This document shows, in pieces, positions 1 to 64,000 of a stretch of DNA of 64,000 nucleotides; position 1 is the first letter of the stretch, and each line of letters opens with the position of its first letter. The notes under the pieces are model-generated. The model saw only the letters and a list, made by a program, of their open reading frames with translations, did no database searches and had not been told where the DNA came from. The stretch lies in NCBI GenBank assembly GCA_016208305.1, contig JACQYI010000078.1:248001-312000 (forward strand), in the 5' to 3' direction. The position numbers were made by a program, and so were the translations under genes. This DNA comes from Oscillatoriophycideae cyanobacterium NC_groundwater_1537_Pr4_S-0.65um_50_18. GTDB taxonomy: Bacteria > Cyanobacteriota > Cyanobacteriia > Elainellales > Elainellaceae.

Positions 1-364
1 GCGGCTAAGTTCTCCTCAAGCCTGACTTTAGGAAACATTAAGCTGCGAAGCGATCGCTACCTCCCCATAGCCCCAAAAGCCCACAGGCAGAAGCACCCAG
101 CGAGTAGCCAGCCCCCCGAATTCACCCCCACCCTGCGGGCAGAAGCTAGAGTCCATATAAAGTTTTCGTAAAGGCCGCTCTCATAGGAACGAGAACGAAA
201 TAAACCGATATACCCGTAGGGGTTTAGCATTCGGGCAATCCTCTTTGCTACGACCTAGGGCACACCTGCCGAATGCTAAACCCTGACGCTTGAGTTTCCG
301 GTGTTATTTAATCCACGATCCTATTTAACCCACGATCCATAGTGGCAAGGCAGAGAAGCCACAC
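1..364. other. Intergenic region with repeats, no gene seen
   Basis: I find no convincing reading frame here. The stretch holds a long inverted repeat (220-283) and a 17-bp tandem duplication at 305-338 (TATTTAAYCCACGATCC twice, one mismatch). The sequence before 200 is unremarkable. Confidence 0.5.
220..283. repeat. Long inverted repeat, possible dispersed cyanobacterial palindrome
   Basis: The left arm GGGTTTAGCATTCGGGCA (220-237) pairs with the right arm TGCCGAATGCTAAACCC (267-283) over 17 bp with one bulged G; the loop is 29 nt. Arms of this type resemble dispersed palindromic elements I associate with filamentous cyanobacteria, but that family link is from memory. No coding potential and no U-tract, so a terminator is less likely than a repeat or folded RNA. 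Confidence 0.55.
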
Positions 365-412
365 AAAAAAAGGTTGGGTGTTATGGGCATCCTGGATTGC
401 CCCACCCAACCT
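365..412 (-). terminator. Intrinsic terminator of the SLH-protein gene
   Basis: Read on the minus strand, a perfect 10-bp stem AGGTTGGGTG/CACCCAACCT (plus-strand 371-380 and 403-412) is followed by a run of seven T (plus-strand A 365-371). The loop contains a nested 5-bp stem GGGCA/TGCCC. It lies about 57 bp past the stop of the minus-strand gene ending at 469, the classical position and architecture for Rho-independent termination. Confidence 0.8.
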
Positions 413-440
413 GAATCACAGCATCAAGCACTAGCCAGCT

Positions 441-476
441 TTATCGAGCCAACCTTATCGAGCCAGCCTTATCGAG
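441..476. repeat. 14-bp tandem repeat spanning a stop codon
   Basis: Units TTATCGAGCCAACC (441-454), TTATCGAGCCAGCC (455-468) and a partial third TTATCGAG (469-476). The third unit begins exactly at the TAA stop codon (469-471, minus strand) of the SLH gene, so the end of the gene including its stop has been copied downstream. Confidence 0.75.
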
Positions 477-1752
477 ACGCATTGGTTCCCGTTGCGCCAC
501 CCAAGCAGCTCAGCGTCCGCAGCGTCGCTGCCGCAGCATAGTTGCGCTGAGCCGCCGCATCGGGGGCAAAAGCCGAACCTGTCTCGTTCAACGGAGAAGC
601 CACTCCACAGTAGGAAGACATTTGGCTAATCAGAGGGCTGGCCCAGTGGCCGTTCGTATCTCCAAAGGTTGCAGCCGGACGGTTGCCCTGAATTTGGGGC
701 TGCTGACCTTGCAGCGTCTTGCCATATTCTGCTGCCCGCCGCAGAACTGCCATCAGCTCTGCACGCGTCACAGGCTGAGCCGGACGGAAGGAACCATCCT
801 GGTAGCCCGTAATAATGTTGTTGTCGCGAGCAAACTGAATTCTGGCAGCGCTCCAGCGGCTAGATTCCACATCAGAGTAGGGGTTGCCCGCCGCCTGAGT
901 CGGAATATTGAGCTTGACGTTAGGCAAATTACCCAACGCACCCAACACTATAGACACTAGCTGTTCGCGGGTCAGAGAAGCGGTCGGACGGAAGGTGTTG
1001 TCTTCAAATCCAGAGATAAATCCGGTTTCAACCGCACGATTGATATCAGCAGCATAGATATCATTGACGGTATCGCTAAATCGAGAAACAGGGGTCGGGG
1101 TGCCGGAGCCGGAGCCGCCGCCCGTAGAGCCAGAACCCGTAGAGCCTGTGCTGCCGCTGCCAGAACCTCCAATGTTGGCGACCGGAACGTTGTCACCGTC
1201 ATAGGTGAGGTAGACATGACCGAGCGTTTGTTCGCCAAATACCCGCTTAGTAAAGCGCCAGCCTGGATCAAGGGTGATTTTAGCAAAGTCAGACGTGACC
1301 CCGTTCGTGCGACCAATCAATAGAGCTTTATCGGCGCGGTTGCTAGGGGCACCAATCAGCAGCATATCGTCGTTTTGCTTCACGATCCGGAGGCTGTAGC
1401 GTAAGCCTAGGTCTTCGTCATTGACACGGATTGAGTAGCCGTTGCTGTCGGTGCTGCGGCTGCATATTCCGGTGAAATCAAACTCTAGCAGCAGGGGGCT
1501 AATGGCAATCAGCGCATTTGGCGTGCCTGACTCGCTCCAGCAAGGACGGCTATCGGCAACTTGCTCCAGAATCAAGAGTTGGTGGGCTGCGCCACCACGA
1601 TAAGGAGAAGCAACTGCAACAAACTTATTCTGATCGACTTCTTTTTCACCAAATTGTGCAGCCAAGGCGGGTGTAACGGCAGACAGGGCGCTAGCAAGAG
1701 TGGTGGTAGTAACGGCAGCGATCGCAGCCATGCGACGAAGAGCAGGTTTCAT
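469..1752 (-). CDS. DUF3747 and S-layer-homology (SLH) domain surface protein
   Basis: Secreted cell-surface protein of about 427 residues. I start it at the ATG at 1752 (protein MKPALRRMAA...) rather than the longer frame, because this gives a standard signal peptide: basic start, Ala/Thr/Leu-rich core, ending ALAAQ. The segment after cleavage (AQFGEKEVDQNKF..., about 150 residues, with CW and GICSRSTDSNGY motifs) matches the cyanobacterial DUF3747 family. A Gly/Ser/Thr-rich linker follows, then three SLH-like repeats (FSD...FRP...TREQL, YSD...FRP...TRAEL, and a degenerate third lacking the usual TR-E). SLH repeats in this group bind secondary cell-wall polymer or the outer envelope. Four or more Cys residues suggest disulfides. 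It stands alone with its own terminator. DUF3747 function is unknown to me. Confidence 0.85.
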   Translation of the reverse strand: MKPALRRMAAIAAVTTTTLASALSAVTPALAAQFGEKEVDQNKFVAVASPYRGGAAHQLLILEQVADSRPCWSESGTPNALIAISPLLLEFDFTGICSRSTDSNGYSIRVNDEDLGLRYSLRIVKQNDDMLLIGAPSNRADKALLIGRTNGVTSDFAKITLDPGWRFTKRVFGEQTLGHVYLTYDGDNVPVANIGGSGSGSTGSTGSGSTGGGSGSGTPTPVSRFSDTVNDIYAADINRAVETGFISGFEDNTFRPTASLTREQLVSIVLGALGNLPNVKLNIPTQAAGNPYSDVESSRWSAARIQFARDNNIITGYQDGSFRPAQPVTRAELMAVLRRAAEYGKTLQGQQPQIQGNRPAATFGDTNGHWASPLISQMSSYCGVASPLNETGSAFAPDAAAQRNYAAAATLRTLSCLGGATGTNASR

Positions 1753-2382
1753 GATTATTCTCAGGTTGATTCTGTGAGGTGTGAGGAAAATGTTTTGCTG
1801 CAAAAGGCTGATTTCTAGGCGCAGCTTGTTAATACAAATGACATCTAAAATGATGGTTTTGTTTCTCAAACTTCCACTTCAAAAACTTATAAGAAATTCA
1901 ATTTTTGAGGGTCGTTGTTGATAGATTCACAGACGCGATAGAGATGTCTCTGTTCCCTGAAGCATTTTTGTAAAAGCTCTTGGAAGCTGCGTCTGATGAA
2001 TTCAAATGACCTGACGGAGTTAAATAGGTTCCCTAATGAAGATCAAAGTTTTTCACTAGGCTAATCCAATCGATCGGAGCATCAATAATTTGATAAACAA
2101 CTAATCGATGACAAGTAGGCGAAAATGACTGAGAAGCTAATCTCAATGTTTCCAACCTATTTAAATTAATTTTCAAGCCTGTTTTAGATGAAGATAAAAA
2201 GACTGAAAACTAGCCTTAAAAGTTTCCACCAGGGTTAAATCAGGTCAGAGTTGAATTAGGACAGAGACCTGTGGCGTGCAACGATTCACGCCTGCGAAAA
2301 AGTATTCAGGTATGAAACCCCATTCGCCTACCCAATTAGAATGAGGTTGGCAAACTAGAATAAGCCCCTGCGATCGCCCACC
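1753..2382. promoter_or_regulatory. Divergent promoter region of the SLH gene and recD2
   Basis: AT-rich 630-bp spacer between two divergent genes. Near recD2 there are two short inverted repeats in series: CAGGTC (2241-2246)/GACCTG (2266-2271) and GGCGTG (2273-2278)/CACGCC (2287-2292). They could fold in the recD2 leader. No clear promoter hexamers or coding frame could be assigned. Confidence 0.35.
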
Positions 2383-4626
2383 GTGTCTGATTCCTCCCCT
2401 TCCTACAGCGCCTCTTCGCAAAATGCCGCTCCGCCAACCGAATCGCTGCAAGGCGTCATTGAGCGGCTGACGTTTCACTCTGAAGAGACAGGCTACACGG
2501 TGGCGCGGGTCAAAGCGCCCCGCACGAGCGAGCTAATCACGATCGTCGGCAATTTTGCCAACATCCAGGCCGGACAAACGCTCCAGCTTGAGGGCATCTG
2601 GCGCGACCATCCGAAGTACGGGCAGCAGTTTCAGGTGACGCAGTATCGTGAAACCAAGCCTGCCACCCTCACCGGACTAGAGAAGTATCTGGGCAGCGGC
2701 TTGATCAAAGGTGTAGGCAGCGTCACCGCCAAGCGGATTGTGGCGCACTTTGGACTAGAAACCCTAGACATTATTGAAAACCAAATTGAACGGCTAAGCG
2801 AAGTTCCTGGCATTGCCCAGAAGCGGGTGAAGATGATCCAGGAAGCCTGGGCCGCGCAGAAAGCGATTAAAGAAGTGATGCTGTTTTTGCAGGGGCATGG
2901 CGTATCCACCACCTATGCCGTCAAGATTTATAAACAATATGGGGATGAGTCGATCGCCATTGTCACGAAAAATCCCTATCAGTTAGCGACCGATATCTAC
3001 GGCATTGGCTTTGTCATTGCCGATGCGATCGCCCGTAAGGTCGGCATTCACCCTGGCTCAGAGTTTCGCTACCGCTGCGGCATTCTGCATGTGCTGAGCG
3101 AAGCTGCTGAAGAAGGACACTGCTTTTTGCCCCAGGCTGAACTGAGCGATCGCACCGTCAAACGCCTCACCCTTGAAGATCATCAGCCCAACCTTGAGGA
3201 AATCTCAGCTCTGGTTTTGACGATGGCAAAAGATGGCGAACTGGTGGTGCAGATGGGCGTAGGCGATCTGGAGGAGCAGGTGATTTGCTACAGTCCGCCT
3301 TTCTATGGCGCAGAGTTTAAGCTGGCGGAGCGGCTGCTCTACCTGCTAAGCGAACCGATCACCGTAGATTTGGAGCGGGTGCAGCGCTGGATCGATCGCT
3401 TTGTCGAAAAAACGGGGCTTCAGCTCTCCTCGCAGCAGCGGCAGGCTGTAGAAATGGCGGCGCAGCAGCGGGTCATGGTGCTAACGGGTGGCCCCGGCAC
3501 AGGCAAGACCTTTTGTACCCGGACGATCGTGGCCCTCTGGAAGGCTATGGGCAAGGCGATCGCGCTAGCCTCCCCCACCGGGCGGGCTGCCCAGCGCCTC
3601 AGCGAAATGACCGGGCAGGAGGCCAAAACCATCCATCGCCTGCTGGAGTTTGACCCCAGCAATTTTAAGTTCAAGCGCGATGTCGAGAATGTTTTGCCAA
3701 TAGAGGCGATCGTCGTCGATGAAGCCTCCATGCTGGATTTGTTTCTAGCGAATTCTTTAATTAAAGCAGTGCCGATCGATGCCCAAGTGCTGCTGGTGGG
3801 CGACATCGACCAGTTGCCCAGCGTCGGAGCCGGAAACGTGTTAGCCGATCTAATTCATTCGGGTCGCATTCCCGTAGTGCGGCTGACGGAAGTGTTTCGT
3901 CAGGCTCAGGCCAGCCAGATCGTCAGCAACGCCCACCGGATCAACCACGGGCAGTTTCCGGTGCTGGAGTCTGTCTCCAATCAGCCGCAGTCGGACTGTC
4001 TCTGGCTAGCTGCCCCCGAACCAGAACCGGGCGTGCAGGCCATTCGAGATTTGATCAGCGATTTGATTCCCAGCCTTGGCTTCGAGCCATCTCGCGACGT
4101 ACAGGTGCTGTGCCCCATGACGCGCGGCATCGTTGGCACTCGCAACCTCAACAAAGTCTTGCAGGAGTTAATCAACCCGGCCAGCTACTCAAAAGCCGAA
4201 CTGACGCGAGGCGGCATGACGCTACGGGTGGGCGATCGCATCCTTCAGCAGGTCAACGACTACAACCGTGAAGTGTTTAACGGCGACATGGGTGTGATTG
4301 ACTCTATTGACCTTGAAGAACAGGCGATCCAAGTACAGTTTGCCGATCGCCTCGTCACTTATGACTCTGCCGACATTAACGAGATCACCCTTGCCTGGTC
4401 GGTCAGCATCCACAAATCCCAGGGCAGCGAATATCCGGTGGTAATCCTACCGCTCTACATGCAGCATTACCTGATGCTTAGCCGCAATTTGCTCTACACC
4501 GGGCTAACCCGCGCCCGCAAGCTGGCCATTTTGGTTGCACCCCAGAAGGCGATCGCCTTAGCCATTCGTCAAGTCAAAGATCAGCAGCGCTATACGCTGT
4601 TGGCGCAGCGGCTTCAGCAAGAATAG
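2383..4626 (+). CDS. recD2: RecD2-type ATP-dependent DNA helicase (SF1B)
   Basis: 747 residues from a GTG start. RecD2 is the stand-alone RecD-like 5'-3' helicase found in bacteria that lack RecBCD; it acts in repair and replication-fork maintenance. The N-terminal 90 residues form the OB-like region (GVIERLTFHSEETGY), followed by helix-hairpin-helix repeats (GLIKGVGSVTAKRI, LSEVPGIAQKRV). The Walker A motif GGPGTGKT lies at residues 369-376 and Walker B VVDEAS at 444-449. Further helicase motifs include VGDIDQLPSVG, LTEVFRQ, the SH3-like insert before VGDRILQQVNDY, and a C-terminal SIHKSQGSEYP and YTGLTRA. All catalytic motifs look intact and the length is normal for the family. It is transcribed alone. 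Confidence 0.93.
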   Translation: MSDSSPSYSASSQNAAPPTESLQGVIERLTFHSEETGYTVARVKAPRTSELITIVGNFANIQAGQTLQLEGIWRDHPKYGQQFQVTQYRETKPATLTGLEKYLGSGLIKGVGSVTAKRIVAHFGLETLDIIENQIERLSEVPGIAQKRVKMIQEAWAAQKAIKEVMLFLQGHGVSTTYAVKIYKQYGDESIAIVTKNPYQLATDIYGIGFVIADAIARKVGIHPGSEFRYRCGILHVLSEAAEEGHCFLPQAELSDRTVKRLTLEDHQPNLEEISALVLTMAKDGELVVQMGVGDLEEQVICYSPPFYGAEFKLAERLLYLLSEPITVDLERVQRWIDRFVEKTGLQLSSQQRQAVEMAAQQRVMVLTGGPGTGKTFCTRTIVALWKAMGKAIALASPTGRAAQRLSEMTGQEAKTIHRLLEFDPSNFKFKRDVENVLPIEAIVVDEASMLDLFLANSLIKAVPIDAQVLLVGDIDQLPSVGAGNVLADLIHSGRIPVVRLTEVFRQAQASQIVSNAHRINHGQFPVLESVSNQPQSDCLWLAAPEPEPGVQAIRDLISDLIPSLGFEPSRDVQVLCPMTRGIVGTRNLNKVLQELINPASYSKAELTRGGMTLRVGDRILQQVNDYNREVFNGDMGVIDSIDLEEQAIQVQFADRLVTYDSADINEITLAWSVSIHKSQGSEYPVVILPLYMQHYLMLSRNLLYTGLTRARKLAILVAPQKAIALAIRQVKDQQRYTLLAQRLQQE

Positions 4627-4648
4627 CGATCGCATTGAGTATATCTGA

Positions 4649-4664
4649 TGTGATAAATATCACA
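4649..4664. promoter_or_regulatory. Perfect CRP/SyCRP1-type binding site
   Basis: The sequence TGTGATAAATATCACA is an exact TGTGA-N6-TCACA palindrome, the consensus of cAMP receptor protein and of cyanobacterial SyCRP1. It lies 23 bp past the recD2 stop and 229 bp before the C11 peptidase start, so the peptidase gene is the likely target. By base frequencies such an exact match is expected less than once in this window. Confidence 0.6.
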
Positions 4665-4802
4665 GACAGGCATTAAGGCTGTAGGTTACAAGACATTTGG
4701 TTAAGCTGCCACTTTTTTTGCCAACAGAGGTTTAAATGGCGCTTTTGCGATAGCTTGGCAGATGGGAAGCAGAAACTCTATAATCTTGGATGGAAACTTC
4801 CC

Positions 4803-4849
4803 TCCGTAAAATTAAGTAGTTTTTACGGAAGTAGCATTAAATATGCTAC
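4803..4849. promoter_or_regulatory. Two consecutive inverted repeats upstream of the C11 peptidase
   Basis: TCCGTAAA (4803-4810)/TTTACGGA (4822-4829) and GTAGCAT (4831-4837)/ATGCTAC (4843-4849) are perfect 8-bp and 7-bp palindromes 1 bp apart, ending 43 bp before the start codon. They may be operators or a folded leader; no T-tract follows that would make a terminator. Confidence 0.4.
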
Positions 4850-4892
4850 AAAAATCGGTGATTACCCTTAGCGAAAATCAGAGAGAAATTCC

Positions 4893-6272
4893 ATGATGAC
4901 GCAACGGCTAAGGACAACTTTATCTGGCGATCGCGCTCCCCTTCATCGCTCTACCTCTGACCTTACCGCTCAGCCATCCGGCGATCTGTCCCGTTCATTC
5001 GATACCGCATCTCTTCGGCAAGCGGCTCGCTCATCTCGTTCTGGCTGGCAGACTCAAGCCGCTACACCTGAGCCATTGACGCGAGGCTTAGCGGCTCGTA
5101 GCCCGTCTCGCGCCATAACTCGCACTACAGCCCAACGACAGCGATCGGTCAACCTTAAAAAAGCGACGCAAAACACGACGGCTGAATGGACGGTTATGGT
5201 CTACATGGCAGGCAATAACCTGGAAAGCTACGCCATTCAAGACTTTCTAGAGCTGGCGGCAGCTGGCTCAGATCGCAGAGTTAATCTTGTGGTGCAGATC
5301 GATCGCACGGCTGGATATGACTCCTCTTACGGCAACTGGACTGACACACGCCGGGGAAAGGTGCAAAAAAACAGCAAGCCCAATGCTAGCTGGGGCAGTC
5401 GGGTGGGTGAAGCCAATATGGGGAGCGCCACCGCGCTCAAAAACTTTGTCACTTGGGGCACCAACACTTACAAAGCCCAGCATTATGCGTTGGTGATGTG
5501 GGGACATGGCGACGGCCATCAGGTTTCCTACGATGATGCAACAGCCAACGGTATTAGTGGGGCAGAGCTAAACAGCGTATTGGCTGGGGTTGCCGCTGAG
5601 GTCGATCTGGTGGGCACCGATGCCTGCCTCATGAGCACGACAGACTTTGCCGCTCAAATTGCCGATAACGCCTCAGTCTTTGTCGGCTCTCAAGAGCTAG
5701 AACCCGGCACCGGATGGAACTACACACCCGTCATTCAAGATTTGAAAACCAATCCAGCCATGACGGCAGCTCAGCTCGGCTCCTCACTAGTGACGCGCTA
5801 CGCACAAGCCTATTCTCCACGCAATGAAACCCTCTCGGCAATTGATCTAACTGCGCTCAGAAGCAGCAATCCCAACAGCTTGACGAATGCGCTCAACAGC
5901 TTTGCCACCACGCTAGCCTCTAGCGCCACTAGCCAAGATCTCAGCCTGTTAAACTTGTGGCGCGATCGCCTAGCCAATGTTTTTGACACTAGCGCTCAGC
6001 CTGACGATCTGTGTGATGTGGGCAGATTATTCAGCGGCTTTGCCAGCAGCCCAGGACTCTCAGCCTCCTTGCAAGTAGCAGCAAGAGTGGTGCTCAGCGC
6101 CTACAGCAGCACCGTGATTCATAACTACACGGCGATCGCCAACCGCAGCACAGGTCTATCTCTCTATTTTTCCGATCGCGGCTCTGCTCCAGAAGTCAAC
6201 GACCTCTCCCAATCAGCTTTTGCGCCCCAATGGTCTGCCTTTGTTAATGGAAGCTTATGGGGATTGGGGTGA
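4893..6272 (+). CDS. Clostripain-like cysteine peptidase (family C11)
   Basis: 459 residues. C11 peptidases are caspase-fold (clan CD) endopeptidases cleaving after Arg or Lys, using a His-Cys dyad. The peptidase core starts near residue 97 at EWTVMVYMAGNN; the catalytic His is in MWGHGDG (His205) and the Cys in GTDACLMS (Cys245), 40 residues apart as expected. The first ~90 residues are Ser/Thr/Arg-rich, low-complexity and Arg-punctuated, like a propeptide that could be self-cleaved; I see no signal peptide. No calcium-binding or secretion domain is obvious at the C-terminus. The start ATG-ATG at 4893 has a GAGAGAAATT stretch upstream. A perfect CRP-type site and paired palindromes lie upstream, suggesting cAMP-linked control. 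Distinct from cyanobacterial orthocaspases (C14). Confidence 0.85.
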   Translation: MMTQRLRTTLSGDRAPLHRSTSDLTAQPSGDLSRSFDTASLRQAARSSRSGWQTQAATPEPLTRGLAARSPSRAITRTTAQRQRSVNLKKATQNTTAEWTVMVYMAGNNLESYAIQDFLELAAAGSDRRVNLVVQIDRTAGYDSSYGNWTDTRRGKVQKNSKPNASWGSRVGEANMGSATALKNFVTWGTNTYKAQHYALVMWGHGDGHQVSYDDATANGISGAELNSVLAGVAAEVDLVGTDACLMSTTDFAAQIADNASVFVGSQELEPGTGWNYTPVIQDLKTNPAMTAAQLGSSLVTRYAQAYSPRNETLSAIDLTALRSSNPNSLTNALNSFATTLASSATSQDLSLLNLWRDRLANVFDTSAQPDDLCDVGRLFSGFASSPGLSASLQVAARVVLSAYSSTVIHNYTAIANRSTGLSLYFSDRGSAPEVNDLSQSAFAPQWSAFVNGSLWGLG

Positions 6273-6288
6273 AATACGGGATAGCAGC

Positions 6289-7470
6289 CTACAGAACCTG
6301 CGCAATTCGCCGCACGGCCTCCTCTAACACCGTTGGCGGATGCACCAGCGCAAACCGAACATAGCCTTCGCCAAACTTGCCAAACCCTGCTCCGGGCGCT
6401 GCCGCTACGCCTGTCTTCTCCACCAGCGTCTGACAAAACCCGATCGAGTCGGCAGCCCAACGCTCCGGGAGCTTAGCCCAAACATACAGCGCTATGTGGG
6501 GCATTTCGACCTGCCAACCAATGTGATGCAGCGCTGCCACAAAAACATCTCGCCGCTGACGGAAGACTTCGACAGAATCTCTAATGCTGTCTTGGGAGCC
6601 AGACAAAGCGGCGATTGCCCCATTTAAGATGCCTAGATACTGATTGAAATCGATTGCGGCTTTTACCTGCCGCAGCGCCCCAATGATCTCGGCATTGCCG
6701 ATGGCATAGCCGACTCGGAACCCACCCATGTTGTATGACTTGGACATCGTGAAGAATTCGATCGAGACCGTTTTGTCAGGATCGGCTTGCAGCACCGAGG
6801 GTGGCGCGTCTGCTGCATCGTCAAACGCCATGTCGGGATAGGGAAAATCATGAGCCAAAATTAGCCGATGCTGCTGGCAAAAGGCGACAGCTTCTTGAAA
6901 AAACGCGAGAGGAGCCGTTGCCGTCGTCGGATTATGGGGATAGCTCAGCACCATGAGGCGGGCTTGCGCCAGTACGGCATCGGGAATATCGGCAAACACA
7001 GGCAAAAAGTGATTTTCGGCGAGCAGCGGCAGGGTGTAGATCTGTCCGCCTGCCAGATAAACGCCCCCCGCATGCGAGGGATAGCCAGGGTCTTGCAGCA
7101 GGGCAAAATCTCCCGGATTGAGCACCGCCAGCGGCAAATGTCCGGTGCCCTCTTGAGAGCCAATTAGCTGCAACACCTCTGTTTCTGGATCGACCGCAAG
7201 GCCAAACTTGCGCTCATACCACTGGGCTGCTGCCTGCCGAAAGGTCTGAGTACCGTGAAACAACAGATAGCCGTGGGTGCTAGAGTCTGGCAGAGATTGG
7301 GCGATCGCTTCCAGCACGGGGCTAGGCGTAGGCAAATCAGAAGAACCCAGCGACAAATCAATAATGTCTAACCCTGCAGCTCTGGCTCTGGCTTTTGCCC
7401 GATCCATGTCAGCAAACACATTCGATCGAAGCGACTCCAGGCGATCGGCAAGTTGAAATTTAGCAGACAT
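6289..7470 (-). CDS. PLP-dependent aminotransferase, LL-diaminopimelate/aspartate aminotransferase family
   Basis: 393 residues, fold-type I, class I/II aminotransferase. The PLP-binding Lys is Lys244 in FFTMSKSYNMGGFRVGY; the cofactor-contacting motifs DPGYPSH, SYPHNPT and the substrate-carboxylate Arg near the end (EGYVRFALV) are present. The N-terminal LADRLESLRSNVFADMDRAK and IDLSLGSSDLP are typical of a conserved cyanobacterial clade annotated variously as LL-DAP aminotransferase, alanine or aspartate transaminase. It is not the canonical DapL, so I leave the substrate open. It is convergent with the C11 gene, with stops 16 bp apart, and is transcribed alone. Confidence 0.85.
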   Translation of the reverse strand: MSAKFQLADRLESLRSNVFADMDRAKARARAAGLDIIDLSLGSSDLPTPSPVLEAIAQSLPDSSTHGYLLFHGTQTFRQAAAQWYERKFGLAVDPETEVLQLIGSQEGTGHLPLAVLNPGDFALLQDPGYPSHAGGVYLAGGQIYTLPLLAENHFLPVFADIPDAVLAQARLMVLSYPHNPTTATAPLAFFQEAVAFCQQHRLILAHDFPYPDMAFDDAADAPPSVLQADPDKTVSIEFFTMSKSYNMGGFRVGYAIGNAEIIGALRQVKAAIDFNQYLGILNGAIAALSGSQDSIRDSVEVFRQRRDVFVAALHHIGWQVEMPHIALYVWAKLPERWAADSIGFCQTLVEKTGVAAAPGAGFGKFGEGYVRFALVHPPTVLEEAVRRIAQVL

Positions 7471-7637
7471 GGGGGCAGGCTTCAGGTGACAACTCTCTGA
7501 TTTTAGGATCGCAACAGGGGTTTTGGGCTGCCCGTAGCGTCGCTTAAACCTCCAAAAAGCTGATTTCCAAATCTGTGCAGGCTCCGCGCACCTATAAAAA
7601 TGTTTGCAGAAGAAAATCTACAAAACCTCAGACCTTA

Positions 7638-7816
7638 GAGGATGTTTGAAAAGTCCAACTGTGGATAGCGAAAAGTTTCAGATCCCCCTAAATCCCCCTT
7701 AAAAAGGGGGACTTTGAAAAAAAGGGGGACTTTGAATTCATTTCCCTCTGTTTAAGGGGGACAGGGGAGATCAACAGGTGCTTAAAATCACAGCCGACCA
7801 CTTTTCAAACATCCTC
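7638..7816. mobile_element. MITE copy A (179 bp) with 17-bp terminal inverted repeats
   Basis: Terminal inverted repeats GAGGATGTTTGAAAAGT and ACTTTTCAAACATCCTC are perfect over 17 bp. The element is flanked by a 3-bp direct repeat TTA (7635-7637 and 7817-7819), a plausible target-site duplication of the TNA type seen with IS5-family elements (inference). The interior has C-rich and G-rich tracts (CCCCCTAAATCCCCC, AAGGGGGAC) and a partial internal duplication of AAAAAGGGGGACTTTGA. There is no open reading frame, so it must be mobilised in trans. The right TTA is the stop codon (TAA, minus strand) of holA. A second copy lies at 52729-52910. Confidence 0.85.
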
Positions 7817-8800
7817 TTACTTTTGATAAAGCTGACATAGCTCGATCGCCTTAGTTTGCAGCAGTGCCAAAGGTTCTGCACCTGTCTTTAGCCCCCATTC
7901 CAGCTCTAGCAACAGCGGCAGCGTTTGCTGAAGACTAGCCAACGACAGCGGCTTTACCTCTTGCTGAAGAAAGTAGATCCGTTTGGGGTTGCTAATTTCG
8001 GCAGCTCGGGCAATTTCTCGCTCGTCCCGTTCGCCTGTCTCTAGCATGAGCTTGACCCACAGCCAAGTGCGAAACTGCCCCACCAACACGGCCACAATCC
8101 GCAGCGGCACTTCGTTTTGGCGCATCAGATCGGTGATCAGCGTTAGCGATCGACTGGTGTCTCCCTGTCGCAAAGCGGCGGCAAGCTGAAGGCTATTTTG
8201 GGTAGAGGTGGTGACAAGCGTTGTCACAGCAGCTTCACCTAGCGGCTGCGGGCTATCTCCACCGTAGAGCCGCAGCTTTTCTAGCTCCATAAACAGCTGC
8301 CGGGAGTTGTTGCCAACCGACTCTGCCAAGAGCTGCACTGCGCCACTCGTCAGCTTTACCCCGACCTCTTGAGCCGCCCGCCGAACTTGCTGGGCTAGCA
8401 GCTCGGTCTTCCAAGGAGGAATGTTGGTAAATTCGCGGATCTCGGCATGTTTTTGAAGCAGCTTAGTAGACTTGATGCGTCCATCAGGCTTGCCGGACAT
8501 CGTCAACAGCAGTACTGTGGTGTCAGGCAGGGTGGGAAGCGATCGCTCTAGCTCGCTCAGCAGCTCCTCAGAGCAGCGCTGGCAGAGGGTTGTATCCGCC
8601 AGCCACACTAGCCGCTGCCCCGTGCCAAAGGGGGGAGTTAGCGCTAGGTTAATGGCCTGCATGACCGCATCTGAGGCGTCAGGCGGCAGCTTGTCATAGT
8701 TAAAGCTGGCCCAGTCGGGGTCAAGCGTGCGATCGCGTAGCTCATTCACGGCGCGATCGAGGGCAAAGTCATCATCTCCCCAAAATAGATACACTGACAT
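7817..8800 (-). CDS. holA: DNA polymerase III subunit delta
   Basis: 327 residues, normal for HolA. This subunit is the clamp-loader wrench that opens the beta sliding clamp. The start MSVYLFWGDDDFALDRAV is the family signature N-terminus; domain I runs to about residue 145, domain II carries the helical VGNNSRQLFMELEKLRLYG segment (residues about 175-195), and the C-terminal collar domain follows (EVPLRIVAVLVGQFR...). Start ATG at 8800. The TAA stop coincides with the target-site duplication of the adjoining MITE, so insertion replaced the stop with an identical copy and left the protein intact. Divergent from the downstream 2H-phosphoesterase gene. Confidence 0.92.
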   Translation of the reverse strand: MSVYLFWGDDDFALDRAVNELRDRTLDPDWASFNYDKLPPDASDAVMQAINLALTPPFGTGQRLVWLADTTLCQRCSEELLSELERSLPTLPDTTVLLLTMSGKPDGRIKSTKLLQKHAEIREFTNIPPWKTELLAQQVRRAAQEVGVKLTSGAVQLLAESVGNNSRQLFMELEKLRLYGGDSPQPLGEAAVTTLVTTSTQNSLQLAAALRQGDTSRSLTLITDLMRQNEVPLRIVAVLVGQFRTWLWVKLMLETGERDEREIARAAEISNPKRIYFLQQEVKPLSLASLQQTLPLLLELEWGLKTGAEPLALLQTKAIELCQLYQK

Positions 8801-8906
8801 AGCAGAACAATAGGGTAAATTACCGCTAAATTGAATTGGGGACTTGCAATTTCACTCCCGCAATTTAGTTAGATCTTCCTACAGTTGGAACAGAAGGCAG
8901 GCAAGA

Positions 8907-9695
8907 TTGGACGACAACTATCAAGTCTACGTAAACCGAGTGGTGCGGGCGACGCTGCCTGAAACCTTTCAGTCGCAGGTACAGTACATTCAGCCCTCTC
9001 CCAAGTTTGAGCAGCAGCCAGATGGCACCATTCAACCTGCTCCCTTTCCAGGCTACACCGTCATTACCCCTCCCTGGGTGGATGATCGGCAAAACGGTGC
9101 TGTTTACACTCACCTCCAGCAATATCAGCAGCAAATTCTAGACAAGCTAGAGCCAAACTTGCTGATTCCTGTCCCAGCAGACAGCTTTCACTTCACGCTG
9201 GCCGATCTGATTTGGGCGAGTGCCTTTAATCACGCTTGCGAAGACCCAACGTTTGAAACGCAGCTTCACGATCGCGTGGCAGATAGCTTTTTTAAAAGCG
9301 AGTCCTCAGTGCAAGGTGAGAAGCCCATTTATTGGCAAATTATCGGGCTGTTTTTACGGACGCGGGCTTTGGGCGTGTGCCTGGTTCCCAGAGAACAAGA
9401 TTCCTACGATCGCGTCATTCAGCTCCGGCGCACCCTCTACCAAAATTCTGATCTGATTGCGCTAGGCGTAGAGCAGCAATATAACTTTACGGCTCACATC
9501 ACCTTAGGCTATTTTGGCGAGGCGGCTACCAGTGCAGATAGCGATCGGCTGAGCCAAGCGCTAATCGAGCTAAACAACCAATGGCTAGAGTCTGACGAAA
9601 TGCACGACGTCGGGCTGCATCGAGCTGAACTCCGCAAGTTTGACGACATGACTCGCTACTACCGCGAGCCAAATTGGGCAACCTTGGACTTTTAG
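8907..9695 (+). CDS. DUF1868 protein, 2H phosphoesterase-like
   Basis: About 262 residues from a TTG start at 8907 (LDDNYQVYVNRV), chosen because AAGGCAGG lies just upstream and family members as I recall them begin with this DDNYQ motif; an in-frame TTG at 8844 would add 21 residues with no homologous look. Two His-x-Thr-like motifs, SFHFTLADL and NFTAHITLGYFG, are the catalytic pair of the 2H phosphoesterase superfamily, which hydrolyses cyclic phosphates or 2'-5' linkages. The LPETFQSQVQ, PGYTVITPP and RTRALGVCLVPRE segments fit the DUF1868 family. Substrate unknown. Divergent from holA. Confidence 0.75.
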   Translation: MDDNYQVYVNRVVRATLPETFQSQVQYIQPSPKFEQQPDGTIQPAPFPGYTVITPPWVDDRQNGAVYTHLQQYQQQILDKLEPNLLIPVPADSFHFTLADLIWASAFNHACEDPTFETQLHDRVADSFFKSESSVQGEKPIYWQIIGLFLRTRALGVCLVPREQDSYDRVIQLRRTLYQNSDLIALGVEQQYNFTAHITLGYFGEAATSADSDRLSQALIELNNQWLESDEMHDVGLHRAELRKFDDMTRYYREPNWATLDF

Positions 9696-9701
9696 CCTCT
9701 G

Positions 9702-10772
9702 TTAGTCAGGTTTAGTGACGCTCGACTCACGCATGCCCGACTCACGTATTAGGGCTGCCCACTCAGGCGATCGCACCAGATCAACCGCATTGAACTCGCT
9801 ACCCCAGTTCTTAGAAAACGCCGTGAAGCTGTCTGCCCAATGCACGATCGCTTCTACTCGCGAGTAGGGAGAATGGATCAGCGATCGCCGCAAATACTCC
9901 GCCATTTCGGTTAGATGTCCGGTGTAGTAAAGATACCAGGCGATCCAGACTAGCGTGTTGTAGCGTACCTGTGGCTCTAGCCACCGAATTGCTTCAGGTA
10001 GATCGGGCTGAGCAAAAAAATGATCAATGACTGCGGCCAGCGATCGCGCCTGGGGCAACCCTTTGTGCATGGCGCTGGCCTCATGTTGGCGGTAGCCGAC
10101 GGTGATCTGGGGCAGCCATACGGCCTCGCAGCCCATGCGGGCTAGCCGCAGCACCAGATCGGTATCTTCAGCCGGAGGAAACCGCGGATCGAAGCCGCCC
10201 GATCGCTCTAGCCAGTCGCGCCGAAACAGCATGGCGCTGGGCAAAACAGGCTTCCAGCGGAGCCAACTCGCCAAATCGAGATGGGGAATTTGCTGCCAAG
10301 GTTCTACCACCATCAGCAGTTCGCCTTGAGCGTTGACCCGCTGCCAGCCGCTATGAACGATGCCCAGATGCGGCTGAGCTTTAAGACTCGATTCAGCGAT
10401 CGCTAGCCTTGCGGCCAAAGCCTGGGGCAACAAAAAATCATCGGCATCCAAAAACGCAATCCATTTGCCCTGAGCTAGATCAATTCCCCGATTGCGGGCG
10501 ATCGCTACGCCCTGATTTGCCTGCCGAACAGCGCGAATTTGGCCTGCGTAACGCTGCAAAACCTCTGGGGTGCTATCGGTGGAGCCATCATCTACCACAA
10601 GGATTTCTATCTCAGGGATTTCAACCCCAGGGATCTCGCCATCAGAACAGCTTTGGCTCAGCACGCTCTCGATCGCCTCCGACAAATAGCGATCGCAGTT
10701 GTAAGTGGGGATGATGACGCTGATCTGGGGTGCTGTATGGCTCAGCCCGTCACGCCTCAACCTTGATTCCAT
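9702..10772 (-). CDS. Family 2 glycosyltransferase
   Basis: 356 residues. GT-A fold transferase: ISVIIPTYNCDRYLSEAI opens the nucleotide-binding domain, VVDDGSTD follows, and the metal-binding DxD is in FLDADDF. A PAEDTDLVLRLARMG motif near residue 210 (ED acidic pair) supplies the likely catalytic base. The C-terminal ~110 residues are helical without clear membrane spans, so it is probably a soluble or peripheral enzyme transferring a sugar to a lipid- or protein-linked glycan. Its start overlaps the 3' end of cmpR by 23 bp, implying co-transcription, though a functional link with CO2 regulation is not evident. Acceptor unknown. Confidence 0.85.
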   Translation of the reverse strand: MESRLRRDGLSHTAPQISVIIPTYNCDRYLSEAIESVLSQSCSDGEIPGVEIPEIEILVVDDGSTDSTPEVLQRYAGQIRAVRQANQGVAIARNRGIDLAQGKWIAFLDADDFLLPQALAARLAIAESSLKAQPHLGIVHSGWQRVNAQGELLMVVEPWQQIPHLDLASWLRWKPVLPSAMLFRRDWLERSGGFDPRFPPAEDTDLVLRLARMGCEAVWLPQITVGYRQHEASAMHKGLPQARSLAAVIDHFFAQPDLPEAIRWLEPQVRYNTLVWIAWYLYYTGHLTEMAEYLRRSLIHSPYSRVEAIVHWADSFTAFSKNWGSEFNAVDLVRSPEWAALIRESGMRESSVTKPD

Positions 10773-11724
10773 CCTTTCCCTCTAGCTTCTCTGGCTGCCC
10801 CCCTCCTGGCAGGCGCATAAAGCTGTCAGATACGCTGGGCGCGGCTGCGATCAGATACTCCAAGAAAGTGCTGGCCACCACCGAAAGCTGCTTGCCCGCC
10901 AAATATACGACATACCACTCTCGTTGAATCGGAAAATGCTCGACATCCAAAATAGTTAGCTCGTTGGTAGAGCCATCCATGACCAGCGTATGGCGCGATA
11001 GGGCAGAGAGTCCTAACCCGCCTGAGATCGCTTGCTTAATCGCTTCATTGCTGCCTAATTCCAAGCGCACTTTCACAGCCAGGTTGTGATCATCCAACAG
11101 ATTCTGCAAGGCTCTGCGGGTGCCAGATCCAGGCTCTCGCATAATGAATATCTCTTCGGCTAGCCGCTCCAGCGGAATCTTTTTTTTGCCGGCCAGCGGG
11201 TGATTGTAGGGCGCAACCACCACCAACGGATTGTCTAGAAACGGATGCGCTTTAATATCCCAATTTTCGGGAAGCTGACTCATGACATAGAGATCATCCT
11301 GGTTAGCCGCAAGCCGTTCGACGACCTGCTCATGGTTTGTCACCGTCAGAGAGACATCAATGCCGGGATACTGCTGGCAAAAAGGGCCTAAGAGGCGTGG
11401 CATGAAGTATTTGGTCGTGGTAATCACAGCTAGCCGTAGCTTGCCTTGTTTCATGCCTTTTAAATTAGCCACACTCATTTCTAGCTGCTCTAGCCGCTGA
11501 AAGATCTCTTGACAAGTGGCAAACAGCTCTCGTCCGGCATCGGTGAGGAAGAGTTTTTTGCCGACCTGCTCAAACAGCGGCAACCCGATCGCCTTCGTCA
11601 ACTGTTTGACCTGCATAGAAACCGTAGGCTGTGTCAAAAACAGTTCTTCAGCAGCTCTGGTAAAGCTGCCATGTCTCGCAGTAGCCTCAAACACTTTGAG
11701 CTGGTGCAGGGTTGCATGTATCAC
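10750..11724 (-). CDS. cmpR: LysR-family regulator, CmpR/CbbR type
   Basis: 324 residues from a GTG start with GGAG 8 bp upstream. The N-terminal winged helix (HATLHQLKVFEATARHGSF, AEELFLTQPTVSMQVKQLTK) is close to Synechococcus CmpR as I recall it, the activator of the cmpABCD bicarbonate transporter and, under high light, of psbA. The effector domain keeps TTTKYFMPRLLGPFCQQYPG, PGSGTRRAL and LELGSNEAIKQAISGGLGLSALS. 2-phosphoglycolate and ribulose bisphosphate are known co-effectors of this clade. No cmp genes are in the window, so it acts in trans. NdhR or RbcR paralogues are less likely from the N-terminus. The 740-bp upstream region has LysR-like direct repeats. Confidence 0.8.
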   Translation of the reverse strand: MIHATLHQLKVFEATARHGSFTRAAEELFLTQPTVSMQVKQLTKAIGLPLFEQVGKKLFLTDAGRELFATCQEIFQRLEQLEMSVANLKGMKQGKLRLAVITTTKYFMPRLLGPFCQQYPGIDVSLTVTNHEQVVERLAANQDDLYVMSQLPENWDIKAHPFLDNPLVVVAPYNHPLAGKKKIPLERLAEEIFIMREPGSGTRRALQNLLDDHNLAVKVRLELGSNEAIKQAISGGLGLSALSRHTLVMDGSTNELTILDVEHFPIQREWYVVYLAGKQLSVVASTFLEYLIAAAPSVSDSFMRLPGGGQPEKLEGKDGIKVEA

Positions 11725-12467
11725 TGAGGGTTCTCCTAAACTAGCTGATGGTCGTTCACTTGCAGTCGTTCACTTGCAGTCTTTGCGCATGTTGTGTTTA
11801 GCGCACCCCTGCAGCCTGGATAGTTACATCCAGAAGATAGTTACATCCATAGTATTTAATCTATCATGGAGATTGTAACTAGTGATTTTAATCTATGCTT
11901 TTTACGGCTATGATACTTAAAGATTGGTAACAATAACTTCCCTTCCAGAAAGCGCTGTCTCTGCCTTTGTTGGCTTACCCGCTTTATTGGCTCAGTCTAT
12001 AGGCTCAGTGCCTCTACTGAGTGAAGTAAGCATCATTTGAGTTTTTACCTATGGCTCATGAAACTCAGCCAGCATAGAGGGCAGCTGCAGCGCTTTTTTC
12101 GACATTTTTTCCGCAAATTATCGGTACTTTTTCCGCAAATTATCGGTCAGGGCGATCGCTACCCTTTGAAGTTTGAGTAAATTCTAAGAATTTTGCGCTT
12201 GCTCCTTGTGCTTATTTCCGTATTATCCCTGAAGAAAAAAGCAGCCGATTCCAATTAGGTTTTGTGGCGGATAGGTATTGCGCAAAACGCAGTGTAAAGA
12301 CTTTGCTATTTCAGCCCCCCTAGCGATTCAGCCCTGTCTGAATGGGACAAAAAACGGCTAGAACCTACTTGTAGAGCGTAATTTGGGGTGTATATTATTT
12401 GATTGAGCCTTTCTAGCCTCCAAGGCATCGCCTGTAAAAGATATTTCACTATAAAGACCATCTTGCT
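11725..12467. promoter_or_regulatory. Divergent control region of cmpR and the receiver-kinase gene
   Basis: 743 bp without a gene. It has three separate short tandem duplications: GTCGTTCACTTGCA twice (11751-11778), GATAGTTACATCCA twice (11819-11832, 11836-11849) and TTTTTCCGCAAATTATCGGT twice (12106-12125, 12128-12147). TTTAATCTAT occurs twice 32 bp apart (11855-11864, 11887-11896), about three helical turns, 131-172 bp upstream of cmpR; this could be LysR-type autoregulation. No start-site signal could be fixed. Confidence 0.45.
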
Positions 12468-13607
12468 ATGAAAACCATCCTGGTGATTGAAGATGAGCCA
12501 GCAATTCGAGAGTCAATCTGCGACTTGCTGCAAATTGAAGGATTCAGCGTGATGAATGCTGGCCTGGGCGACGAAGGGATGCGGATGGCTCAAGAGCGCC
12601 TGCCCGACTTAATTCTTTGCGATGTCAACATGCCTGATATGGATGGCTATCAGGTACTCTCTACATTGCGCCAAAACCCGCTTGCTAAGACCATTCCATT
12701 CATTTTCTTGACTGCCAGAGGCACAAGGTCAGATCTGCGCCGTGGCATGAATTCGGGTGCAGATGACTACCTCGTGAAACCCTGTACCGCAGAAGAGCTA
12801 TTGGAGGCCATCACCTGTCGATTTGCCCGACATGAGCTGTTTCGGAGTCAATCTCAAGAGCAGTTGGAAACGCTCCGGAACAATATCGCCCTATTTTTGC
12901 CTCACGAACTGCACACGCCCCTCAACAGTATTTTGCTGTTCTCAGAAATTTTGATGGGGGAATATGAATCGATCAAGCGCAGCGAAATTGTAGAAATTGC
13001 GGAAGGCATTCATAGCTCAGCCGATCGCCTCTATCGGCTAATCCAAAATTTTCTGGCGTATGCCCAGCTCGAAATTGCCGCCCATGATCCGGAACGGCAG
13101 GCTGAGCTATGCAAAGGGGTGACTTTTAATGCAGAAAAGCAGATTACCGAAATCGCGGAATGTTTCGCTCAACAGGCACATCGACCTACCGACCTAACGT
13201 TGAATCTGCAAAAAGCCAATGTGCGTATGTCAGATGTGCGCCTGCAAAAGACGATGGAGGAGTTGATTAACAATGCCTTCAAATTTTCCGAACCGGGGAC
13301 GGCTGTTGAAATTAGCAGCTACCTGACTAAGGAACATTACGTAGTCCAGATTGCCGACCAAGGACGCGGCATGACGCCTGAGCAAATCGCCAGCTTAGGA
13401 GCCTATATGCAGTTCGATCGCCGTTTCTATGAGCAGCAAGGCTCTGGTTTGGGGCTGATTATCGCCAAACGAACGCTAGAACTGCATGGAGGGCAGCTAG
13501 TGATTGACAGTACGGTTGGGCAGCAAACGACGATTCAAGCCATCATTCCTTTGGCAGATCCAGAGGCGGAAAAGTGGTCTCCTATCTATGGCGCTGCGTT
13601 TCTTTAA
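12468..13607 (+). CDS. Soluble response-regulator/histidine-kinase fusion
   Basis: 379 residues, no membrane segment. An N-terminal receiver (1-120) has Asp8-9 acidic pocket residues (IEDE), phospho-acceptor Asp52 (LILCDVNMPDMDG) and Lys104 (VKP). The H-box FLPHELHTPLNS carries His146; a HATPase domain follows with the N-box (MEELINNAFKF), G1 (DQGRGM) and G2 (GSGLGLIIAKR). The order receiver-then-kinase means an upstream kinase phosphorylates the receiver and this in turn gates the kinase, so it is probably a middle relay. No partner regulator is adjacent. Start ATG at 12468. The function of this REC-HK architecture, common in cyanobacteria, is not assignable here. Confidence 0.88.
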   Translation: MKTILVIEDEPAIRESICDLLQIEGFSVMNAGLGDEGMRMAQERLPDLILCDVNMPDMDGYQVLSTLRQNPLAKTIPFIFLTARGTRSDLRRGMNSGADDYLVKPCTAEELLEAITCRFARHELFRSQSQEQLETLRNNIALFLPHELHTPLNSILLFSEILMGEYESIKRSEIVEIAEGIHSSADRLYRLIQNFLAYAQLEIAAHDPERQAELCKGVTFNAEKQITEIAECFAQQAHRPTDLTLNLQKANVRMSDVRLQKTMEELINNAFKFSEPGTAVEISSYLTKEHYVVQIADQGRGMTPEQIASLGAYMQFDRRFYEQQGSGLGLIIAKRTLELHGGQLVIDSTVGQQTTIQAIIPLADPEAEKWSPIYGAAFL

Positions 13608-13786
13608 CAAAAAATTAGCCTCGTTCTACTAGGCTAGAGATAGCGATAGCCGTAAAGATATCCTAAGGATCATCGATTAAATCAACCCAGATATTTTTAT
13701 TTCAGGTTAATTGATCCATGATTCTCAAGAGTAAGCTGCGGCTGTCGCACTGACGTTGGGTGAAAGAATTTACATCAGGTTAGCTT

Positions 13787-14188
13787 ATGGCAGACATCGT
13801 AGATATTGCAGTGAGTGCGGGTGCTTTTTCAACGCTGGTGACAGCCGTTAAGGCCGCAGGTTTGGTAGAAACCCTGAAAAGTCCGGGGCCTTTCACCGTC
13901 TTTGCACCCAATGACGAAGCCTTTGCTAAGCTTCCACCCGGAACCATTCGGACGCTGGTGCAAAATATTCCTCAACTGACGCGCATTCTCAAGTTTCACG
14001 TTGTTCCGGGTCGGCTGACCCAGGCAGATCTGGTGCAGATGGGCACGGTCACTTCGGTAGAAGGTTCTCCCATTCCAATTCACAGCGCTAACGGCTTTGA
14101 GGTGAAAAATGCGACCGTCGTTGCTGCCGATATTGCCGCCGATAACGGCATCATTCATGTGATTGATACCGTGATTTTGATGGGCTGA
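13787..14188 (+). CDS. Fasciclin (FAS1) domain protein
   Basis: 133 residues, essentially one FAS1 domain. H1 motif [15 protein letters not shown] near residues 36-50, the central [10 protein letters not shown] (YH-type motif) and the H2 motif [11 protein letters not shown] at the end define the fold, which mediates adhesion or matrix interaction. No signal peptide is visible, so export is uncertain; many cyanobacterial single-FAS1 proteins share this lack. A 14-bp tandem duplication spans the stop codon. Monocistronic by spacing. Confidence 0.88.
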
Positions 14189-14206
14189 GCTTCATGGGCT
14201 GAGCTT
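14180..14206. repeat. 13-14-bp tandem duplication spanning the fasciclin stop
   Basis: ATGGGCTGAGCTTC is followed directly by ATGGGCTGAGCTT; the first copy contains the last two codons and the TGA stop of the fasciclin gene. Confidence 0.75.
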
Positions 14207-14229
14207 TATAAACAATGCATTCTAGATGG

Positions 14230-14260
14230 GGGAGTGGGTGCCGGCAAGACACCTACTCCC
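14230..14260 (+). terminator. Terminator-like hairpin after the fasciclin gene
   Basis: GGGAGTGGGTG (14230-14240) pairs with CACCTACTCCC (14250-14260): an 11-bp stem with one G-U and a 9-nt loop. It lies 42 bp beyond the fasciclin stop. The following bases (TAATTC) are not a real U-tract, so termination efficiency is uncertain. Confidence 0.5.
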
Positions 14261-14325
14261 TAATTCATAGCGCTCTAACCGGATAGCGACTGCTGTAGAA
14301 TGAGAAGGTATCGATACAATTCTTC

Positions 14326-15153
14326 ATGATGCAGCAGTTACGCACCGATCTAGAGTTAGCCGATCGAGCAGCGATCGCGACCTATCTGCAATCTGAGTTT
14401 CCCTTCTTAGAGGATGCAGAGACGCTCTCGCCTTACGTAGGAGGGAGAGCAGCAGGGCTTGAGCGTCTGCAAAGCTTTCAGCTAGAGAAATATGGCAAAC
14501 AGCGCAACTTTTTGGATGGCGAAGTCAGCCGCCTCTCGCCCTATGTCAGTCGAGGCTGTTTGACGCTAGAAGAACTGCGGCAATGGGCGCTAAAGCAACC
14601 TCGCTCTCGGTCAGTAGAAGTCTTTGTATTTGAGCTGGGCTGGCGAGCCTTTTTCCATCTGGTGTATGGGGAAGAGGGCGATCGCATCCTGCAAGATCTG
14701 GAGGAACCTAAAGTGCCGATGGGTCAGCATCAGCGATCGCTGCCCGCAGACATTGCCAACGGCACAACGGGCATTCCTTCAATGGATACGCTGATTCAGA
14801 TCTTGCGGGAGACAGGCTATCTGCACAACCATGCCCGCATGTATCTCGCGAGCTATGTGGTTCACTTTCGCAAGGTGTCTTGGCGGGCGGGAGCCGACTG
14901 GATGTATAGCCTGCTGATTGATGGAGATTTTGCCAGTAATCATCTATCTTGGCAGTGGGTCGCCTCTACTTTTTCCACAAAGCCCTACATTTTTAATCGA
15001 GAAAATTTAGAGCGCTACGCTGGCTCTGTGCTGCCAGGTGATCCCAAAAAGGGCGATCCGTTTAACTACTCTTACGAAGCGCTAGCCGAAAGACTTTTTG
15101 GGGGAGCCTATACCCCTGAACCGACTGGAAGACCGACAGGACAATATCAATAA
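14326..15153 (+). CDS. FAD-binding domain of a cryptochrome/photolyase, encoded separately
   Basis: 275 residues equivalent to the C-terminal helical FAD-binding half of photolyase/cryptochrome (FAD_binding_7). Recognisable motifs are LSPYVSRGCLTLEEL, FELGWRAFFHLV, TGYLHNHARMYLASYVV, and LIDGDFASNHLSWQW followed by TKPYIFN, which in photolyases holds FAD, including the Asn next to flavin N5. The N-terminal alpha/beta antenna domain is missing from this protein but is encoded by the next gene, whose ATG abuts this stop codon (TAA-ATG). The two together rebuild a photolyase in swapped order. Photoreceptor or repair function cannot be decided. The Trp positions of an electron-transfer chain would need alignment. 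Confidence 0.82.
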   Translation: MMQQLRTDLELADRAAIATYLQSEFPFLEDAETLSPYVGGRAAGLERLQSFQLEKYGKQRNFLDGEVSRLSPYVSRGCLTLEELRQWALKQPRSRSVEVFVFELGWRAFFHLVYGEEGDRILQDLEEPKVPMGQHQRSLPADIANGTTGIPSMDTLIQILRETGYLHNHARMYLASYVVHFRKVSWRAGADWMYSLLIDGDFASNHLSWQWVASTFSTKPYIFNRENLERYAGSVLPGDPKKGDPFNYSYEALAERLFGGAYTPEPTGRPTGQYQ

Positions 15154-15588
15154 ATGCCTCAATCAACACCTTCATCGCCTTCTCTCATTTGGTTTAACGA
15201 AGATGGGTTGAACCCTGGGCATCAGATGGTCAAAGACTACGCAGATGCTCCTAGAGTCTATGTTTTTGATGTGCCTGAATTACAAAGACAAAAGATTAGT
15301 AAGCATCGCGTTCAATTTATTTACGAGGCGCTACTAGAGATTCCATCTATCCAAATTTATCAGGGCGAAACAGTTGCAGTTCTGTTGCAGCTGATCGCAG
15401 ATTGGGCGATTCGCGAAGTGGTCACAACAGAAACGCCTAACCACATCATTAGAGGCTGGCAAAACGAACTTCAGCGATCGGTTGCTTTAACCACCTATCC
15501 CGATATCTTTCCCGTCACAGATACAACCTCACCACGTCGGTTTTCTCGCTACTGGCGTAAGCATGAGCGATCGTGGTTAACGCTTTAG
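15154..15588 (+). CDS. Photolyase-like alpha/beta (antenna) domain protein
   Basis: 144 residues resembling a minimal N-terminal DNA_photolyase domain: SLIWFNEDGLNP (in place of the usual WFRRDLR), YVFDVPELQRQKISKHRVQFIYEAL, YQGETVAVLLQL, VVTTETPNHIIRGWQNEL, and the interdomain-type tail FSRYWRKHERSW. It follows the FAD-binding gene with no gap. The basic RRDLR residues of true photolyases are replaced by NEDGL, so antenna-cofactor binding may be lost or altered. I infer that it forms a two-subunit flavoprotein with its neighbour. Confidence 0.7.
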   Translation: MPQSTPSSPSLIWFNEDGLNPGHQMVKDYADAPRVYVFDVPELQRQKISKHRVQFIYEALLEIPSIQIYQGETVAVLLQLIADWAIREVVTTETPNHIIRGWQNELQRSVALTTYPDIFPVTDTTSPRRFSRYWRKHERSWLTL

Positions 15589-15677
15589 CCAATACGCCAT
15601 TTGCATGAGGTACTGCTGAACAATCTTGACCGATTCAGTGACCATCCTCTATGATGAAATTGAACTACGGTGTTTGT

Positions 15678-15758
15678 ATGAATTTCGCCAAGCAGTTTTC
15701 TCTACAATTCCTTCTGCTGTTGTCGGGGGTTTCCCGACTGCGCCTGGCGCGCAAATAA
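15678..15758 (+). other. Leu-rich 26-codon frame with hairpin and T-run
   Basis: ATG at 15678 opens a 26-codon frame with seven Leu, four in a row (QFLLLLSG). Its distal half overlaps GTCGGG/CCCGAC (15722-15738) and TGCGC/GCGCA (15739-15753) hairpins, the second followed by TTTTT (15759-15763). This resembles a leader peptide with an attenuator but lacks a convincing ribosome-binding site and lies 370 bp before leuA. Confidence 0.25.
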
Positions 15759-15950
15759 TTTTTGACCCACAACCCCAATATCTATTCTGATTGCACCCTT
15801 ACAGCCTGCGATCGCAGAGCCGTTCTGCCCGGAATAGAAGCCATCCAATAGAGAGCGATCTAGTAGAGGCACAGGATTCTGTCTCTCGATCTTTGATCGC
15901 AGTATCTTTTGTCACGAGTTTATCCTTACTCCTTTCCTTCAGAGGTTCTT

Positions 15951-16136
15951 ATGGAACTCCATTTTTTGCTGCTTGCACTGTCACTTCGACTGCCAATGGG
16001 CTATCAGAGTTTGAGTCTGCGGCAGCCTGATAGCTCCAATGTTTCTAGCGTAGTTTTTCCTAAAAAATTCATTGCCGTAGCCATCCATTATTTGATTCAC
16101 AGTCCTATACGACATCGGAGAAAGCGATCGTGTTAA
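15951..16136 (+). CDS. Candidate Leu-rich leader peptide of leuA
   Basis: An ATG at 15951 with AGAGG five bases upstream opens a 61-codon frame starting [14 protein letters not shown]: seven of the first 14 codons are Leu, and two more follow by codon 23. The frame ends TGTTAA at 16136, overlapping the GTG start of the leucine-pathway enzyme by 7 bp, so translation of the two could be coupled. Leader peptides rich in the pathway amino acid control leu operons in other bacteria (established for enterobacteria and predicted for actinobacteria); application here is inference. The longer in-frame start at 15909 lacks a comparable ribosome-binding site. A 10-bp stem-loop follows the Leu-rich part. 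Confidence 0.45.
15998..16036 (+). promoter_or_regulatory. Stem-loop in the leuA leader, possible attenuator
   Basis: GGGCTATCAG (15998-16007) pairs with CTGATAGCTC (16027-16036) with one G-U. A competing pairing CTGCC (15990-15994)/GGCAG (16021-16025) would disrupt it, as expected of alternative attenuator folds. The first T-run (16054-16058) is 17 nt after the stem, so a simple intrinsic terminator is not clear. Confidence 0.35.
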
Positions 16137-17887
16137 GTAATCCTGCCCGTAAATATCGCCCGTTTGCATCTGTTGATTTGCCCGATCGCACTTGGGTATC
16201 CCAAACCATCACCCACCCCCCTATCTGGTTGAGTACCGACTTGAGGGACGGCAATCAGGCGCTCATTGAACCCATGAGCGTCACTCGTAAACTGCGCCTG
16301 TTTCATTTGTTGGTGCAGATTGGGTTTAAAGAAATTGAAGTTGCGTTTCCCTCTGCATCCCAAACCGACTTCGATTTTGTCCGGCATTTGATTGAGCAAG
16401 ATTTAATTCCCGATGATGTCACCATCCAGGTTTTGACTCCTGCCCGTGAAGCGTTGATTCGCCGCACCTTTGCCTCGTTGGTGGGCGCAAAGCGGGCGAT
16501 CGTTCACTTATACAATGCCACCTCTCCCATTTTTCGCCGCACTGTCTTTGGACTCGATCGAGCCGGAACGATCGAGATGGCGGTTTCCAGCGCTCAATTG
16601 CTCCAGCAGCTTGCCGCCGAACAGCCCCAAACCCATTGGCGGTTTGAGTACTCGCCTGAGACGTTTACCGCCACAGAGCTAGATTTTTCTCGCGAGATTT
16701 GCAATGCTGTTTTAGAGGTTTGGCAGCCCAGCGCAGACCGCAAAGCCATCATCAACTTGCCTGCCACCGTCGAAGTGGCAACGCCCAACGTCTACGCCGA
16801 TCAAGTAGAGTGGATGCACCGCCATTTAGCCTATCGCGATCGCCTCATCTTGAGCGTGCATCCCCATAACGATCGCGGCTCCGGCATTGCCGCAGCAGAG
16901 CTGGCACAGATGGCGGGAGCCGATCGGGTAGAAGGCTGTCTGTTTGGCAATGGTGAACGGACGGGCAATGTCGATTTGGTCACATTGGCGCTGAATCTCT
17001 ACACTCAGGGCATTCATCCCCAGCTTGACTTTTCAGACATCAACGAAGTGGCGCGATCGGTGGAATATTGCAATCAGCTCCCGATTCATCCGCGTCACCC
17101 CTATGTAGGCGATTTGGTGTTCACGGCTTTTTCAGGTTCGCATCAGGATGCGATCAAAAAAGGCTTTGCGGCTCAGCAGCCAGAGGAGGTTTGGCAAATT
17201 CCTTATTTGCCGATCGATCCTGCCGATTTGGGGCGAAGCTATGAATCGGTGGTGCGGGTGAACAGTCAGTCTGGCAAGGGCGGCATTGCTTTTTTGCTAG
17301 AGCAGGAGTATGGATTGGTGCTACCCCGTCGATTGCAGATTGAGTTCAGCCAAGTGGTGCAGCAGGTAATGGATACGAGTGGTATGGAGATGACAGCATC
17401 CATGCTTTGGGAGTTGTTCGATCGCGAGTACCTCAAGGTTGATTCACCGTTGAGATATTTATCCCATGATCTGTCTTCAAGTCTGTCTTCAGGCAGTTCA
17501 GAGAGTTTGTCGGAACAGCAGATTCAGAGCATCTCAGTCTCAGTGGAAAATTCGACTGGCAGATATCAGTTAACAGGTCACGGCAACGGTGCAATCGATG
17601 CCTTGGTGAATGCGCTGAATACTTCTCTAAAGATGGATTTGAATGTTCACTCCTATGAGGAACGATCGCTGAGCCGAGGGAGTGATGCCTTGGCGATCGC
17701 CTATGTTGAAATCACGGGAGCGTTGGTCTCAGGTTCGGTCTACGGGGTCGGCATTGACCCTAATTTCACCACGGCAGCGTTGTTGGCGGTGATCAGTGCG
17801 GTGAACCGTGGGTTTAAGCGATCGGATGGGGGCATGCAAGTGCGGCTTTTGCAGCAGTTAAGCCTCAACTTGCAGCAACAGGTCTAG
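16130..17887 (+). CDS. leuA: 2-isopropylmalate synthase, long (class 2) form
   Basis: 585 residues from a GTG start with GGAGA 10 bp upstream. It condenses acetyl-CoA with 2-ketoisovalerate, the first committed step of leucine synthesis. The TIM-barrel has [12 protein letters not shown] (residues 34-45, metal Asp40), [14 protein letters not shown], and [11 protein letters not shown] (His244 and His246). The C-terminal LeuA_dimer regulatory domain begins near residue 450 after a Ser-rich linker ([16 protein letters not shown]) and is expected to bind leucine. This is the yeast/actinobacterial/proteobacterial-type enzyme rather than the ~535-residue LeuA usual in cyanobacteria, so a second leuA may exist elsewhere. 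Upstream Leu-rich frames suggest attenuation. Confidence 0.88.
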
Positions 17888-17927
17888 GGCTGCGCCCTGC
17901 TTTCAGTAGGCTGTCTACAGCGATAGG

Positions 17928-17946
17928 AGCCTCGCAGAGCGAGGCT
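17928..17946 (+). terminator. Hairpin after leuA
   Basis: AGCCTCGC (17928-17935) and GCGAGGCT (17939-17946) form an 8-bp stem with a 3-nt AGA loop, 40 bp past the leuA stop, followed by TCTAAACC. A terminator function is plausible but the T-tract is poor. Confidence 0.5.
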
Positions 17947-17998
17947 TCTAAACCTTAATAGGGTTTCTACAAGCAGCAGCGCCACTTTTCTTGGGACG

Positions 17999-18031
17999 AT
18001 TTTGGTGGCGCGCGAAGCGCGCCACCAAAAT
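17999..18031. terminator. Perfect 15-bp hairpin between convergent genes
   Basis: ATTTTGGTGGCGCGC (17999-18013) and GCGCGCCACCAAAAT (18017-18031) are exact complements around a GAA loop. It sits between leuA (plus) and the RHH gene (minus). A/T-rich stem ends give a short U stretch in both directions, so a bidirectional terminator is likely; a dispersed palindrome is the alternative. Confidence 0.55.
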
Positions 18032-18065
18032 CCCCGACCTAACCTCGCTGTTCACAGCTACATGT

Positions 18066-18626
18066 TTAGGGTTCGATGAAGTCGTAAAGGATTTCGCCTG
18101 GTTCATCTTCATCAGAATCACTGGCGTAGGAGGTCGATCGGCTAGAGGCCGGATCGATCGCCTGCTGCAACCGATCCTGAAAGTCATCGGATTCTAGAAA
18201 GCCGACCAAGATCTCATCCGGTTCATCTTCAAATTCCTCTTCAGGCTCGTCTTCAAGCGGCTGTAGCTTATCCTCTGCTGACGTATTGGGCATCTGCCGC
18301 AGGGTTTGTTCGATCGCCACAACTCTAGCCGCCAATGCAGCAGTCTGCATTATCGCCAGGTCGGTCTTCGCCAGCCGATTTTCTAGTCTATGAATTTGGC
18401 TTTGCATTTGCGTCAGTGCCTCCGCCGGGACAGAAGGCTGTTTGTCTAAGGCTGCGGTTTTGTTGAGATCTGGGCTGAGATTCGGGTTGAGATCTGGATT
18501 GAGATATTGAGCGATCGCTTCATACACGACCTGTTCAACACTTTTTCCGGTCTGCTGGGCGAGGGCTTCTAGGGCAGTCTGCCAGGATTGGGGGATGACA
18601 CATTTGATGCGGGGAGGGGTGGTCAT
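18066..18626 (-). CDS. Ribbon-helix-helix-like protein with acidic tail
   Basis: About 186 residues from ATG 18626, 29 bp after the upstream lipocalin gene stop; a longer frame to 18779 would overlap that gene and is not adopted. Residues 5-40 (RIKCVIPQSW... TGKSVEQVVYEAIAQYL) have the beta-helix-helix pattern of RHH/CopG DNA-binding domains. A Pro/Asn-Pro-rich linker, a predicted coiled coil (MQSQIHRLENRLAKTDLAIMQ) and a very acidic C-terminus (DEPEEEFEDEPDE) follow. The 5' leader is a pure pyrimidine tract with no Shine-Dalgarno sequence. Unknown function; a regulator or a coiled-coil adaptor are both possible. Confidence 0.65.
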   Translation of the reverse strand: MTTPPRIKCVIPQSWQTALEALAQQTGKSVEQVVYEAIAQYLNPDLNPNLSPDLNKTAALDKQPSVPAEALTQMQSQIHRLENRLAKTDLAIMQTAALAARVVAIEQTLRQMPNTSAEDKLQPLEDEPEEEFEDEPDEILVGFLESDDFQDRLQQAIDPASSRSTSYASDSDEDEPGEILYDFIEP

Positions 18627-18655
18627 GAGGGAGGAGAGGAGGGAGAGAGGGACGG

Positions 18656-19930
18656 TTAAGGGGTTCTGGCGGAGAGTAGTGTGTCTAGGCGATCGGCGTA
18701 GCCCGTTAGTTCGACATAGCCTTTGCCTTGAATCGGCTGATGCTGTGAGCTGCCCTGAAAAGCGACGGCACCTTCCCAATAGGTTGCGGTTGCAGTATTG
18801 AGTTCTTGATTGGGCATCAAGGGTTTACCCTGAAGCGTCAGGTCGAGTTTGGGAATCGCGATCGTCCATTGTGCTGGATAAATCGCTTTGCTTTGAGGGC
18901 TTTGCCAAGTATCCAAAATTTTGATCTGCCAGTCTTGGGCATTGAGCGGTTGCGTCTCTCCGGTTGCCGTAATGTAGGTTCCCGCAGAGGTGGATTCTGG
19001 GGTACCGTCATCATGGCGTAGCAGGTACAGCATCAGGGCTGAGCCGTTGTCAAACTGCATGGAAAACCAGTCCCATCCAACAGTTCCTGAACTCAGGGAA
19101 CTAGTAGAGTATTCATGGTCTTTCCAGGTTAACCCTGTTACCTCATAATGATTATCGTTGATGGTAATTTTTCCAGTCGTTGGCTGTTGCACAAGCGAGT
19201 AATAGTAGGATGCATTTCCGGGTTCTAAGCCTTTGATGCTAAAGCCACGATCGCCTTGGAGAATAGGCGGCAAACTCTGAGTCACCTGCAAGTCCAGCAC
19301 TATTTCTGCGGTTTGTGCCCGCAACTGCACGACACCGGGCGAAATCTCTGCCGCAGACCAGTCCTCTAGCCAAACTTGGTAAGGTGCTGCCGTTGCCCCC
19401 GCCAGATTGACATTGCCTCGGCTGAAACGCTCATAGGGGTAGAACTGGCGATCGGCAATATCGCTGACCGTCAGATGAGCCGAATAGACTTGACGACTGC
19501 GCCAGTGAGAGGATGGCGTGATCGGCTGCTGATCGGGCGGCATCAGCGCCTGTCGAAAGAAGGTGAGCTGAAAGCCAAATGGACGGCCTGCTGCGGTTTC
19601 CAAGTTGCCCGTGTAGTACCACCATTCGGTTTGGTAGTCTTCATGCGCACCAAAGTCCTGGGGGAATTGCCAGACCTGCGGAGCTGTAGCCTGACGAAAC
19701 GCTGAGGTGCCGATCGGGTTATCGGTGGGGGTTTCCAGCCAAGTCAGTTGGGCGTTGGCGGCATAGGCAGGCGATACAAGTCCGGTTAAGCTGAGGCAGC
19801 CTGCCATCAGAACGGTAAGAAAAACCTGGAGGGGCGATCGTCCCCATTTCCGCCAGTTTCTCAGCTTTGAGGAATCCAGCCTGGGAGAATACAGAGCGTC
19901 AAGGCAGCGCAGAGAAGAGATTTGTAACAT
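18656..19930 (-). CDS. Secreted lipocalin-like (AttH/CrtC-like) protein
   Basis: 424 residues with an N-terminal signal (VFLTVLMAGCLSLTGLVSPAYAANAQ, about residues 36-60). The segment AHEDYQTEWWYYTGNLET and FGFQLTFFRQAL is the hallmark of the AttH/CrtC-like lipocalin family (COG5621, 'predicted secreted hydrolase'), followed by YSAHLTVSDIADRQFY and GWDWFSMQFDNGSALMLYLLR. Such proteins are regularly paired with an ABC-type FtsX permease, as here: the permease stop is 4 bp before this start. A role as a periplasmic partner for lipophilic or peptide substrates is inferred; enzymatic activity is unproven. Confidence 0.82.
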   Translation of the reverse strand: MLQISSLRCLDALYSPRLDSSKLRNWRKWGRSPLQVFLTVLMAGCLSLTGLVSPAYAANAQLTWLETPTDNPIGTSAFRQATAPQVWQFPQDFGAHEDYQTEWWYYTGNLETAAGRPFGFQLTFFRQALMPPDQQPITPSSHWRSRQVYSAHLTVSDIADRQFYPYERFSRGNVNLAGATAAPYQVWLEDWSAAEISPGVVQLRAQTAEIVLDLQVTQSLPPILQGDRGFSIKGLEPGNASYYYSLVQQPTTGKITINDNHYEVTGLTWKDHEYSTSSLSSGTVGWDWFSMQFDNGSALMLYLLRHDDGTPESTSAGTYITATGETQPLNAQDWQIKILDTWQSPQSKAIYPAQWTIAIPKLDLTLQGKPLMPNQELNTATATYWEGAVAFQGSSQHQPIQGKGYVELTGYADRLDTLLSARTP

Positions 19931-19933
19931 GCT

Positions 19934-22546
19934 TTATTCCTGACGGATGGCGGTAGAGATATTCATTCGACCCAGACGGATGGCTGGATATAGCCCTGCC
20001 AGCAGCGCCGCAACAATCGCCACCAGAAAAGCCTGCCAGAAGTATTTGCCCTCTAGCACCATTTGCAGCGTCCAACCAAACGAGCGGACATTAATCACGT
20101 AGATCAAAATCCAGGCCAGCGCAAAGCCCAACGGCATGGCAAATAAACCCGCCATCGTGCCCATCAATCCGGTTTCCAGCAGGGTCATGGCGGCCAACTG
20201 GCGCGGGGTCATCCCCGTCGATCGCAAGATGCCGATCTCGCGTGTCCGTTCGAGCTGGAGGCTCATGAGCGTACTCAGCACCCCAATGAAGGCCACCACA
20301 ACGGCCAGCAGACGCAAAGCGTCCGTGATGGCAAAGGTGCGATCGAAAATCTCCAGCGATCCTTGCCGCAAGCTGCGATTAGACTGCACCGACAAACTTT
20401 GCTTGCCTTTGAACTGCTCGCGGATAGCATCAACAATCTCTTCGACAGACGCATTAGGAGACACAAATAAACCCAAAGAGGCAATGCGATCGTCATGCCA
20501 AAGTGACTCGTAAATATCATTGTCGAGAATGATGGTGCCCTGATCCGAAGAATAGTCATAGAACACTGCCAGCACAGGAAAAGTGCGATCGCCCTCAGGG
20601 GTTTCTAACGTGATGGTTTCAGGGAGATGCTCCAAATCCTCTCGAATAATCAGCGCTTCAGAAATAATTGCGCCCTGTCCTGCATCCATTTCATCCCAGG
20701 GATCGACTCCCAAATCGGCTCGAATCCAGGCATAGGGGCGCTGACCGTGGGACACATCCCCATCGGCAGAGATCAGCTTAGCGGGCTTGTCGCGGGTGAG
20801 GTCGTCAAAGCCTGTAACCCTGACATCGGCATCGTTGTAGGTGACAGCCCGCTCAATGCCGGGAAAGGTACGCAGCGCCTGGGCGATCGCTGGATCGACC
20901 TTACCCAAAACTCGATTAGCCGTGGTGGTGGGAGGCGACACATAAATATCGGCTTGCAGGGTTTGGTCGAGCCACTGCACCACCGTACCGCGAAAAGACC
21001 CGACCATAATCGACACGCCGACAATCACAGAGACAGACACCATCAGGGCCGCGATCGCCACAGAAGTGCGGCTCAGGGATCGCAAAATGTCGCGCGGTGC
21101 CAGTCGTCCCAAGATGCCCAAAGTGCGACCGCCAAGCGGCACAAAGCCTCGCATCGCTAGAGTCATCAGGGGGGGCACCAGCAAGGCTGCGCCCAGCAGG
21201 ATGGCAAACAGGCCAGTAAACGCCGCCACTAGTCCAGAACCCTGCCACCGTAGCAGCAGCACTCCTAGAGCCGTTAAGCCTGCCCAGGCCAGCACCAGTT
21301 TAGGCAATAGCGCCTGGACTTTGCCCTCTAGGGTCGATCGCTGGAGCGTCAGTGTCGGGGGAGTGTTCATCGCCTCCCAGGCAGGTAGCCCTGAAGCCAG
21401 CAGTGCCGAGGCTATGCCAACCACCAGTCCTTTGGCGATCGTGCTGTTGGCTAAAGTCACCTGCTGGACATTAACCACAAAGTAAAAGTCATTAATCGTT
21501 TGGGTGATCAGGCCGACAATGCTGCGCCCTAGCACAATACCCAACCCCACGCCTAAAACTGAGCCGATGACGCTAAACAGAGCCGCCTCGCCCAAAATCA
21601 GCGTCAACAACTGCCCCTGCGTTACGCCCAAGCAGCGCAAAATCCCAAAGATGGGGCGACGCTGAATCACGCTAAAGGTGACGGTGTTGTAGATCAGAAA
21701 CATGCCGACTACCAGCGCCAGTAAGCTCAGAGCCGCCAAATTTAGCTCAAACGCGGCTGTCATTTGCTGCACTGCATTTTTCTGGGCTTCAGCCGTTTCC
21801 AGCTTGAGGTCTGGGGGCAAGAGAGCGGCGATCGCCTCCACTTCTTCTGGCTCTCGCACGATCAGATCAATTTCGCTGAGGCTGCCCACCTGTCCTAGAA
21901 CTTCTTGAGCAGTGGCAATATCGGCAAACAAAAAGTTGCTCAACGCCCGACGGTTGAGCGCATCGCTAGTTTCCAAGACTCCCACCAATTTTGCCGTCCG
22001 CGCCTGTCCGGCAATGTCAAGATGCAGCGCTGCACCGAGGGCAAGGCCATAGCGATCGGCAACCTCTTGAGGCAGCACCAGCGTATCGGGCTGGGTGAGA
22101 AACTGCACAAATCCAGTTCCCTGACTGCCCACCTCCTGGCTCACATCCTGAAAGTAGCTGCGAAACGGGGATTCGGCAAACAAATCGACCCCGACTAACC
22201 GCATCGGCTGATCGCCCAGTTCGCTCACCCGCACATAGCCCTCAACCACAGGAGCCGCCGGAACGCGATCGAACTGGCGCTTGAGTTGGGCATAGACGGC
22301 CTCATCGACTCCGGTGGGGGCGATCGCCACAATTCGGTGGGTTGCCCGTCCGGTGATGGCATCGGTCGAGAGGGAGAAAGCCCGTTGCGCTGAGCCGTTG
22401 GCTAGATCGATCGACACCATCATCGCCACACCTAGAGCAATGCCCAATATACAAAGGGCATACTGCAAAGGACGCTGACGCAATCGTTGCCATGCCAGTC
22501 GCCACAGCGGTCGATTAGACAGAACTGGAATGGGAGATATCAGCAT
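19934..22546 (-). CDS. FtsX-family ABC transporter permease
   Basis: 870 residues, MacB_PCD/FtsX architecture duplicated: TM near residues 28-48 (LQYALCILGIALGVAMMVS), a periplasmic domain, FtsX block 1 (about 265-390, LALVVGMFLIYNTVTFSVIQRR), further TM segments, a second periplasmic domain with LARDILRSLSRTSVAIAAL-type entry, and FtsX block 2 at 745-865 ending PAIRLGRMNISTAIRQE. It works with an ATPase and the secreted lipocalin to move or extract lipid-like substrates. The ATPase gene normally beside it is absent from this window, so it must be encoded elsewhere. The inverted repeat 43 bp upstream may be an operator. Confidence 0.87.
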   Translation of the reverse strand: MLISPIPVLSNRPLWRLAWQRLRQRPLQYALCILGIALGVAMMVSIDLANGSAQRAFSLSTDAITGRATHRIVAIAPTGVDEAVYAQLKRQFDRVPAAPVVEGYVRVSELGDQPMRLVGVDLFAESPFRSYFQDVSQEVGSQGTGFVQFLTQPDTLVLPQEVADRYGLALGAALHLDIAGQARTAKLVGVLETSDALNRRALSNFLFADIATAQEVLGQVGSLSEIDLIVREPEEVEAIAALLPPDLKLETAEAQKNAVQQMTAAFELNLAALSLLALVVGMFLIYNTVTFSVIQRRPIFGILRCLGVTQGQLLTLILGEAALFSVIGSVLGVGLGIVLGRSIVGLITQTINDFYFVVNVQQVTLANSTIAKGLVVGIASALLASGLPAWEAMNTPPTLTLQRSTLEGKVQALLPKLVLAWAGLTALGVLLLRWQGSGLVAAFTGLFAILLGAALLVPPLMTLAMRGFVPLGGRTLGILGRLAPRDILRSLSRTSVAIAALMVSVSVIVGVSIMVGSFRGTVVQWLDQTLQADIYVSPPTTTANRVLGKVDPAIAQALRTFPGIERAVTYNDADVRVTGFDDLTRDKPAKLISADGDVSHGQRPYAWIRADLGVDPWDEMDAGQGAIISEALIIREDLEHLPETITLETPEGDRTFPVLAVFYDYSSDQGTIILDNDIYESLWHDDRIASLGLFVSPNASVEEIVDAIREQFKGKQSLSVQSNRSLRQGSLEIFDRTFAITDALRLLAVVVAFIGVLSTLMSLQLERTREIGILRSTGMTPRQLAAMTLLETGLMGTMAGLFAMPLGFALAWILIYVINVRSFGWTLQMVLEGKYFWQAFLVAIVAALLAGLYPAIRLGRMNISTAIRQE

Positions 22547-22588
22547 TTAATCAAGAGGGTGCTGCAAAAGCAGGGCACTGAAAAACGG

Positions 22589-22607
22589 GTTACAGCCAAA
22601 CTGTAAC
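22589..22607. promoter_or_regulatory. Palindromic operator candidate upstream of the FtsX operon
   Basis: GTTACAG (22589-22595), spacer CCAAA, CTGTAAC (22601-22607): a perfect 7-5-7 palindrome beginning 43 bp upstream of the permease ATG. Its size and symmetry fit a dimeric repressor or activator. Confidence 0.45.
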
Positions 22608-22802
22608 AAAGTATTGCGAATCTTGGAATGCAGTCTAGCGGGATGCCGCCATGCCTGTTTTTACAGCTGTATTCATAGCGAAGCAAGAACATTTTGCGGA
22701 CGCACTCTGCGTACCCACAAAATCTCTTAAGCCCACTGATGAAGGCTATGGAGGCAAGTCATGATATGACTGATGATAAGAAATCGTTCAATCTTGCTCT
22801 AC

Positions 22803-22828
22803 TGGCTCATGGATTTGGCTCATGGATT
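22803..22828. repeat. 13-bp tandem duplication at a small-ORF start
   Basis: TGGCTCATGGATT occurs twice head to tail (22803-22815, 22816-22828). Each copy contains an ATG; only the second is in frame with the 36-codon membrane microprotein. Confidence 0.8.
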
Positions 22829-22932
22829 ACTCTACTGCCGATCGCTCATTGGAGTGGCTGACCGTGGCAGGCTACATTGCCTTTACGGCGTTTATTTTTT
22901 GGCAAGTGCTCACCCGTAGCTCTAAGCCGTGA
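22822..22932 (+). CDS. 36-residue single-pass membrane microprotein
   Basis: ATG at 22822 to TGA at 22932. The protein starts MDYSTADRSLEWL and has one clear hydrophobic span (TVAGYIAFTAFIFWQVLT) and a basic end (RSSKP). It ends 8 bp before the convergent DUF3007 gene. The size and topology fit the small thylakoid subunits of photosynthetic or NDH complexes (PetN, PsbM, NdhP/Q class), and proximity to ndhL is suggestive, but I do not recognise the family. No clear Shine-Dalgarno; a 13-bp duplication covers the start region. Confidence 0.5.
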   Translation: MDYSTADRSLEWLTVAGYIAFTAFIFWQVLTRSSKP

Positions 22933-22940
22933 GCAGCATC

Positions 22941-23261
22941 CTATCCTTCGCCCTTCAGCTTTTGCTTTTCCTGCTCCACCTCAGCCTGGAGCTGCTCTAG
23001 CTGTTCGGGGGTGAGTTCTTCTAAGCGCTTTTGCAGCACCGCATCTTCGTAATCTTTAAGCTGCTGGTTGAGGGTCATATTATGGGTCAAAGCTCTGGTC
23101 AAATAAGTGACGAGCCAAGCCAGCAGCCCTCCCACCAGCAAAACCTGACTCCAAATACCCGCATTGATGTCATCCAGTCCGGCTTGCCTAAAAACCAGGT
23201 AGGCAATTCCACCTGCCGCAAAAATGCCGAACCCAATACCAATTACATCAATTCGCCGCAT
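22941..23261 (-). CDS. DUF3007 membrane protein
   Basis: 106 residues. MRRIDVIGIGFGIFAAGG followed by two membrane spans (about 7-25 and 38-58, WSQVLLVGGLLAWLVTYL) and a charged, Glu/Gln-rich coiled C-terminal tail (LEELTPEQLEQLQAEVEQE). This matches the DUF3007 family of cyanobacteria and plastids. It follows ndhL by 32 bp on the same strand, a gene order conserved in cyanobacteria as I recall it, suggesting a role with thylakoid complexes. Biochemical role unknown. Confidence 0.85.
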   Translation of the reverse strand: MRRIDVIGIGFGIFAAGGIAYLVFRQAGLDDINAGIWSQVLLVGGLLAWLVTYLTRALTHNMTLNQQLKDYEDAVLQKRLEELTPEQLEQLQAEVEQEKQKLKGEG

Positions 23262-23293
23262 ATTCTATCGCTGCATATTCTGGGTGACTTGTT

Positions 23294-23518
23294 CTAAGTG
23301 ACTTGCCGAGGTTGAGGACGCAGGTTAATGAAGGGGCTGAGCAGCAACAGACCGGGAAAGAAAAGAAATACCATGAAATACATCAGCACCCGCTCGACCG
23401 AACTGGCGGTGTACCAGCGCTGCTTGAGGTAAAGGAAGGTGAGGGCTGGCAGAACCAAAAGGTAGGCTCCTCCCAAAGCGACATACATGCCCAGCGTAAT
23501 GATGAGAGACATTTCCAT
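23294..23518 (-). CDS. ndhL: NAD(P)H-quinone oxidoreductase subunit L
   Basis: 74 residues from ATG 23518; the longer frame begins at a TTG and is not adopted. Two or three hydrophobic stretches ([40 protein letters not shown]) and the signature [15 protein letters not shown] identify NdhL, an oxygenic-phototroph-specific subunit of thylakoid NDH-1, needed for cyclic electron flow and CO2 uptake. Probably an operon with the DUF3007 gene downstream. Confidence 0.92.
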
Positions 23519-23834
23519 AGGGTTTTTCGGCAACGGTTGCAGTATATGAAGCCTTTACATCTTACCGCTTCTCATGAGACAGAAGGCACCAGGGGGCAGG
23601 AAATCGGTTGGCGATCGTTAAGCAATTTAAAGTAAATTGAGCACTTCTGTTACCCCAGCCACCAAACCTGTGGGTTTGCATTAAGAGAAGTATAGGACTT
23701 CCCTGGGGTCGGCATTGAGGAATCACAATAGTTAAAAGATCGAAAGCTGATCGATCGAAGAGTCCCTTAGACTTGCCTGCAAGTTAAATGCTTGTGACCC
23801 GCGATGGAACGTAACGCCTAACGGAGGGTTGATT
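23519..23834. promoter_or_regulatory. Divergent promoter region of ndhL and the Cys-rich gene
   Basis: 316 bp without a gene. Apart from GGAGG (23823-23827), the ribosome-binding site of the next gene, I see no defined signals. Confidence 0.35.
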
Positions 23835-24740
23835 ATGTTGACTCAGCCAATTCATGAGCCTGCTGATGCAATGCCCCTGCACGATCGCGTCCAGATTGCC
23901 CTGGCGATCGCCGAGCCGCTTTTGCTCAAGACTTTACTGACCGACTGCACCCCCCCGATCGCCCTTCCCCATCAGATTGGCGGCATTAGCAGTCAGATTG
24001 GCATTCCGGTTGAGTCTCGCAAGGCGATCGACGGCATCATTCAGTTTGAGTCGATTCGCTGCACCTTGGCCGACTCTAACGCCGACTGGGAGCAGGGCAT
24101 TTTGGACTATAACCATAGCGTTGGCAATCGCCGGGGCTACCTTGAGCTAAATCGTTGTGCGGCTGAGCTGAGTACGTTGGGGCAAATGGTGAGTTTGTCT
24201 CAGGCGATCGCACTGCTGGCTCAGGCAGAGTTTTCGCCCGAACAGGTTCATGCCATTTTGAATTTGCCTCAAGATGCCTGGTATAAGTCGGGGTGGTTTA
24301 CGCTAGATGCCAGCGGCAGTTTCACGATTCCTTTTCAGCGGCTCATCCGCACCCGCCACTATGCCAACGGCACTTTGACGATCCAGTACAAGGACTTTTT
24401 TACAGAAGAGCAGCCCCCCTGTTTTAAGAGCCAAGATCGACAGGTGCTGGTGGAAATCGGCACTGAAACGCATAGTTTCCGCAAGACGCTAGAGAAAATT
24501 AACTACGCGAGGCAGCGGTTGGGCATTGCCGAGGCGCTGCTGATTTGTAGCCAGATTTCTGACCTAGAAGCTCAAGGCTACATGAGCCAAGGCATTAGCA
24601 TCTATGCCACCCATGAGGTGGTATTGCCAACCCACGCCAACTGCCAGAACTGCGCTACCGAGTGCTGCCCCATGCAGGGAAACCCAGACTCACCCGTCAC
24701 CCAATGCCAGCGCTTTTGTCTAGAAACCGAACTTCAGTAG
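23835..24740 (+). CDS. Conserved-looking protein of unknown function with C-terminal Cys cluster
   Basis: 301 residues from ATG 23835, which has GGAGG 7 bp upstream; a TTG two codons earlier is unlikely. I do not recognise the family. The mostly helical N-terminal half has LHDRVQIALAIAEPLLLKTLL and LSQAIALLAQAEFSPEQVHAIL; the middle (FTLDASGSFTIPFQRLIRTRHY) looks beta-rich. The C-terminus holds CQNCATECCP and then CQRFC: six Cys in about 30 residues, a spacing that could hold zinc or an Fe-S cluster. No signal peptide or membrane span. It precedes a P-loop kinase by 65 bp. Confidence 0.7.
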   Translation: MLTQPIHEPADAMPLHDRVQIALAIAEPLLLKTLLTDCTPPIALPHQIGGISSQIGIPVESRKAIDGIIQFESIRCTLADSNADWEQGILDYNHSVGNRRGYLELNRCAAELSTLGQMVSLSQAIALLAQAEFSPEQVHAILNLPQDAWYKSGWFTLDASGSFTIPFQRLIRTRHYANGTLTIQYKDFFTEEQPPCFKSQDRQVLVEIGTETHSFRKTLEKINYARQRLGIAEALLICSQISDLEAQGYMSQGISIYATHEVVLPTHANCQNCATECCPMQGNPDSPVTQCQRFCLETELQ

Positions 24741-24805
24741 ATCAAAAGATCAAAAATTAGTTGTTTGTCCAGATAAAAGTGAGCGGCGACAGAGAGTTTG
24801 AGCAT

Positions 24806-25342
24806 ATGGGTTTGAGTCAGCGAATACATGTCGTCGGCACGAGCGGTTCGGGCAAAACGACCTTTGCTCAGCAAATTGCGGCACAGCTTCAGATCCAGCA
24901 TGTGGAAATGGATGCACTGCATTGGGATGCCAACTGGACGAATGTGTCTACAGAGGTGTTTCGGGAGCGACTGGAGAAAGCCTTGACAGGCGATCGCTGG
25001 GTGATCGACGGCAACTATAGCCGTGTGCGTGACCTAGTGTGGAGTCGTACCGATACGGTCGTTTGGCTCAATTATCCGTTTTGGCTAGTGTTTGGCCGCA
25101 TTGTCCGACGAACGCTATGGCGCGGCGTAACCCGACAAGAACTCTGGAATGGCAATCGGGAGAGTTTGGGCAATGTCTTCAGCAAAGATTCGATGATTTT
25201 GTGGATGCTGAAGACCTATGACAAGAAGCGGCGACAGTACCCCATATGGTTCCAACAGCCAGAAGCGGCGCATTTGCAGGTAGTGGAATTGCGATCGCCC
25301 CAAGAGGCCAAGGCTTGGCTGAAAAGTCAAAATGCGCCTTGA
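24806..25342 (+). CDS. P-loop kinase, adenylate-kinase/topology-modulation-like
   Basis: 178 residues from ATG 24806 (MGLSQRIHVVG), with GAGAG upstream; an in-frame TTG at 24761 would add 15 residues. Walker A GTSGSGKTT lies near residues 12-20. EMDALHWDANWT, WVIDGNYSRVRDLVW, DTVVWLNYPF and GRIVRRTLWR are the signature of the FlaR-like 'DNA topology modulation' kinases, adenylate-kinase-fold proteins of uncertain substrate. A 10-bp hairpin at 25383-25408 follows. Probably co-transcribed with the Cys-rich gene. Confidence 0.8.
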   Translation: MGLSQRIHVVGTSGSGKTTFAQQIAAQLQIQHVEMDALHWDANWTNVSTEVFRERLEKALTGDRWVIDGNYSRVRDLVWSRTDTVVWLNYPFWLVFGRIVRRTLWRGVTRQELWNGNRESLGNVFSKDSMILWMLKTYDKKRRQYPIWFQQPEAAHLQVVELRSPQEAKAWLKSQNAP

Positions 25343-25382
25343 ATTGAGGAGAAGGTTCTTCACAACAATAACCCTTAGAATA

Positions 25383-25408
25383 AACGCGATCGCTCACTCG
25401 ATCGCGTT
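25383..25408 (+). terminator. Hairpin built from two HIP1-type sites
   Basis: AACGCGATCG (25383-25392) and CGATCGCGTT (25399-25408) pair perfectly around CTCACT, 40 bp past the kinase stop. No T-tract follows. Confidence 0.45.
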
Positions 25409-25575
25409 AGATCGAGGGATGAATACAAGTATTGAAATAGCTGAAAGCCTTGCTCTTCATGAGTTCATTCATGCAATAATGCCGGGAGAGTGTTCAAGAT
25501 AGAGGTGGTGATGTTCTCAACAAGGACACACTCTAGACCTATATCAGCACTACATAGGATTTCAGAGGAGTTTTC

Positions 25576-25971
25576 ATGCTTCAAGGCAAGATAGTGCGTG
25601 TTGCTCGCCCAACCGATCAATTAGATCAGGTCGTCAGATTTTATACAGACGGCTTAGGATTTCAAATTCTGTACCGTTTTGAGAATCACGACGGATTTGA
25701 TGGTGTCATGATTGGCATCCCTGGAGAGACTTATCACTTTGAGTTCACGCATCATCAAGGACACTTTGTAGGTCGTGCTCCAACACAAGATAATCTAATT
25801 GTTTTTTACCTTCCAGATCCACAAGAGTGGCAACGTGCGGTTGATCAAATGAAAGCGATCGGATATGAACCCGTAGAATCCTACAATCCCTATTGGGACA
25901 GGAGCGGAGTAACATTTGAAGATCCAGATGGATACCGTGTAGTTTTACAAAACACCCCTTGGGAAACATGA
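25576..25971 (+). CDS. VOC (glyoxalase/bleomycin-resistance) family protein
   Basis: 131 residues with two beta-alpha-beta-beta-beta modules: VRVARPTDQLDQVVRFYTDGLGF and YHFEFTHH, then IVFYLPDPQEWQRAVDQM and GVTFEDPDGYRVVLQN. VOC proteins bind a divalent metal with His/Glu on paired strands. The first-strand His is replaced here by Arg, so it may be a non-catalytic or binding member. Start ATG 25576 with GAGGAG at 25566-25571. An inverted repeat GAGTGT/ACACTC lies about 50-80 bp upstream. Monocistronic. Confidence 0.85.
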   Translation: MLQGKIVRVARPTDQLDQVVRFYTDGLGFQILYRFENHDGFDGVMIGIPGETYHFEFTHHQGHFVGRAPTQDNLIVFYLPDPQEWQRAVDQMKAIGYEPVESYNPYWDRSGVTFEDPDGYRVVLQNTPWET

Positions 25972-26710
25972 GTCCTTAGAGGTTTCAATGCCCTCTGTCG
26001 CAATCACAAAATCTATTCTCTTTAGCCTAGTAGCGATCGCAGGCGTTGATGATCTACAGATTCTGGGGCTAGTGGTTAGTCAAGTAATAGTTGCCGGTAA
26101 TTCTGGGGTCTAAGGTTCTGGGCATTTGCGGAAAGACGGTGGGGCTGAAATTGGCCTCTGCTTTTCTACTGCTTGCGTAACCTGCCCATTGCTCATTAAC
26201 TCCCTATTAGAGTAAGAGATCGGGTAAGAAATCTATAATTGCCTTGCCATTATCATCAAGAGTTGAAAAACTTTTCTGTGAAAATTTGGGTAAAACAGGC
26301 TTAATTTCAGGAGAGGCAGTAACGTATCTAGAAGGACATTTCAGACTCTAAGATGATTCTGAAATGATGTTGAAAAATACGCAGAGAAACAGATGTACGC
26401 CAAATTTCTCAAAGTCCTCCAAAAGGGGAGAATCGAGGGGCTACCAAAGTTGCAAGCACTCAACCAAGCCTATATTCAGCAACGCCGGAATTAAGACGAT
26501 CAACTGTGCAGAGTGACAAATCTACCCAATTAATGGGAATACTACTTTACACAGAGCTAGCCCTAAAAGGCAATAATCATCGGGCTTATGACATTTTTGA
26601 GGGTGCGCAGAGCTTGTCCATGAAAATGTCCCTCTCCTAATCGCTGTGAATACAGCTCACTCCCCACAGATAGTTGAGTAAACAGGTTGTTAAGTAAGTA
26701 ATTCACTCAT
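25972..26710. pseudogene. Long intergenic stretch with short frame remnants
   Basis: 739 bp without a convincing gene. Two short frames look protein-like: one from an ATG at 26393 (MYAKFLKVLQKGR... ending IQQRRN, 33 codons) and one near 26533 (MGILLYTELALKGNN, ending SMKMSLS). They are in different frames and may be fragments of a decayed gene. No family recognised. Confidence 0.25.
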
Positions 26711-27016
26711 ATGAGCAACTCCGGATCTTCCCCTGAAAAGCAAGGTTTAACATCACTCCTGGTCAAAGGGGTTGTCAGTGCTGTTGCCTTAGCAGGCACT
26801 ACCGCAATTCCAATCGTGGTTCAGCGATCGCTGCAAGCTCCATCTGCACCTACTGCCAGTCCAACGGCAACAGCGCCCGCCTCTCCAACACAAGTGTCTC
26901 CGCTACCTGCTGTCAATCAAATGGGGGTGACTGGAGCAGCTCCTCAGGAGATTGATCAGGATGAAAAGGGTGAAAAGCCCAGAGGAAAAGGCAAGAAGAA
27001 ACGCCAGGACGAGTAA
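26711..27016 (+). CDS. Small anchored or secreted protein with Pro/Ala/Thr linker
   Basis: 101 residues, ATG 26711. One hydrophobic segment (LLVKGVVSAVALAGTTAIPIVVQ, about residues 16-38) is followed by a low-complexity linker (APSAPTASPTATAPASPTQ) and a strongly charged end (KGEKPRGKGKKKRQDE). Type II-like membrane anchor with an extracytoplasmic tail is likely. No family recognised and no strong ribosome-binding site, so expression is uncertain. The next gene is convergent. Confidence 0.5.
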   Translation: MSNSGSSPEKQGLTSLLVKGVVSAVALAGTTAIPIVVQRSLQAPSAPTASPTATAPASPTQVSPLPAVNQMGVTGAAPQEIDQDEKGEKPRGKGKKKRQDE

Positions 27017-27114
27017 AAATGATGGTATTGCTGTCAGGATCGTTTTTTGCGCAACCTTTGCCTGTGCAGATTATGCGACAAATAATCCTGACTCTTTGGG
27101 AGTTACCTGCAAGA

Positions 27115-28455
27115 TCAGAATGAATTGCTGGGCTGAGTGGTAGCTACATTTGAAATTGCCGCCTCAATTTCTGCCAAAGAAACGGGTGTATTGTCTCCCG
27201 GCACATCCACGACAACCAGGTATCCGGTAAAGTTTTGTCCGCCGATCGCCCGCAGTGCTCCAAGAATTTTTGGCATATCGGCCTGTTGCAATCGTCCCGT
27301 TTCATCGTAAAGCTCTAGCGCCGACAAACAGCCAATCGAGGGGTTCCAATTGCCGCTAGCATGGCGAGCGTTGCTGCTGAAAAAAGCAGGAGATTCGCCC
27401 GTACCGTGAATTCGGAAAGAATCGCGATCGCCTTTTCCGGCCCAGTAGGTTTGCTGGATGGGAAAGTAGTTGCGCCATGAGGCGGGCAACAAACTTTGAT
27501 AGGCGGTGAGCGTGTTGGGCAACTTACCGCTAGTTTCAAATGGAATATAGAGATTGACCAACGAAAACAGGCCAAAGGCTCGGAAATAGTCCGTATCGGG
27601 CTGGGGCGTGATGCCTTCAATGCGGTAAATGCCCTGGGGTGTTTGACCGCGCGTAAATACTGAAGAGAGATTGTGCAGCGATCGCAGCAGCAGCGGCACT
27701 GACCAAAGCTGTTCGTTCTCTCGCACAAAGTTGCCTTTGCCGTCTTTCAGCACTGTTTGACACAGCACCCCGCGATCGGGACGACAAAACACATACATAA
27801 TCGCCTGATTAGAGGATGGATTAGGGGCAATGGTGCTGTTCAACAAGTCAGTGAGAGGGGGCAATGCTACAGGTTGATCGATCGCCTCGACCTCTTTCAG
27901 CGTTGAGTTGAGATAGACATCATTTGCCCAGTTGGGGAAGCGCTGCCGGACGCGATCGCTCCACTGTTGCCGCTGCTCAGGGGTAGAGTTGCCTTTAGAG
28001 AGGGCAGAAAGAGCCATTGCCACCCAGTAGGGGTCAGGGCTTTGCGCTAGGGTTTGGTTAAACTGCTGCCCAATGCTGACATAGAAGTCAGGATTGCTGA
28101 GGTAAAGCTGGTTGCCGATCGTCATGGCCATATCTAGCACCTGTTTTTGCGTGCTGGATAGGTTGCTTTGCGTGGTCAGAGCCAGCAATTGCGTCATGCC
28201 GTCTGCTACAAAGGCTTCTTGGGGTTCAACGATCGCCGTTGTCCAGAGCAAATTTCGCCAAAACTGCCAGTCTGAGGGTGGGTGTTGGCGGAGGTCATAG
28301 TTGTCAGGACGCACCTGCCGAACTTCCTGCTGCCGCTGTGCCGATCGGGCAGCAGATGTGGCTTCTGGAATGGGGCCAGCGGCCTGAGCCATCTGAGGCG
28401 CGTGCAGACCCAGTGACAAACCCAGCGTCAACAGAACAGTAAGGTGAGTTTTCAT
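27115..28455 (-). CDS. Secreted L,D-transpeptidase-like protein
   Basis: 446 residues with a signal peptide (MKTHLTVLLTLGLSLGLHAPQMAQA). The N-terminal ~200 residues are helical and unfamiliar. The C-terminal half has GQTPQGIYRIEGI, FRIHGTGES (His350) and NPSIGCLSALELYDE (Cys376), the His-x-Gly...Ser-x-Gly-Cys pattern of YkuD L,D-transpeptidases, which cross-link or anchor to peptidoglycan using the Cys thiol. The usual Arg after the Cys motif (GCxR) is replaced by LS, so it is an outlying member and activity is inferred. Expected in the periplasm. Transcribed alone. Confidence 0.65.
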   Translation of the reverse strand: MKTHLTVLLTLGLSLGLHAPQMAQAAGPIPEATSAARSAQRQQEVRQVRPDNYDLRQHPPSDWQFWRNLLWTTAIVEPQEAFVADGMTQLLALTTQSNLSSTQKQVLDMAMTIGNQLYLSNPDFYVSIGQQFNQTLAQSPDPYWVAMALSALSKGNSTPEQRQQWSDRVRQRFPNWANDVYLNSTLKEVEAIDQPVALPPLTDLLNSTIAPNPSSNQAIMYVFCRPDRGVLCQTVLKDGKGNFVRENEQLWSVPLLLRSLHNLSSVFTRGQTPQGIYRIEGITPQPDTDYFRAFGLFSLVNLYIPFETSGKLPNTLTAYQSLLPASWRNYFPIQQTYWAGKGDRDSFRIHGTGESPAFFSSNARHASGNWNPSIGCLSALELYDETGRLQQADMPKILGALRAIGGQNFTGYLVVVDVPGDNTPVSLAEIEAAISNVATTQPSNSF

Positions 28456-28879
28456 GGCAGCTAGAGGAAAATTCCTGTGACGTCAAGCGAAAGATTGACA
28501 GGAGGAGATTTTAGCATTTTGTCTTCTTTAGATCTCAAGTCAGTCTCGGTAGATCGCAAAGTCCTCCTAGTTTTTTCTAAAAGCTGGATTTCAAAGGCGC
28601 GGAGCACCACAAAACCCTAATTTGCGATCGACTGAGTCTGTTCTTATCCTGCCCCAAAGGGAGGTGCGAGTTTCAGGAGTGCTACAACCCGCCCATTGAG
28701 CAAGGTGCAAATCAAGTAAGGTGCAAATCCAGCAATTTTAGAGGCAAATTCATCTTGGATTTCTACAGAAAAAGCCTGAGGCATCTTTTTGAGAGAGTGC
28801 GGCGGGGCTACACTCTCTCAAAAGCTCTAGGTTTTAATTGATCAGGAGCTTTCTGGCTCAGAGATTTAGTAGAGCAGGC
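28456..28879. other. Intergenic region between the transpeptidase and the deacetylase
   Basis: 424 bp. It contains the direct repeat AAGGTGCAAATC (28702-28713, 28718-28729) and the strong hairpin at 28787-28823. The transpeptidase promoter should lie near 28460-28560, but hexamers are not clear. Confidence 0.4.
28787..28823 (-). terminator. Perfect 13-bp hairpin closing the polysaccharide operon
   Basis: TTTTGAGAGAGTG (28787-28799) and CACTCTCTCAAAA (28811-28823) are exact complements with an 11-nt GC-rich loop, 57 bp beyond the stop of the deacetylase gene. The A/U pairs are inside the stem rather than following it, so it may act as a terminator or as an mRNA 3'-end stabiliser. Confidence 0.5.
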
Positions 28880-30865
28880 TTAATTTTCGGCTTGTTTTTT
28901 AGAGACGATCGAACAGTTGGCTAAAGTGGGCTGAGGCGGCAAGAGCGCCACGACATGAGGTACTGGGCGAGGTTCGTAGCTCATCATAGACTTGCCCTCG
29001 TAGACCAGCGAGGCACTGGCTCCAGAATCTAGCATGACCACATCGCGCAATCCAGCCTTGCTGAGGGCTTTGCCGAGAGAGACTGAGTCCACATAGTCGC
29101 CTGATACGCCCACGACAGGCTGACCTGCATAGTCGATGCCCCAATAGGCGCGATCGCGGGCAGCATCAAAATCAAACAGCCTGCCAAAAGCCTCAGCGGG
29201 CTGGGGCTGACCATCTTTCACCAACCAGGCCGCTCCCACAAAGGCATCCGTCGCATCCGGTAGCTCAGCCTGAATTCCGGCTAAGGTATTGTGTTTTTCG
29301 GGGTCAAACGGCACAAACATTACTTTGTCTGGGCTGAGTAAAACCAGCGGTCGCCCAGTCAGCAAGCGGACTTCCTTGGGGTTGCTGGGCATAAACGCCT
29401 GCGTATTTTGGCTCATCACGGGTCCTACCATGACGTTGGAATCTAGGTATTCCAGCGAGAAAAAGCCGCCATCGACTGCCGCAACAGCGGGGGTTCCGGC
29501 GATAATTTCTTCCACCTGATAGCGAGTCTTAGCGTGAATTGTGATTGGCCGACCGCCAGACGCCATAATCAGCGGTACTTCGTTAACCGTCAGACGGCTC
29601 AACTGCACCGGGGAATTGAAATTAAATTGGCTGCCAAAGGGAGGTAAAGGCGCGCCACCATAGGCCGCAGGAATCACTTCCGCCAGATTAGACTGCCCAA
29701 TTCGATCGATGCTCAGCAGGCTTTCTGATTCTCCAGCAAACTTGTTGACGGTATCGTCCATCGTCAGGGCGGCTTTATAGCCCGTCATTTGCACCCAGCG
29801 CTGTACCCGCTCGTCGTTTTTGCCTATAGGATAGACAAAATACTTGAGCGTAATGCCCAGCCTACTTTCTAGCACGCGCTTAGATTCAACGATTTCGTAA
29901 CGCAGGCGATCGTCTGGCAGTACGGTCAGGTCTTCGGGATGGGTGAAGCTGTGGGAGGCGATCGTCACGAGGGGATCAGCCGCCATTTCCTGCAATTGTT
30001 CCCAGGACATACTAGAGCGGCCAATATTGGTGCCCACCTTATCCGGATAGATGGCAAACACCGCTGGATAGCCGTACTGCTTCAGCAAAGGATAAACATG
30101 CTCGTAGTGGCCTTTATAGCCGTCATCGAAAGTCAACAAAATCGGCTTCTCAGGCAGCGGCACCCCGGTTGCCAGATGTTCGGTGAGCTGATCAAGGCTA
30201 ATCGGCGTTAGGCCGTTTTCCCGAATGAGGTTTAAGGCTGCCGTAAATTCTTGGGGCGTGACATCAAAAAAGACTTCCTTTTCCGGCAAGATGTCGTGGT
30301 ACATGATCACGGGCACCCTCGCGCGTCGGGCTGCACCGCTAATTTGCGGAAAGGGCGCGGCAAAATGAGCGGCTAAGACAGGACTCAGATCATTGAGTAA
30401 GTCCCCCATTTTGGACGTTCGAGCCATCAGCACGGGCGAATCTGACGATCGCACCTGTGTGACTTGAGCGGTGGCAAATTGGGTGTCAGGGCTGCAAACT
30501 TCCGAGGTCGGTGGGCTTTCGGGTACCGGACTTTCTAGCGCCGAACTTTCGGGTGCCGGACTGGCTGGTGCAGGGCTTGCTGCCGCTGGGCTTTCTATCA
30601 CCGGGCTTTCTAAGGCTGGGCTTTCTATCACCGGGCTTTCTAAGGCTGGGCTTTCTATCACCGGGCTTTCTAAGACGGGGCTTTCCAAAGCCGAGGTCTC
30701 TAGCTGGGCTATTCCTGGAGGTGTGGCCATTCCCATCGTTTGCGAGAGCGCGATCGCGGGAAAGACTGCAACCTTTAAACCAAACTTATAAAACAGGTGG
30801 GAACGCTGGAGAACGGAGGGTCGGCTTTGAAAGGCTGAGCGACGCACCCACTGGGGCAGTTTCAT
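28880..30865 (-). CDS. CE4 polysaccharide deacetylase fused to a phosphodiester-glycosidase (NAGPA) domain
   Basis: 661 residues, secreted (hydrophobic stretch near residues 28-45). Residues about 55-120 are a low-complexity array of ESP[VA][ILE] units. The CE4 NodB domain (about 185-400) has VIMYHDIL, metal Asp247-Asp248 in LTFDDGY, and His305/His309 in SHSFTHP, consistent with active metal-dependent de-N- or O-acetylation. The C-terminal domain (about 440-640; AAVDGGFFS, VGVSGDYVDSVSLG, VMLDSGASASL) matches NAGPA-type phosphodiester glycosidases. As the last gene after BcsA/BcsB it probably modifies the polymer outside the inner membrane, analogous to PgaB in PNAG export. Confidence 0.87.
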   Translation of the reverse strand: MKLPQWVRRSAFQSRPSVLQRSHLFYKFGLKVAVFPAIALSQTMGMATPPGIAQLETSALESPVLESPVIESPALESPVIESPALESPVIESPAAASPAPASPAPESSALESPVPESPPTSEVCSPDTQFATAQVTQVRSSDSPVLMARTSKMGDLLNDLSPVLAAHFAAPFPQISGAARRARVPVIMYHDILPEKEVFFDVTPQEFTAALNLIRENGLTPISLDQLTEHLATGVPLPEKPILLTFDDGYKGHYEHVYPLLKQYGYPAVFAIYPDKVGTNIGRSSMSWEQLQEMAADPLVTIASHSFTHPEDLTVLPDDRLRYEIVESKRVLESRLGITLKYFVYPIGKNDERVQRWVQMTGYKAALTMDDTVNKFAGESESLLSIDRIGQSNLAEVIPAAYGGAPLPPFGSQFNFNSPVQLSRLTVNEVPLIMASGGRPITIHAKTRYQVEEIIAGTPAVAAVDGGFFSLEYLDSNVMVGPVMSQNTQAFMPSNPKEVRLLTGRPLVLLSPDKVMFVPFDPEKHNTLAGIQAELPDATDAFVGAAWLVKDGQPQPAEAFGRLFDFDAARDRAYWGIDYAGQPVVGVSGDYVDSVSLGKALSKAGLRDVVMLDSGASASLVYEGKSMMSYEPRPVPHVVALLPPQPTLANCSIVSKKQAEN

Positions 30866-31026
30866 AAAGATAGGCTCTGCGAGAGTACCGCTGATATTAT
30901 GTAGCGGATTTTAAGTCAATTGTCAGGTCATGTAGGCTACATTTAGCCCCCATCTCAGCGCAAACGATTTTTGCTTTCCGAGAATATTGGGTTTACCCTA
31001 CAGGCATCCAAAAGATTAGCATTAAT

Positions 31027-33690
31027 TTAGTTGAACGATCGCAAAACTTGTTGAATTTTACTGCGCTGTTGGCGATCGAGGGAAGTCGGAAAGCTGAGTT
31101 CCATCGAAACCCGCAGCACCTCTATTTCAGATTGTTCGACCCCATCTGGCCGAAATTCCACATCCTGGCTCAGACCCGTTGCCAAAACCTCCAGGCTTTC
31201 TACCTGAACTAAGAGACTCTGCGGTAGTGCATCCCCATACCCAGGTTCAATTAATAGCGCTAGCACAGGGCGATTGTATCGCAGCGGGTCGAGATAAAGC
31301 GCTGGCAGATTGCTCACCTCTACGCGCAGATCATGCATACCCAGTTCAACCACTTTGGTTGGGTAAGACCGCTCTCCCCATTCTTCCCAAAAGAGTTGTG
31401 CCATCGCTCTCACCTGCTTACGCACCTTAACGCCATCTGCGGGTCTTAGCTCGCGGAAGGCGCGGCGGAGACTGGTCGCAATAAACCGCAGCGATTGGAA
31501 GGGCTTATCTGTCTCAGTCCGGTATTGGGCATACCATTCCTGCACATCAGAGAACAGAACAACGGCCAAATCATCGAGCTGCGTGCGGTTGAGGTCAATG
31601 AAATCAACGGCAAGAATGGCCTGGAGTTTGTCTGTCGCGTTGGCACGCACCACGCGGGCGTTGAGCAAGGCGCGCGCGCCAAAATCACCCACCAGCTCTA
31701 CTCGAATCTCGTCTGGGATATTCGGCCAATCATCCAGCAAGATTTGTGCGCCTGATTCGCTGATATCAACGGTTACGCCAATCAGACGATTCTCGTCGCT
31801 ATGAATAATAGCCTTTAAGTTGCGCGGTAAACGGTGGGCGCGTCGCAGCTGAGGCTGTTCAAATGCAGCCAAACAAGCCGCAGAAACCAACAGCAGGTTA
31901 AACAAACACCAGAGGGCGTTGATCATCACTGCCTGGGTTTCCATCGGACTAATAATTAACCAAAACGGCACAGCAATCAGAGAAGCTCCGGTAATGGCAC
32001 CTACCAGCACCAAATACCGCATGGACTCTAAGTCAAAACTGCGCTCGGTCACGACTAATCCTTTGTCGGTGACGTTAAAGGTACCCAGTTTGGGATTGAA
32101 CAAAGCCAAAATGGTCACAATTCCTGCCTGGAAGGACAGAGCAAATTCATAAATCTCATTCCAGAAGGAGAAACGAACCCGCTTATAGGGAATATGGTTC
32201 GTTTGCATCGATAAGATGATGTGCGGCAGGGCGTAGGCCAAAGTTTCTAGTCCTAGACCCTTGACAGGATTAATCCCAAACAGCAAAAACATGGCAGGGG
32301 CGATCGCATACATCAAGCGCGGAAACCCAAAGAAGAAGTGAGATGTGGCGCTAAAATAGCAGACACGCTGAGAGAGTCTGAGCTTGAGTTTGGGATTAAA
32401 CAGGGGATTTTCTAGACGCAAGATTTGCGCCATGCCGCGCGCCCAACGCACTTGTTGCCCCACATAAGAAGAGAACTTTTCGGGAGCTAATCCGGCCACC
32501 ATGATTTTGTCGTAGTAGACCGTTTCATAGCCTTCAGAGTGCAGCTTTAAAGAGGTATGACAGTCTTCTGTCACCGTCTCGGTGGCAATGCCGCCTACAG
32601 CCAGCAGGTGCGATCGCCGTACAACGGCTGCCGATCCACAAAAGAATGCTGAATTCCAGGCATCATTACCGCGTTGCAGCACTTTGTAGAATAATTCATT
32701 GCCGACCGGAACCCGACCCTGCGTAAACAAATTTCGCTCAAAAGGATCAGGATTATAGAACCAATGGGGAGTCTGTACTAGAGAAACTTTTTCCCTGAAA
32801 AAGAAGCCTACTGTTTCTTTGAGAAACCCACGAATGGGAATATGATCGCAATCTAAGATCATCACCAAATCGCCATTGGTTTTTTGCAAGGCCGTATTGA
32901 TGTTTCCGGCTTTGGCGTGATCATTATTGTCGCGGGTCAGCATAGCACAGCCCAGCTCTTCACACATCTGCATAAGCTGTTCTCGGCGATCGCGATACTT
33001 TTCTGCTCGCCCATCATCCAGGATATAAACCTGCTTTTTGTCATCGGGATAGTCGATCGCCAATGCCCCTAGCAAAGTCTTGCGAACAATCTCGACTTCT
33101 TCGTTATAGGTAGGAATGTAAACATCAACGGTCGGCCATTGCTCAAGGGGAAACCCCGCCAGATCAACAGACTTGCGGTTGCGCATTTTCAGCGTTTGAA
33201 AATAGGCTAGTACCAGGGTCATTACCCCATACATCTCAGCCGCAAACAGCAGCAGCGAGAAGGCGGCATCTATCCATTCGTCAAAGTTAAGCGTGTAGCT
33301 GGCGCGATAGTATAAATAGCGCAGCGTCATCATAATGCTGAGCGCCATGAGCAACAGATGCAGCAACTCACTGGCCTTACTTTCGGGCTGGCGTTCTTCT
33401 AAATGGAGAAACAGCCGACCCAGAAGAATCACGATCGCGGCAACAATTCCCTGCTGCCAAATGTTAGGCCGCAGCATGATCAGCGGCAAGAAAAACAGAA
33501 CCAGCGAAACCAGTAGGGCAATCACCTGCCATTTAGTCAACCACTTCAGCATTTGATCGAAGACATGCGGCAAGCGATCGACCAAAATGCGGGTGAGAAG
33601 ATTGTTAAACCGCTTTCTGAGCTGACGGTTGACTCGTGAGTTGGGCGATCGCGGTGTCCGGCGGCGTGTATCCGTTGAGGTACTAGCCAT
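31027..33690 (-). CDS. bcsA: BcsA-type processive glycosyltransferase with PilZ domain
   Basis: 887 residues. Inner-membrane GT2 synthase of the cellulose synthase family, coupling polymerisation with translocation. About eight TM spans frame the GT domain: TYNEE, ILDDGR, LDCDHIP (Asp280-Asp282), TVTEDCHTS (TED 374-376), QQVRW (412-416) and the gating-loop FNVTDKG. The PilZ domain has RRAHR (Arg616-Arg620) and DISESG (642-647), the complete c-di-GMP binding signature, so activation by c-di-GMP is expected. The C-terminal ~180 residues are unlike E. coli BcsA. The start overlaps bcsB by 8 bp (ATGGCTAG). The product may be cellulose or a related beta-glucan; the neighbouring deacetylase leaves an amino-sugar polymer possible. 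Confidence 0.92.
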   Translation of the reverse strand: MASTSTDTRRRTPRSPNSRVNRQLRKRFNNLLTRILVDRLPHVFDQMLKWLTKWQVIALLVSLVLFFLPLIMLRPNIWQQGIVAAIVILLGRLFLHLEERQPESKASELLHLLLMALSIMMTLRYLYYRASYTLNFDEWIDAAFSLLLFAAEMYGVMTLVLAYFQTLKMRNRKSVDLAGFPLEQWPTVDVYIPTYNEEVEIVRKTLLGALAIDYPDDKKQVYILDDGRAEKYRDRREQLMQMCEELGCAMLTRDNNDHAKAGNINTALQKTNGDLVMILDCDHIPIRGFLKETVGFFFREKVSLVQTPHWFYNPDPFERNLFTQGRVPVGNELFYKVLQRGNDAWNSAFFCGSAAVVRRSHLLAVGGIATETVTEDCHTSLKLHSEGYETVYYDKIMVAGLAPEKFSSYVGQQVRWARGMAQILRLENPLFNPKLKLRLSQRVCYFSATSHFFFGFPRLMYAIAPAMFLLFGINPVKGLGLETLAYALPHIILSMQTNHIPYKRVRFSFWNEIYEFALSFQAGIVTILALFNPKLGTFNVTDKGLVVTERSFDLESMRYLVLVGAITGASLIAVPFWLIISPMETQAVMINALWCLFNLLLVSAACLAAFEQPQLRRAHRLPRNLKAIIHSDENRLIGVTVDISESGAQILLDDWPNIPDEIRVELVGDFGARALLNARVVRANATDKLQAILAVDFIDLNRTQLDDLAVVLFSDVQEWYAQYRTETDKPFQSLRFIATSLRRAFRELRPADGVKVRKQVRAMAQLFWEEWGERSYPTKVVELGMHDLRVEVSNLPALYLDPLRYNRPVLALLIEPGYGDALPQSLLVQVESLEVLATGLSQDVEFRPDGVEQSEIEVLRVSMELSFPTSLDRQQRSKIQQVLRSFN

Positions 33691-36097
33691 TTCTCTGTTC
33701 TTGCCCCGTAAATTTTTTCAGATAAAGCTGAGCGACTCCATACAGCATTAAGGCTGCGGCTATTAGCCCTGGAGCCAAGACAAACCAGTTGTTTCGTAGC
33801 ATGCTCAGCAGCCGCTCAAGCTGGCTGGTGCTAGACACTTCTCGCTGGGGCGATTGCCGCAAAAATTCCAAATTGTAATCCTGCGTGCTGTAGGGAGATG
33901 GCTCAGTTTGGTTGGCGCTAATTAGAACCGTATCTCCTTCAAGCTGGTAAAACAGCGGGTCTTGATGCATTAACTGACCGACTTGCTTCAGCCCCACCTC
34001 GGTTTGACCCGTGAGCGCCAGCAGCACGCGATCGCTATTCCAGGGTGAAACGATTTCCTTGAGCACCCCTTCACTATCGGGCAGGGTTTGCAAGGCACTT
34101 TGCCCTTGCTGGCGAGACAGCAAACTTTTCAGCGCAAAGCCATCTGCTTCAAAGGCTTCCGGAAGGGGAAACGTGGCCTGGGTGCCGATGCCAATCAGGT
34201 GATCGGTTGCCCGCTTTTCGGGCGGCAGATTGTCAGCGCGAAATACCTCAAGCTGAACCGTGTCGGATTGGCTCAGTCGCCCCAGTCGTGCACTCATTTC
34301 CAGCAGCAAAACCACCTCTTCGGAGCTGGGCTTTTGGGGCATAACGATCGCGGTGCTCGACAAATCTTGGGGGGCAGCAAACGGAAACGCGGACTGCATC
34401 AGCTTTAAGTCCGGCAATCGTGCGGCATGTTCTCGCTTCAGATCAAAACTGGTATCCGCGTGAATCGTTCCCCATAGCTGCTGGTCAGTCACGCGGCTGC
34501 ATGAGCGTCGTTCGCGAGGATCAAGGCGGAAATTAATCTGCATCTTGGAGCTAGGCTTGATGCGATCGGGAGCAATTTCAATTTTCATAGACTGGCGGGT
34601 TGCTCCATCGGGAGAGGCTAGGCGATTGCCCGCCAGCGGCACGCCATCGATCAGCACTTCGACCAGCGAAGTCAGTGGATTGACCTGCGCTCCGTAGCTG
34701 TAGTTCAGCGTCATGGTGCTACCCGGAACAAAGAGGTCATCCGGCAGGGCGCGGAAGTCAACCTCTAGAGCAGGCGCATGAGAGCCGCGCACAGAGACAT
34801 CTGTATAGGGCTTTTGCTCATAGGTTCGCAAATCACTAAGCTTAAAGCGATTCTGTGTCGGCAGGTATCCCGACCATTCTCGAATCGGAGGTGATGGCAC
34901 AGAAGCCACTTCACTCACAACAATGACATTGCCTGTCCCCATTTGGCGATCGGGCGTCTGCACCAAAAACTGTACTGCCTTGGCAACGCCAGCGGCTCCG
35001 TTTCCGGTAGCGATCAGCACAGGAGTCCGGTTCTCAGAGGCCGTCGTCAACATGAGCAAACCTACATCTTGAGGAAAGGGCTGCTGTTTGCCATCGAGAA
35101 TTTGTTGATTTTTTAGCGCTAGGGGCAGCTTCAATGACTTGAGCGCAGGCTGATCTTCAGGCGTACCAATGACGATCAGCCGTTGATTTAGCTTCACCTC
35201 ATCCACAGTGCTAATCAGGTGCGTCTCCATATCGCGATAGACGGCAACTCGCCCCAAGGCTGCCTGCAACCGAGCCGCAGCGGTGAGCCAGGTTTCATCG
35301 AGGGTTTGCGGCTGCAAATAGGCTATCTGATTCGCTTCTAGACTGAGCGTATCGAAAATGGGATAAGGATAGCGGTTGAAATCCATTGCGATCGGCTGCG
35401 GCTGGAAGTCAAACACTAGCTTGGAGTCAGGCATGACCTCAGTCCACAGGGACGGATCATAAGGATCTTGCGTACAGGTGGGGGAGTTATTTTGCAGTGC
35501 CGCGATCGTGACTTCGTTATAGTCTTGGATCAGATCCGGAGAGACATCAAACACGGCTGTGCCGATTTTGGCTTCAGGTTGGTTAAGGGGAACGCTGCCG
35601 ATACTGGTGCCGTTGATCAGCACGGTTAGATTAGAGCGGCTGGCATAGAGCGCTGGCGAATGACGATAGCGCAACGACATCTTTACCGTTTGGGGCTTCC
35701 AGTTGCGCGGGCGCGTAAATCGCAGCCGTGCCTCATCATAAATGCTTTCTAGCCGTAGCCGGTTGCCCACCAACGGACTGCGATTTAGCTCTAGCACATA
35801 CTTTCCGGTGTCGGGCACTGCGACCACGGGTACCGCAGGGAGTGGATTGGGTAATGCAAAAGCTTCGCCCGATTCAGTAAGTTCTTCAGACGAGCTTTTG
35901 GGAAAAGTTTCGATCGTTGCAGGGGGATCAGTCTGCGCTTGCACAAGAGACATCACACCACCCAGGCTTATGCTGCAACTTAATAGAATTAGGAATAGAA
36001 AAGATTGCCATCTTTTCGCCTGAGGACGGTTGAGTGTAGAACGAGATTTCTGCTTTTGAGATGCAGCCGAGAACAAAGTTTGGAAAGGATTTTTCAT
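33683..36097 (-). CDS. bcsB: BcsB-type periplasmic/membrane-anchored synthase subunit
   Basis: 804 residues: N-terminal signal/TM (FLFLILLSCSISLGGVMSL), periplasmic carbohydrate-binding and flavodoxin-like repeats (RLRFTRPRNWKPQTVKMSLRY; VLINGTSIGSVPL; LIVIGTPEDQPAL), and a C-terminal TM helix (WFVLAPGLIAAALMLYGVAQLYL) that in BcsB docks on BcsA. It guides the nascent polymer across the periplasm. Length matches the family. It lies between the TPR gene (107 bp) and bcsA (8-bp overlap). Confidence 0.88.
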   Translation of the reverse strand: MKNPFQTLFSAASQKQKSRSTLNRPQAKRWQSFLFLILLSCSISLGGVMSLVQAQTDPPATIETFPKSSSEELTESGEAFALPNPLPAVPVVAVPDTGKYVLELNRSPLVGNRLRLESIYDEARLRFTRPRNWKPQTVKMSLRYRHSPALYASRSNLTVLINGTSIGSVPLNQPEAKIGTAVFDVSPDLIQDYNEVTIAALQNNSPTCTQDPYDPSLWTEVMPDSKLVFDFQPQPIAMDFNRYPYPIFDTLSLEANQIAYLQPQTLDETWLTAAARLQAALGRVAVYRDMETHLISTVDEVKLNQRLIVIGTPEDQPALKSLKLPLALKNQQILDGKQQPFPQDVGLLMLTTASENRTPVLIATGNGAAGVAKAVQFLVQTPDRQMGTGNVIVVSEVASVPSPPIREWSGYLPTQNRFKLSDLRTYEQKPYTDVSVRGSHAPALEVDFRALPDDLFVPGSTMTLNYSYGAQVNPLTSLVEVLIDGVPLAGNRLASPDGATRQSMKIEIAPDRIKPSSKMQINFRLDPRERRSCSRVTDQQLWGTIHADTSFDLKREHAARLPDLKLMQSAFPFAAPQDLSSTAIVMPQKPSSEEVVLLLEMSARLGRLSQSDTVQLEVFRADNLPPEKRATDHLIGIGTQATFPLPEAFEADGFALKSLLSRQQGQSALQTLPDSEGVLKEIVSPWNSDRVLLALTGQTEVGLKQVGQLMHQDPLFYQLEGDTVLISANQTEPSPYSTQDYNLEFLRQSPQREVSSTSQLERLLSMLRNNWFVLAPGLIAAALMLYGVAQLYLKKFTGQEQRNG

Positions 36098-36204
36098 AAG
36101 GTGAGGAAATGCACGCGGGGAGTAGGGGAATCAAGTTTAGACATGAGAAAATCGACGTAGACAGGAGAACATGGAAAAGAACAATCTAGGAAAGAAAAAT
36201 GCCC

Positions 36205-38445
36205 TTAATAGCGCTCCCAATAAGGCTGGAAGCCGCGTCTTCTCAACAGATCGACCTGGATTTGCTGAGTGCGATCGCTCAATTCAGTCTCCAACGTGGG
36301 GCTGGATTTTTGCAGGGCTTGAAATCTCTCTAGGGCATCCAGCGGTCGGTCTTGCGCCAGCTTGAGTTCTGCCAAAATCCGCTGAGTGTCCGTGTCGTCG
36401 GTGCGGAGCGCCAAAACCTGGGTGTAGAGCTGTTCAGCTTCGGCGAAGCGTTTTTGCTGAAAGCGCACACCCCCCAAGGCCGACAGCGCCGCCGGATTGT
36501 TAGGCTGGGTGTTCAAAATGCCTTCATAGGCTTGGCTCGCCATCGGCAGGTTGCCCAATCTTTGCGCCAGATCGCCTTGAATAAACGCTGCGCCGATGCG
36601 ATCGGGGTTGGTTGCTAAAATCTGCTCAACGCGCGCCTGGGCTTTGGCCGGATCGCGGGCTGCCCAAAGCTGCACCCAGCGGAGATTAACGCCAATGCTG
36701 TCGGGATCGATCGCCAAAAGCTGATCATACAAAGCCTCTCGCTGTGCGTCAGCAGGCAGGGCACCTGCCAGCAAAAAGAGTTCTGACGGGGTGGCGCGAT
36801 CGCTTTGCCCCTGCGCCAAAATTGCCTCTGCCTGGGCTTGAGAGATTTTTTGCAGCCGATACGCGACTCCGGCCTGCCCCAGTTGACCCGCCAAATCTTC
36901 AGGATTGGCTGCGACTAGCCTGTCGTAAATGCTGAGGGCATCTGTGGGCTTGTCTTGCGCCAGATAAATGCCTGCCAAGCCCCGCAGTGCATCTCGCATC
37001 ACGGCTTCGCCCAAGTTGCGATCGATAATTTTTTGATACCGCTGAGCGCTGGCCTCTAGGTTGCCCTCTTGGCGCTCAATTTCGGCAAACAGAAAATCTG
37101 TAGCTGGATCTTTGCTACCCACAGGTGTGGCATCGTAGGCCGTTAATGCCTGTCTAGCAGCCGCTCGATCGCCTTGCTGTAGCGCAATCTGGGCAATGCG
37201 GAAGTTAAAAAACGGCACGTTAATGCCCGTTTGCAGCGCAGATTGAAACAGCGGTAAAAATTCGGGCTGGGGTGGATCAATCCGCAGCAAAGCCAGCGTT
37301 AGGGAACGGCGATCGCTAGGCTGGGTCGGCAATGTGCTCAAGGTCTGCTGTAGCTGCTGCTGAAGCTCAGCTTTTGAGATTTGCCCTAGCTGCTGCTTCA
37401 GCACCGACTGCTTGACGGCAACACTCTGGTTTTGCGGCTGCTGAGCGGCAGCTTTTTCATAGAGGGGCAGTGCCTCAGCTTGAGTAGATGGCTCATCGCT
37501 CAGCACATCGGCTATTTCAATCAGTAACGAAGGAGCCGGATCGGGGGTTTGCTGCAAGACCTGGCGATATAGCCCGATGGCGCTGCTGTATAGATCGGCG
37601 TTTTGAGCCTGACGCCCGATAGTGCTGAGGGCACGAGCCAAAGGCAGCATGGCATCAGGGCGATCGATCAGCGGTTCCAGCAGGTTCAAAGCTGCGTCAA
37701 TCTGGTAGTCAGCGGCATAGGCCGAGGCCAGTGCTGTGCGCAGATAGATTTCTTCAGGGGACGATTGCAGCCTCGGCTGCAAGACCTGAATGGCGCGGTC
37801 GGGGCTGCCTGTCTCTTGCAGCGAGAGGGCATAGGCCGGAATAGCCGCATTGGGAATCGTTTTGCCCGTGGCGAGATAGCGATCGAATAGGGCGAGGCTT
37901 TCTAGATAATCATTGCTGTAGGCATAGACCTGAGCGGCTCCCAAAATTACATCGGCTGTGGGGTTGCCCGTTAGCAGGAGCTGATAATCGGCGATCGCCG
38001 CTGCAAAGTTGCTTTGATAGCCATAGAGTAAGGCGCGCTGCGTCCGAGCCGCAGTGTCTGTCGGGGTAAGGGTGAGGAGCGTAGTCAGGGCTGCAATGCC
38101 TCCGGGCTGCCATTCTGGGCGATAGCTGCCCAACTGCCCTAGGGCGGTCAAGGCTTGCCGATTCTGCGGGTCTTGCGCCACCACCTGCTGATAAGCTTGC
38201 CAAGCGTTGGCATCCTGTCCGGCGCGTTGATAGGCGATCGCCAAACCCAGCCTTGCCTCACGAGATTGCGGATTGCTTTGCAGCGTTTGCCGGAAGGCCG
38301 CAATCGCATCATTGACCCAGCCGCGATTGAGCAGTGTATAGCCATCAGCCGCTTGGGCTTGAGTTGGCGGGGCGTTGCAGGCAATCCCTAAGATTGACAG
38401 CCCCATTGCGGAAATCATCAACCGCCGTCTCCAATTCTGATTCAT
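36205..38445 (-). CDS. TPR-repeat scaffold protein, BcsC/PgaA N-terminal-like
   Basis: 746 residues from ATG 38445 (GGGGA 6 bp upstream); a TTG four codons earlier is less likely. A signal peptide (ISAMGLSILGIACNAPPTQAQA) leads into about 18 tandem TPR-like helix pairs (LLNRGWVNDAIAAFRQTLQ..., ALSALGGVRFQQKRFAEAEQLY). E. coli BcsC and PgaA carry such TPRs fused to an outer-membrane barrel; here the barrel is missing and a separate barrel gene precedes it. It probably forms the periplasmic scaffold of the secretion route. Confidence 0.82.
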   Translation of the reverse strand: MNQNWRRRLMISAMGLSILGIACNAPPTQAQAADGYTLLNRGWVNDAIAAFRQTLQSNPQSREARLGLAIAYQRAGQDANAWQAYQQVVAQDPQNRQALTALGQLGSYRPEWQPGGIAALTTLLTLTPTDTAARTQRALLYGYQSNFAAAIADYQLLLTGNPTADVILGAAQVYAYSNDYLESLALFDRYLATGKTIPNAAIPAYALSLQETGSPDRAIQVLQPRLQSSPEEIYLRTALASAYAADYQIDAALNLLEPLIDRPDAMLPLARALSTIGRQAQNADLYSSAIGLYRQVLQQTPDPAPSLLIEIADVLSDEPSTQAEALPLYEKAAAQQPQNQSVAVKQSVLKQQLGQISKAELQQQLQQTLSTLPTQPSDRRSLTLALLRIDPPQPEFLPLFQSALQTGINVPFFNFRIAQIALQQGDRAAARQALTAYDATPVGSKDPATDFLFAEIERQEGNLEASAQRYQKIIDRNLGEAVMRDALRGLAGIYLAQDKPTDALSIYDRLVAANPEDLAGQLGQAGVAYRLQKISQAQAEAILAQGQSDRATPSELFLLAGALPADAQREALYDQLLAIDPDSIGVNLRWVQLWAARDPAKAQARVEQILATNPDRIGAAFIQGDLAQRLGNLPMASQAYEGILNTQPNNPAALSALGGVRFQQKRFAEAEQLYTQVLALRTDDTDTQRILAELKLAQDRPLDALERFQALQKSSPTLETELSDRTQQIQVDLLRRRGFQPYWERY

Positions 38446-38537
38446 CGCTTTCCCCAATCCCGCTTTAATTAATCAATGCCGCTAACGCAAGGCGCTGCCA
38501 AAACCAAAACTTAAAACCAAAACTTTGAAATCAAAAC

Positions 38538-40133
38538 TTAAGGTCGAAACTTCAGGTCAAAATCTGCGCGAATGCGAAGACCCAGCACCGTATCTGAGAA
38601 GCCGTCTCGCTGTTGAAACGTTGCACCCGCCCGAAGATTTGACGCTAGCCGAATGTCATAAAACAGTTCCAACACATCGGGGATATTGTCGCCACGATCT
38701 TGCCGCAGCGTATCGTTTGAGAGCAGCCGACCATAAGCTAAACCCAAGCGATCGTCTGGCATAAACAAATCCAGCAGGTTAATCCCGAAGCTGTAGGTAT
38801 GGCCCCCCCGATCGAGTTCCAGGTTTTGGTAATGCCCATAGCGACCAAACAAGCCTAGATTTAGCTCAGGGATAAACATCTCGGCATTAATGCCAAATGC
38901 CTCTTCTTCATCCCCCGATTCCAAGCCAAACGAGTCGTCGCCTCTAGAAAATTGAAAGATTTCCCGGAAACCATCTTGCTGTCCGGCATCGCGATCGCGG
39001 CTGTAGGTACCGCGCACCACAAGATTGCCCAATCGCAGACCCACTTCTCCCGCAAAGCCATCGAAGGCAAAGTCGCCTAAGTTGCGGCTCGATGAAAAAG
39101 CAGCGGCTTTGAAGTTGAGGATGTCGGTTACGTCCCAGTTCACCAGCGCCCCTGGACGAGAACCGATTCCGGTTGCTGCCAAAGCCGGATTGGTCTGAAA
39201 AACAGGATTAAAAAAGTGGGTGACAGAATCTTTGGCGAAGCTGTTGCGATCGAAATAGGAGGTCAGATCGATCAGCCCTGCCGTGATGCGCAAATTGGCT
39301 AACGAGTCGGGTGAGAAGGTGACATACAGCTCGTTTAAATCTAGGTTGACGGCATTAGAATCGGAAAACCCTTCACCTGCTGTCAGATCCAGCGTTGCTC
39401 CAAATAATAGATTGGGCGTTACCACGTAAAGACCTGTGGCTCTGATGCGCCCAGAAGACTCACCATCTTGTAAGACATAGGCGCTCTGAACATGCACCAA
39501 CGGTTCCCCTACCAAGCTGGTTTTAGTGACTTCGGTGGGGTTAGCGTCTCGTGCGTCTGCCACTGCCTCATCAGAGTCAGGCTGTTGGGCTAGGCTAAGC
39601 GGCTCGGTTTGGGCAGAGTCAGGCGACTGGCTGGCATCGATCGCGGGTGAAACTTCTGGTGCTGGGTTCTGATCTGAACTCCGATCGGGATTCAGCGCTA
39701 GATTTAGAACAGAAGATGTTTCAAAAGCTGAGATTGCATCGGGTGCAGGGGGTGATGCCATAGCCATCGGTAGATCTAACCGAGCGGTAGAGGCTTGCTC
39801 TAGCGCTTTCATATCAGGCGAGTCAGGAAAATCTGCGATAGTTGGAAATCCTGACTCATCGCTGCCAACTGCGAGAGATGTCTCAAATGACCGATCGCGT
39901 GACTGAACGGGAGATAGATCAGCAGATGAATCAGCAGATGGATCAGCAGATGGATTAGGAGTGGAGCGATCGCCGCTTTCTATCACTCCCGCTTGCGCAG
40001 AGTTTACTTTTAATACACAATCTGCTCCCACAACTAAAATAGTAGAGAGGACTCCAGCTAAAATAAAAATTCTTTGAGATGAATGAGCCGATCGACTCAT
40101 ACGATGGATAGCTTTACGCGCTTGTGGATGCAT
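38538..40133 (-). CDS. Outer-membrane beta-barrel, porin-like, first gene of the polysaccharide operon
   Basis: 531 residues with a long signal region (IFILAGVLSTILVVGADCV) and an acidic Ser/Asp/Pro-rich N-terminal segment (about 50-190, including a PSADPSADSSADLS repeat). From residue 200 the sequence alternates polar and hydrophobic residues as in porins: LRITAGLIDLTSYFDRNSF, GLRLGNLVVRGTYSRDRD, ending in LGLRIRADFDLKFRP with a near-terminal aromatic. No SLH or TPR domain. By position it is the likely export pore, the role of the BcsC barrel. A carbohydrate-porin relation is possible. Confidence 0.72.
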   Translation of the reverse strand: MHPQARKAIHRMSRSAHSSQRIFILAGVLSTILVVGADCVLKVNSAQAGVIESGDRSTPNPSADPSADSSADLSPVQSRDRSFETSLAVGSDESGFPTIADFPDSPDMKALEQASTARLDLPMAMASPPAPDAISAFETSSVLNLALNPDRSSDQNPAPEVSPAIDASQSPDSAQTEPLSLAQQPDSDEAVADARDANPTEVTKTSLVGEPLVHVQSAYVLQDGESSGRIRATGLYVVTPNLLFGATLDLTAGEGFSDSNAVNLDLNELYVTFSPDSLANLRITAGLIDLTSYFDRNSFAKDSVTHFFNPVFQTNPALAATGIGSRPGALVNWDVTDILNFKAAAFSSSRNLGDFAFDGFAGEVGLRLGNLVVRGTYSRDRDAGQQDGFREIFQFSRGDDSFGLESGDEEEAFGINAEMFIPELNLGLFGRYGHYQNLELDRGGHTYSFGINLLDLFMPDDRLGLAYGRLLSNDTLRQDRGDNIPDVLELFYDIRLASNLRAGATFQQRDGFSDTVLGLRIRADFDLKFRP

Positions 40134-41813
40134 TCTTCTTACCAGATGTTCTGAAAAAATCCCAAAGGGGTATATGCCTAATACATTGCAAACGATCGCA
40201 GGAATCTACTCCAGAACTGAACGTTGGCGCTATCGAGATCAATGCGATCTCCCTCAAAAATATGGATACTCATCATCAGCTTTGATGCGTCAATGGCGAG
40301 TGGATAATGGCTATCCCTTGCCCCCAGCCCATATTACAAATTCGGGTAGATGTGCTCAGGATAGAATGCTGATTTAGCAAAACGAACTGAGCTGCCTGAT
40401 GGGGCTTTAAGACAAACAAAAGGGTGTAGTATTGCCTGATTTAAACCAAGCTAAGGAAAAGAGAATCAGCTCTCTGTAAACCCATATCAGATCTGACCTT
40501 TCTCAACCTCTCCTCATTCAGGAGCGCTGTCATAGGCGATCAGATTATCGCTATGTCGCTCCAGATTGAATGAATACAACTTTAGTAAAGCTAGATACAA
40601 ATCATGCCTGGAATGCAATATTTTTGGCTTATCTCGTTATCAACCCTGATAGTCATCTTTCAAAGATGTAGAACTTGTTGTTCAAATTTTGGAGCACCCG
40701 GCAGCAAAGGCCGTTTGTCGCAAAGGTAGTGCATTTATAGCTTTGCTATTGTCTCTAAAAGGAGAAGCTTAAGAAAGCGCGATATGGCTAAATTCTATCT
40801 GCTTATCCTGCAAAACTCTTAAGGAAGCGTGATGAATTCCACGATTTTGTGTAAAGGGAACACAAATCTTTCCGGGTTTGTACTCAGTTCAATTTTTTGT
40901 TGCGCTTCGCGATCGCACAAGGTCTATTTGCTACGTTCGGTTTGGCTACAGGCTTTGTAGAATCAGCCCCATAGCCCCTATCAAGAGAGGGCGACAGCCG
41001 TATCAGTATGTTAGAACATGAAGGAGAAGCGTCAATTTTCTAATATTCGTTAAAAATCAAATTTTTTAGGAAAAATTTCCGGATTAAGAAATCTAAGCTT
41101 GAATAGATACAGATATTGCCATCAACATTTGAATCTGATTTAGGATGACTCTAATCTCGATCACTTGACGATATAGTGTCTCCTAAGCGATGTTTAAATC
41201 ACGATTCAACAATGTTTAGATCGATGTTTGAATCGCTACTTTTATACTTTACATTTCTCGTAAAACACTTGGCATAATCTTGTATTGCAGAGATGCATTT
41301 ATGCTCATATCTTCTTTATGCTTTTGAGGGACATCTTTATCAACCGAAAATACGACTGTCCGTAAAAACTGGTAGGCTTAGCAAATAAAGAACCGCACTA
41401 TCAGACGACATCAGAATCCTACGTTTGAGACTTCTGATGAAATTTCTGAGACCCATACTAGCTAAGCCTTGTGCAAGAACGATGCACGGTCAGCAAGGGA
41501 TGCACTACCCGCAAAGCTTATACCGATTGAACATGCTGGCGTGGATTTTGCTCAGAGTTTTCAGGGTACTGATCTACTGCTAGAGTATTCCAGATTTGTT
41601 GGGCTTGTGCTGTGTGCGGAGAAACTTTTTAAGCATCCTTTCAATGATTTGGCGTGAGATTTCATCGAGCCGAACTTTACTCTCTAGCAAGTTCGTCTGT
41701 CAAAACCTGAGCAGGTTGATAAGACTCAACGCTCTAATTTTGCCTCAATCATTCTCATCTCCAGACTGAATGCCAACTGCCCCTAACCCCAATAACCTGA
41801 GCCGGAGCATCCA
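40134..41813. promoter_or_regulatory. 1.7-kb divergent control region between the polysaccharide and phototaxis operons
   Basis: No convincing gene; two plus-strand frames (40174-40377, 41469-41657) lack family features and ribosome-binding sites. It holds three near-identical CRATGTTTRRATC elements (41188-41200, 41210-41222, 41222-41234) and a potentially folded segment at 41374-41487. The length is unusual for the window, and an undetected small RNA or long leader is plausible. Confidence 0.4.
41374..41487 (+). ncRNA. Candidate structured RNA or leader
   Basis: AGGCTTAGC (41374-41382) pairs exactly with GCTAAGCCT (41461-41469), enclosing the hairpin ATCAGAA/TTCTGAT (41410-41416, 41432-41438). 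It is followed by GTGCA (41471-41475)/TGCAC (41483-41487). This is a nested helix pattern about 330 nt upstream of the pix operon. It matches no riboswitch class I know. Confidence 0.3.
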
Positions 41814-42986
41814 ATGAATACCATCTCTATGGGCGCATATAGACCCTCCCAGAAACTACATCCGCTAAGCCTCTTGGCCCAACTGACCAGCCGTCAAACC
41901 AGCGGATGTTTACAAGTATCCAGTGGAACAGTCACTTGGTCACTGTATCTAGAGCATGGCAAGCTAATCTATGTTTCCAATACGGTGGATTCGTTTGGAC
42001 GACTCGATCGCCAGCTACGTCGCCTCAGTGCCCAAGTTCCCAGTTTGATCAGTGCGGTTCGTGTCCAACTACGGCTATTATTTGAAAATTCACCGAACAG
42101 CCGTCTGCCCCACGGTCGAGACTACGAGGCAATTTGCTGGCTGGTTGAGCAGCAGCACCTGACTTCGGCACAAGCAGCAAAATTAATTGAGGATCTGGCC
42201 AAAGAGGTGCTGGAGTCCTTTCTGTTGGCTCAAATGGGCAGCTATGAAGTCATTGAGCAAGATCTGCTGAGTGAATTGCCCCGGCTGTGTCAGCTTGACC
42301 CACGCCCCCTCGTGGAATATTGCCAAAACCATCTGCGGCGCAGACATCTCTCTGGGCAGTCCCCTGGGGTCGGTGAGCAACCTCGGATTATGAACTCAAA
42401 CGGGGTTCGTCCAGCGACTGAGCCAAAAGTTGAGCCAGAGATTGGGCAGAAAACAGAGCAGAAAACGGAGCAGAAACCTCAACCGCCCTATTCTGACTAT
42501 CAACCTGCTCGCTATGAACCTAGCCCTGCTAAGGCCACAAGCTACACCCCAACAAACAGCCCTGCTAGCAACTTGGCTAACAATGGTTCCCCTAGAGTTG
42601 AGCAGCCTGCACCTGCCAAAACGACCTATACGATCGCTTGCATTGATGACAGCCCCACGGTTCTACAGGCTATTAAGTCATTTCTAGATGACAAAAGCTT
42701 TTCTGTCGTTGCGATTGGCGATCCGGTAAAAGCTCTAATGCAGGTCATCCGGAGCAGACCTGACTTGATCTTGTTGGATGTAACAATGCCCAATTTAGAT
42801 GGCTATGAACTCTGCTCTCTGCTCCGAAAACATCCTAATTTTAGGCATACACCTATCGTGATGGTAACGGGTAACACCGGATTTATCGATCGCGCCAAAG
42901 CCAAGCTGGTTGGGGCGTCAGGCTATCTGACGAAGCCATTCACTCAGCCTGATTTGATCAAGGTTGTGTTCAAGCATTTAACTTAG
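41814..42986 (+). CDS. pixG: PATAN-domain response regulator (PixG/PilG-like)
   Basis: 390 residues. The N-terminal half (about 15-170; KLHPLSLLAQLTSRQTSGCLQVS, SLYLEHGKLIYVSN) is a PATAN/DUF4388 domain; a Gln/Pro/Lys-rich linker with a TEQKTEQK repeat follows; residues 275-390 form a receiver with phospho-acceptor Asp322 (LILLDVTMPNLDG) and Lys in LTKPF. In Synechocystis such proteins (PixG, PilG) are the output regulators of pilus motility, and PATAN domains interact with the PilB/PilC motor control. First gene of the operon, matching pixG order. Confidence 0.85.
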   Translation: MNTISMGAYRPSQKLHPLSLLAQLTSRQTSGCLQVSSGTVTWSLYLEHGKLIYVSNTVDSFGRLDRQLRRLSAQVPSLISAVRVQLRLLFENSPNSRLPHGRDYEAICWLVEQQHLTSAQAAKLIEDLAKEVLESFLLAQMGSYEVIEQDLLSELPRLCQLDPRPLVEYCQNHLRRRHLSGQSPGVGEQPRIMNSNGVRPATEPKVEPEIGQKTEQKTEQKPQPPYSDYQPARYEPSPAKATSYTPTNSPASNLANNGSPRVEQPAPAKTTYTIACIDDSPTVLQAIKSFLDDKSFSVVAIGDPVKALMQVIRSRPDLILLDVTMPNLDGYELCSLLRKHPNFRHTPIVMVTGNTGFIDRAKAKLVGASGYLTKPFTQPDLIKVVFKHLT

Positions 42987-43141
42987 ATTGACGTTTTTAG
43001 ATTGGGCTTCACAATACCAATCTGTACCCAATCTATACCTAATATTTCATGTCCGATGTATCAAATCTTCCTGAACTGGAAGATTATCCGGACACCCATT
43101 TTTCCTGCCGAAATAAGTAGTTGATCTAGAGGAAGGCAAAG

Positions 43142-43519
43142 ATGAGTACGACGCTCATGGGCACGATTTTGGTTGTAGAAGACACACCTTCTGAAATGGA
43201 GTTGATGAGCTACTACCTGCGAGAAAGTGGCTACTCTGTGATTAACGCAATTAGTGCTAAAGAAGCGTTGAATAAAGCCGTTGAGCAGCAGCCAGATATC
43301 ATCATTACTGACGTAGTGATGCCAGGTATGAGCGGATTTGAGCTGTGTCGTAGTTTGAAAAAACATCCTGTTATTGGAAAAGTACCTATCATTATCTGCA
43401 CCTCAAAAAATCAAGAAATCGATCGCCTTTGGGGAATGAGGCAGGGTGCAGACGCATATATTACAAAACCCTTTACCCGTGAACAGCTTGTTCGTGTTGT
43501 GAAATCAGTGGGGGGCTAA
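43142..43519 (+). CDS. pixH: CheY-like response regulator (PixH/PilH-like)
   Basis: 125 residues, a lone receiver: VVEDTPSEMEL acidic pocket, phospho-acceptor Asp57 (IIITDVVMPGMSGFEL), Thr/Ser in IICTSK and Lys in ITKPF. Ribosome-binding site GAGGAAGG just before ATG 43142. In the pix/pil systems the PilH-type regulator competes with PilG for phosphate. Ten bp separate it from the CheW gene. Confidence 0.87.
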   Translation: MSTTLMGTILVVEDTPSEMELMSYYLRESGYSVINAISAKEALNKAVEQQPDIIITDVVMPGMSGFELCRSLKKHPVIGKVPIIICTSKNQEIDRLWGMRQGADAYITKPFTREQLVRVVKSVGG

Positions 43520-43529
43520 CGCTAAAGCC

Positions 43530-44054
43530 ATGTCTATGAATCCATCTGCACTCTCTCTGCCGGAGAATCTACAATCGCAGAAAATCCCAGGAGAAGCGTA
43601 TTTGAAGTTCCATGTGAATCGGCAAATTCCAGCCGTTTTTTCGATGCGCTATGTGCAGGAAGCCCTGATTCTCCCCTCGCGTCGCCTTACGCCCATGCCC
43701 AACATGCCTGCCCCCATGATGGGCTTGATGAATCGCCGCAGCCGGGTGATTTGGGTCATAGATTTGGCGCAGCTTCTGGGTTTGTCGGTGTTAGATGCCA
43801 GCAGTACTCAGCAATACATGCTGATTTTAATTCAGGTGGGGAGCATCCCTTTGGGATTAGCGGTTCACCAAGTTGAAGGCATGACCCGATTAGAAGCCAA
43901 TGCGATTCAATCTCCTGTAGGGCAGGTGACTGCTTCGTTAGTGCCCTATCTGCGCGGCTGCGTTCTTCAGCAGCAATCAGAAAAACAAGAAATTCTCTTA
44001 GTGCTGGACGGCGAGGCGATCGCCCAATCTTCTATCCTTCGCAACCCCAGTTAG
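43530..44054 (+). CDS. pixI: CheW-like coupling protein (PixI/PilI-like)
   Basis: 174 residues. YLKFHVNRQIPAVFSMRYVQEALILP, MGLMNRRSRVIWVIDLAQLLGL and GLAVHQVEGMTRLEANAIQSP trace the CheW fold, which bridges the receptor to the CheA-type kinase. Third gene, between pixH and the receptor as in the pix/pil operons. Confidence 0.87.
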   Translation: MSMNPSALSLPENLQSQKIPGEAYLKFHVNRQIPAVFSMRYVQEALILPSRRLTPMPNMPAPMMGLMNRRSRVIWVIDLAQLLGLSVLDASSTQQYMLILIQVGSIPLGLAVHQVEGMTRLEANAIQSPVGQVTASLVPYLRGCVLQQQSEKQEILLVLDGEAIAQSSILRNPS

Positions 44055-44125
44055 CCTGCTGTCTAAATTTGATTAAATTTTTCTTCCATTCATCCGAATC
44101 ATATGCGCCCTGAGGCCTTTTCGCT

Positions 44126-47100
44126 ATGACGATTCAACCCCGCCCAATTTCTACCAAATCCGATCGCCCTTCTGAGGACTCTTCTTCCCATTCTTCAGAA
44201 TTGTCTCCTGATCTGGCTAGCCGTTCGGCTGCTGTAGGGCAGCAGCCAGATGCAAAGTCCACCTCTACTCGCTTGCATTGGTTTCACGCGATGCCTGTGC
44301 GTCGCAAGCAGCTTTTGGCGCTCTTTGCCTCAGAAGCTCTGTCGGCTATTGGACTCGTGGGGGTTGGTTCTTGGCTCATTGTTCGAGCAGGGCACGAGCA
44401 ACTCGTCAACCAGGCCAAGTCTGAAGTGGCCGTGACCAAAGTCACCTATGACATTAAGGTCAATCAGATGGGCTTTGGCTTTCGCGGTCAGTCTGATAAC
44501 GCGACGATCGTACAGGCGGCAAGAGACTATGCGGCTGGGCGATCAGTTTCGCCAGAGCTACGGGCACGCGTCAAAGAGATCTTGCAAAATGAGGTCACAG
44601 CTCGCAACATTGAATACGCTACACTGGTTGGCCCTGATTTGCGAATTATCTCTAGCGCCAACGCTGAACGCATTGGAGATAAGTTTGATCCAGATGGGTT
44701 AGTGGGAACAGTCGTCGCCAACCCCCGACAGATTAAGGCCAACTCTATTGTCAATTGGTCAGAGCTAAAAAGAGAAGCCCCCCCTTTGCCCGATGGCTTT
44801 AGCGAAAAGGATGCACTGATCCGCTATACCGTGACCCCAGTCAAAGACTCGGAGAGCGACACGGTGATTGGAACTCTGGTATCGGGCGATATTGTCAATG
44901 CCAAAACGCCGATCGTCGAAGGAACGCTAGATGCGTTTGACAATGGCTATAGCGCCGTCTATCAACGCCAGCCCAACGGAGAGTTTGCGCTATCAACTTC
45001 CTTAGATTTAGCTGATTCAGCCGATCTGAAGCAGGCCAAAGCAGGCGTGGCGCTGCCCCCAGATTCCGATCTGCTGCAACGTGCCGCAGATGCGAAAGGT
45101 AAAGCCGTTACCGATCGCGTTACTCTCGGTGGCCAAACCTATACAATGGCGGCTCAAACTCTGAATAATTTTAAGGGTCAGCCCGTTGCCATCTTGGTGC
45201 GTGGTTCATCTGAAGCAGCGCTCAATGCGGCCTTACAGCAAAGCTTGCTGCTGCAACTTGCGGTGGCTGCTCTCGCCATTGCCGCCGATGTTGGGCTGGC
45301 TATTTTGCTAGGACGTTCGATCGCTACCCCCATTGAAGTGCTCGGAAAAGTAACCCGCAGATTTACCCAAGGCGATCGAGCCGCAAGAGCTGAGGTTTTT
45401 GCGAATGATGAAGTGGGGACTTTGGCGATGTCCTTTAACAAAATAGCCGATGATGTAGTCGCTTCTGAGGCCGTGCTCAAGGATCAATATCGTCGCCAAG
45501 AAATCGCCACCAAGCGGGCGCAGCTCCTCACAGACGTGACGCTGCGGATTCGCCAGAGTATTGATGTGGCTGAAATTCTCAACACCTCTGTAGAAGGGGT
45601 ACGGCTGCTTTTTAAAGGCGATCGCGTGTTGATCTACAGATTTACACCCGACTATAAGGGCGGCTTAATCGTAGCGGAATCGGTGGGTGAAGGATGGCTT
45701 AAGGCACTCGGTCAGACTATTTATGACCCCCTCGTACCCGGTTCGATCGAACGGTTCAAGAGCGGCAGAATTTCTACGGTTGAGAACCTGGCAGAATCGA
45801 GTTTGAGCCGCTGCCACTGCGAAATTTTAGAGCGGCTAGAGGTGCAAGCCAACATGGTTGCCCCCATCATCACAGGCGATGATCTGGTCGGTTTGCTTTG
45901 CATTCACCAATGTTCTGGCCCGCGCACCTGGGAGTCTGATGAAATTGACTTGATGCAGCAGTTGTCCACCCAAGTGGGCTATGCGCTCACCCAGGCTACT
46001 CTGCTTCAGCAGCAGCAGGTGACTGCCCGCCAAGAGCAGCAGTCCAACTACATTGTCTCGCGGATGCGGCAGTTCCTCGATCAGCAAAAGATCTTCAACA
46101 CCGTCACCCAAGATCTGCGCGATGCCCTTAGTGCCGATCGCGTTGCGGTCTACTGGTTTAACGATAAGTGGGAAGGCACATTTGTCGCAGAATCTGTCGA
46201 TCGGCTCTATCCAGAGGCGTTAGGAGCCAAGATTGGCGATCCTTGCTTTGCAGAAAAATATGTCGAGCAATATCGACTGGGTCGGGTCAAAGCGACCGAA
46301 AATATCTATGAAGCAGGCTTAACGCCCTGTCATATCGGTCAGCTTGAACCCTTCAAAGTCAAGGCAAATATTGTTACGCCGATTCTGATGAAAAATGAGC
46401 TAGTGGGTCTGTTGATCGCCCATCAATGCTCTGGGCCACGCGCATGGCAAGAAACAGAAATTGCTCTGCTGCGACAGGTAGCCATACAGCTTGGATTTGC
46501 CCTAGAGCAAGCCAACCTATTTGCCCAGCGCGAACAGGCACGCTTAGAAGCAGAGGCATTGCTAGAAGAACAGCGCAGCCAGAGAGAATCGCTGCAAATG
46601 CAGTTGATTAACCTGCTCAGCGATGTAGAAGGGGCAACCCGTGGTGATCTAACCGTCCGGGCAGATGTAACGGCTGGCGAAATTGGGACGGTTGCCGACT
46701 TCTTTAACTCGATCGTAGAAAGCTTGCGGCTGATTGTCACCAAGGTGAAAGAGGCAGCCGTCAAGGTAAACCTATCGCTGGGGGCAAACGAAGGCGCAAT
46801 TCAGCGCTTGGCAGACGAAGCCCTGAAGCAGGTGGAAGAAACCAATCGCACGCTAGATTCCGTCGAGCAAATGACGCAATCGATGGAGGCGGTCGCAGTC
46901 AGCGCCCGTCAAGCCGCTCAGGTGGCACGCACAGCCTCAAACACTGCCGAAAAGGGCGGTGCCGCAATGGATCTGACGGTGCGTAATATTCTTGGGCTGC
47001 GAGAAACGGTGGGCGAAACGGCTAAGAAAGTGAAGCGATTGGGTGAGTCATCGCAGCAAATTTCTCGAGTTGTCTCTCTGATTAACCAGATTGCCATGCA

Positions 47101-47587
47101 AACCAATCTGCTGGCCATTAACGCAGGCATTGAGGCGGCTCGTGCTGGCGAAGAAGGGCAAGGCTTTGCGGTGGTTGCAGAAGAAGTGGGCGAACTGGCA
47201 GCGCGATCGGCAGCGGCAACCCAAGAGATTGAAAAGCTGGTAGACACGATTCAACGCGAAACCAGTCAGGTGGTCGAGGCTATGGAGCAAAGCACAGCTC
47301 AGGTGGTCGAGGGCACGCATCTTGTGGAAGATGCCAAGCTCAGCCTTAACCAAATTGTGGATGTATCTCGCCAAATTGATGTGCTGGTGCAGTCTATTTC
47401 TGAAGCCACTGTCTCCCAGGTGGAAACTTCGGGGGTGGTCACCGAGCTAATGAAACAGATTGCCCAAATCTCTGAGCAAACCTCTCAGTCTTCCCGCCAG
47501 GTATCGCTAGCGCTGCGGCAGACGGTAGAAGTTGCCCAAGAACTACAGGATTCTGTGGGCGAGTTTGAAGTGGGGACAGATTTTTAA
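44126..47587 (+). CDS. pixJ: PixJ-like photoreceptor/methyl-accepting protein with cyanobacteriochrome GAF
   Basis: 1153 residues. TM1 (about 55-85), a periplasmic Cache-like domain, TM2 (about 373-395, [21 protein letters not shown]), HAMP, two GAF domains (about 465-640 and 650-815), a second HAMP and an MCP output with the hairpin tip [23 protein letters not shown]2 has both chromophore Cys residues of DXCF cyanobacteriochromes: Cys707 in GDPCF and Cys735 in [11 protein letters not shown], 28 residues apart, matching the spacing I recall for Thermosynechococcus PixJ; such domains bind phycoviolobilin and sense blue/green light. GAF1 has Cys563-His564 in SRCHCEIL but no DXCF. It steers type IV pili phototaxis. 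Confidence 0.9.
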
Positions 47588-47691
47588 TTAGATTCTTAAC
47601 TCTCTTTGGTTCCAATTGAACTATGTTGAACTTGCTTTCGAAACCAGACCTTACATCTAAACCCTGAACCCCAATCTACCGAGCCACACTT

Positions 47692-50600
47692 ATGTCACAG
47701 GATAAGGAACTCGAAATACAGCTTCAGTTTCTCGATGAAGCTCAGGAGTATCTGGGGACGCTAGAGACTGCCCTGCTAGGCTTAGCCAGCAGCGGTGTTG
47801 ATATCGATCGCGTCAATGCGGCACTCCGAGCAGCTCACTCTATCAAAGGCGGGGCTGGCATGATGGGCTTTCAGGTCTTGAGTGCCCTGGCGCATCGGCT
47901 AGAAGATTCGTTCAAAGTCTTAAAAATTCAGCGTCATACCATTGAGGTGGATGCTGAACTAGAAGGGCTTTTGCTCACAGGTGTTGACTGTCTACGCCAG
48001 GTGATTGAGTGCGATCGCGCCGCTTTTTCTCCCAGCCACCAAGGCGGTGCAGCAGTCAATTCTTACTGGATAGAGAATCATGCAAATCCCGTTCTGGATC
48101 AGCTGCATGAACGATTGGGCGATCCAGAAGCCGAAGATGCCAACTCAATTCTGTCGCCCGAAGAGGGTCAAGATGTCATTCCCATGCTGTTTCAGACAGA
48201 GGTGGAAGGCTGTCTAGAGCGGCTGGCAGCCGTGATCGCTGAGCATTCTCCCTGCTTGCGAGAAGAGGTCGATATTCTGGCACAGGAATTGGGCGGACTG
48301 GGCGAAATGTTGCAGTTGCCCGCCTTCACTGAGTTATGCGGTTCTGTCTCTCAATCCATTACGGCTGCCCCTGCCGATCGCGTTGAGGCCGTCGCTGAGC
48401 TGGCGTTAGAGGCATGGCGGCGATCGCAAGCCCTCGTTCTCACAGGGCACCTAGAATCGATGCCCACAGAACTTGTGTTGACATCGTTTGCTGAAGCAGA
48501 ACCCAACCTGGCAGAGGCAGAATCTTTGGAGTTTGCCGAAGAACTGACGGGCGCAGGAGATTGGGCGAGTTCAAAAGACTGGGCTAACTCAGAAGAATGG
48601 GCTAACTCAGAAGAATGGGCTAATCCAGAAACTTGGGCTAACTCAGAAGAATGGGGTAATCCAGAAACTTGGGCACTTGCAGAAACGCTAGATGCAGCGC
48701 CAGAAGCAGCGATTCCAGTAGATTCCCAACCTTCAGAAGATTTCGCGATCGCGATCGATGCTTCTGTATCTTCAGAATCAGAGCTGTCTGACATTGGCGG
48801 TATCGATCAAAGCCTTGCTTTTGAGGCTTTTTCTGATATTTCTACAGATCTCTCTCAAGATATTTCTACAGATCTCTCTCAAGATATTTCTACAGATCTC
48901 TCTCAAGATATTTCTACAGACCTCTCTCAAGATATTTCTACAGACCTCTTAACAGATACCATTCCTGAAACCTCTACGGATACTGCCGCTGAAACAATAA
49001 CAGTGCGATCGATCCAGGCAGCAAGTCAACCTGTGGCTCAAGTCACAGAGCGAGATGCGGCTTCCACGCGACAGGCTAGGGAATTTCGAGTTTCAGAAGC
49101 GGCGCTTGACCCCACTACGGTCAAAGAATATCCGAAAGATTCCACTGAAAATTCAGTACGGGTTCCCAGCAAGCAACTTGATCAGTTGAGTGACTTATTT
49201 GGAGAACTAACGATCGAGCGCAACGGACTGGATTTGCACCTGAAGCGGCTACGAAATTTGGTGCAGATTATGACTCAAAGAGTGCTCACTCTAGAGCGAT
49301 CGAATGCCCAACTTCGCAGCGCTTACGATCGGGTTGCCAACCAGTCAGATTTGGGGTTGCCCTTGCTGGATTTTAGCTCAAAGCCCTCTGCTCACAATCG
49401 CCTGCTCATTGGCTCAGATGCCGCCCACAATGTCAACTTGGGTGGATTTGATGCCTTAGAAATGGATCGGTACAGCGAACAGCATCTCATGTCTCAAGAG
49501 ATGATGGAAACGATCGTCCAGATTCAGGAGGTCAACAGCGATATTGAGATTAGCTTAGAAGATGTTGAACAAACTTCGCGAGAGTTAAACAAAACCTCAC
49601 GCCAGTTGCGCACTAAGCTGACACAGGTGAGAATGCGCCCTCTCTCCGACATCACCGATCGCTTCCCCAGAGCCATCCGCGAATTGTCGCTTCAGCATGG
49701 CAAACTGGTGCAGATTCAGATCTACGGAGCTAATACTCTGGTCGATCGCAACATTTTGGAAGCCTTGACCGATCCGCTGATGCATCTGTTGCGCAACGCC
49801 TTTGATCACGGCATTGAAGATGCCGAAACGCGGAACAATCGCGGCAAGCCGAACCAAGGCTTGATCGAAATTCGGGCGCTACATCGCAACAACCGCACCA
49901 TTATTACGCTGCGGGACGATGGCGGTGGCATTCCCATCGACAAAGTGCGAGCTAAAGCCCGTCAAATGGGGCTAGATGAGGTGTTGCTGGCGGCTGCCTC
50001 TGACGAAGAGCTGCTATCGCTGATCTTTGAACCCGGATTTAGCACAAGCGATCGCGTCACAGCACTGTCGGGGCGAGGTGTGGGCATGGATGTGGTGCGC
50101 GATCGCCTCCGCCAGATTCAGGGCGAAATTAAAGTGGATACTCAGCCAGGTCTGGGCACCACTTTCACGCTTTCAGTACCGTTTACGCTGTCTGTGGCGC
50201 GGGTGCTGATTGCCGAAAGCCACGGGATGTTAATGGCATTCCCAATTGATGCGATCGAAGAAATGCTGCTGCTGCCTCCAGAGCAAGTCATCGCCACTGC
50301 GGGCAACGAAGCCTTTACCTGGGAAAATACGATGGTGCAGCTTGTGCGCCTGTCGCAGTGGCTAGAATTTCGTCGCGCCTACCAGCCTGAAGGACTGGAA
50401 ACCCAGGCCAGTATTAATGTGCCTACGGTACTGCTGCTGACTCAGGGTAGCCAACTGGTCGGATTACAGGTCGATCGCAGCTGGGGTGAGCAAGAAGTTG
50501 CCATTCGTAAGGTAGAAGGCGGGTTGCCGATGCCCGCTGGCTTCTCCAACTGCACCATTTTGGGCGATGGCCGGGTCGTACCTATGGTTAACGTACCGGA

Positions 50601-51099
50601 ACTGCTGCACTGGATTGCGAGCTGCGAACGCTCTAAGGCAGATGCTCCCAGTCGCTCACAAGGTGCTCTGCCTGAATCACTTCACCCTCAACCCGAACCC
50701 TTCTCTCCGCTCGAACGGCAGCCCACCGTCCTCGTGGTCGATGACTCGATTAATGTGCGACGGCTGCTGGCTTTGACGCTAGAGAAAGCGGGCTATCAGG
50801 TGGCACAGGCTAAGGATGGTCAAGATGCTCTCGATAAGCTCAGCGCCGGATTGCAGGTTCAAGTTGTGATTTGCGACATTGAAATGCCTCGATTAGACGG
50901 CTATGGCTTTTTAGCCAAAATCAAAGCGAGTCCACCTCTAGAGCACATTCCGATCGCCATGTTGACTTCCCGCAGTGGTGAAAAGCACCGCCAACTGGCC
51001 ATGAGCTTAGGGGCAAGCGCCTACTTTTCCAAGCCCTATAACGAGCAGATGCTGCTGCAAACGCTCGAAAGCTTAGTTGAGCTGGAAGCAGCCATCTAG
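47692..51099 (+). CDS. pixL: Hybrid CheA-type histidine kinase with receiver (PixL/PilL-like)
   Basis: 1135 residues. P1/HPt has His49 in AAHSIKGGAG; a second HPt-like stretch around 160-250 lacks an obvious SxKG. A low-complexity linker (about 280-440) contains WAN[SP]E repeats and five nearly identical SQDISTDL repeats. Then come the dimerisation region with a coiled coil (QLSDLFGELTIERNGLDLHL), HATPase (HLLRNAFDHGIED, DDGGGIP, GRGVGMDVV), a CheW-like domain (about 835-975), and a receiver with Asp1062 (VICDIEMPRLDG). It phosphorylates the PixG/PixH regulators. The repeat linker length is likely variable between strains. Confidence 0.9.
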   Translation: MSQDKELEIQLQFLDEAQEYLGTLETALLGLASSGVDIDRVNAALRAAHSIKGGAGMMGFQVLSALAHRLEDSFKVLKIQRHTIEVDAELEGLLLTGVDCLRQVIECDRAAFSPSHQGGAAVNSYWIENHANPVLDQLHERLGDPEAEDANSILSPEEGQDVIPMLFQTEVEGCLERLAAVIAEHSPCLREEVDILAQELGGLGEMLQLPAFTELCGSVSQSITAAPADRVEAVAELALEAWRRSQALVLTGHLESMPTELVLTSFAEAEPNLAEAESLEFAEELTGAGDWASSKDWANSEEWANSEEWANPETWANSEEWGNPETWALAETLDAAPEAAIPVDSQPSEDFAIAIDASVSSESELSDIGGIDQSLAFEAFSDISTDLSQDISTDLSQDISTDLSQDISTDLSQDISTDLLTDTIPETSTDTAAETITVRSIQAASQPVAQVTERDAASTRQAREFRVSEAALDPTTVKEYPKDSTENSVRVPSKQLDQLSDLFGELTIERNGLDLHLKRLRNLVQIMTQRVLTLERSNAQLRSAYDRVANQSDLGLPLLDFSSKPSAHNRLLIGSDAAHNVNLGGFDALEMDRYSEQHLMSQEMMETIVQIQEVNSDIEISLEDVEQTSRELNKTSRQLRTKLTQVRMRPLSDITDRFPRAIRELSLQHGKLVQIQIYGANTLVDRNILEALTDPLMHLLRNAFDHGIEDAETRNNRGKPNQGLIEIRALHRNNRTIITLRDDGGGIPIDKVRAKARQMGLDEVLLAAASDEELLSLIFEPGFSTSDRVTALSGRGVGMDVVRDRLRQIQGEIKVDTQPGLGTTFTLSVPFTLSVARVLIAESHGMLMAFPIDAIEEMLLLPPEQVIATAGNEAFTWENTMVQLVRLSQWLEFRRAYQPEGLETQASINVPTVLLLTQGSQLVGLQVDRSWGEQEVAIRKVEGGLPMPAGFSNCTILGDGRVVPMVNVPELLHWIASCERSKADAPSRSQGALPESLHPQPEPFSPLERQPTVLVVDDSINVRRLLALTLEKAGYQVAQAKDGQDALDKLSAGLQVQVVICDIEMPRLDGYGFLAKIKASPPLEHIPIAMLTSRSGEKHRQLAMSLGASAYFSKPYNEQMLLQTLESLVELEAAI
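48563..48682 (+). repeat. WAN[SP]E-coding repeat in pixL
   Basis: About six copies of an 18-bp unit TGGGCTAACTCAGAAGAA and relatives, in frame, encoding WANSEE/WANPET. Third-base changes show older copies next to fresh ones. Confidence 0.75.
48835..48950 (+). repeat. 24-bp tandem repeat in pixL (SQDISTDL)
   Basis: Just under five copies of GATATTTCTACAGATCTC plus TCTCAA, nearly identical at the DNA level with a single T/C change shared by the last two units. The unit is a multiple of three, so copy-number change keeps the kinase frame. Confidence 0.85.
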
Positions 51100-51294
51100 T
51101 GCGATCTGGCTGACCTCTTCCGGATAAACGCAGCCGGAGTGAATGCAGCCAGAGCAAATGCAGGAACTGTTTGCTGTGGGGTAAGGTCGCCGCTGCCTTG
51201 CCAAACAGTGGACAACAGGCTCAGATCATCTTCTCCCAACAATATCAGGTTGCCGACATCCAACATTTAAAATCCAACATTCAGAAATGTTCCC

Positions 51295-51861
51295 ATGTCA
51301 TCCTCCCTTTCGCGCCGTTTAGCCAATCGTCGGGCGGAAGCCACTCAAAAGCTGATTGTGTTTTGCATTCATCAGACTTGGTTTACGTTACCCATTCAGG
51401 CTGCCGAGAAGGTGGTTTCCCTGGGTCAGGTCTATGGCGCGCCGGATGGACAAGGGTTGAGATTCACCCATTACCAAGATCGGCAGATTTTAGTGATTGA
51501 TGCAAAAGAGCGAATCTTTGGCCGACGCGAAGCGATCAAGCTCATTGCTCCGCAGCAGACGGCTGAGCTACAGCCTTCGCCAAATGCGGATTTGCCAGTA
51601 TTCCCTCCGGCTTACTTGTTAATCGTTCAAGATTTGCAAGGCGAGTCTGTTGGTATCCCGCTAGACTCCCAGCCTACGCTGCGGCGTGTTCCTCTTTCGG
51701 CCTTTAAGCCTTTACCGACTGCCTACTTGGTGGCGGGAAATATTCGCTGTATCAGTGCCTTGGTTGTCATAAAAGCAGAATCTCCCTTGTTTCTACTCAA
51801 CCTTGAGCAGTTGTTGCAGGTGCAAACGCGATCGCTTCCTGCAACCCTTGATTCTTTTTAG
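51295..51861 (+). CDS. Second CheW-like protein
   Basis: 188 residues. TQKLIVFCIHQTWFTLPIQAAEKVV, VYGAPDGQGLRFTHYQDRQILVIDAKERIF and SVGIPLDSQPTLRRVPLSAF fit a divergent CheW fold. It follows the kinase gene by 195 bp, which holds no other gene. A second coupling protein may connect a different receptor or form mixed arrays; such extra CheWs are found in cyanobacterial taxis operons. Confidence 0.75.
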   Translation: MSSSLSRRLANRRAEATQKLIVFCIHQTWFTLPIQAAEKVVSLGQVYGAPDGQGLRFTHYQDRQILVIDAKERIFGRREAIKLIAPQQTAELQPSPNADLPVFPPAYLLIVQDLQGESVGIPLDSQPTLRRVPLSAFKPLPTAYLVAGNIRCISALVVIKAESPLFLLNLEQLLQVQTRSLPATLDSF

Positions 51862-51934
51862 CTTAAATTCACGCGTTAACGTTCGTATTAATGTTTATCC
51901 TAATGTTCACCTGAATATCTCTCATGCATCTCCT

Positions 51935-52660
51935 ATGAATTTTCAGTCTATCATTACTGTTTTCGCCGTCGTAGCTGCTCTCCTGCCTATGGCGCTTCAT
52001 ATGGCCGAAATTTTTTCGCGCCCTGAGCCGCTGTCTGCGCCTATGCAGTCAATGGCAATCAGGACGCCTAAAGCGGTGCTCCAACCGGATGACTTGGCTG
52101 GAAAAGCGGCGATCGATCAGGTGAAGCGTAACAATCGCTGCGTCCGATGCAGTTTGGCAGGGGCAGACTTTAGCAATATTGATCTGAGCCGAGCTGAATT
52201 AACTCAAGCTGAACTGAAGCAAGCAAAATTTGCCAACACTAAGCTGGTGAACGCAGTCTTGTTTCAGGCAAATTTGCAGACCGCTCATTTAGTCAAAGCC
52301 CAACTCAATGGAGCGGATCTGAAACAGGCTAACTTACAGGATGCTGATTTAAGTCAGGCTGAAATGATCAATGCCAGCCTTTCCAAAGCAAATCTAACCG
52401 ACGCAACCCTAGTTAAGGCAGAGCTGCGAGAGACTGATCTTACCTTCGCTAAGCTCAACCGCGCCAATCTTCGAGAGGCCAGCCTTTATGGAACCTTGCT
52501 GCAACATGCTGACCTCAGCGGTGCTGATTTGCGTGATGCAGATTTGCGCTATGCCAACCTGTCAGAGGCCAAATTAGATGGCGCAAATCTTGACAATGCC
52601 CGGATCGATTTTGCTGTCATGCCCAAAGGCCAAACCTATACTGGGCAGCCGAGATACTAA
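51935..52660 (+). CDS. Membrane-anchored pentapeptide-repeat protein
   Basis: 241 residues from ATG 51935; the longer frame from 51803 would overlap the CheW gene and its first 44 residues look spurious. An N-terminal anchor (IITVFAVVAALLPMALHM) is followed by a linker and, from NNRCVRCSLAGADF, about 27 pentapeptide units of A(D/N)LXX type forming a right-handed quadrilateral beta-helix. A CVRC pair caps the helix. Last gene of the taxis operon on this strand. Role unknown; a scaffold on the periplasmic side is a guess. Confidence 0.8.
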   Translation: MNFQSIITVFAVVAALLPMALHMAEIFSRPEPLSAPMQSMAIRTPKAVLQPDDLAGKAAIDQVKRNNRCVRCSLAGADFSNIDLSRAELTQAELKQAKFANTKLVNAVLFQANLQTAHLVKAQLNGADLKQANLQDADLSQAEMINASLSKANLTDATLVKAELRETDLTFAKLNRANLREASLYGTLLQHADLSGADLRDADLRYANLSEAKLDGANLDNARIDFAVMPKGQTYTGQPRY

Positions 52661-52686
52661 AAGATGATGTTGCTGGTTCGGAAAGC

Positions 52687-52717
52687 TTGTAGTGCGGGCA
52701 TCCTGCTCGCACTACAA
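52687..52717. repeat. 31-bp near-perfect palindrome
   Basis: TTGTAGTGCGGGCA, TCC loop, TGCTCGCACTACAA: a 14-bp stem with one G-U. It lies 27 bp past the pentapeptide gene and may terminate the phototaxis operon, but there is no U-tract. The shape and sequence resemble dispersed cyanobacterial palindromes. Confidence 0.55.
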
Positions 52718-52728
52718 CAATCTGCTTA

Positions 52729-52910
52729 GAGGATGTTTGAAAAGTCCAACTATGGGTAGCGAAACGTTTCAGATCCCCCTAAATCCCCGCGCTATCGCGC
52801 CGCTGCGCTAGAAAAAAGGGGGACTTTGAATTCATTTCCCCCCTTTTTAAGGGGGCAGGGGGGATCAACAGGTGCCTAAAATCACAGCCGACCACTTTTC
52901 AAACATCCTC
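52729..52910. mobile_element. MITE copy B (182 bp)
   Basis: Same 17-bp terminal inverted repeats as copy A, same orientation in the window, flanked again by TTA (52726-52728, 52911-52913). The middle differs: the CCCCTTAAAAAGGGGG stem of copy A is replaced by a GC-rich palindromic segment around CGCGCTATCGCGCC. It ends 7 bp from the fruA stop codon, so both copies sit at 3' ends of minus-strand genes. Confidence 0.85.
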
Positions 52911-52917
52911 TTAGCCT

Positions 52918-54837
52918 CTAGACGAGCGGCTTTGGCTCCACTTGCACCTTGGGCTGCCAGCGCTTGAATTGAGTCACGGCAACGGCAGTCACCAAAGTTC
53001 CGACTGCGATCGCCACCACATATAGCCCCCCTTGGGTAACAGCATTGGGAATCGCCAGCACAAAGATGCCACCATGCGGTGCCCTCAGACTGCAACCGAA
53101 CAACATCGACAGTCCGCCTGTGATAGCAGAACCCAGCACACAGGCTGGCAACACGCGAATCGGGTCTTTGGCTGCAAAGGGAATTGCCCCTTCGGTGATA
53201 AAGGAAATCCCCAACACTGAGGCAACCCGCCCTGCCTGAAGCTCATCTTCGTTAAAGAGCCGCTTGGCTATCAGGGTGGCCAATGACAAACCCAGAGGCG
53301 GCGTCATCCCAGCGGCCATCACTGCCGCCATCGGCTGATCGATATTGCTAGCCAGCAACCCTACCGCAAACGTGTAGGCGGCTTTGTTGACTGGCCCACC
53401 CATATCGATCGCCATCATGCCGCCCAACACCAAACCCAGCAGCACAGCGTTGGTTTGTCCCATGCTTTGCAAGAAGGCCGTCAGTCCATCCATTACGGCT
53501 TTGATGGGGGTGCCAAATACGTAAAATAGCAACAGCCCTACCGCCAGCGTTGAAAGCAGGGGAATAATCAGCACAGGTTTTAGCCCTTCAAAGTTGGCAG
53601 GCAGGTTCACCTTCTCTCTGACAAATAGGGCAATATAGCCCGCTAGATAGCCGGAGAGAATGCCGCCTAAAAATCCCATGCCTAAGTTTGCTGCCAGCAT
53701 CCCACCAATCAGGCCGGGAGCCAGTCCGGGTCGATCGGCAATGGAAAAGGCAATGAAGCCCGATAGCACAGGCACAATCAGCGCAAAAGCCGACTTGCCG
53801 CCAATTTGCAGCAGGGCATCGCCAATGCTTCCTGGTTCTGGCTTCAGGCCAAAGACAAAGGACAGAGCGATAATCAAGCCCCCCGCCACGATCACGGGCA
53901 GCATATAGGAAACCCCGGTTAGCAGGTGCTTATAAGGTCCCGATCGCTTGGCCGACTGTTCTGCTTTGGCGCGTTGCACCGACTTAAGGTAGCCATCAGC
54001 CCCCGCTGCATCGCTGCCCGCAGGTAGACCTGCAACTGCCGCTTCAGGTAGTGCCAGAGCCGCTTCAATCACCGATCGCCCAGACTTAAGCGCCTGTTTG
54101 GTAGAAGTCTCATACACCCTTTTGCCTGCGAATCGAGACAGGTCAACATGGGTATCAGCGGCAATCACCACTGCATCAGCCTGAGCAATTTCTTCATCGG
54201 TTAGCGCATTTTTGGCTCCGACAGAACCCTGGGTTTCTACTCGAATGTCATGCCCCATTTCAACGGCAGCTTTGCGCAAGGCTTCGGCAGCCATAAAGGT
54301 GTGGGCAATGCCCGTCGGACAAGCGGTGATACCCACCAGACGTGCCCGATAACTGGCGGCTGAAGTGTCCACTGAAGGCATAGCGACAGCGGGTGGCACA
54401 GGAGTAGGCGGTATAGGGATAGGCAGCGTTGGAGGAACGATCGCGCCATTGTCCACGCCTTGATCAGGCGCATAGGATTTTGTATTGGCAAAAGATTCGA
54501 CATAAATATCCTTGCCCGCCTGCTCACCTTGAAGGATTGCCTCCTCAATCACCGTTCGGGTTTCTCGAATCGCACGGCTCGTAGAGGTCGCATAAATGGG
54601 TTTGTTGGTAAACCGCGAGGCATCCACATGAATATCTGCTGCTGTGATCACCACATCGGCAGCGGCGATCGCTGCATCGGTTAGGGGTGAATTCACACCA
54701 TTGGCACCCTGTGTTTCCACCTGAATGTCATAGCCCATGATCTCAGCCGTTTTTTTAAGCGCCTCGGCTGCCATAAAGGTGTGGGCAATCCCTGTAGGAC
54801 AGGCTGTCACCGCCACAATCTTTTGAGTGGGTTTCAT
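52918..54837 (-). CDS. fruA: Fructose PTS EIIB'BC transporter
   Basis: 639 residues: two PTS-EIIB (fructose) domains followed by an EIIC channel of about eight to ten TM spans. Each EIIB has the active-site Cys in TACPTGIAHTFMAAEAL (Cys13 and Cys173). A Pro-rich linker (LPIPIPPTPVPP) separates them. EIIC shows GPYKHLLTGVSYMLPVIVAGG, MGGPVNKAAYTFA and FITEGAIPFAAKDP. It takes up fructose and releases fructose-1-phosphate. In E. coli FruA the B' domain is degenerate; here both look complete. Third gene of the fru operon. Confidence 0.9.
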   Translation of the reverse strand: MKPTQKIVAVTACPTGIAHTFMAAEALKKTAEIMGYDIQVETQGANGVNSPLTDAAIAAADVVITAADIHVDASRFTNKPIYATSTSRAIRETRTVIEEAILQGEQAGKDIYVESFANTKSYAPDQGVDNGAIVPPTLPIPIPPTPVPPAVAMPSVDTSAASYRARLVGITACPTGIAHTFMAAEALRKAAVEMGHDIRVETQGSVGAKNALTDEEIAQADAVVIAADTHVDLSRFAGKRVYETSTKQALKSGRSVIEAALALPEAAVAGLPAGSDAAGADGYLKSVQRAKAEQSAKRSGPYKHLLTGVSYMLPVIVAGGLIIALSFVFGLKPEPGSIGDALLQIGGKSAFALIVPVLSGFIAFSIADRPGLAPGLIGGMLAANLGMGFLGGILSGYLAGYIALFVREKVNLPANFEGLKPVLIIPLLSTLAVGLLLFYVFGTPIKAVMDGLTAFLQSMGQTNAVLLGLVLGGMMAIDMGGPVNKAAYTFAVGLLASNIDQPMAAVMAAGMTPPLGLSLATLIAKRLFNEDELQAGRVASVLGISFITEGAIPFAAKDPIRVLPACVLGSAITGGLSMLFGCSLRAPHGGIFVLAIPNAVTQGGLYVVAIAVGTLVTAVAVTQFKRWQPKVQVEPKPLV

Positions 54838-54848
54838 AATGTCTAAGT

Positions 54849-54874
54849 TGCGAGTTAAAAGTGCGAGTTAAAAG
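54849..54874. repeat. 13-bp perfect tandem duplication
   Basis: TGCGAGTTAAAAG twice head to tail in the 62-bp spacer between fruK and fruA. Confidence 0.75.
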
Positions 54875-54899
54875 CGTTCTGTAATGGGCAAGATTTCTG

Positions 54900-55838
54900 C
54901 TAAAGCGTATTGACCATAACCTGCTCCATAAATGATTCGATCGTGACTTGTGGCGGCAGCCTGGGGCCTAGCTGGCTCAGTGCGCCCATCGAAAAAGCGG
55001 TTGCCAGCCTAGCGCAATCCGCAAGAGAGAAACCGCGCAGCTTCCCGACAATCAGTCCAGAAACCATAGCGTCACCGGCCCCAACCGTACTTACCACCTC
55101 AATTTTGGGAGGACGCGCCAGGATGACCTCCTGCGCTTCGGCAAAGATGGCTCCTTGGGCACCCATCGAGACCACGACGCATTCAATGCCTTTGCCCAAC
55201 AAATCTTGAGCCGTTTGAACGATCGCCGCTTCGCTCTCTAGGCGATGACCGCACAGCTCCTGCAATTCCTCAACGTTGGGTTTAATGGCATAGGGCGCAA
55301 AAGGAATCGCCTGCCGAAAACTCTCGCCGCTGGCATCCAGAACCACGGTTTTGCCCTGGGCTTTGAGGCGAGCCACCCACTCCCCGTAAATGCTGGAGGG
55401 TAAGCCACCGGGGAGACTTCCCGCCAAGACAAACCAGTCGCAAAGGGTGGCTAAATGATCGAGTACCTGATATAGAGCTGCAATATCTGCCGGAGTCGGA
55501 GACTGACCGGGAAAGTTAACATCCGTGACCTGATTTTGCAAATTGTCGATGATTTTGACGTTAACGCGGGTTTTACCTGCGATCGGCACAAACCGATTTT
55601 CAATGCCCTTCTGGATAAAGAAGCTTTGAAACAGCTCGGCGTTGTCTTTGCCCAGAAACCCGGAAACCGTGATGGAGCAGCCAAAATCTGCTAAGAAAGA
55701 GGCCACGTTGACGCCTTTGCCGCCCGGATCAGACTGCTCCCACTCCACACGGTTCACCGCTCCGGCTTGAAAGTTGGGAATAGAAACCGTTTGATCGACG
55801 GCTGGGTTAAAGGTAATGGTGGCAATGCTGGGCTTCAT
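54900..55838 (-). CDS. fruK: 1-phosphofructokinase
   Basis: 312 residues, PfkB family. TITFNPAVDQTVSIPNF, DPGGKGVNVA (sugar-binding GGKG), FVLAGSLPGGLP and the catalytic STVGAGDAMVSGLIVG (Asp base) are complete. It converts fructose-1-phosphate to fructose-1,6-bisphosphate, feeding glycolysis or the Calvin cycle pool. Sits between the phosphotransferase fusion (91 bp) and fruA (62 bp) in one operon. Confidence 0.92.
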   Translation of the reverse strand: MKPSIATITFNPAVDQTVSIPNFQAGAVNRVEWEQSDPGGKGVNVASFLADFGCSITVSGFLGKDNAELFQSFFIQKGIENRFVPIAGKTRVNVKIIDNLQNQVTDVNFPGQSPTPADIAALYQVLDHLATLCDWFVLAGSLPGGLPSSIYGEWVARLKAQGKTVVLDASGESFRQAIPFAPYAIKPNVEELQELCGHRLESEAAIVQTAQDLLGKGIECVVVSMGAQGAIFAEAQEVILARPPKIEVVSTVGAGDAMVSGLIVGKLRGFSLADCARLATAFSMGALSQLGPRLPPQVTIESFMEQVMVNTL

Positions 55839-55929
55839 GGCAGTTGTAGCGAACTGTTAAAGGAGGGCGATCGCTGACCGATCGCGATTAAAGCTCAAAA
55901 TTCACGGGCGGCGCAGATTCACAGGTGGG

Positions 55930-58377
55930 CTAAAGCGAGCGAACTTCTTGAGCCGTGCGACACTTCAAAGCCCGACTTGCCAAAGCCTGAGTTTCTGCCC
56001 AGGTAAGGGTGCGGAGCTTGGCTTTGACAGCCGCAACGCTGGGAATGCTGACGCTGAGTTCTTTGACCCCCAGCCCTGCCAAAATTGCCGCGCCCTTGGG
56101 ATCTCCGGCAATGCCGCCACAGACTCCGACCCATTTGCCTGCGGCATCGGCCGCTTGCACCGTCTGATGAATCATCCGCAAAACGGCAGGGTGCAGACCA
56201 TCTGCCTGTTTAGCCAGCGTCGGGTGGCCGCGATCCATTGCCAGCACATACTGAGTCAGGTCATTGGTGCCGATCGAGAAGAAATCTACTTCTTTGGCGA
56301 ACTCAGGCGCCATCACAACGGCTGAGGGCACCTCAATCATCATGCCGATCTGAACGGGTTCGGCTCCAACCTCTAGCCGCACCTCCTCAGCGATTTGGCG
56401 GGCAGTCCACAGGTCTTCGAGGGTAGCAATCATGGGAAACATGATGGCGATCGCCCCCGTTTGCGAGGCGCGAAAGATGGCTCGGAGCTGAGGGCGAAAT
56501 AGATCAGGCCGCTGGAGGCAAAGGCGAATGCCGCGCACGCCCAAAAAGGGATTTTCCTCAGAGGGCAGGTTGAGGTAGGGCACCGCTTTGTCGCCGCCAA
56601 TATCGAGGGTGCGAATAATCAGCGGCAGGCCGTTGAGGGCACGGGTCATCTGGCGATAGGCCGCAAACTGCTCTTCTTCAGAGGGCGGCTCGACGCGATT
56701 GAGAAACAAAAACTCTGTGCGGAGCAGCCCCACGCCTTCTGCTCCGGCATTCACCGCCTGCTCTGCCTCTGCGGGCGCGCCGATATTGGCAACCACCTCA
56801 ACTCGGTGTCCATCGGTCATCAAGGCAGGCTGATAGCAAGAAAGCTGTTCGGCAGCGCGGATTTCCTGCAAATTCTGCTGAGCGATCGCCGCTTTGTCCA
56901 GATCAGCCTGAGCCGGCTGCGGATATAGCGCCCCACTCTCGCCATCCAAAATACAGCGAATGCCGTCTACCAGGTTTAACACGGTCTCTCCGGCGCCCAC
57001 GATCGCCGGAATGCCCAGGGATCGGGCAATGATGGCGCTGTGGGACGTAGGGCCACCATAGGCCGTGCAGAATCCCAGGGTGAGGCTAGGATTTAACCCA
57101 GCGGTATCGGAAGGGGTCAAATCCTCCGCGATCAAAATAGCGGGGTGATCGGGCAAGTTTGGCTCATCTTCTACTTTGTCTGCCAACAGCCGCAGCACCC
57201 GCCGCCCCACATCTCGTAAGTCGGTGGCGCGTCCGGCAATTAGCGCATCAGAGAGCTGCTCTAAAGACTGTGCCCGTTGCTCAAAGGCTTGCTGCCAAGC
57301 CCAGGCCGCGCTGCGATTGGGCTGAAGATCGGCAATTGTGGCCATCATCAGATCAGGATCATCCAAAAACTCTTGATGCGCCAGGAAGATCGCCGCCTTT
57401 CCAGCACCCGATCGCCCTTTAACATCGTTGTAAAGCTCTTGGAGCTGGGCTTTTGCCATCTCGATGGCCTGGTGCAACTTTAGCTCTTCTGCCACCGGAT
57501 CTTTTGCCGTTGCATCAAAGGAGATCTTGCCGCGCTTGAGCTGAAATACAGTGCCGATCGCTAGCCCTGGAGAGGCAGAAATTCCTAAAATTGCTGTAGA
57601 GCCAAAGCTAGGCAGCGGCTCCGAACGCAGGGCTATTTTTTCTTCTGGCTCATCATCTAGCCCTGCCATAATTGCGGTTTGCAAAGCGTCAAGCGCTGCA
57701 TCGGCATCAGCTCCCTGCGCCATCAGCAAAACCGATCGCCCCCCTTCTACCCCCAGCTTGAGCAGCGAAAGCAGGCTTTTGGCATTCGCGGTCTGGTTGC
57801 CGTAGCGCACCTGAATTTCAGACTCAAACTGTTTTGCCAAATTGGCTAACGTCGTGGCAGGACGGGCATGCAGACCCGCCTTGCCTGCAATTTTGACCTC
57901 TACGCCCTTGGTGAAATCTAGCCCTACTTTTTCGGGAGCCGGACTGGCAGATCCTTGGGTGAGGCGTTGAATAATGTCTTGGGGATTGGTGGTTTTGGCG
58001 AGAAAAGCGATCGTGGCCTCATCGTCCAGAATATGGGTGAGGTTCGCCAAAACTTCCAGGTGCTCGTCCGATTTGGCGGCAATGCCCACAACGAGGTGAA
58101 CCCGTTCTCCAGCGTTCCACTCAATGCCCTCAGGAATTTGCACCACGGCAATCCCGGTTTGCAAGATAAAATCACGGTCTTTCGGCAATCCGTGGGGGAT
58201 AGCAATGCCGTTGCCCAAATATGTATTAGCAACTTTTTCACGCGCCATCATGCTATCCACATATTCCGATCGCATATTGCCGTTGTTCACGAGCAATGTG
58301 CCGACCTGGCGAATAGCTTCGGCTTTGTCGGCAACCGCTGCCTGAAGCAGAATATTACTTGTTTTTAAATCGAGCAT
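55930..58377 (-). CDS. fruB: Multiphosphoryl transfer protein: EIIA(Fru)-HPr-Enzyme I fusion
   Basis: 815 residues. EIIA of the fructose/mannitol type at 1-140 with His62 in GIAIPHGLP; HPr at about 155-245 with His170 in GLHARPATT and the NAKSLLSLL helix containing the Ser46 equivalent; Enzyme I at about 265-815 with His446 in GGPTSHSAIIA, LLRTEFLF, and the PEP-binding IGTNDLTQYVLAMDR and GVCGGIAGDP. The chain carries phosphate from PEP to FruA. One polypeptide thus supplies every soluble PTS step, so the operon is self-sufficient. First gene of the operon. Confidence 0.93.
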   Translation of the reverse strand: MLDLKTSNILLQAAVADKAEAIRQVGTLLVNNGNMRSEYVDSMMAREKVANTYLGNGIAIPHGLPKDRDFILQTGIAVVQIPEGIEWNAGERVHLVVGIAAKSDEHLEVLANLTHILDDEATIAFLAKTTNPQDIIQRLTQGSASPAPEKVGLDFTKGVEVKIAGKAGLHARPATTLANLAKQFESEIQVRYGNQTANAKSLLSLLKLGVEGGRSVLLMAQGADADAALDALQTAIMAGLDDEPEEKIALRSEPLPSFGSTAILGISASPGLAIGTVFQLKRGKISFDATAKDPVAEELKLHQAIEMAKAQLQELYNDVKGRSGAGKAAIFLAHQEFLDDPDLMMATIADLQPNRSAAWAWQQAFEQRAQSLEQLSDALIAGRATDLRDVGRRVLRLLADKVEDEPNLPDHPAILIAEDLTPSDTAGLNPSLTLGFCTAYGGPTSHSAIIARSLGIPAIVGAGETVLNLVDGIRCILDGESGALYPQPAQADLDKAAIAQQNLQEIRAAEQLSCYQPALMTDGHRVEVVANIGAPAEAEQAVNAGAEGVGLLRTEFLFLNRVEPPSEEEQFAAYRQMTRALNGLPLIIRTLDIGGDKAVPYLNLPSEENPFLGVRGIRLCLQRPDLFRPQLRAIFRASQTGAIAIMFPMIATLEDLWTARQIAEEVRLEVGAEPVQIGMMIEVPSAVVMAPEFAKEVDFFSIGTNDLTQYVLAMDRGHPTLAKQADGLHPAVLRMIHQTVQAADAAGKWVGVCGGIAGDPKGAAILAGLGVKELSVSIPSVAAVKAKLRTLTWAETQALASRALKCRTAQEVRSL

Positions 58378-58703
58378 TAGTTATCTCTAAGCTGGTGACT
58401 TGAAGAGCATGTTGGATACCAGCCTTTTATTGATGAGAATGCTATCACGGAAATGATGGCGTCTCTATGCATCTAAAGAGACAGTTACAATCCGTGTACT
58501 AAAGTGTTACATATCGAAAAAGTTGAGTTTCCATAGAGATTCCTCTAAGGCGTTTCGAACTATTAACTTTAGTGTTATCTCCTTAATCATCAGAGTAGGG
58601 TAGGTCAGTGCATGATACTGAGTTTCCTTAGACAGCATCACCTGACTCGATATCTCCCAAACCTCCTGATGTCCCTAGAGCCTCTGAAGGTTTGACTGAA
58701 GAT
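58378..58703. promoter_or_regulatory. fru operon upstream region
   Basis: 326 bp with no gene. Upstream of the fru start I see AT-rich sequence and no FruR/Cra-like palindrome; no regulator gene adjoins the operon. Confidence 0.35.
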
Positions 58704-59048
58704 TTAAACTACGCTAAATCTCGGATCTGACTTGAGCGTTACCAATTGAAACTCCTGTGCCCACTGGATCAATTCTGCTGAAACCTCAGTTTCGTTTTTG
58801 CCCAGCAGCAGCGCCACGTAGCAGGCTTTCTGTTTAACGACGATCGCCCGGTAGTCATGAGCATGAACAATGACCGATCGAAATCCCTCTAATTTGAGCG
58901 AAGAAGTGAGCAGCGACTGTAGCCCTAACGCCTGAAAAATCGTTTGAACCCAGCTAACATCGCTGCTTTCGGTAGAAATAAGATATTCTTTTGGCAAACC
59001 GCTGATATCAAAAACCGCCGCACCAATGACTAATTTGGAGTAAGACAC
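58704..59048 (-). CDS. Roadblock/LC7-like small protein
   Basis: 114 residues. VIGAAVFDISGLPKEYLISTE, a helix (VQTIFQALGLQSLLTSS), FRSVIVHAHDYRAIVVKQKACYVALLL fits the alternating helix-strand pattern of Roadblock/LC7 (MglB-like) proteins that act as partners or GAPs of small GTPases. No GTPase is adjacent. Similarity judged by pattern, so moderate confidence. Same strand as the fru operon but 326 bp upstream. Confidence 0.5.
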   Translation of the reverse strand: MSYSKLVIGAAVFDISGLPKEYLISTESSDVSWVQTIFQALGLQSLLTSSLKLEGFRSVIVHAHDYRAIVVKQKACYVALLLGKNETEVSAELIQWAQEFQLVTLKSDPRFSVV

Positions 59049-59287
59049 GTTGGGTATAAAAGGAAGAGTTTCAATAAATTTTGCAAATGTCTATTCAACC
59101 GAATTGAGAGTTGTTCTCAAAAGGTAATGATTTTTGGGCTTGGGTGGAGCCGCTGCAACAAAAAATCACTACCCAAATACTGCAACCTGATAGGGTTAAG
59201 TCTAAGAATATCTGAGACAAATGGCGACCGTAAGATTTCGCTGTTGCCTGACTCAACTTAGCTCCACCTCCTCTGTTACGAAGATCA

Positions 59288-60940
59288 ATGCTGGAGAAAT
59301 TGCGGACTGTGGGTTGGAGATTCAAAAAAGTAGCAGGCATACGATATCTTTTCGTGATCGGAGCGATTTTTCTGCTGATCGCCCATCCCTGTAATGCTTG
59401 GGTCAAAAGTAATGCTGGGGTAAAAGCGCCCTCCTGGTCTGTGGTCAATCCGATCGCCCTAGAAAATCAGCAGTTGGGGAGTGCAGACTGGCGGTTGACC
59501 GATCCGGCTCTACGCCGAGAAATCGAAGGCTATGCGTCTTTGACCAGCGTGAACCGAGGCGGCAAGATTGAGCTGTTTGTTAATACGATTGCCCCACGCT
59601 ACAGCATCGAGATTTTTCGCATGGGCTGGTATAGCGGCACAGGCGGACGGCGCATGCTTACCGAAAGCGATCGCCCAGGTCTGCGGCAGCCTTTGCCCAT
59701 TGCAGCCTCAGGCCGCACTTTTAATCAAGGCTTCAATCAGGGCTTCAATCATGAGGGGCAGGGCAATCGATCGGTTGAGTGGGGCAAGTCAGAGTCGCTG
59801 ATCGAATGCAACTGGCAAGATCCCTATGTTTTGCAAATTCCAGATGACTGGACGAGCGGCTTTTATCTAGCCAAGCTGACGGCTAACAGCGGCAAACAGA
59901 GCTACATTATTTTTGTCGTGCGAGACGATCGCCGTCCTTCAGATTTTTTATTTCAATCTAGCGTTACCACCTACCAGGCTTATAACAACTGGGGGGGCAA
60001 GTCGCTGTATGAGTGGAATAGTGCAGGGCGGCCTGTCGCCAAAGTCTCGTTTAACCGACCTTACGCCATTAGCCCCAACCCGGCAGCAGCCTATGGCGTT
60101 GGAGCCGGAGAATTTCTCACCAACCTTCAGCCGCCGCACCGCACCTCCAATGCAGGTTGGGAGTACAGCATGGTGCGCTGGCTAGAAAAGGAAGGCTATG
60201 ACGTTACCTATGCCACGGATGTCGATACCCATGCTAGACCGAATCTATTGCGATCGCACCGGGCGTTTCTGGTGGTGGGGCATGATGAATATTGGTCTTG
60301 GTCGATGCGGCAAAACGTCGAAGCGGCTAGAGATGCGGGGGTCAGCTTGGGATTTTTTGCGGCCAACACCTGTTACTGGCAAATTCGGTTTGAAGAGAGC
60401 TGGGTTACAGGCGGAATTGACCGCACTATCGTCACCTACAAAGAGCGATCGGACTTAGATCCGTTTAGTAACGATACTTTGCCAGAGAACGATCGCCAAA
60501 TCACGACGCGCTGGCGGCAGCCTCCGGTCAATTTGCCAGAGGCGGCTCTGCTTGGGGTAATGTACCAATCTGATCCGGTACTGGCTGATCTGGTGATCGC
60601 CCCTACTGCGCCTGACTGGGTGCTGGCAAACACCGGGCTAAAACCGGGCGACACCTTACCCGGACTCTTGGGCTATGAAGTCGATCGCATGACGGCGGCT
60701 AGCCCTGCTGGAACTGTAGCGATCGCCCATTCTCCCTATCGGCATCGCGGCAAAACTCGCTACGCAGACACGACATTCTATACAGCCCAGAGTGGGGCGA
60801 TCGTCTTTGCGACTGGCACGATTCAGTGGAGTTGGGCTTTGGATGATGAAAATGTGCCTCAACTGCGCGCTTCTTCTCGCAGTGAAGCGGCACAGCAGAT
60901 GACGCGCAATATCTTGATGCGTTTAACTGGTCGCGTTTAA
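59288..60940 (+). CDS. Secreted N,N-dimethylformamidase beta-subunit-like protein
   Basis: 550 residues with an N-terminal membrane/signal segment (YLFVIGAIFLLIAHPCNAW). After a beta-rich domain (VNRGGKIELFVNT, IEIFRMGWYSGTGGRR) come YIIFVVRDD, VTTYQAYNNWGG, WEYSMVRWLEKEGYDVTYATD and VGHDEYWSWSMR, signatures of the large subunit fold of N,N-dimethylformamidase (PF20254-type). The family mostly has unknown substrates. A NQGFNQGFNHEG duplication lies near residue 145. Enzymatic activity not demonstrable. Monocistronic. Confidence 0.83.
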   Translation: MLEKLRTVGWRFKKVAGIRYLFVIGAIFLLIAHPCNAWVKSNAGVKAPSWSVVNPIALENQQLGSADWRLTDPALRREIEGYASLTSVNRGGKIELFVNTIAPRYSIEIFRMGWYSGTGGRRMLTESDRPGLRQPLPIAASGRTFNQGFNQGFNHEGQGNRSVEWGKSESLIECNWQDPYVLQIPDDWTSGFYLAKLTANSGKQSYIIFVVRDDRRPSDFLFQSSVTTYQAYNNWGGKSLYEWNSAGRPVAKVSFNRPYAISPNPAAAYGVGAGEFLTNLQPPHRTSNAGWEYSMVRWLEKEGYDVTYATDVDTHARPNLLRSHRAFLVVGHDEYWSWSMRQNVEAARDAGVSLGFFAANTCYWQIRFEESWVTGGIDRTIVTYKERSDLDPFSNDTLPENDRQITTRWRQPPVNLPEAALLGVMYQSDPVLADLVIAPTAPDWVLANTGLKPGDTLPGLLGYEVDRMTAASPAGTVAIAHSPYRHRGKTRYADTTFYTAQSGAIVFATGTIQWSWALDDENVPQLRASSRSEAAQQMTRNILMRLTGRV

Positions 60941-61036
60941 TTGCGCCTGTGAAACCCAACCCATAGATAGACTGCTCAGCCCGCCAAAGCCGCTAGATTA
61001 AAAAGGCAACTTTAACTGTGCGAGAGGTTAACCCCG

Positions 61037-61291
61037 ATGTCCGCCTCCAAACCGCTTCAGGGTCTAGATTTGATTGACTGTGCTAAAGCCAATGCCAAGC
61101 AGGGGGCTGATGTCGCAACAGAACTTTGCGGCTACGGCACAGACACGGCAGCATTTTATCAAGCCCTCAAGGAAGCAGGCGATCGCATGGGTATCCAGAT
61201 TGCCGAGCTGAGCGATCTCGTTACTGAGCAGCAAACCATCTTGCAAGAGGGCGGCATCGAAGTTGCGCCAGATACCTTAGCAGATCTCTAA
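61037..61291 (+). CDS. Small conserved cyanobacterial protein of unknown function
   Basis: 84 residues, soluble and helical: LDLIDCAKANAKQGADVATELCGYG, FYQALKEAGDRMGI and TEQQTILQEGGIEVAPDT. It looks like a cyanobacterial orphan family I have seen without a name. Two Cys (residues 15 and 31). ATG 61037 follows GAGAGG. I cannot assign a role. Confidence 0.6.
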   Translation: MSASKPLQGLDLIDCAKANAKQGADVATELCGYGTDTAAFYQALKEAGDRMGIQIAELSDLVTEQQTILQEGGIEVAPDTLADL

Positions 61292-61388
61292 GGAATGCAG
61301 ATGGACGGGTAGTTGGGTGATTGGGTCGATGGGAATTTCCCTTCCATCCCACCATCCCACCATCCAAAAGCTACAAACTATCGCTCTC

Positions 61389-62564
61389 CTAATATTGCCA
61401 GTATTTACAGGCTGCATAGGCCATCGTCACCACTCCAGTCACGATCGCCTGTTCATCCACATGGAACTGCGGGTGATGTAGGGGATAGTTAGGCAGATCG
61501 GCAGAACCCACCCCCAAGCGAAACATCGTGCCAGGTGCATGATTGAGATAGAGCGAAAAGTCTTCAGCGCCCAGAGACGGCTCCAGAAGAATTTGAACGC
61601 GATCGCTTCCCCAGGCTTCCTGCGCGGCTGACTCCATGAGTTGGGTTAGCACCAGGTCATTTAAGACGGCAGGCACACCTCGACGGTAGTTGATCTCATA
61701 TTTTGCACCGTAGGTCTGACAGACTTGCGCCACGATATTCTCTACCCAGTCGGGCAGCAAAGCGCTGGTTTCAGGATGGAGCGATCGCACAGTGCCCAAC
61801 AGCTTTACTCGATCGGCAATGACGTTAGGAGCGCGACCGCCCTGTATTTGCCCGATCGTCAGCACGACCGGACGCAGAGGATTTTGGGTACGGCTAATGG
61901 CCTGCTGGAGGCTCGTAATAATCTGCGAAGCGATCCAGATGGCATCAATTGCCTCATGTGGACGCGCCCCATGCCCCGACTCACCAATAATCACGAGTTC
62001 CAAATCATCGGCAGCAGCAGTTAATGCCCCATATCGGATGCCGATCGAACCGCTGGGAATCGTAGGAAACACATGTGCCGCAAAGATGGCATCTATCCCT
62101 GCCATCACCCCATCTTTGATCATCCAGCCTGCGCCTTGGGCAGTCTCTTCGGCAGGCTGAAACAAAAAGCGGATGTTTCCTGGCAGCGGTTCACCCAATT
62201 GCGACAACACCATTGCGGTGCCCAGCGCCACGGTGGTATGCACATCATGTCCGCAAGCATGCATAATACCGGGCTGATGTGAGGCAAAGTCTAGCCCCGT
62301 GCGCTCTTGAATCGGCAGCCCATCCATGTCGGCTCGAATCGCCAGCTGCCGCTGATCTGCGCCACTGCCCGCCATTTCGCCGACGACACCCGTCTTGCCC
62401 ACTAACTCTTGCACCTGTAATCCGCAGGAAGACAGCACACCTGCCACATAGGCAGCAGTCTGGTATTCCTGGCCGCTTAGCTCTGGGTGGCTATGAATGT
62501 GGCGGCGAATTTCGATCAGGCGCGGCGAAAGGTTGGCGACAATGTCTTTGATGCGGCTGAGCAT
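61389..62564 (-). CDS. M20 family amidohydrolase (N-acyl-amino-acid/hippurate hydrolase-like)
   Basis: 391 residues. Di-metal peptidase fold: RRHIHSHPELSGQEYQTA, HACGHDVHT (Cys104, His106), FLFQPAEETAQGA (Glu139-Glu140), AAHVFPTIPSG, the lid domain with GHGARPHEA, and HHPQFHVDE near the end. Cleaves N-acyl groups from amino acids or related amides; the auxin-conjugate/hippurate hydrolase clade is the nearest I recognise. ATG at 62564. Monocistronic, convergent with the small gene upstream. Confidence 0.9.
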   Translation of the reverse strand: MLSRIKDIVANLSPRLIEIRRHIHSHPELSGQEYQTAAYVAGVLSSCGLQVQELVGKTGVVGEMAGSGADQRQLAIRADMDGLPIQERTGLDFASHQPGIMHACGHDVHTTVALGTAMVLSQLGEPLPGNIRFLFQPAEETAQGAGWMIKDGVMAGIDAIFAAHVFPTIPSGSIGIRYGALTAAADDLELVIIGESGHGARPHEAIDAIWIASQIITSLQQAISRTQNPLRPVVLTIGQIQGGRAPNVIADRVKLLGTVRSLHPETSALLPDWVENIVAQVCQTYGAKYEINYRRGVPAVLNDLVLTQLMESAAQEAWGSDRVQILLEPSLGAEDFSLYLNHAPGTMFRLGVGSADLPNYPLHHPQFHVDEQAIVTGVVTMAYAACKYWQY

Positions 62565-62639
62565 GTGAAGGCGATCGGGTGAAGGGGTTTACCCCATGAT
62601 AAAGAGTGCAAGCTAGAATTCCCCTGCCCAGCGGGATTT

Positions 62640-62960
62640 TCATTTTGGCGCTACCAGACTCTCAAAGCAGACGGCCAGTAAATCCTGATTGAGTCGGTAA
62701 TACCGAGTTTGCCCATCTTTGCGGGTATGCACTAAGCCGGACTCTGACAATATTTTAGAATGATGGCAAAGCAGCGCCAGACTAATTTCAGCCTGGTTGG
62801 CAATTTCTGAACTGCTCATTTCACCCTGTACCGACAGCAGTTCTACGATCCCCAATCGGGTAGGGTCGGCCAGAGAGGCAAAAATTTTCGCTCTTTGTTC
62901 GGTGTCGCTTTTGGCGATCGCTGCCGTAGAAAAAGTTGATCTAATCTCGTGACCAGGCAT
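62640..62960 (-). CDS. ArsR/SmtB-family transcriptional regulator
   Basis: 106 residues, winged helix: FASLADPTRLGIVELLSVQGEMSSSEIANQAEISLALLCHHSKILSESGLV, then RKDGQTRYYRLN. Two Cys, at LLCHH in the recognition-helix region and VCFESL near the end, are not a CxC or vicinal pair, so metal or thiol sensing is open. It is divergent from a thioredoxin gene whose promoter has paired inverted repeats, the arrangement of RexT/trxA in Nostoc. I infer that it represses that gene in response to redox state. Confidence 0.85.
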   Translation of the reverse strand: MPGHEIRSTFSTAAIAKSDTEQRAKIFASLADPTRLGIVELLSVQGEMSSSEIANQAEISLALLCHHSKILSESGLVHTRKDGQTRYYRLNQDLLAVCFESLVAPK

Positions 62961-63217
62961 GGAATTTTACTTGCTAAATAATTACTGAACCAAGCATTTA
63001 ATAAGGATTTGAATTGTACTCCCATTTTAGAGGGTGTTGTCTTGGAAGTCGTTAAATGCTGCTCTCCAAAACATCGGTGGCCGTGAGGTCAAGATTTTTG
63101 AGATGCCCCCATCTTGCACCTTTCTCAATCTGCGGGTTTCAGCGGCGCGAACCCTCACCCACCTTCACCAGAATGTGGCGCAAGATAGGCGATGACTCAA
63201 CATTCCAGCCCTTGGTA

Positions 63218-63298
63218 TTGAAATAGTTAAACAACTACTTGACTTTCCAGTGTAGTATCTTCTACTATTATATTCAAATGGTTGTTTAACTACTTCAC
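63218..63298 (+). promoter_or_regulatory. trxA promoter bracketed by inverted operators
   Basis: A TTGACT box (63239-63244), 18 bp, then TACTAT (63263-63268) form a sigma70-type promoter. TAGTTAAACAAC (63224-63235) and its exact complement GTTGTTTAACTA (63281-63292) flank it; identity extends into TTGAAA... and ...TTCA on both sides, giving about 24-bp operators in inverted orientation. One overlaps -35, the other the expected start site. ArsR-family binding is the likely use. Confidence 0.65.
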
Positions 63299-63322
63299 AA
63301 AAGCAGCTTGACAAAAGCGGCC

Positions 63323-63424
63323 ATGAAAAAAGTAGCCATGAGAAAAGCAGCCATGAGAAATTTGGAGGTACTCCTATGGACAAGACACTCACCGATGCGA
63401 CGCGCCACTCTGCATCCGTCATAA
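63323..63424 (+). other. 15-bp repeats with a short upstream frame at trxA
   Basis: Three GCCATGARAAARSYR-like units give ATGs at 63323, 63338 and 63353, in phase with each other and out of phase with trxA. The resulting 33-codon frame (MKKVAMRKAAMR...) runs over the trxA start and ends at 63424. GGAGG (63364-63368) lies within it. Confidence 0.35.
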
Positions 63425-63762
63425 CCCTCACAGATGACAGCTTTCAGCAAGAAGTGTTATCCAGTACGCAGCCTGTTTTAGTAGATTTCTGGGCACCCTG
63501 GTGTGGCCCCTGTCGCCTGATTGCCCCCATCATTGAATCTTTGGCGGCAGACTTTGCCGATCGCGTCAAAGTGGCCAAGCTCAATACCGATCAGTTCGAT
63601 CGCATTGCCACTCAGTATCAGATCCATGCCATTCCGACGCTGCTGATCTTCAAAGACGGTCAAATTGTCGATGAAATTGTGGGCGTGCTGCCTCAGAAAG
63701 AGCTGGCCGACAAGCTGAATGCGGTTCTGGCCGATCGTCAGCCTGTCTCTCAGGTCGCTTAA
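63376..63762 (+). CDS. trxA: Thioredoxin
   Basis: 128 residues: an N-terminal extension of about 20, then a full thioredoxin fold with VDFWAPWCGPCR (redox Cys43 and Cys46), cis-Pro in HAIPTLLIFKDG. Disulfide reductase acting on cytosolic targets. ATG 63376 with GGAGG 8 bp upstream; that GGAG pairs with CTCC (63371-63374), a possible mini-hairpin at the ribosome-binding site. Likely regulated by the divergent ArsR-family protein. Confidence 0.93.
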   Translation: MDKTLTDATRHSASVITLTDDSFQQEVLSSTQPVLVDFWAPWCGPCRLIAPIIESLAADFADRVKVAKLNTDQFDRIATQYQIHAIPTLLIFKDGQIVDEIVGVLPQKELADKLNAVLADRQPVSQVA

Positions 63763-63817
63763 TCGATCGCTGTCTCTGAACACAGACCGCTGAAATTAGA
63801 TCTCTAAAACGGCCTCC

Positions 63818-63852
63818 GATGCCTGTAGGCTAAATCCTGGCTTACAGGCATC
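63818..63852 (+). terminator. Hairpin after trxA
   Basis: GATGCCTGTAGGC (63818-63830) pairs with GCTTACAGGCATC (63840-63852) over 13 bp with one G-U; loop 9 nt. Followed by AAAAAA rather than T. Confidence 0.55.
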
Positions 63853-63915
63853 AAAAAACTCGGCATTGCTGATTTCTGCACAAACCTCTGCACTAAACTT
63901 CTACACAACCTTCTT

Positions 63916-64000
63916 ATGGCGAACGAACTCTCTCTCTTTTCTCCGGTTAAGCTAGGTCGCTATGAGTTGCCCAACCGCATGGTGATGGCTCCTTTGACCC
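63916..64000 (+). CDS. Old Yellow Enzyme (NADH:flavin oxidoreductase), 5' end only
   Basis: The first 28 codons, MANELSLFSPVKLGRYELPNR and then VMAPLT, match the N-terminus of OYE-family ene-reductases (NemA-like), where the RMVMAPLT segment begins the FMN-binding barrel. The gene runs off the window, so the rest cannot be judged. Upstream hairpin separates it from trxA. Confidence 0.75.
   Translation, partial: MANELSLFSPVKLGRYELPNRMVMAPLT

Follow-up and report, generated by a model that had tools for sequence, protein, structure and literature searches.

The 64-kb stretch of DNA analyzed here, referred to below as the window, carries a leuA gene for the long-form (yeast-type, type 2) 2-isopropylmalate synthase, preceded by two Leu-rich frames that we call leader A and leader B. 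The LeuA product scored 790.5 bits against TIGR00970 (curated cutoff 697.4), which places it in the type-2 (leuA_yeast) family, and 884.1 bits against NF002991 (cutoff 455). The features of the locus are the following:

15626 to 15655, plus strand: promoter-like pair TTGACC-18-TATGAT before leader A (one match, alone no more than expected by chance)
15678 to 15758, plus strand: leader A, MNFAKQFSLQFLLLLSGVSRLRLARK and a stop codon (model R2, E = 3.3e-10 in the source genome)
15722 to 15738, plus strand: candidate hairpin P1 of leader A, GTCGGGG-gtt-TCCCGAC, within the Leu-coding stretch
15739 to 15753, plus strand: hairpin P2 of leader A, TGCGC-ctggc-GCGCA, followed by AATAATTTTT and called terminator-like
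15887 to 15899: second terminator-like site, between the leaders, CGATC-ttt-GATCG followed by CAGTATCTTT
15941 to 15945, plus strand: AGAGG, Shine-Dalgarno-like site of leader B, 5 bases before its ATG
15951 to 16136, plus strand: leader B, a Leu-rich frame of 61 codons whose stop overlaps the leuA start (sequence and comparison)
15998 to 16036, plus strand: hairpin of leader B, arms 15998 to 16007 and 16027 to 16036 (model R1, E = 7.8e-14, the locus being part of the model)
16117 to 16120, plus strand: GGAG, likely Shine-Dalgarno site of leuA, within the leader B frame
16130 to 17887, plus strand: leuA, GTG start (assigned by NCBIfam scores)

A type-1 LeuA is also encoded in the source genome (C60:75461-76984; 800 bits against TIGR00973, cutoff 598.7), which holds two kinds of isopropylmalate synthase, the leaders being carried by the type-2 copy only. 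The region upstream of the type-1 gene contained no comparable leader, one weak TTG-started frame reaching the start of that gene. The search for Rho in the source genome returned no match over the cutoff and two matches of about 20 bits.

Leader B starts at the ATG at 15951 and has seven Leu codons within its first 14, a content of at least seven that was found in no other of the 1157 ATG-started 14-codon open frames on both strands of the window. An earlier, sequence-only reading of this DNA had pointed out this Leu run, the AGAGG site, and the start codon, as well as a 7-bp overlap between the frame's stop (TAA, 16134 to 16136) and the leuA GTG at 16130, and all of these are present in the sequence as described. 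Across 28 aligned cyanobacterial loci (alignment A1), Leu accounts for 153 of 385 codons upstream of the hairpin vs 34 of 762 downstream, and for 41 and 11 of 385 codons when the stretch before the hairpin is read in its other two frames. The position three codons before the hairpin (-3) is Leu in all 28 loci, where it is written with four codons (CTG 16, CTA 10, CTC 1, CTT 1), and position -5 is Leu in 25 of 28; the synonymous substitutions at these Leu positions point to selection acting on the encoded residue. Between these two variable Leu codons, an Arg codon, CGA, at -4 (15987 to 15989) is identical in 28/28 loci; possibly its slow decoding sets where the ribosome stands. A Shine-Dalgarno-like site precedes leader B in 22 of the 28 loci.

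The frame is also kept open behind the hairpin, where 2 stops were counted in 603 codons of the leader B frame vs 43 in 1206 codons (18 + 25) of the other two frames (Fisher p = 3.5e-6), a comparison to be read with some bias toward open frames, as the 28 loci were first found through open reading frames that are Leu-rich or reach leuA. It reaches the leuA start in 26 of the 28 loci, 23 of these ending at +7, and ends 17 and 26 nt short of leuA in the other two. Because leuA begins with GTG or ATG followed by TTG-A or TTA-A, the start sequence of the gene itself partly accounts for the 7-bp overlap, and the open frame therefore constitutes independent evidence. Two further genomes that lay outside the training set of the R1 model carry the same leader B, which overlaps leuA by 7 bp in G091 and ends 12 nt short of it in G023. 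The same frame test did not discriminate in 21 additional loci, of which 20 are betaproteobacterial and mostly GC-rich (9, 9, and 8 stops in the three frames). A leader stop at or near the start of the gene, here overlapping it, is the arrangement of translational coupling; since some B leaders end before leuA (L155, L157, and G023 among the cyanobacteria), such coupling would not be universal. The sequence-only reading had proposed looking for conservation in relatives, and there the Leu run, the start codon, the hairpin, and the frame overlapping leuA are all kept.

The 10-bp stem noted earlier is likewise present, GGGCTATCAG (15998 to 16007) pairing with CTGATAGCTC (16027 to 16036) with one G-U pair. 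Its stability as a single sequence is unexceptional (z = -1.46, 15 of 200 shuffles being as good), so that the support for the stem is comparative. In the 28 loci the consensus is GGGTTGTCAGG / CCTGACAGCCC, and standard pairs occupy 94.8% of 308 cells, vs 28 to 54% in slid versions of the pairing. Five of 11 pairs are changed on both sides, a number for which the shuffled mean was 1.9 and which no shuffle attained (0/500); of five measures of the stem, four were equalled by 0 of 500 shuffles and the remaining one by 5 of 500, and the slid controls fell below the stem on every measure.

The sequence-only reading had placed a competing pairing beside this stem. That pairing does exist as an alternative fold of the one sequence, but it is not a conserved feature: across the 28 loci, neither a downstream partner for the 3' arm (mean p 0.64) nor an upstream partner for the 5' arm (mean p 0.68) was found beyond chance. 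Leader B thus showed no conserved, mutually exclusive RNA structures of the kind found in attenuators, and no terminator-like site was called behind its hairpin in the window, so the terminator/antiterminator switch that had been considered for leader B is not borne out. As a separate candidate, we considered that the hairpin might mask the leuA ribosome site and rejected this, the mean predicted unpaired fraction of the site over 28 loci being 0.47 in the free sequence vs 0.49 with the 5' arm masked; shifts at single loci ranged from -0.14 to +0.25.

Where the earlier reading had seen a single Leu leader, the locus holds two: leader B is real, but it is the second of a pair, and leader A (15678 to 15758) had been missed. 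Leader A typically reads ...SLLLGLGLLLRLGRN; a small hairpin forms its end, and the stop codon usually comes directly after it. Both leaders are thus short open reading frames enriched in Leu codons upstream of leuA, as attenuator leaders are, and it is leader A that gives the interpretation as Leu leaders its strongest support. Across 58 loci, leader A is never preceded by a Shine-Dalgarno-like site. Of 57 distinct cyanobacterial regions, 55 contain TTGAC-N16-19-TANNNT between 115 and 5 nt before leader A (shuffled sequences, 0.8%), with the -10 element ending 22 to 84 nt before the ATG, compared with 1 of 28 loci for leader B. Since this promoter-like pair is conserved before leader A and not before leader B, transcription probably begins ahead of leader A, with both leaders on one mRNA. 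The same distribution lends no support to a transcription start downstream of 15951, a possibility that the sequence-only reading had raised against itself.

Leader A contains two candidate hairpins. Near P1, some other loci have different complementary arms, e.g. CTAGCCT/GGGCTAG and TCTAACCC/GGGTTGGG. The arms of P2 in 57 loci are TGCGCC/GGCGCA (27), TGCGC/GCGCA (20), TGCCC/GGGCA (6), and others (4); because these loci were picked by P2-like patterns (one of the 58, L146, has none), the tally conveys the variety of complementary arms and is not an unbiased count. Within 14 nt after P2, 32 of 57 leader A loci have a run of at least four T and 25 have none; the U-tract of roughly half the cyanobacterial loci suggests control of transcription. 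By itself, P2 is a weak hairpin (-7.2 kcal/mol), and it is one of two terminator-like calls in the window, vs 0.7 expected, the other being the site at 15887 to 15899. RNAalifold on a MAFFT alignment of leader A returned three consensus pairs only, with no double changes; the consensus fold being poor, the hairpins of leader A rest on the pattern tallies, and we treat P1 and P2 as candidates.

To describe the distribution of the leaders, 388 genomes of the class were sampled, 61 of which have a long-form leuA at E up to 1e-100. Leader A was found in 58 and leader B in 29 of these 61 genomes; by model match, 27 have both, 31 have A alone, two (G020 and G262) have an R1 match alone, and one (G055) has neither. 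In G020, leader A can be recognized by eye (L032), the contig of G262 begins 310 nt before leuA, and G055 carries a divergent long-form leuA copy (54% identity). As 31 of the 61 genomes have leader A and no detected leader B, leader B is not required. Among named strains, Phormidium tenue FACHB-886 carries both leaders, and Nodosilinea nodulosa PCC 7104 carries leader A with no leader B detected. The training set of R1, the model of leader B, comprised 27 of the 29 class genomes in which the leader was later found at leuA plus one locus outside the sample, and it did not include G023, G091, or the betaproteobacterial loci; R2, the model of leader A, was trained on 46 leader A segments from loci that it later found.

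R1 matched 31 of the 388 genomes at E up to 0.01. The 28 matches at E below 1e-7 and that of G091 (E 0.0012) all lie on the same strand as a type-2 leuA and at most 1200 nt upstream of it, and the two weak matches, in G173 (E 9.6e-4) and G232 (E 0.0046), belong to genomes outside the list of type-2 leuA. Dropping the open-reading-frame rule and searching by model added only G023 and G091 as leader B loci at type-2 leuA. R2 matched 85 of the 388 genomes, 60 of them at E below 1e-5; 58 of these 60 strong matches are within the 61 leuA genomes, and 57 lie directly upstream of the listed leuA, again on its strand and at most 1200 nt away; in G023 the match precedes a further leuA start located on a different contig. 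The linkage counts cover these 60 strong matches; among the other 25 genomes, the R2 match in G218 (E 1.7e-5) falls inside an open reading frame, and 24 have best E values of 0.0017 to 0.01. Among the 388 genomes, the strong matches of both models all fall at type-2 leuA. The other two strong R2 matches show leader A persisting before partial copies of type-2 leuA, in G099 (L195; about 405 aligned residues) and G263 (L197; internal gap).

Homologous leaders A and B also precede long-form leuA in betaproteobacteria. Although trained on cyanobacteria only, R1 detects leader B ahead of leuA in a Rhodocyclaceae MAG, Candidimonas, Methylovorus, and Ralstonia. Searched over ten betaproteobacterial whole genomes, which had been chosen by their leuA loci, most after an R1 match or a leader B frame had been seen there, it matched in six at E up to 1, with the best match upstream of leuA in 6/6. 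An order-level survey of 200 genomes yielded 65 with the gene, and among the 30 best-scoring of these loci, two of which repeat earlier ones, R1 matched 8 at E up to 0.007 and R2 matched 14 at E up to 0.02. The 7-bp overlap with leuA recurs in 13 of 20 betaproteobacterial B frames, including those of Ralstonia and the Rhodocyclaceae MAG; other frames end within or near the hairpin (L105, L107, L204, L207) or just after it and short of leuA (L089/L090), and the B leader of L225, whose frame is doubtful, also stops short of leuA. The leader in Paraburkholderia is of type A, and the best R1 match on five Paraburkholderia loci had an E of 0.42. At the level of sequence conservation, the frame, Leu content, and hairpin of leader B, the frame of leader A, and the linkage of both to type-2 leuA are established across the two phyla.

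In a tree of LeuA (midpoint-rooted; some loci are entered repeatedly among its 58 cyanobacterial sequences, and the leader B labels on these duplicates are erroneous and were left out of account), the cyanobacterial sequences other than the divergent copy of G055 form one clade (SH-aLRT 98), which joins a proteobacterial MAG (L045; SH-aLRT 90) among the betaproteobacteria. The simplest reading of these sequences is a single transfer of the gene together with its leaders between the phyla.

We consider it rather likely that the roughly 470 nt before leuA act as a two-stage (tandem) leader-peptide control that reads the supply of Leu-tRNA. In such a mechanism, one mRNA starting just before leader A would carry leader A, leader B, and leuA in order, both leaders would be translated, and ribosomes would slow at the Leu codons when charged Leu-tRNA is short, their position setting whether the downstream hairpin opens, i.e., P2 in leader A and the GGGTTGTC stem in leader B. 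The hairpin and the U-rich tract found in about half of the cyanobacterial loci would make the step at leader A a transcriptional decision. Leader B, which shows no terminator and has a frame that runs into the leuA start, most likely acts on the translation of leuA, either because the terminating ribosome is delivered to the leuA start or because that start is occluded. With no switch partner found for leader B, no pairing with the Shine-Dalgarno site beyond chance (see below), and little average change of access to the leuA ribosome site, what remains is an effect of the ribosome itself, by coupling or by occlusion, and which of the two applies decides the direction of the leuA response. In the simplest coupling model, a shortage of Leu would lower leuA expression, against biosynthetic logic.

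A more specific version of the proposal, which we advance tentatively and with well under even confidence, is that leader A decides transcription and leader B the translation of leuA, the module having moved between phyla with its gene and being the first of its kind described in cyanobacteria. Leader B would then combine a stalling frame with a translated hairpin and would operate without a terminator, a competing pairing, or masking of the Shine-Dalgarno site.

It is also possible, though unlikely, that leader B is a translational coupler only, its Leu codons being incidental and leader A being the sole sensor of leucine. The scarcity of stops in the frame between the hairpin and leuA (2 in 603 codons), the frame's arrival at the leuA start in 26 of 28 loci, the Shine-Dalgarno-like sites before leader B in 22 of 28, and the lack of a switch partner would all be expected of a coupler; a Leu content of 40% before the hairpin and synonymous codon changes at fixed Leu positions would not, and several betaproteobacterial B leaders that end in or just after the hairpin nevertheless keep the Leu-rich start and the stem.

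We regard as somewhat less probable still the reading in which ribosomes finishing leader B shut the leuA site and stalling at the Leu codons frees it, so that leuA rises. The direction of this response fits biosynthetic logic, the leader B frame passes through the Shine-Dalgarno site and start of leuA, and leuA has its own GGAG. The 1-nt offset between the leader stop and the leuA start, however, also suits re-initiation, and variants ending 12 to 129 nt short of leuA exist.

A Leu-rich leader described upstream of actinobacterial leuA, the LEU element (Seliverstov et al. 2005), is described as combining a pairing of the Leu codon run with the Shine-Dalgarno site and a pseudoknot (PMC1262725). 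Like the present leaders, it is a Leu-rich frame directly upstream of leuA, and its mode of regulation is described as unclear too (PMC1262725). Pairing of the Leu run with the leuA Shine-Dalgarno region was not beyond chance for leader B (mean p 0.55, n = 28) or leader A (mean p 0.51, n = 27), no locus reaching p 0.05 for either; unlike the LEU element as described, there are two leaders here, each with its own local hairpin, and Shine-Dalgarno pairing was not found. An element of the actinobacterial type, in which Leu codons would form a stem with the leuA Shine-Dalgarno site, is therefore disfavored, and we hold it to be very improbable.

Equally improbable in our judgment is that the product of leader B is a small hydrophobic protein that serves a function of its own. 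The hydrophobic start is conserved in character, but the part behind the hairpin varies in length and sequence, conservation centers on Leu-Arg-Leu and the codons that form the stem, and the product had no match in Pfam or NCBIfam. A chance Leu-rich open frame without function, with which the unremarkable folding energy of the single-sequence hairpin would agree, is scarcely credible, as the comparative results (Leu codons, stem, and model matches) refute it as far as conservation is concerned.

Leader-peptide control of amino acid synthesis is a textbook mechanism. The attenuator of the leu operon, named Leu_leader in Rfam, has one leader and a classical terminator/antiterminator, unlike the present locus, in which there are two leaders, a stop codon overlapping leuA, and no conserved competing pairing at leader B. 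No Rfam covariance model matched at its gathering threshold in the 64-kb window or in eight betaproteobacterial loci. In Escherichia coli and Salmonella, leuL, a short leader peptide with Leu codons, lies upstream of leuA of the leu operon (PMC6123439). Citing another source, the same paper mentions terminator hairpins and putative leaders 'across various Gram-negative species' (PMC6123439), so that the betaproteobacterial leader may have been predicted before. The BCAA operon of Staphylococcus aureus, for the synthesis of branched-chain amino acids, is reported to have a leucine-rich attenuator peptide (PMC5794164); it belongs to a different phylum and operon, and the likeness is one of description alone. 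Cognate-codon leaders with local RNA structure have also been found comparatively in the uORF motifs uORFC-8-2 (cysS) and uORFC-13-1 (aroF), which differ from the present leaders in their genes and taxa, in having intrinsic terminator stems, and in consisting of a single leader (PMC8632094). In the open-access literature, a scope that takes in few subscription-journal papers, we found no cyanobacterial case of leader-peptide control and no leader of betaproteobacterial leuA. The novelty that the sequence-only reading had seen in the cyanobacterial setting accordingly stands for that literature, but the leaders are not confined to cyanobacteria.

If the tandem-sensor interpretation is true, no amino-acid leader-peptide control will have been described in cyanobacteria before this one. 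The two linked Leu leaders are shared by two phyla and go with a single type of gene, and in the source genome no Rho match passes the cutoff. The leaders would offer a concrete test of whether ribosome position is coupled to gene expression in cyanobacteria, and the module is an example of regulation that apparently moves together with the gene it precedes. Leader B's hairpin, for which no partner was found, points to an output step beyond those of classical attenuators.

Several minor observations concern the surroundings of the leaders. In L141 and L148, insertions between leader and gene put the end of leader A at a distance of about 660 and 840 nt from leuA, far above the usual spacing. 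Right behind the stop of betaproteobacterial leader A lies a C-rich, G-poor stretch (e.g., L101, 1748 to 1792), whose composition across 56 mostly Paraburkholderia loci is 42% C and 17% G; this could suit Rho, and we mention it as a lead only. Upstream of the leaders in the window, positions 14326 to 15588 hold an open reading frame with the photolyase FAD-binding domain only (PF03441), followed by a 144-aa open reading frame without a Pfam match, possibly a photolyase split in two. The end of the 144-aa frame resembles the sequence upstream of the leaders in three loci of the same genus (L111, L112, and L113).
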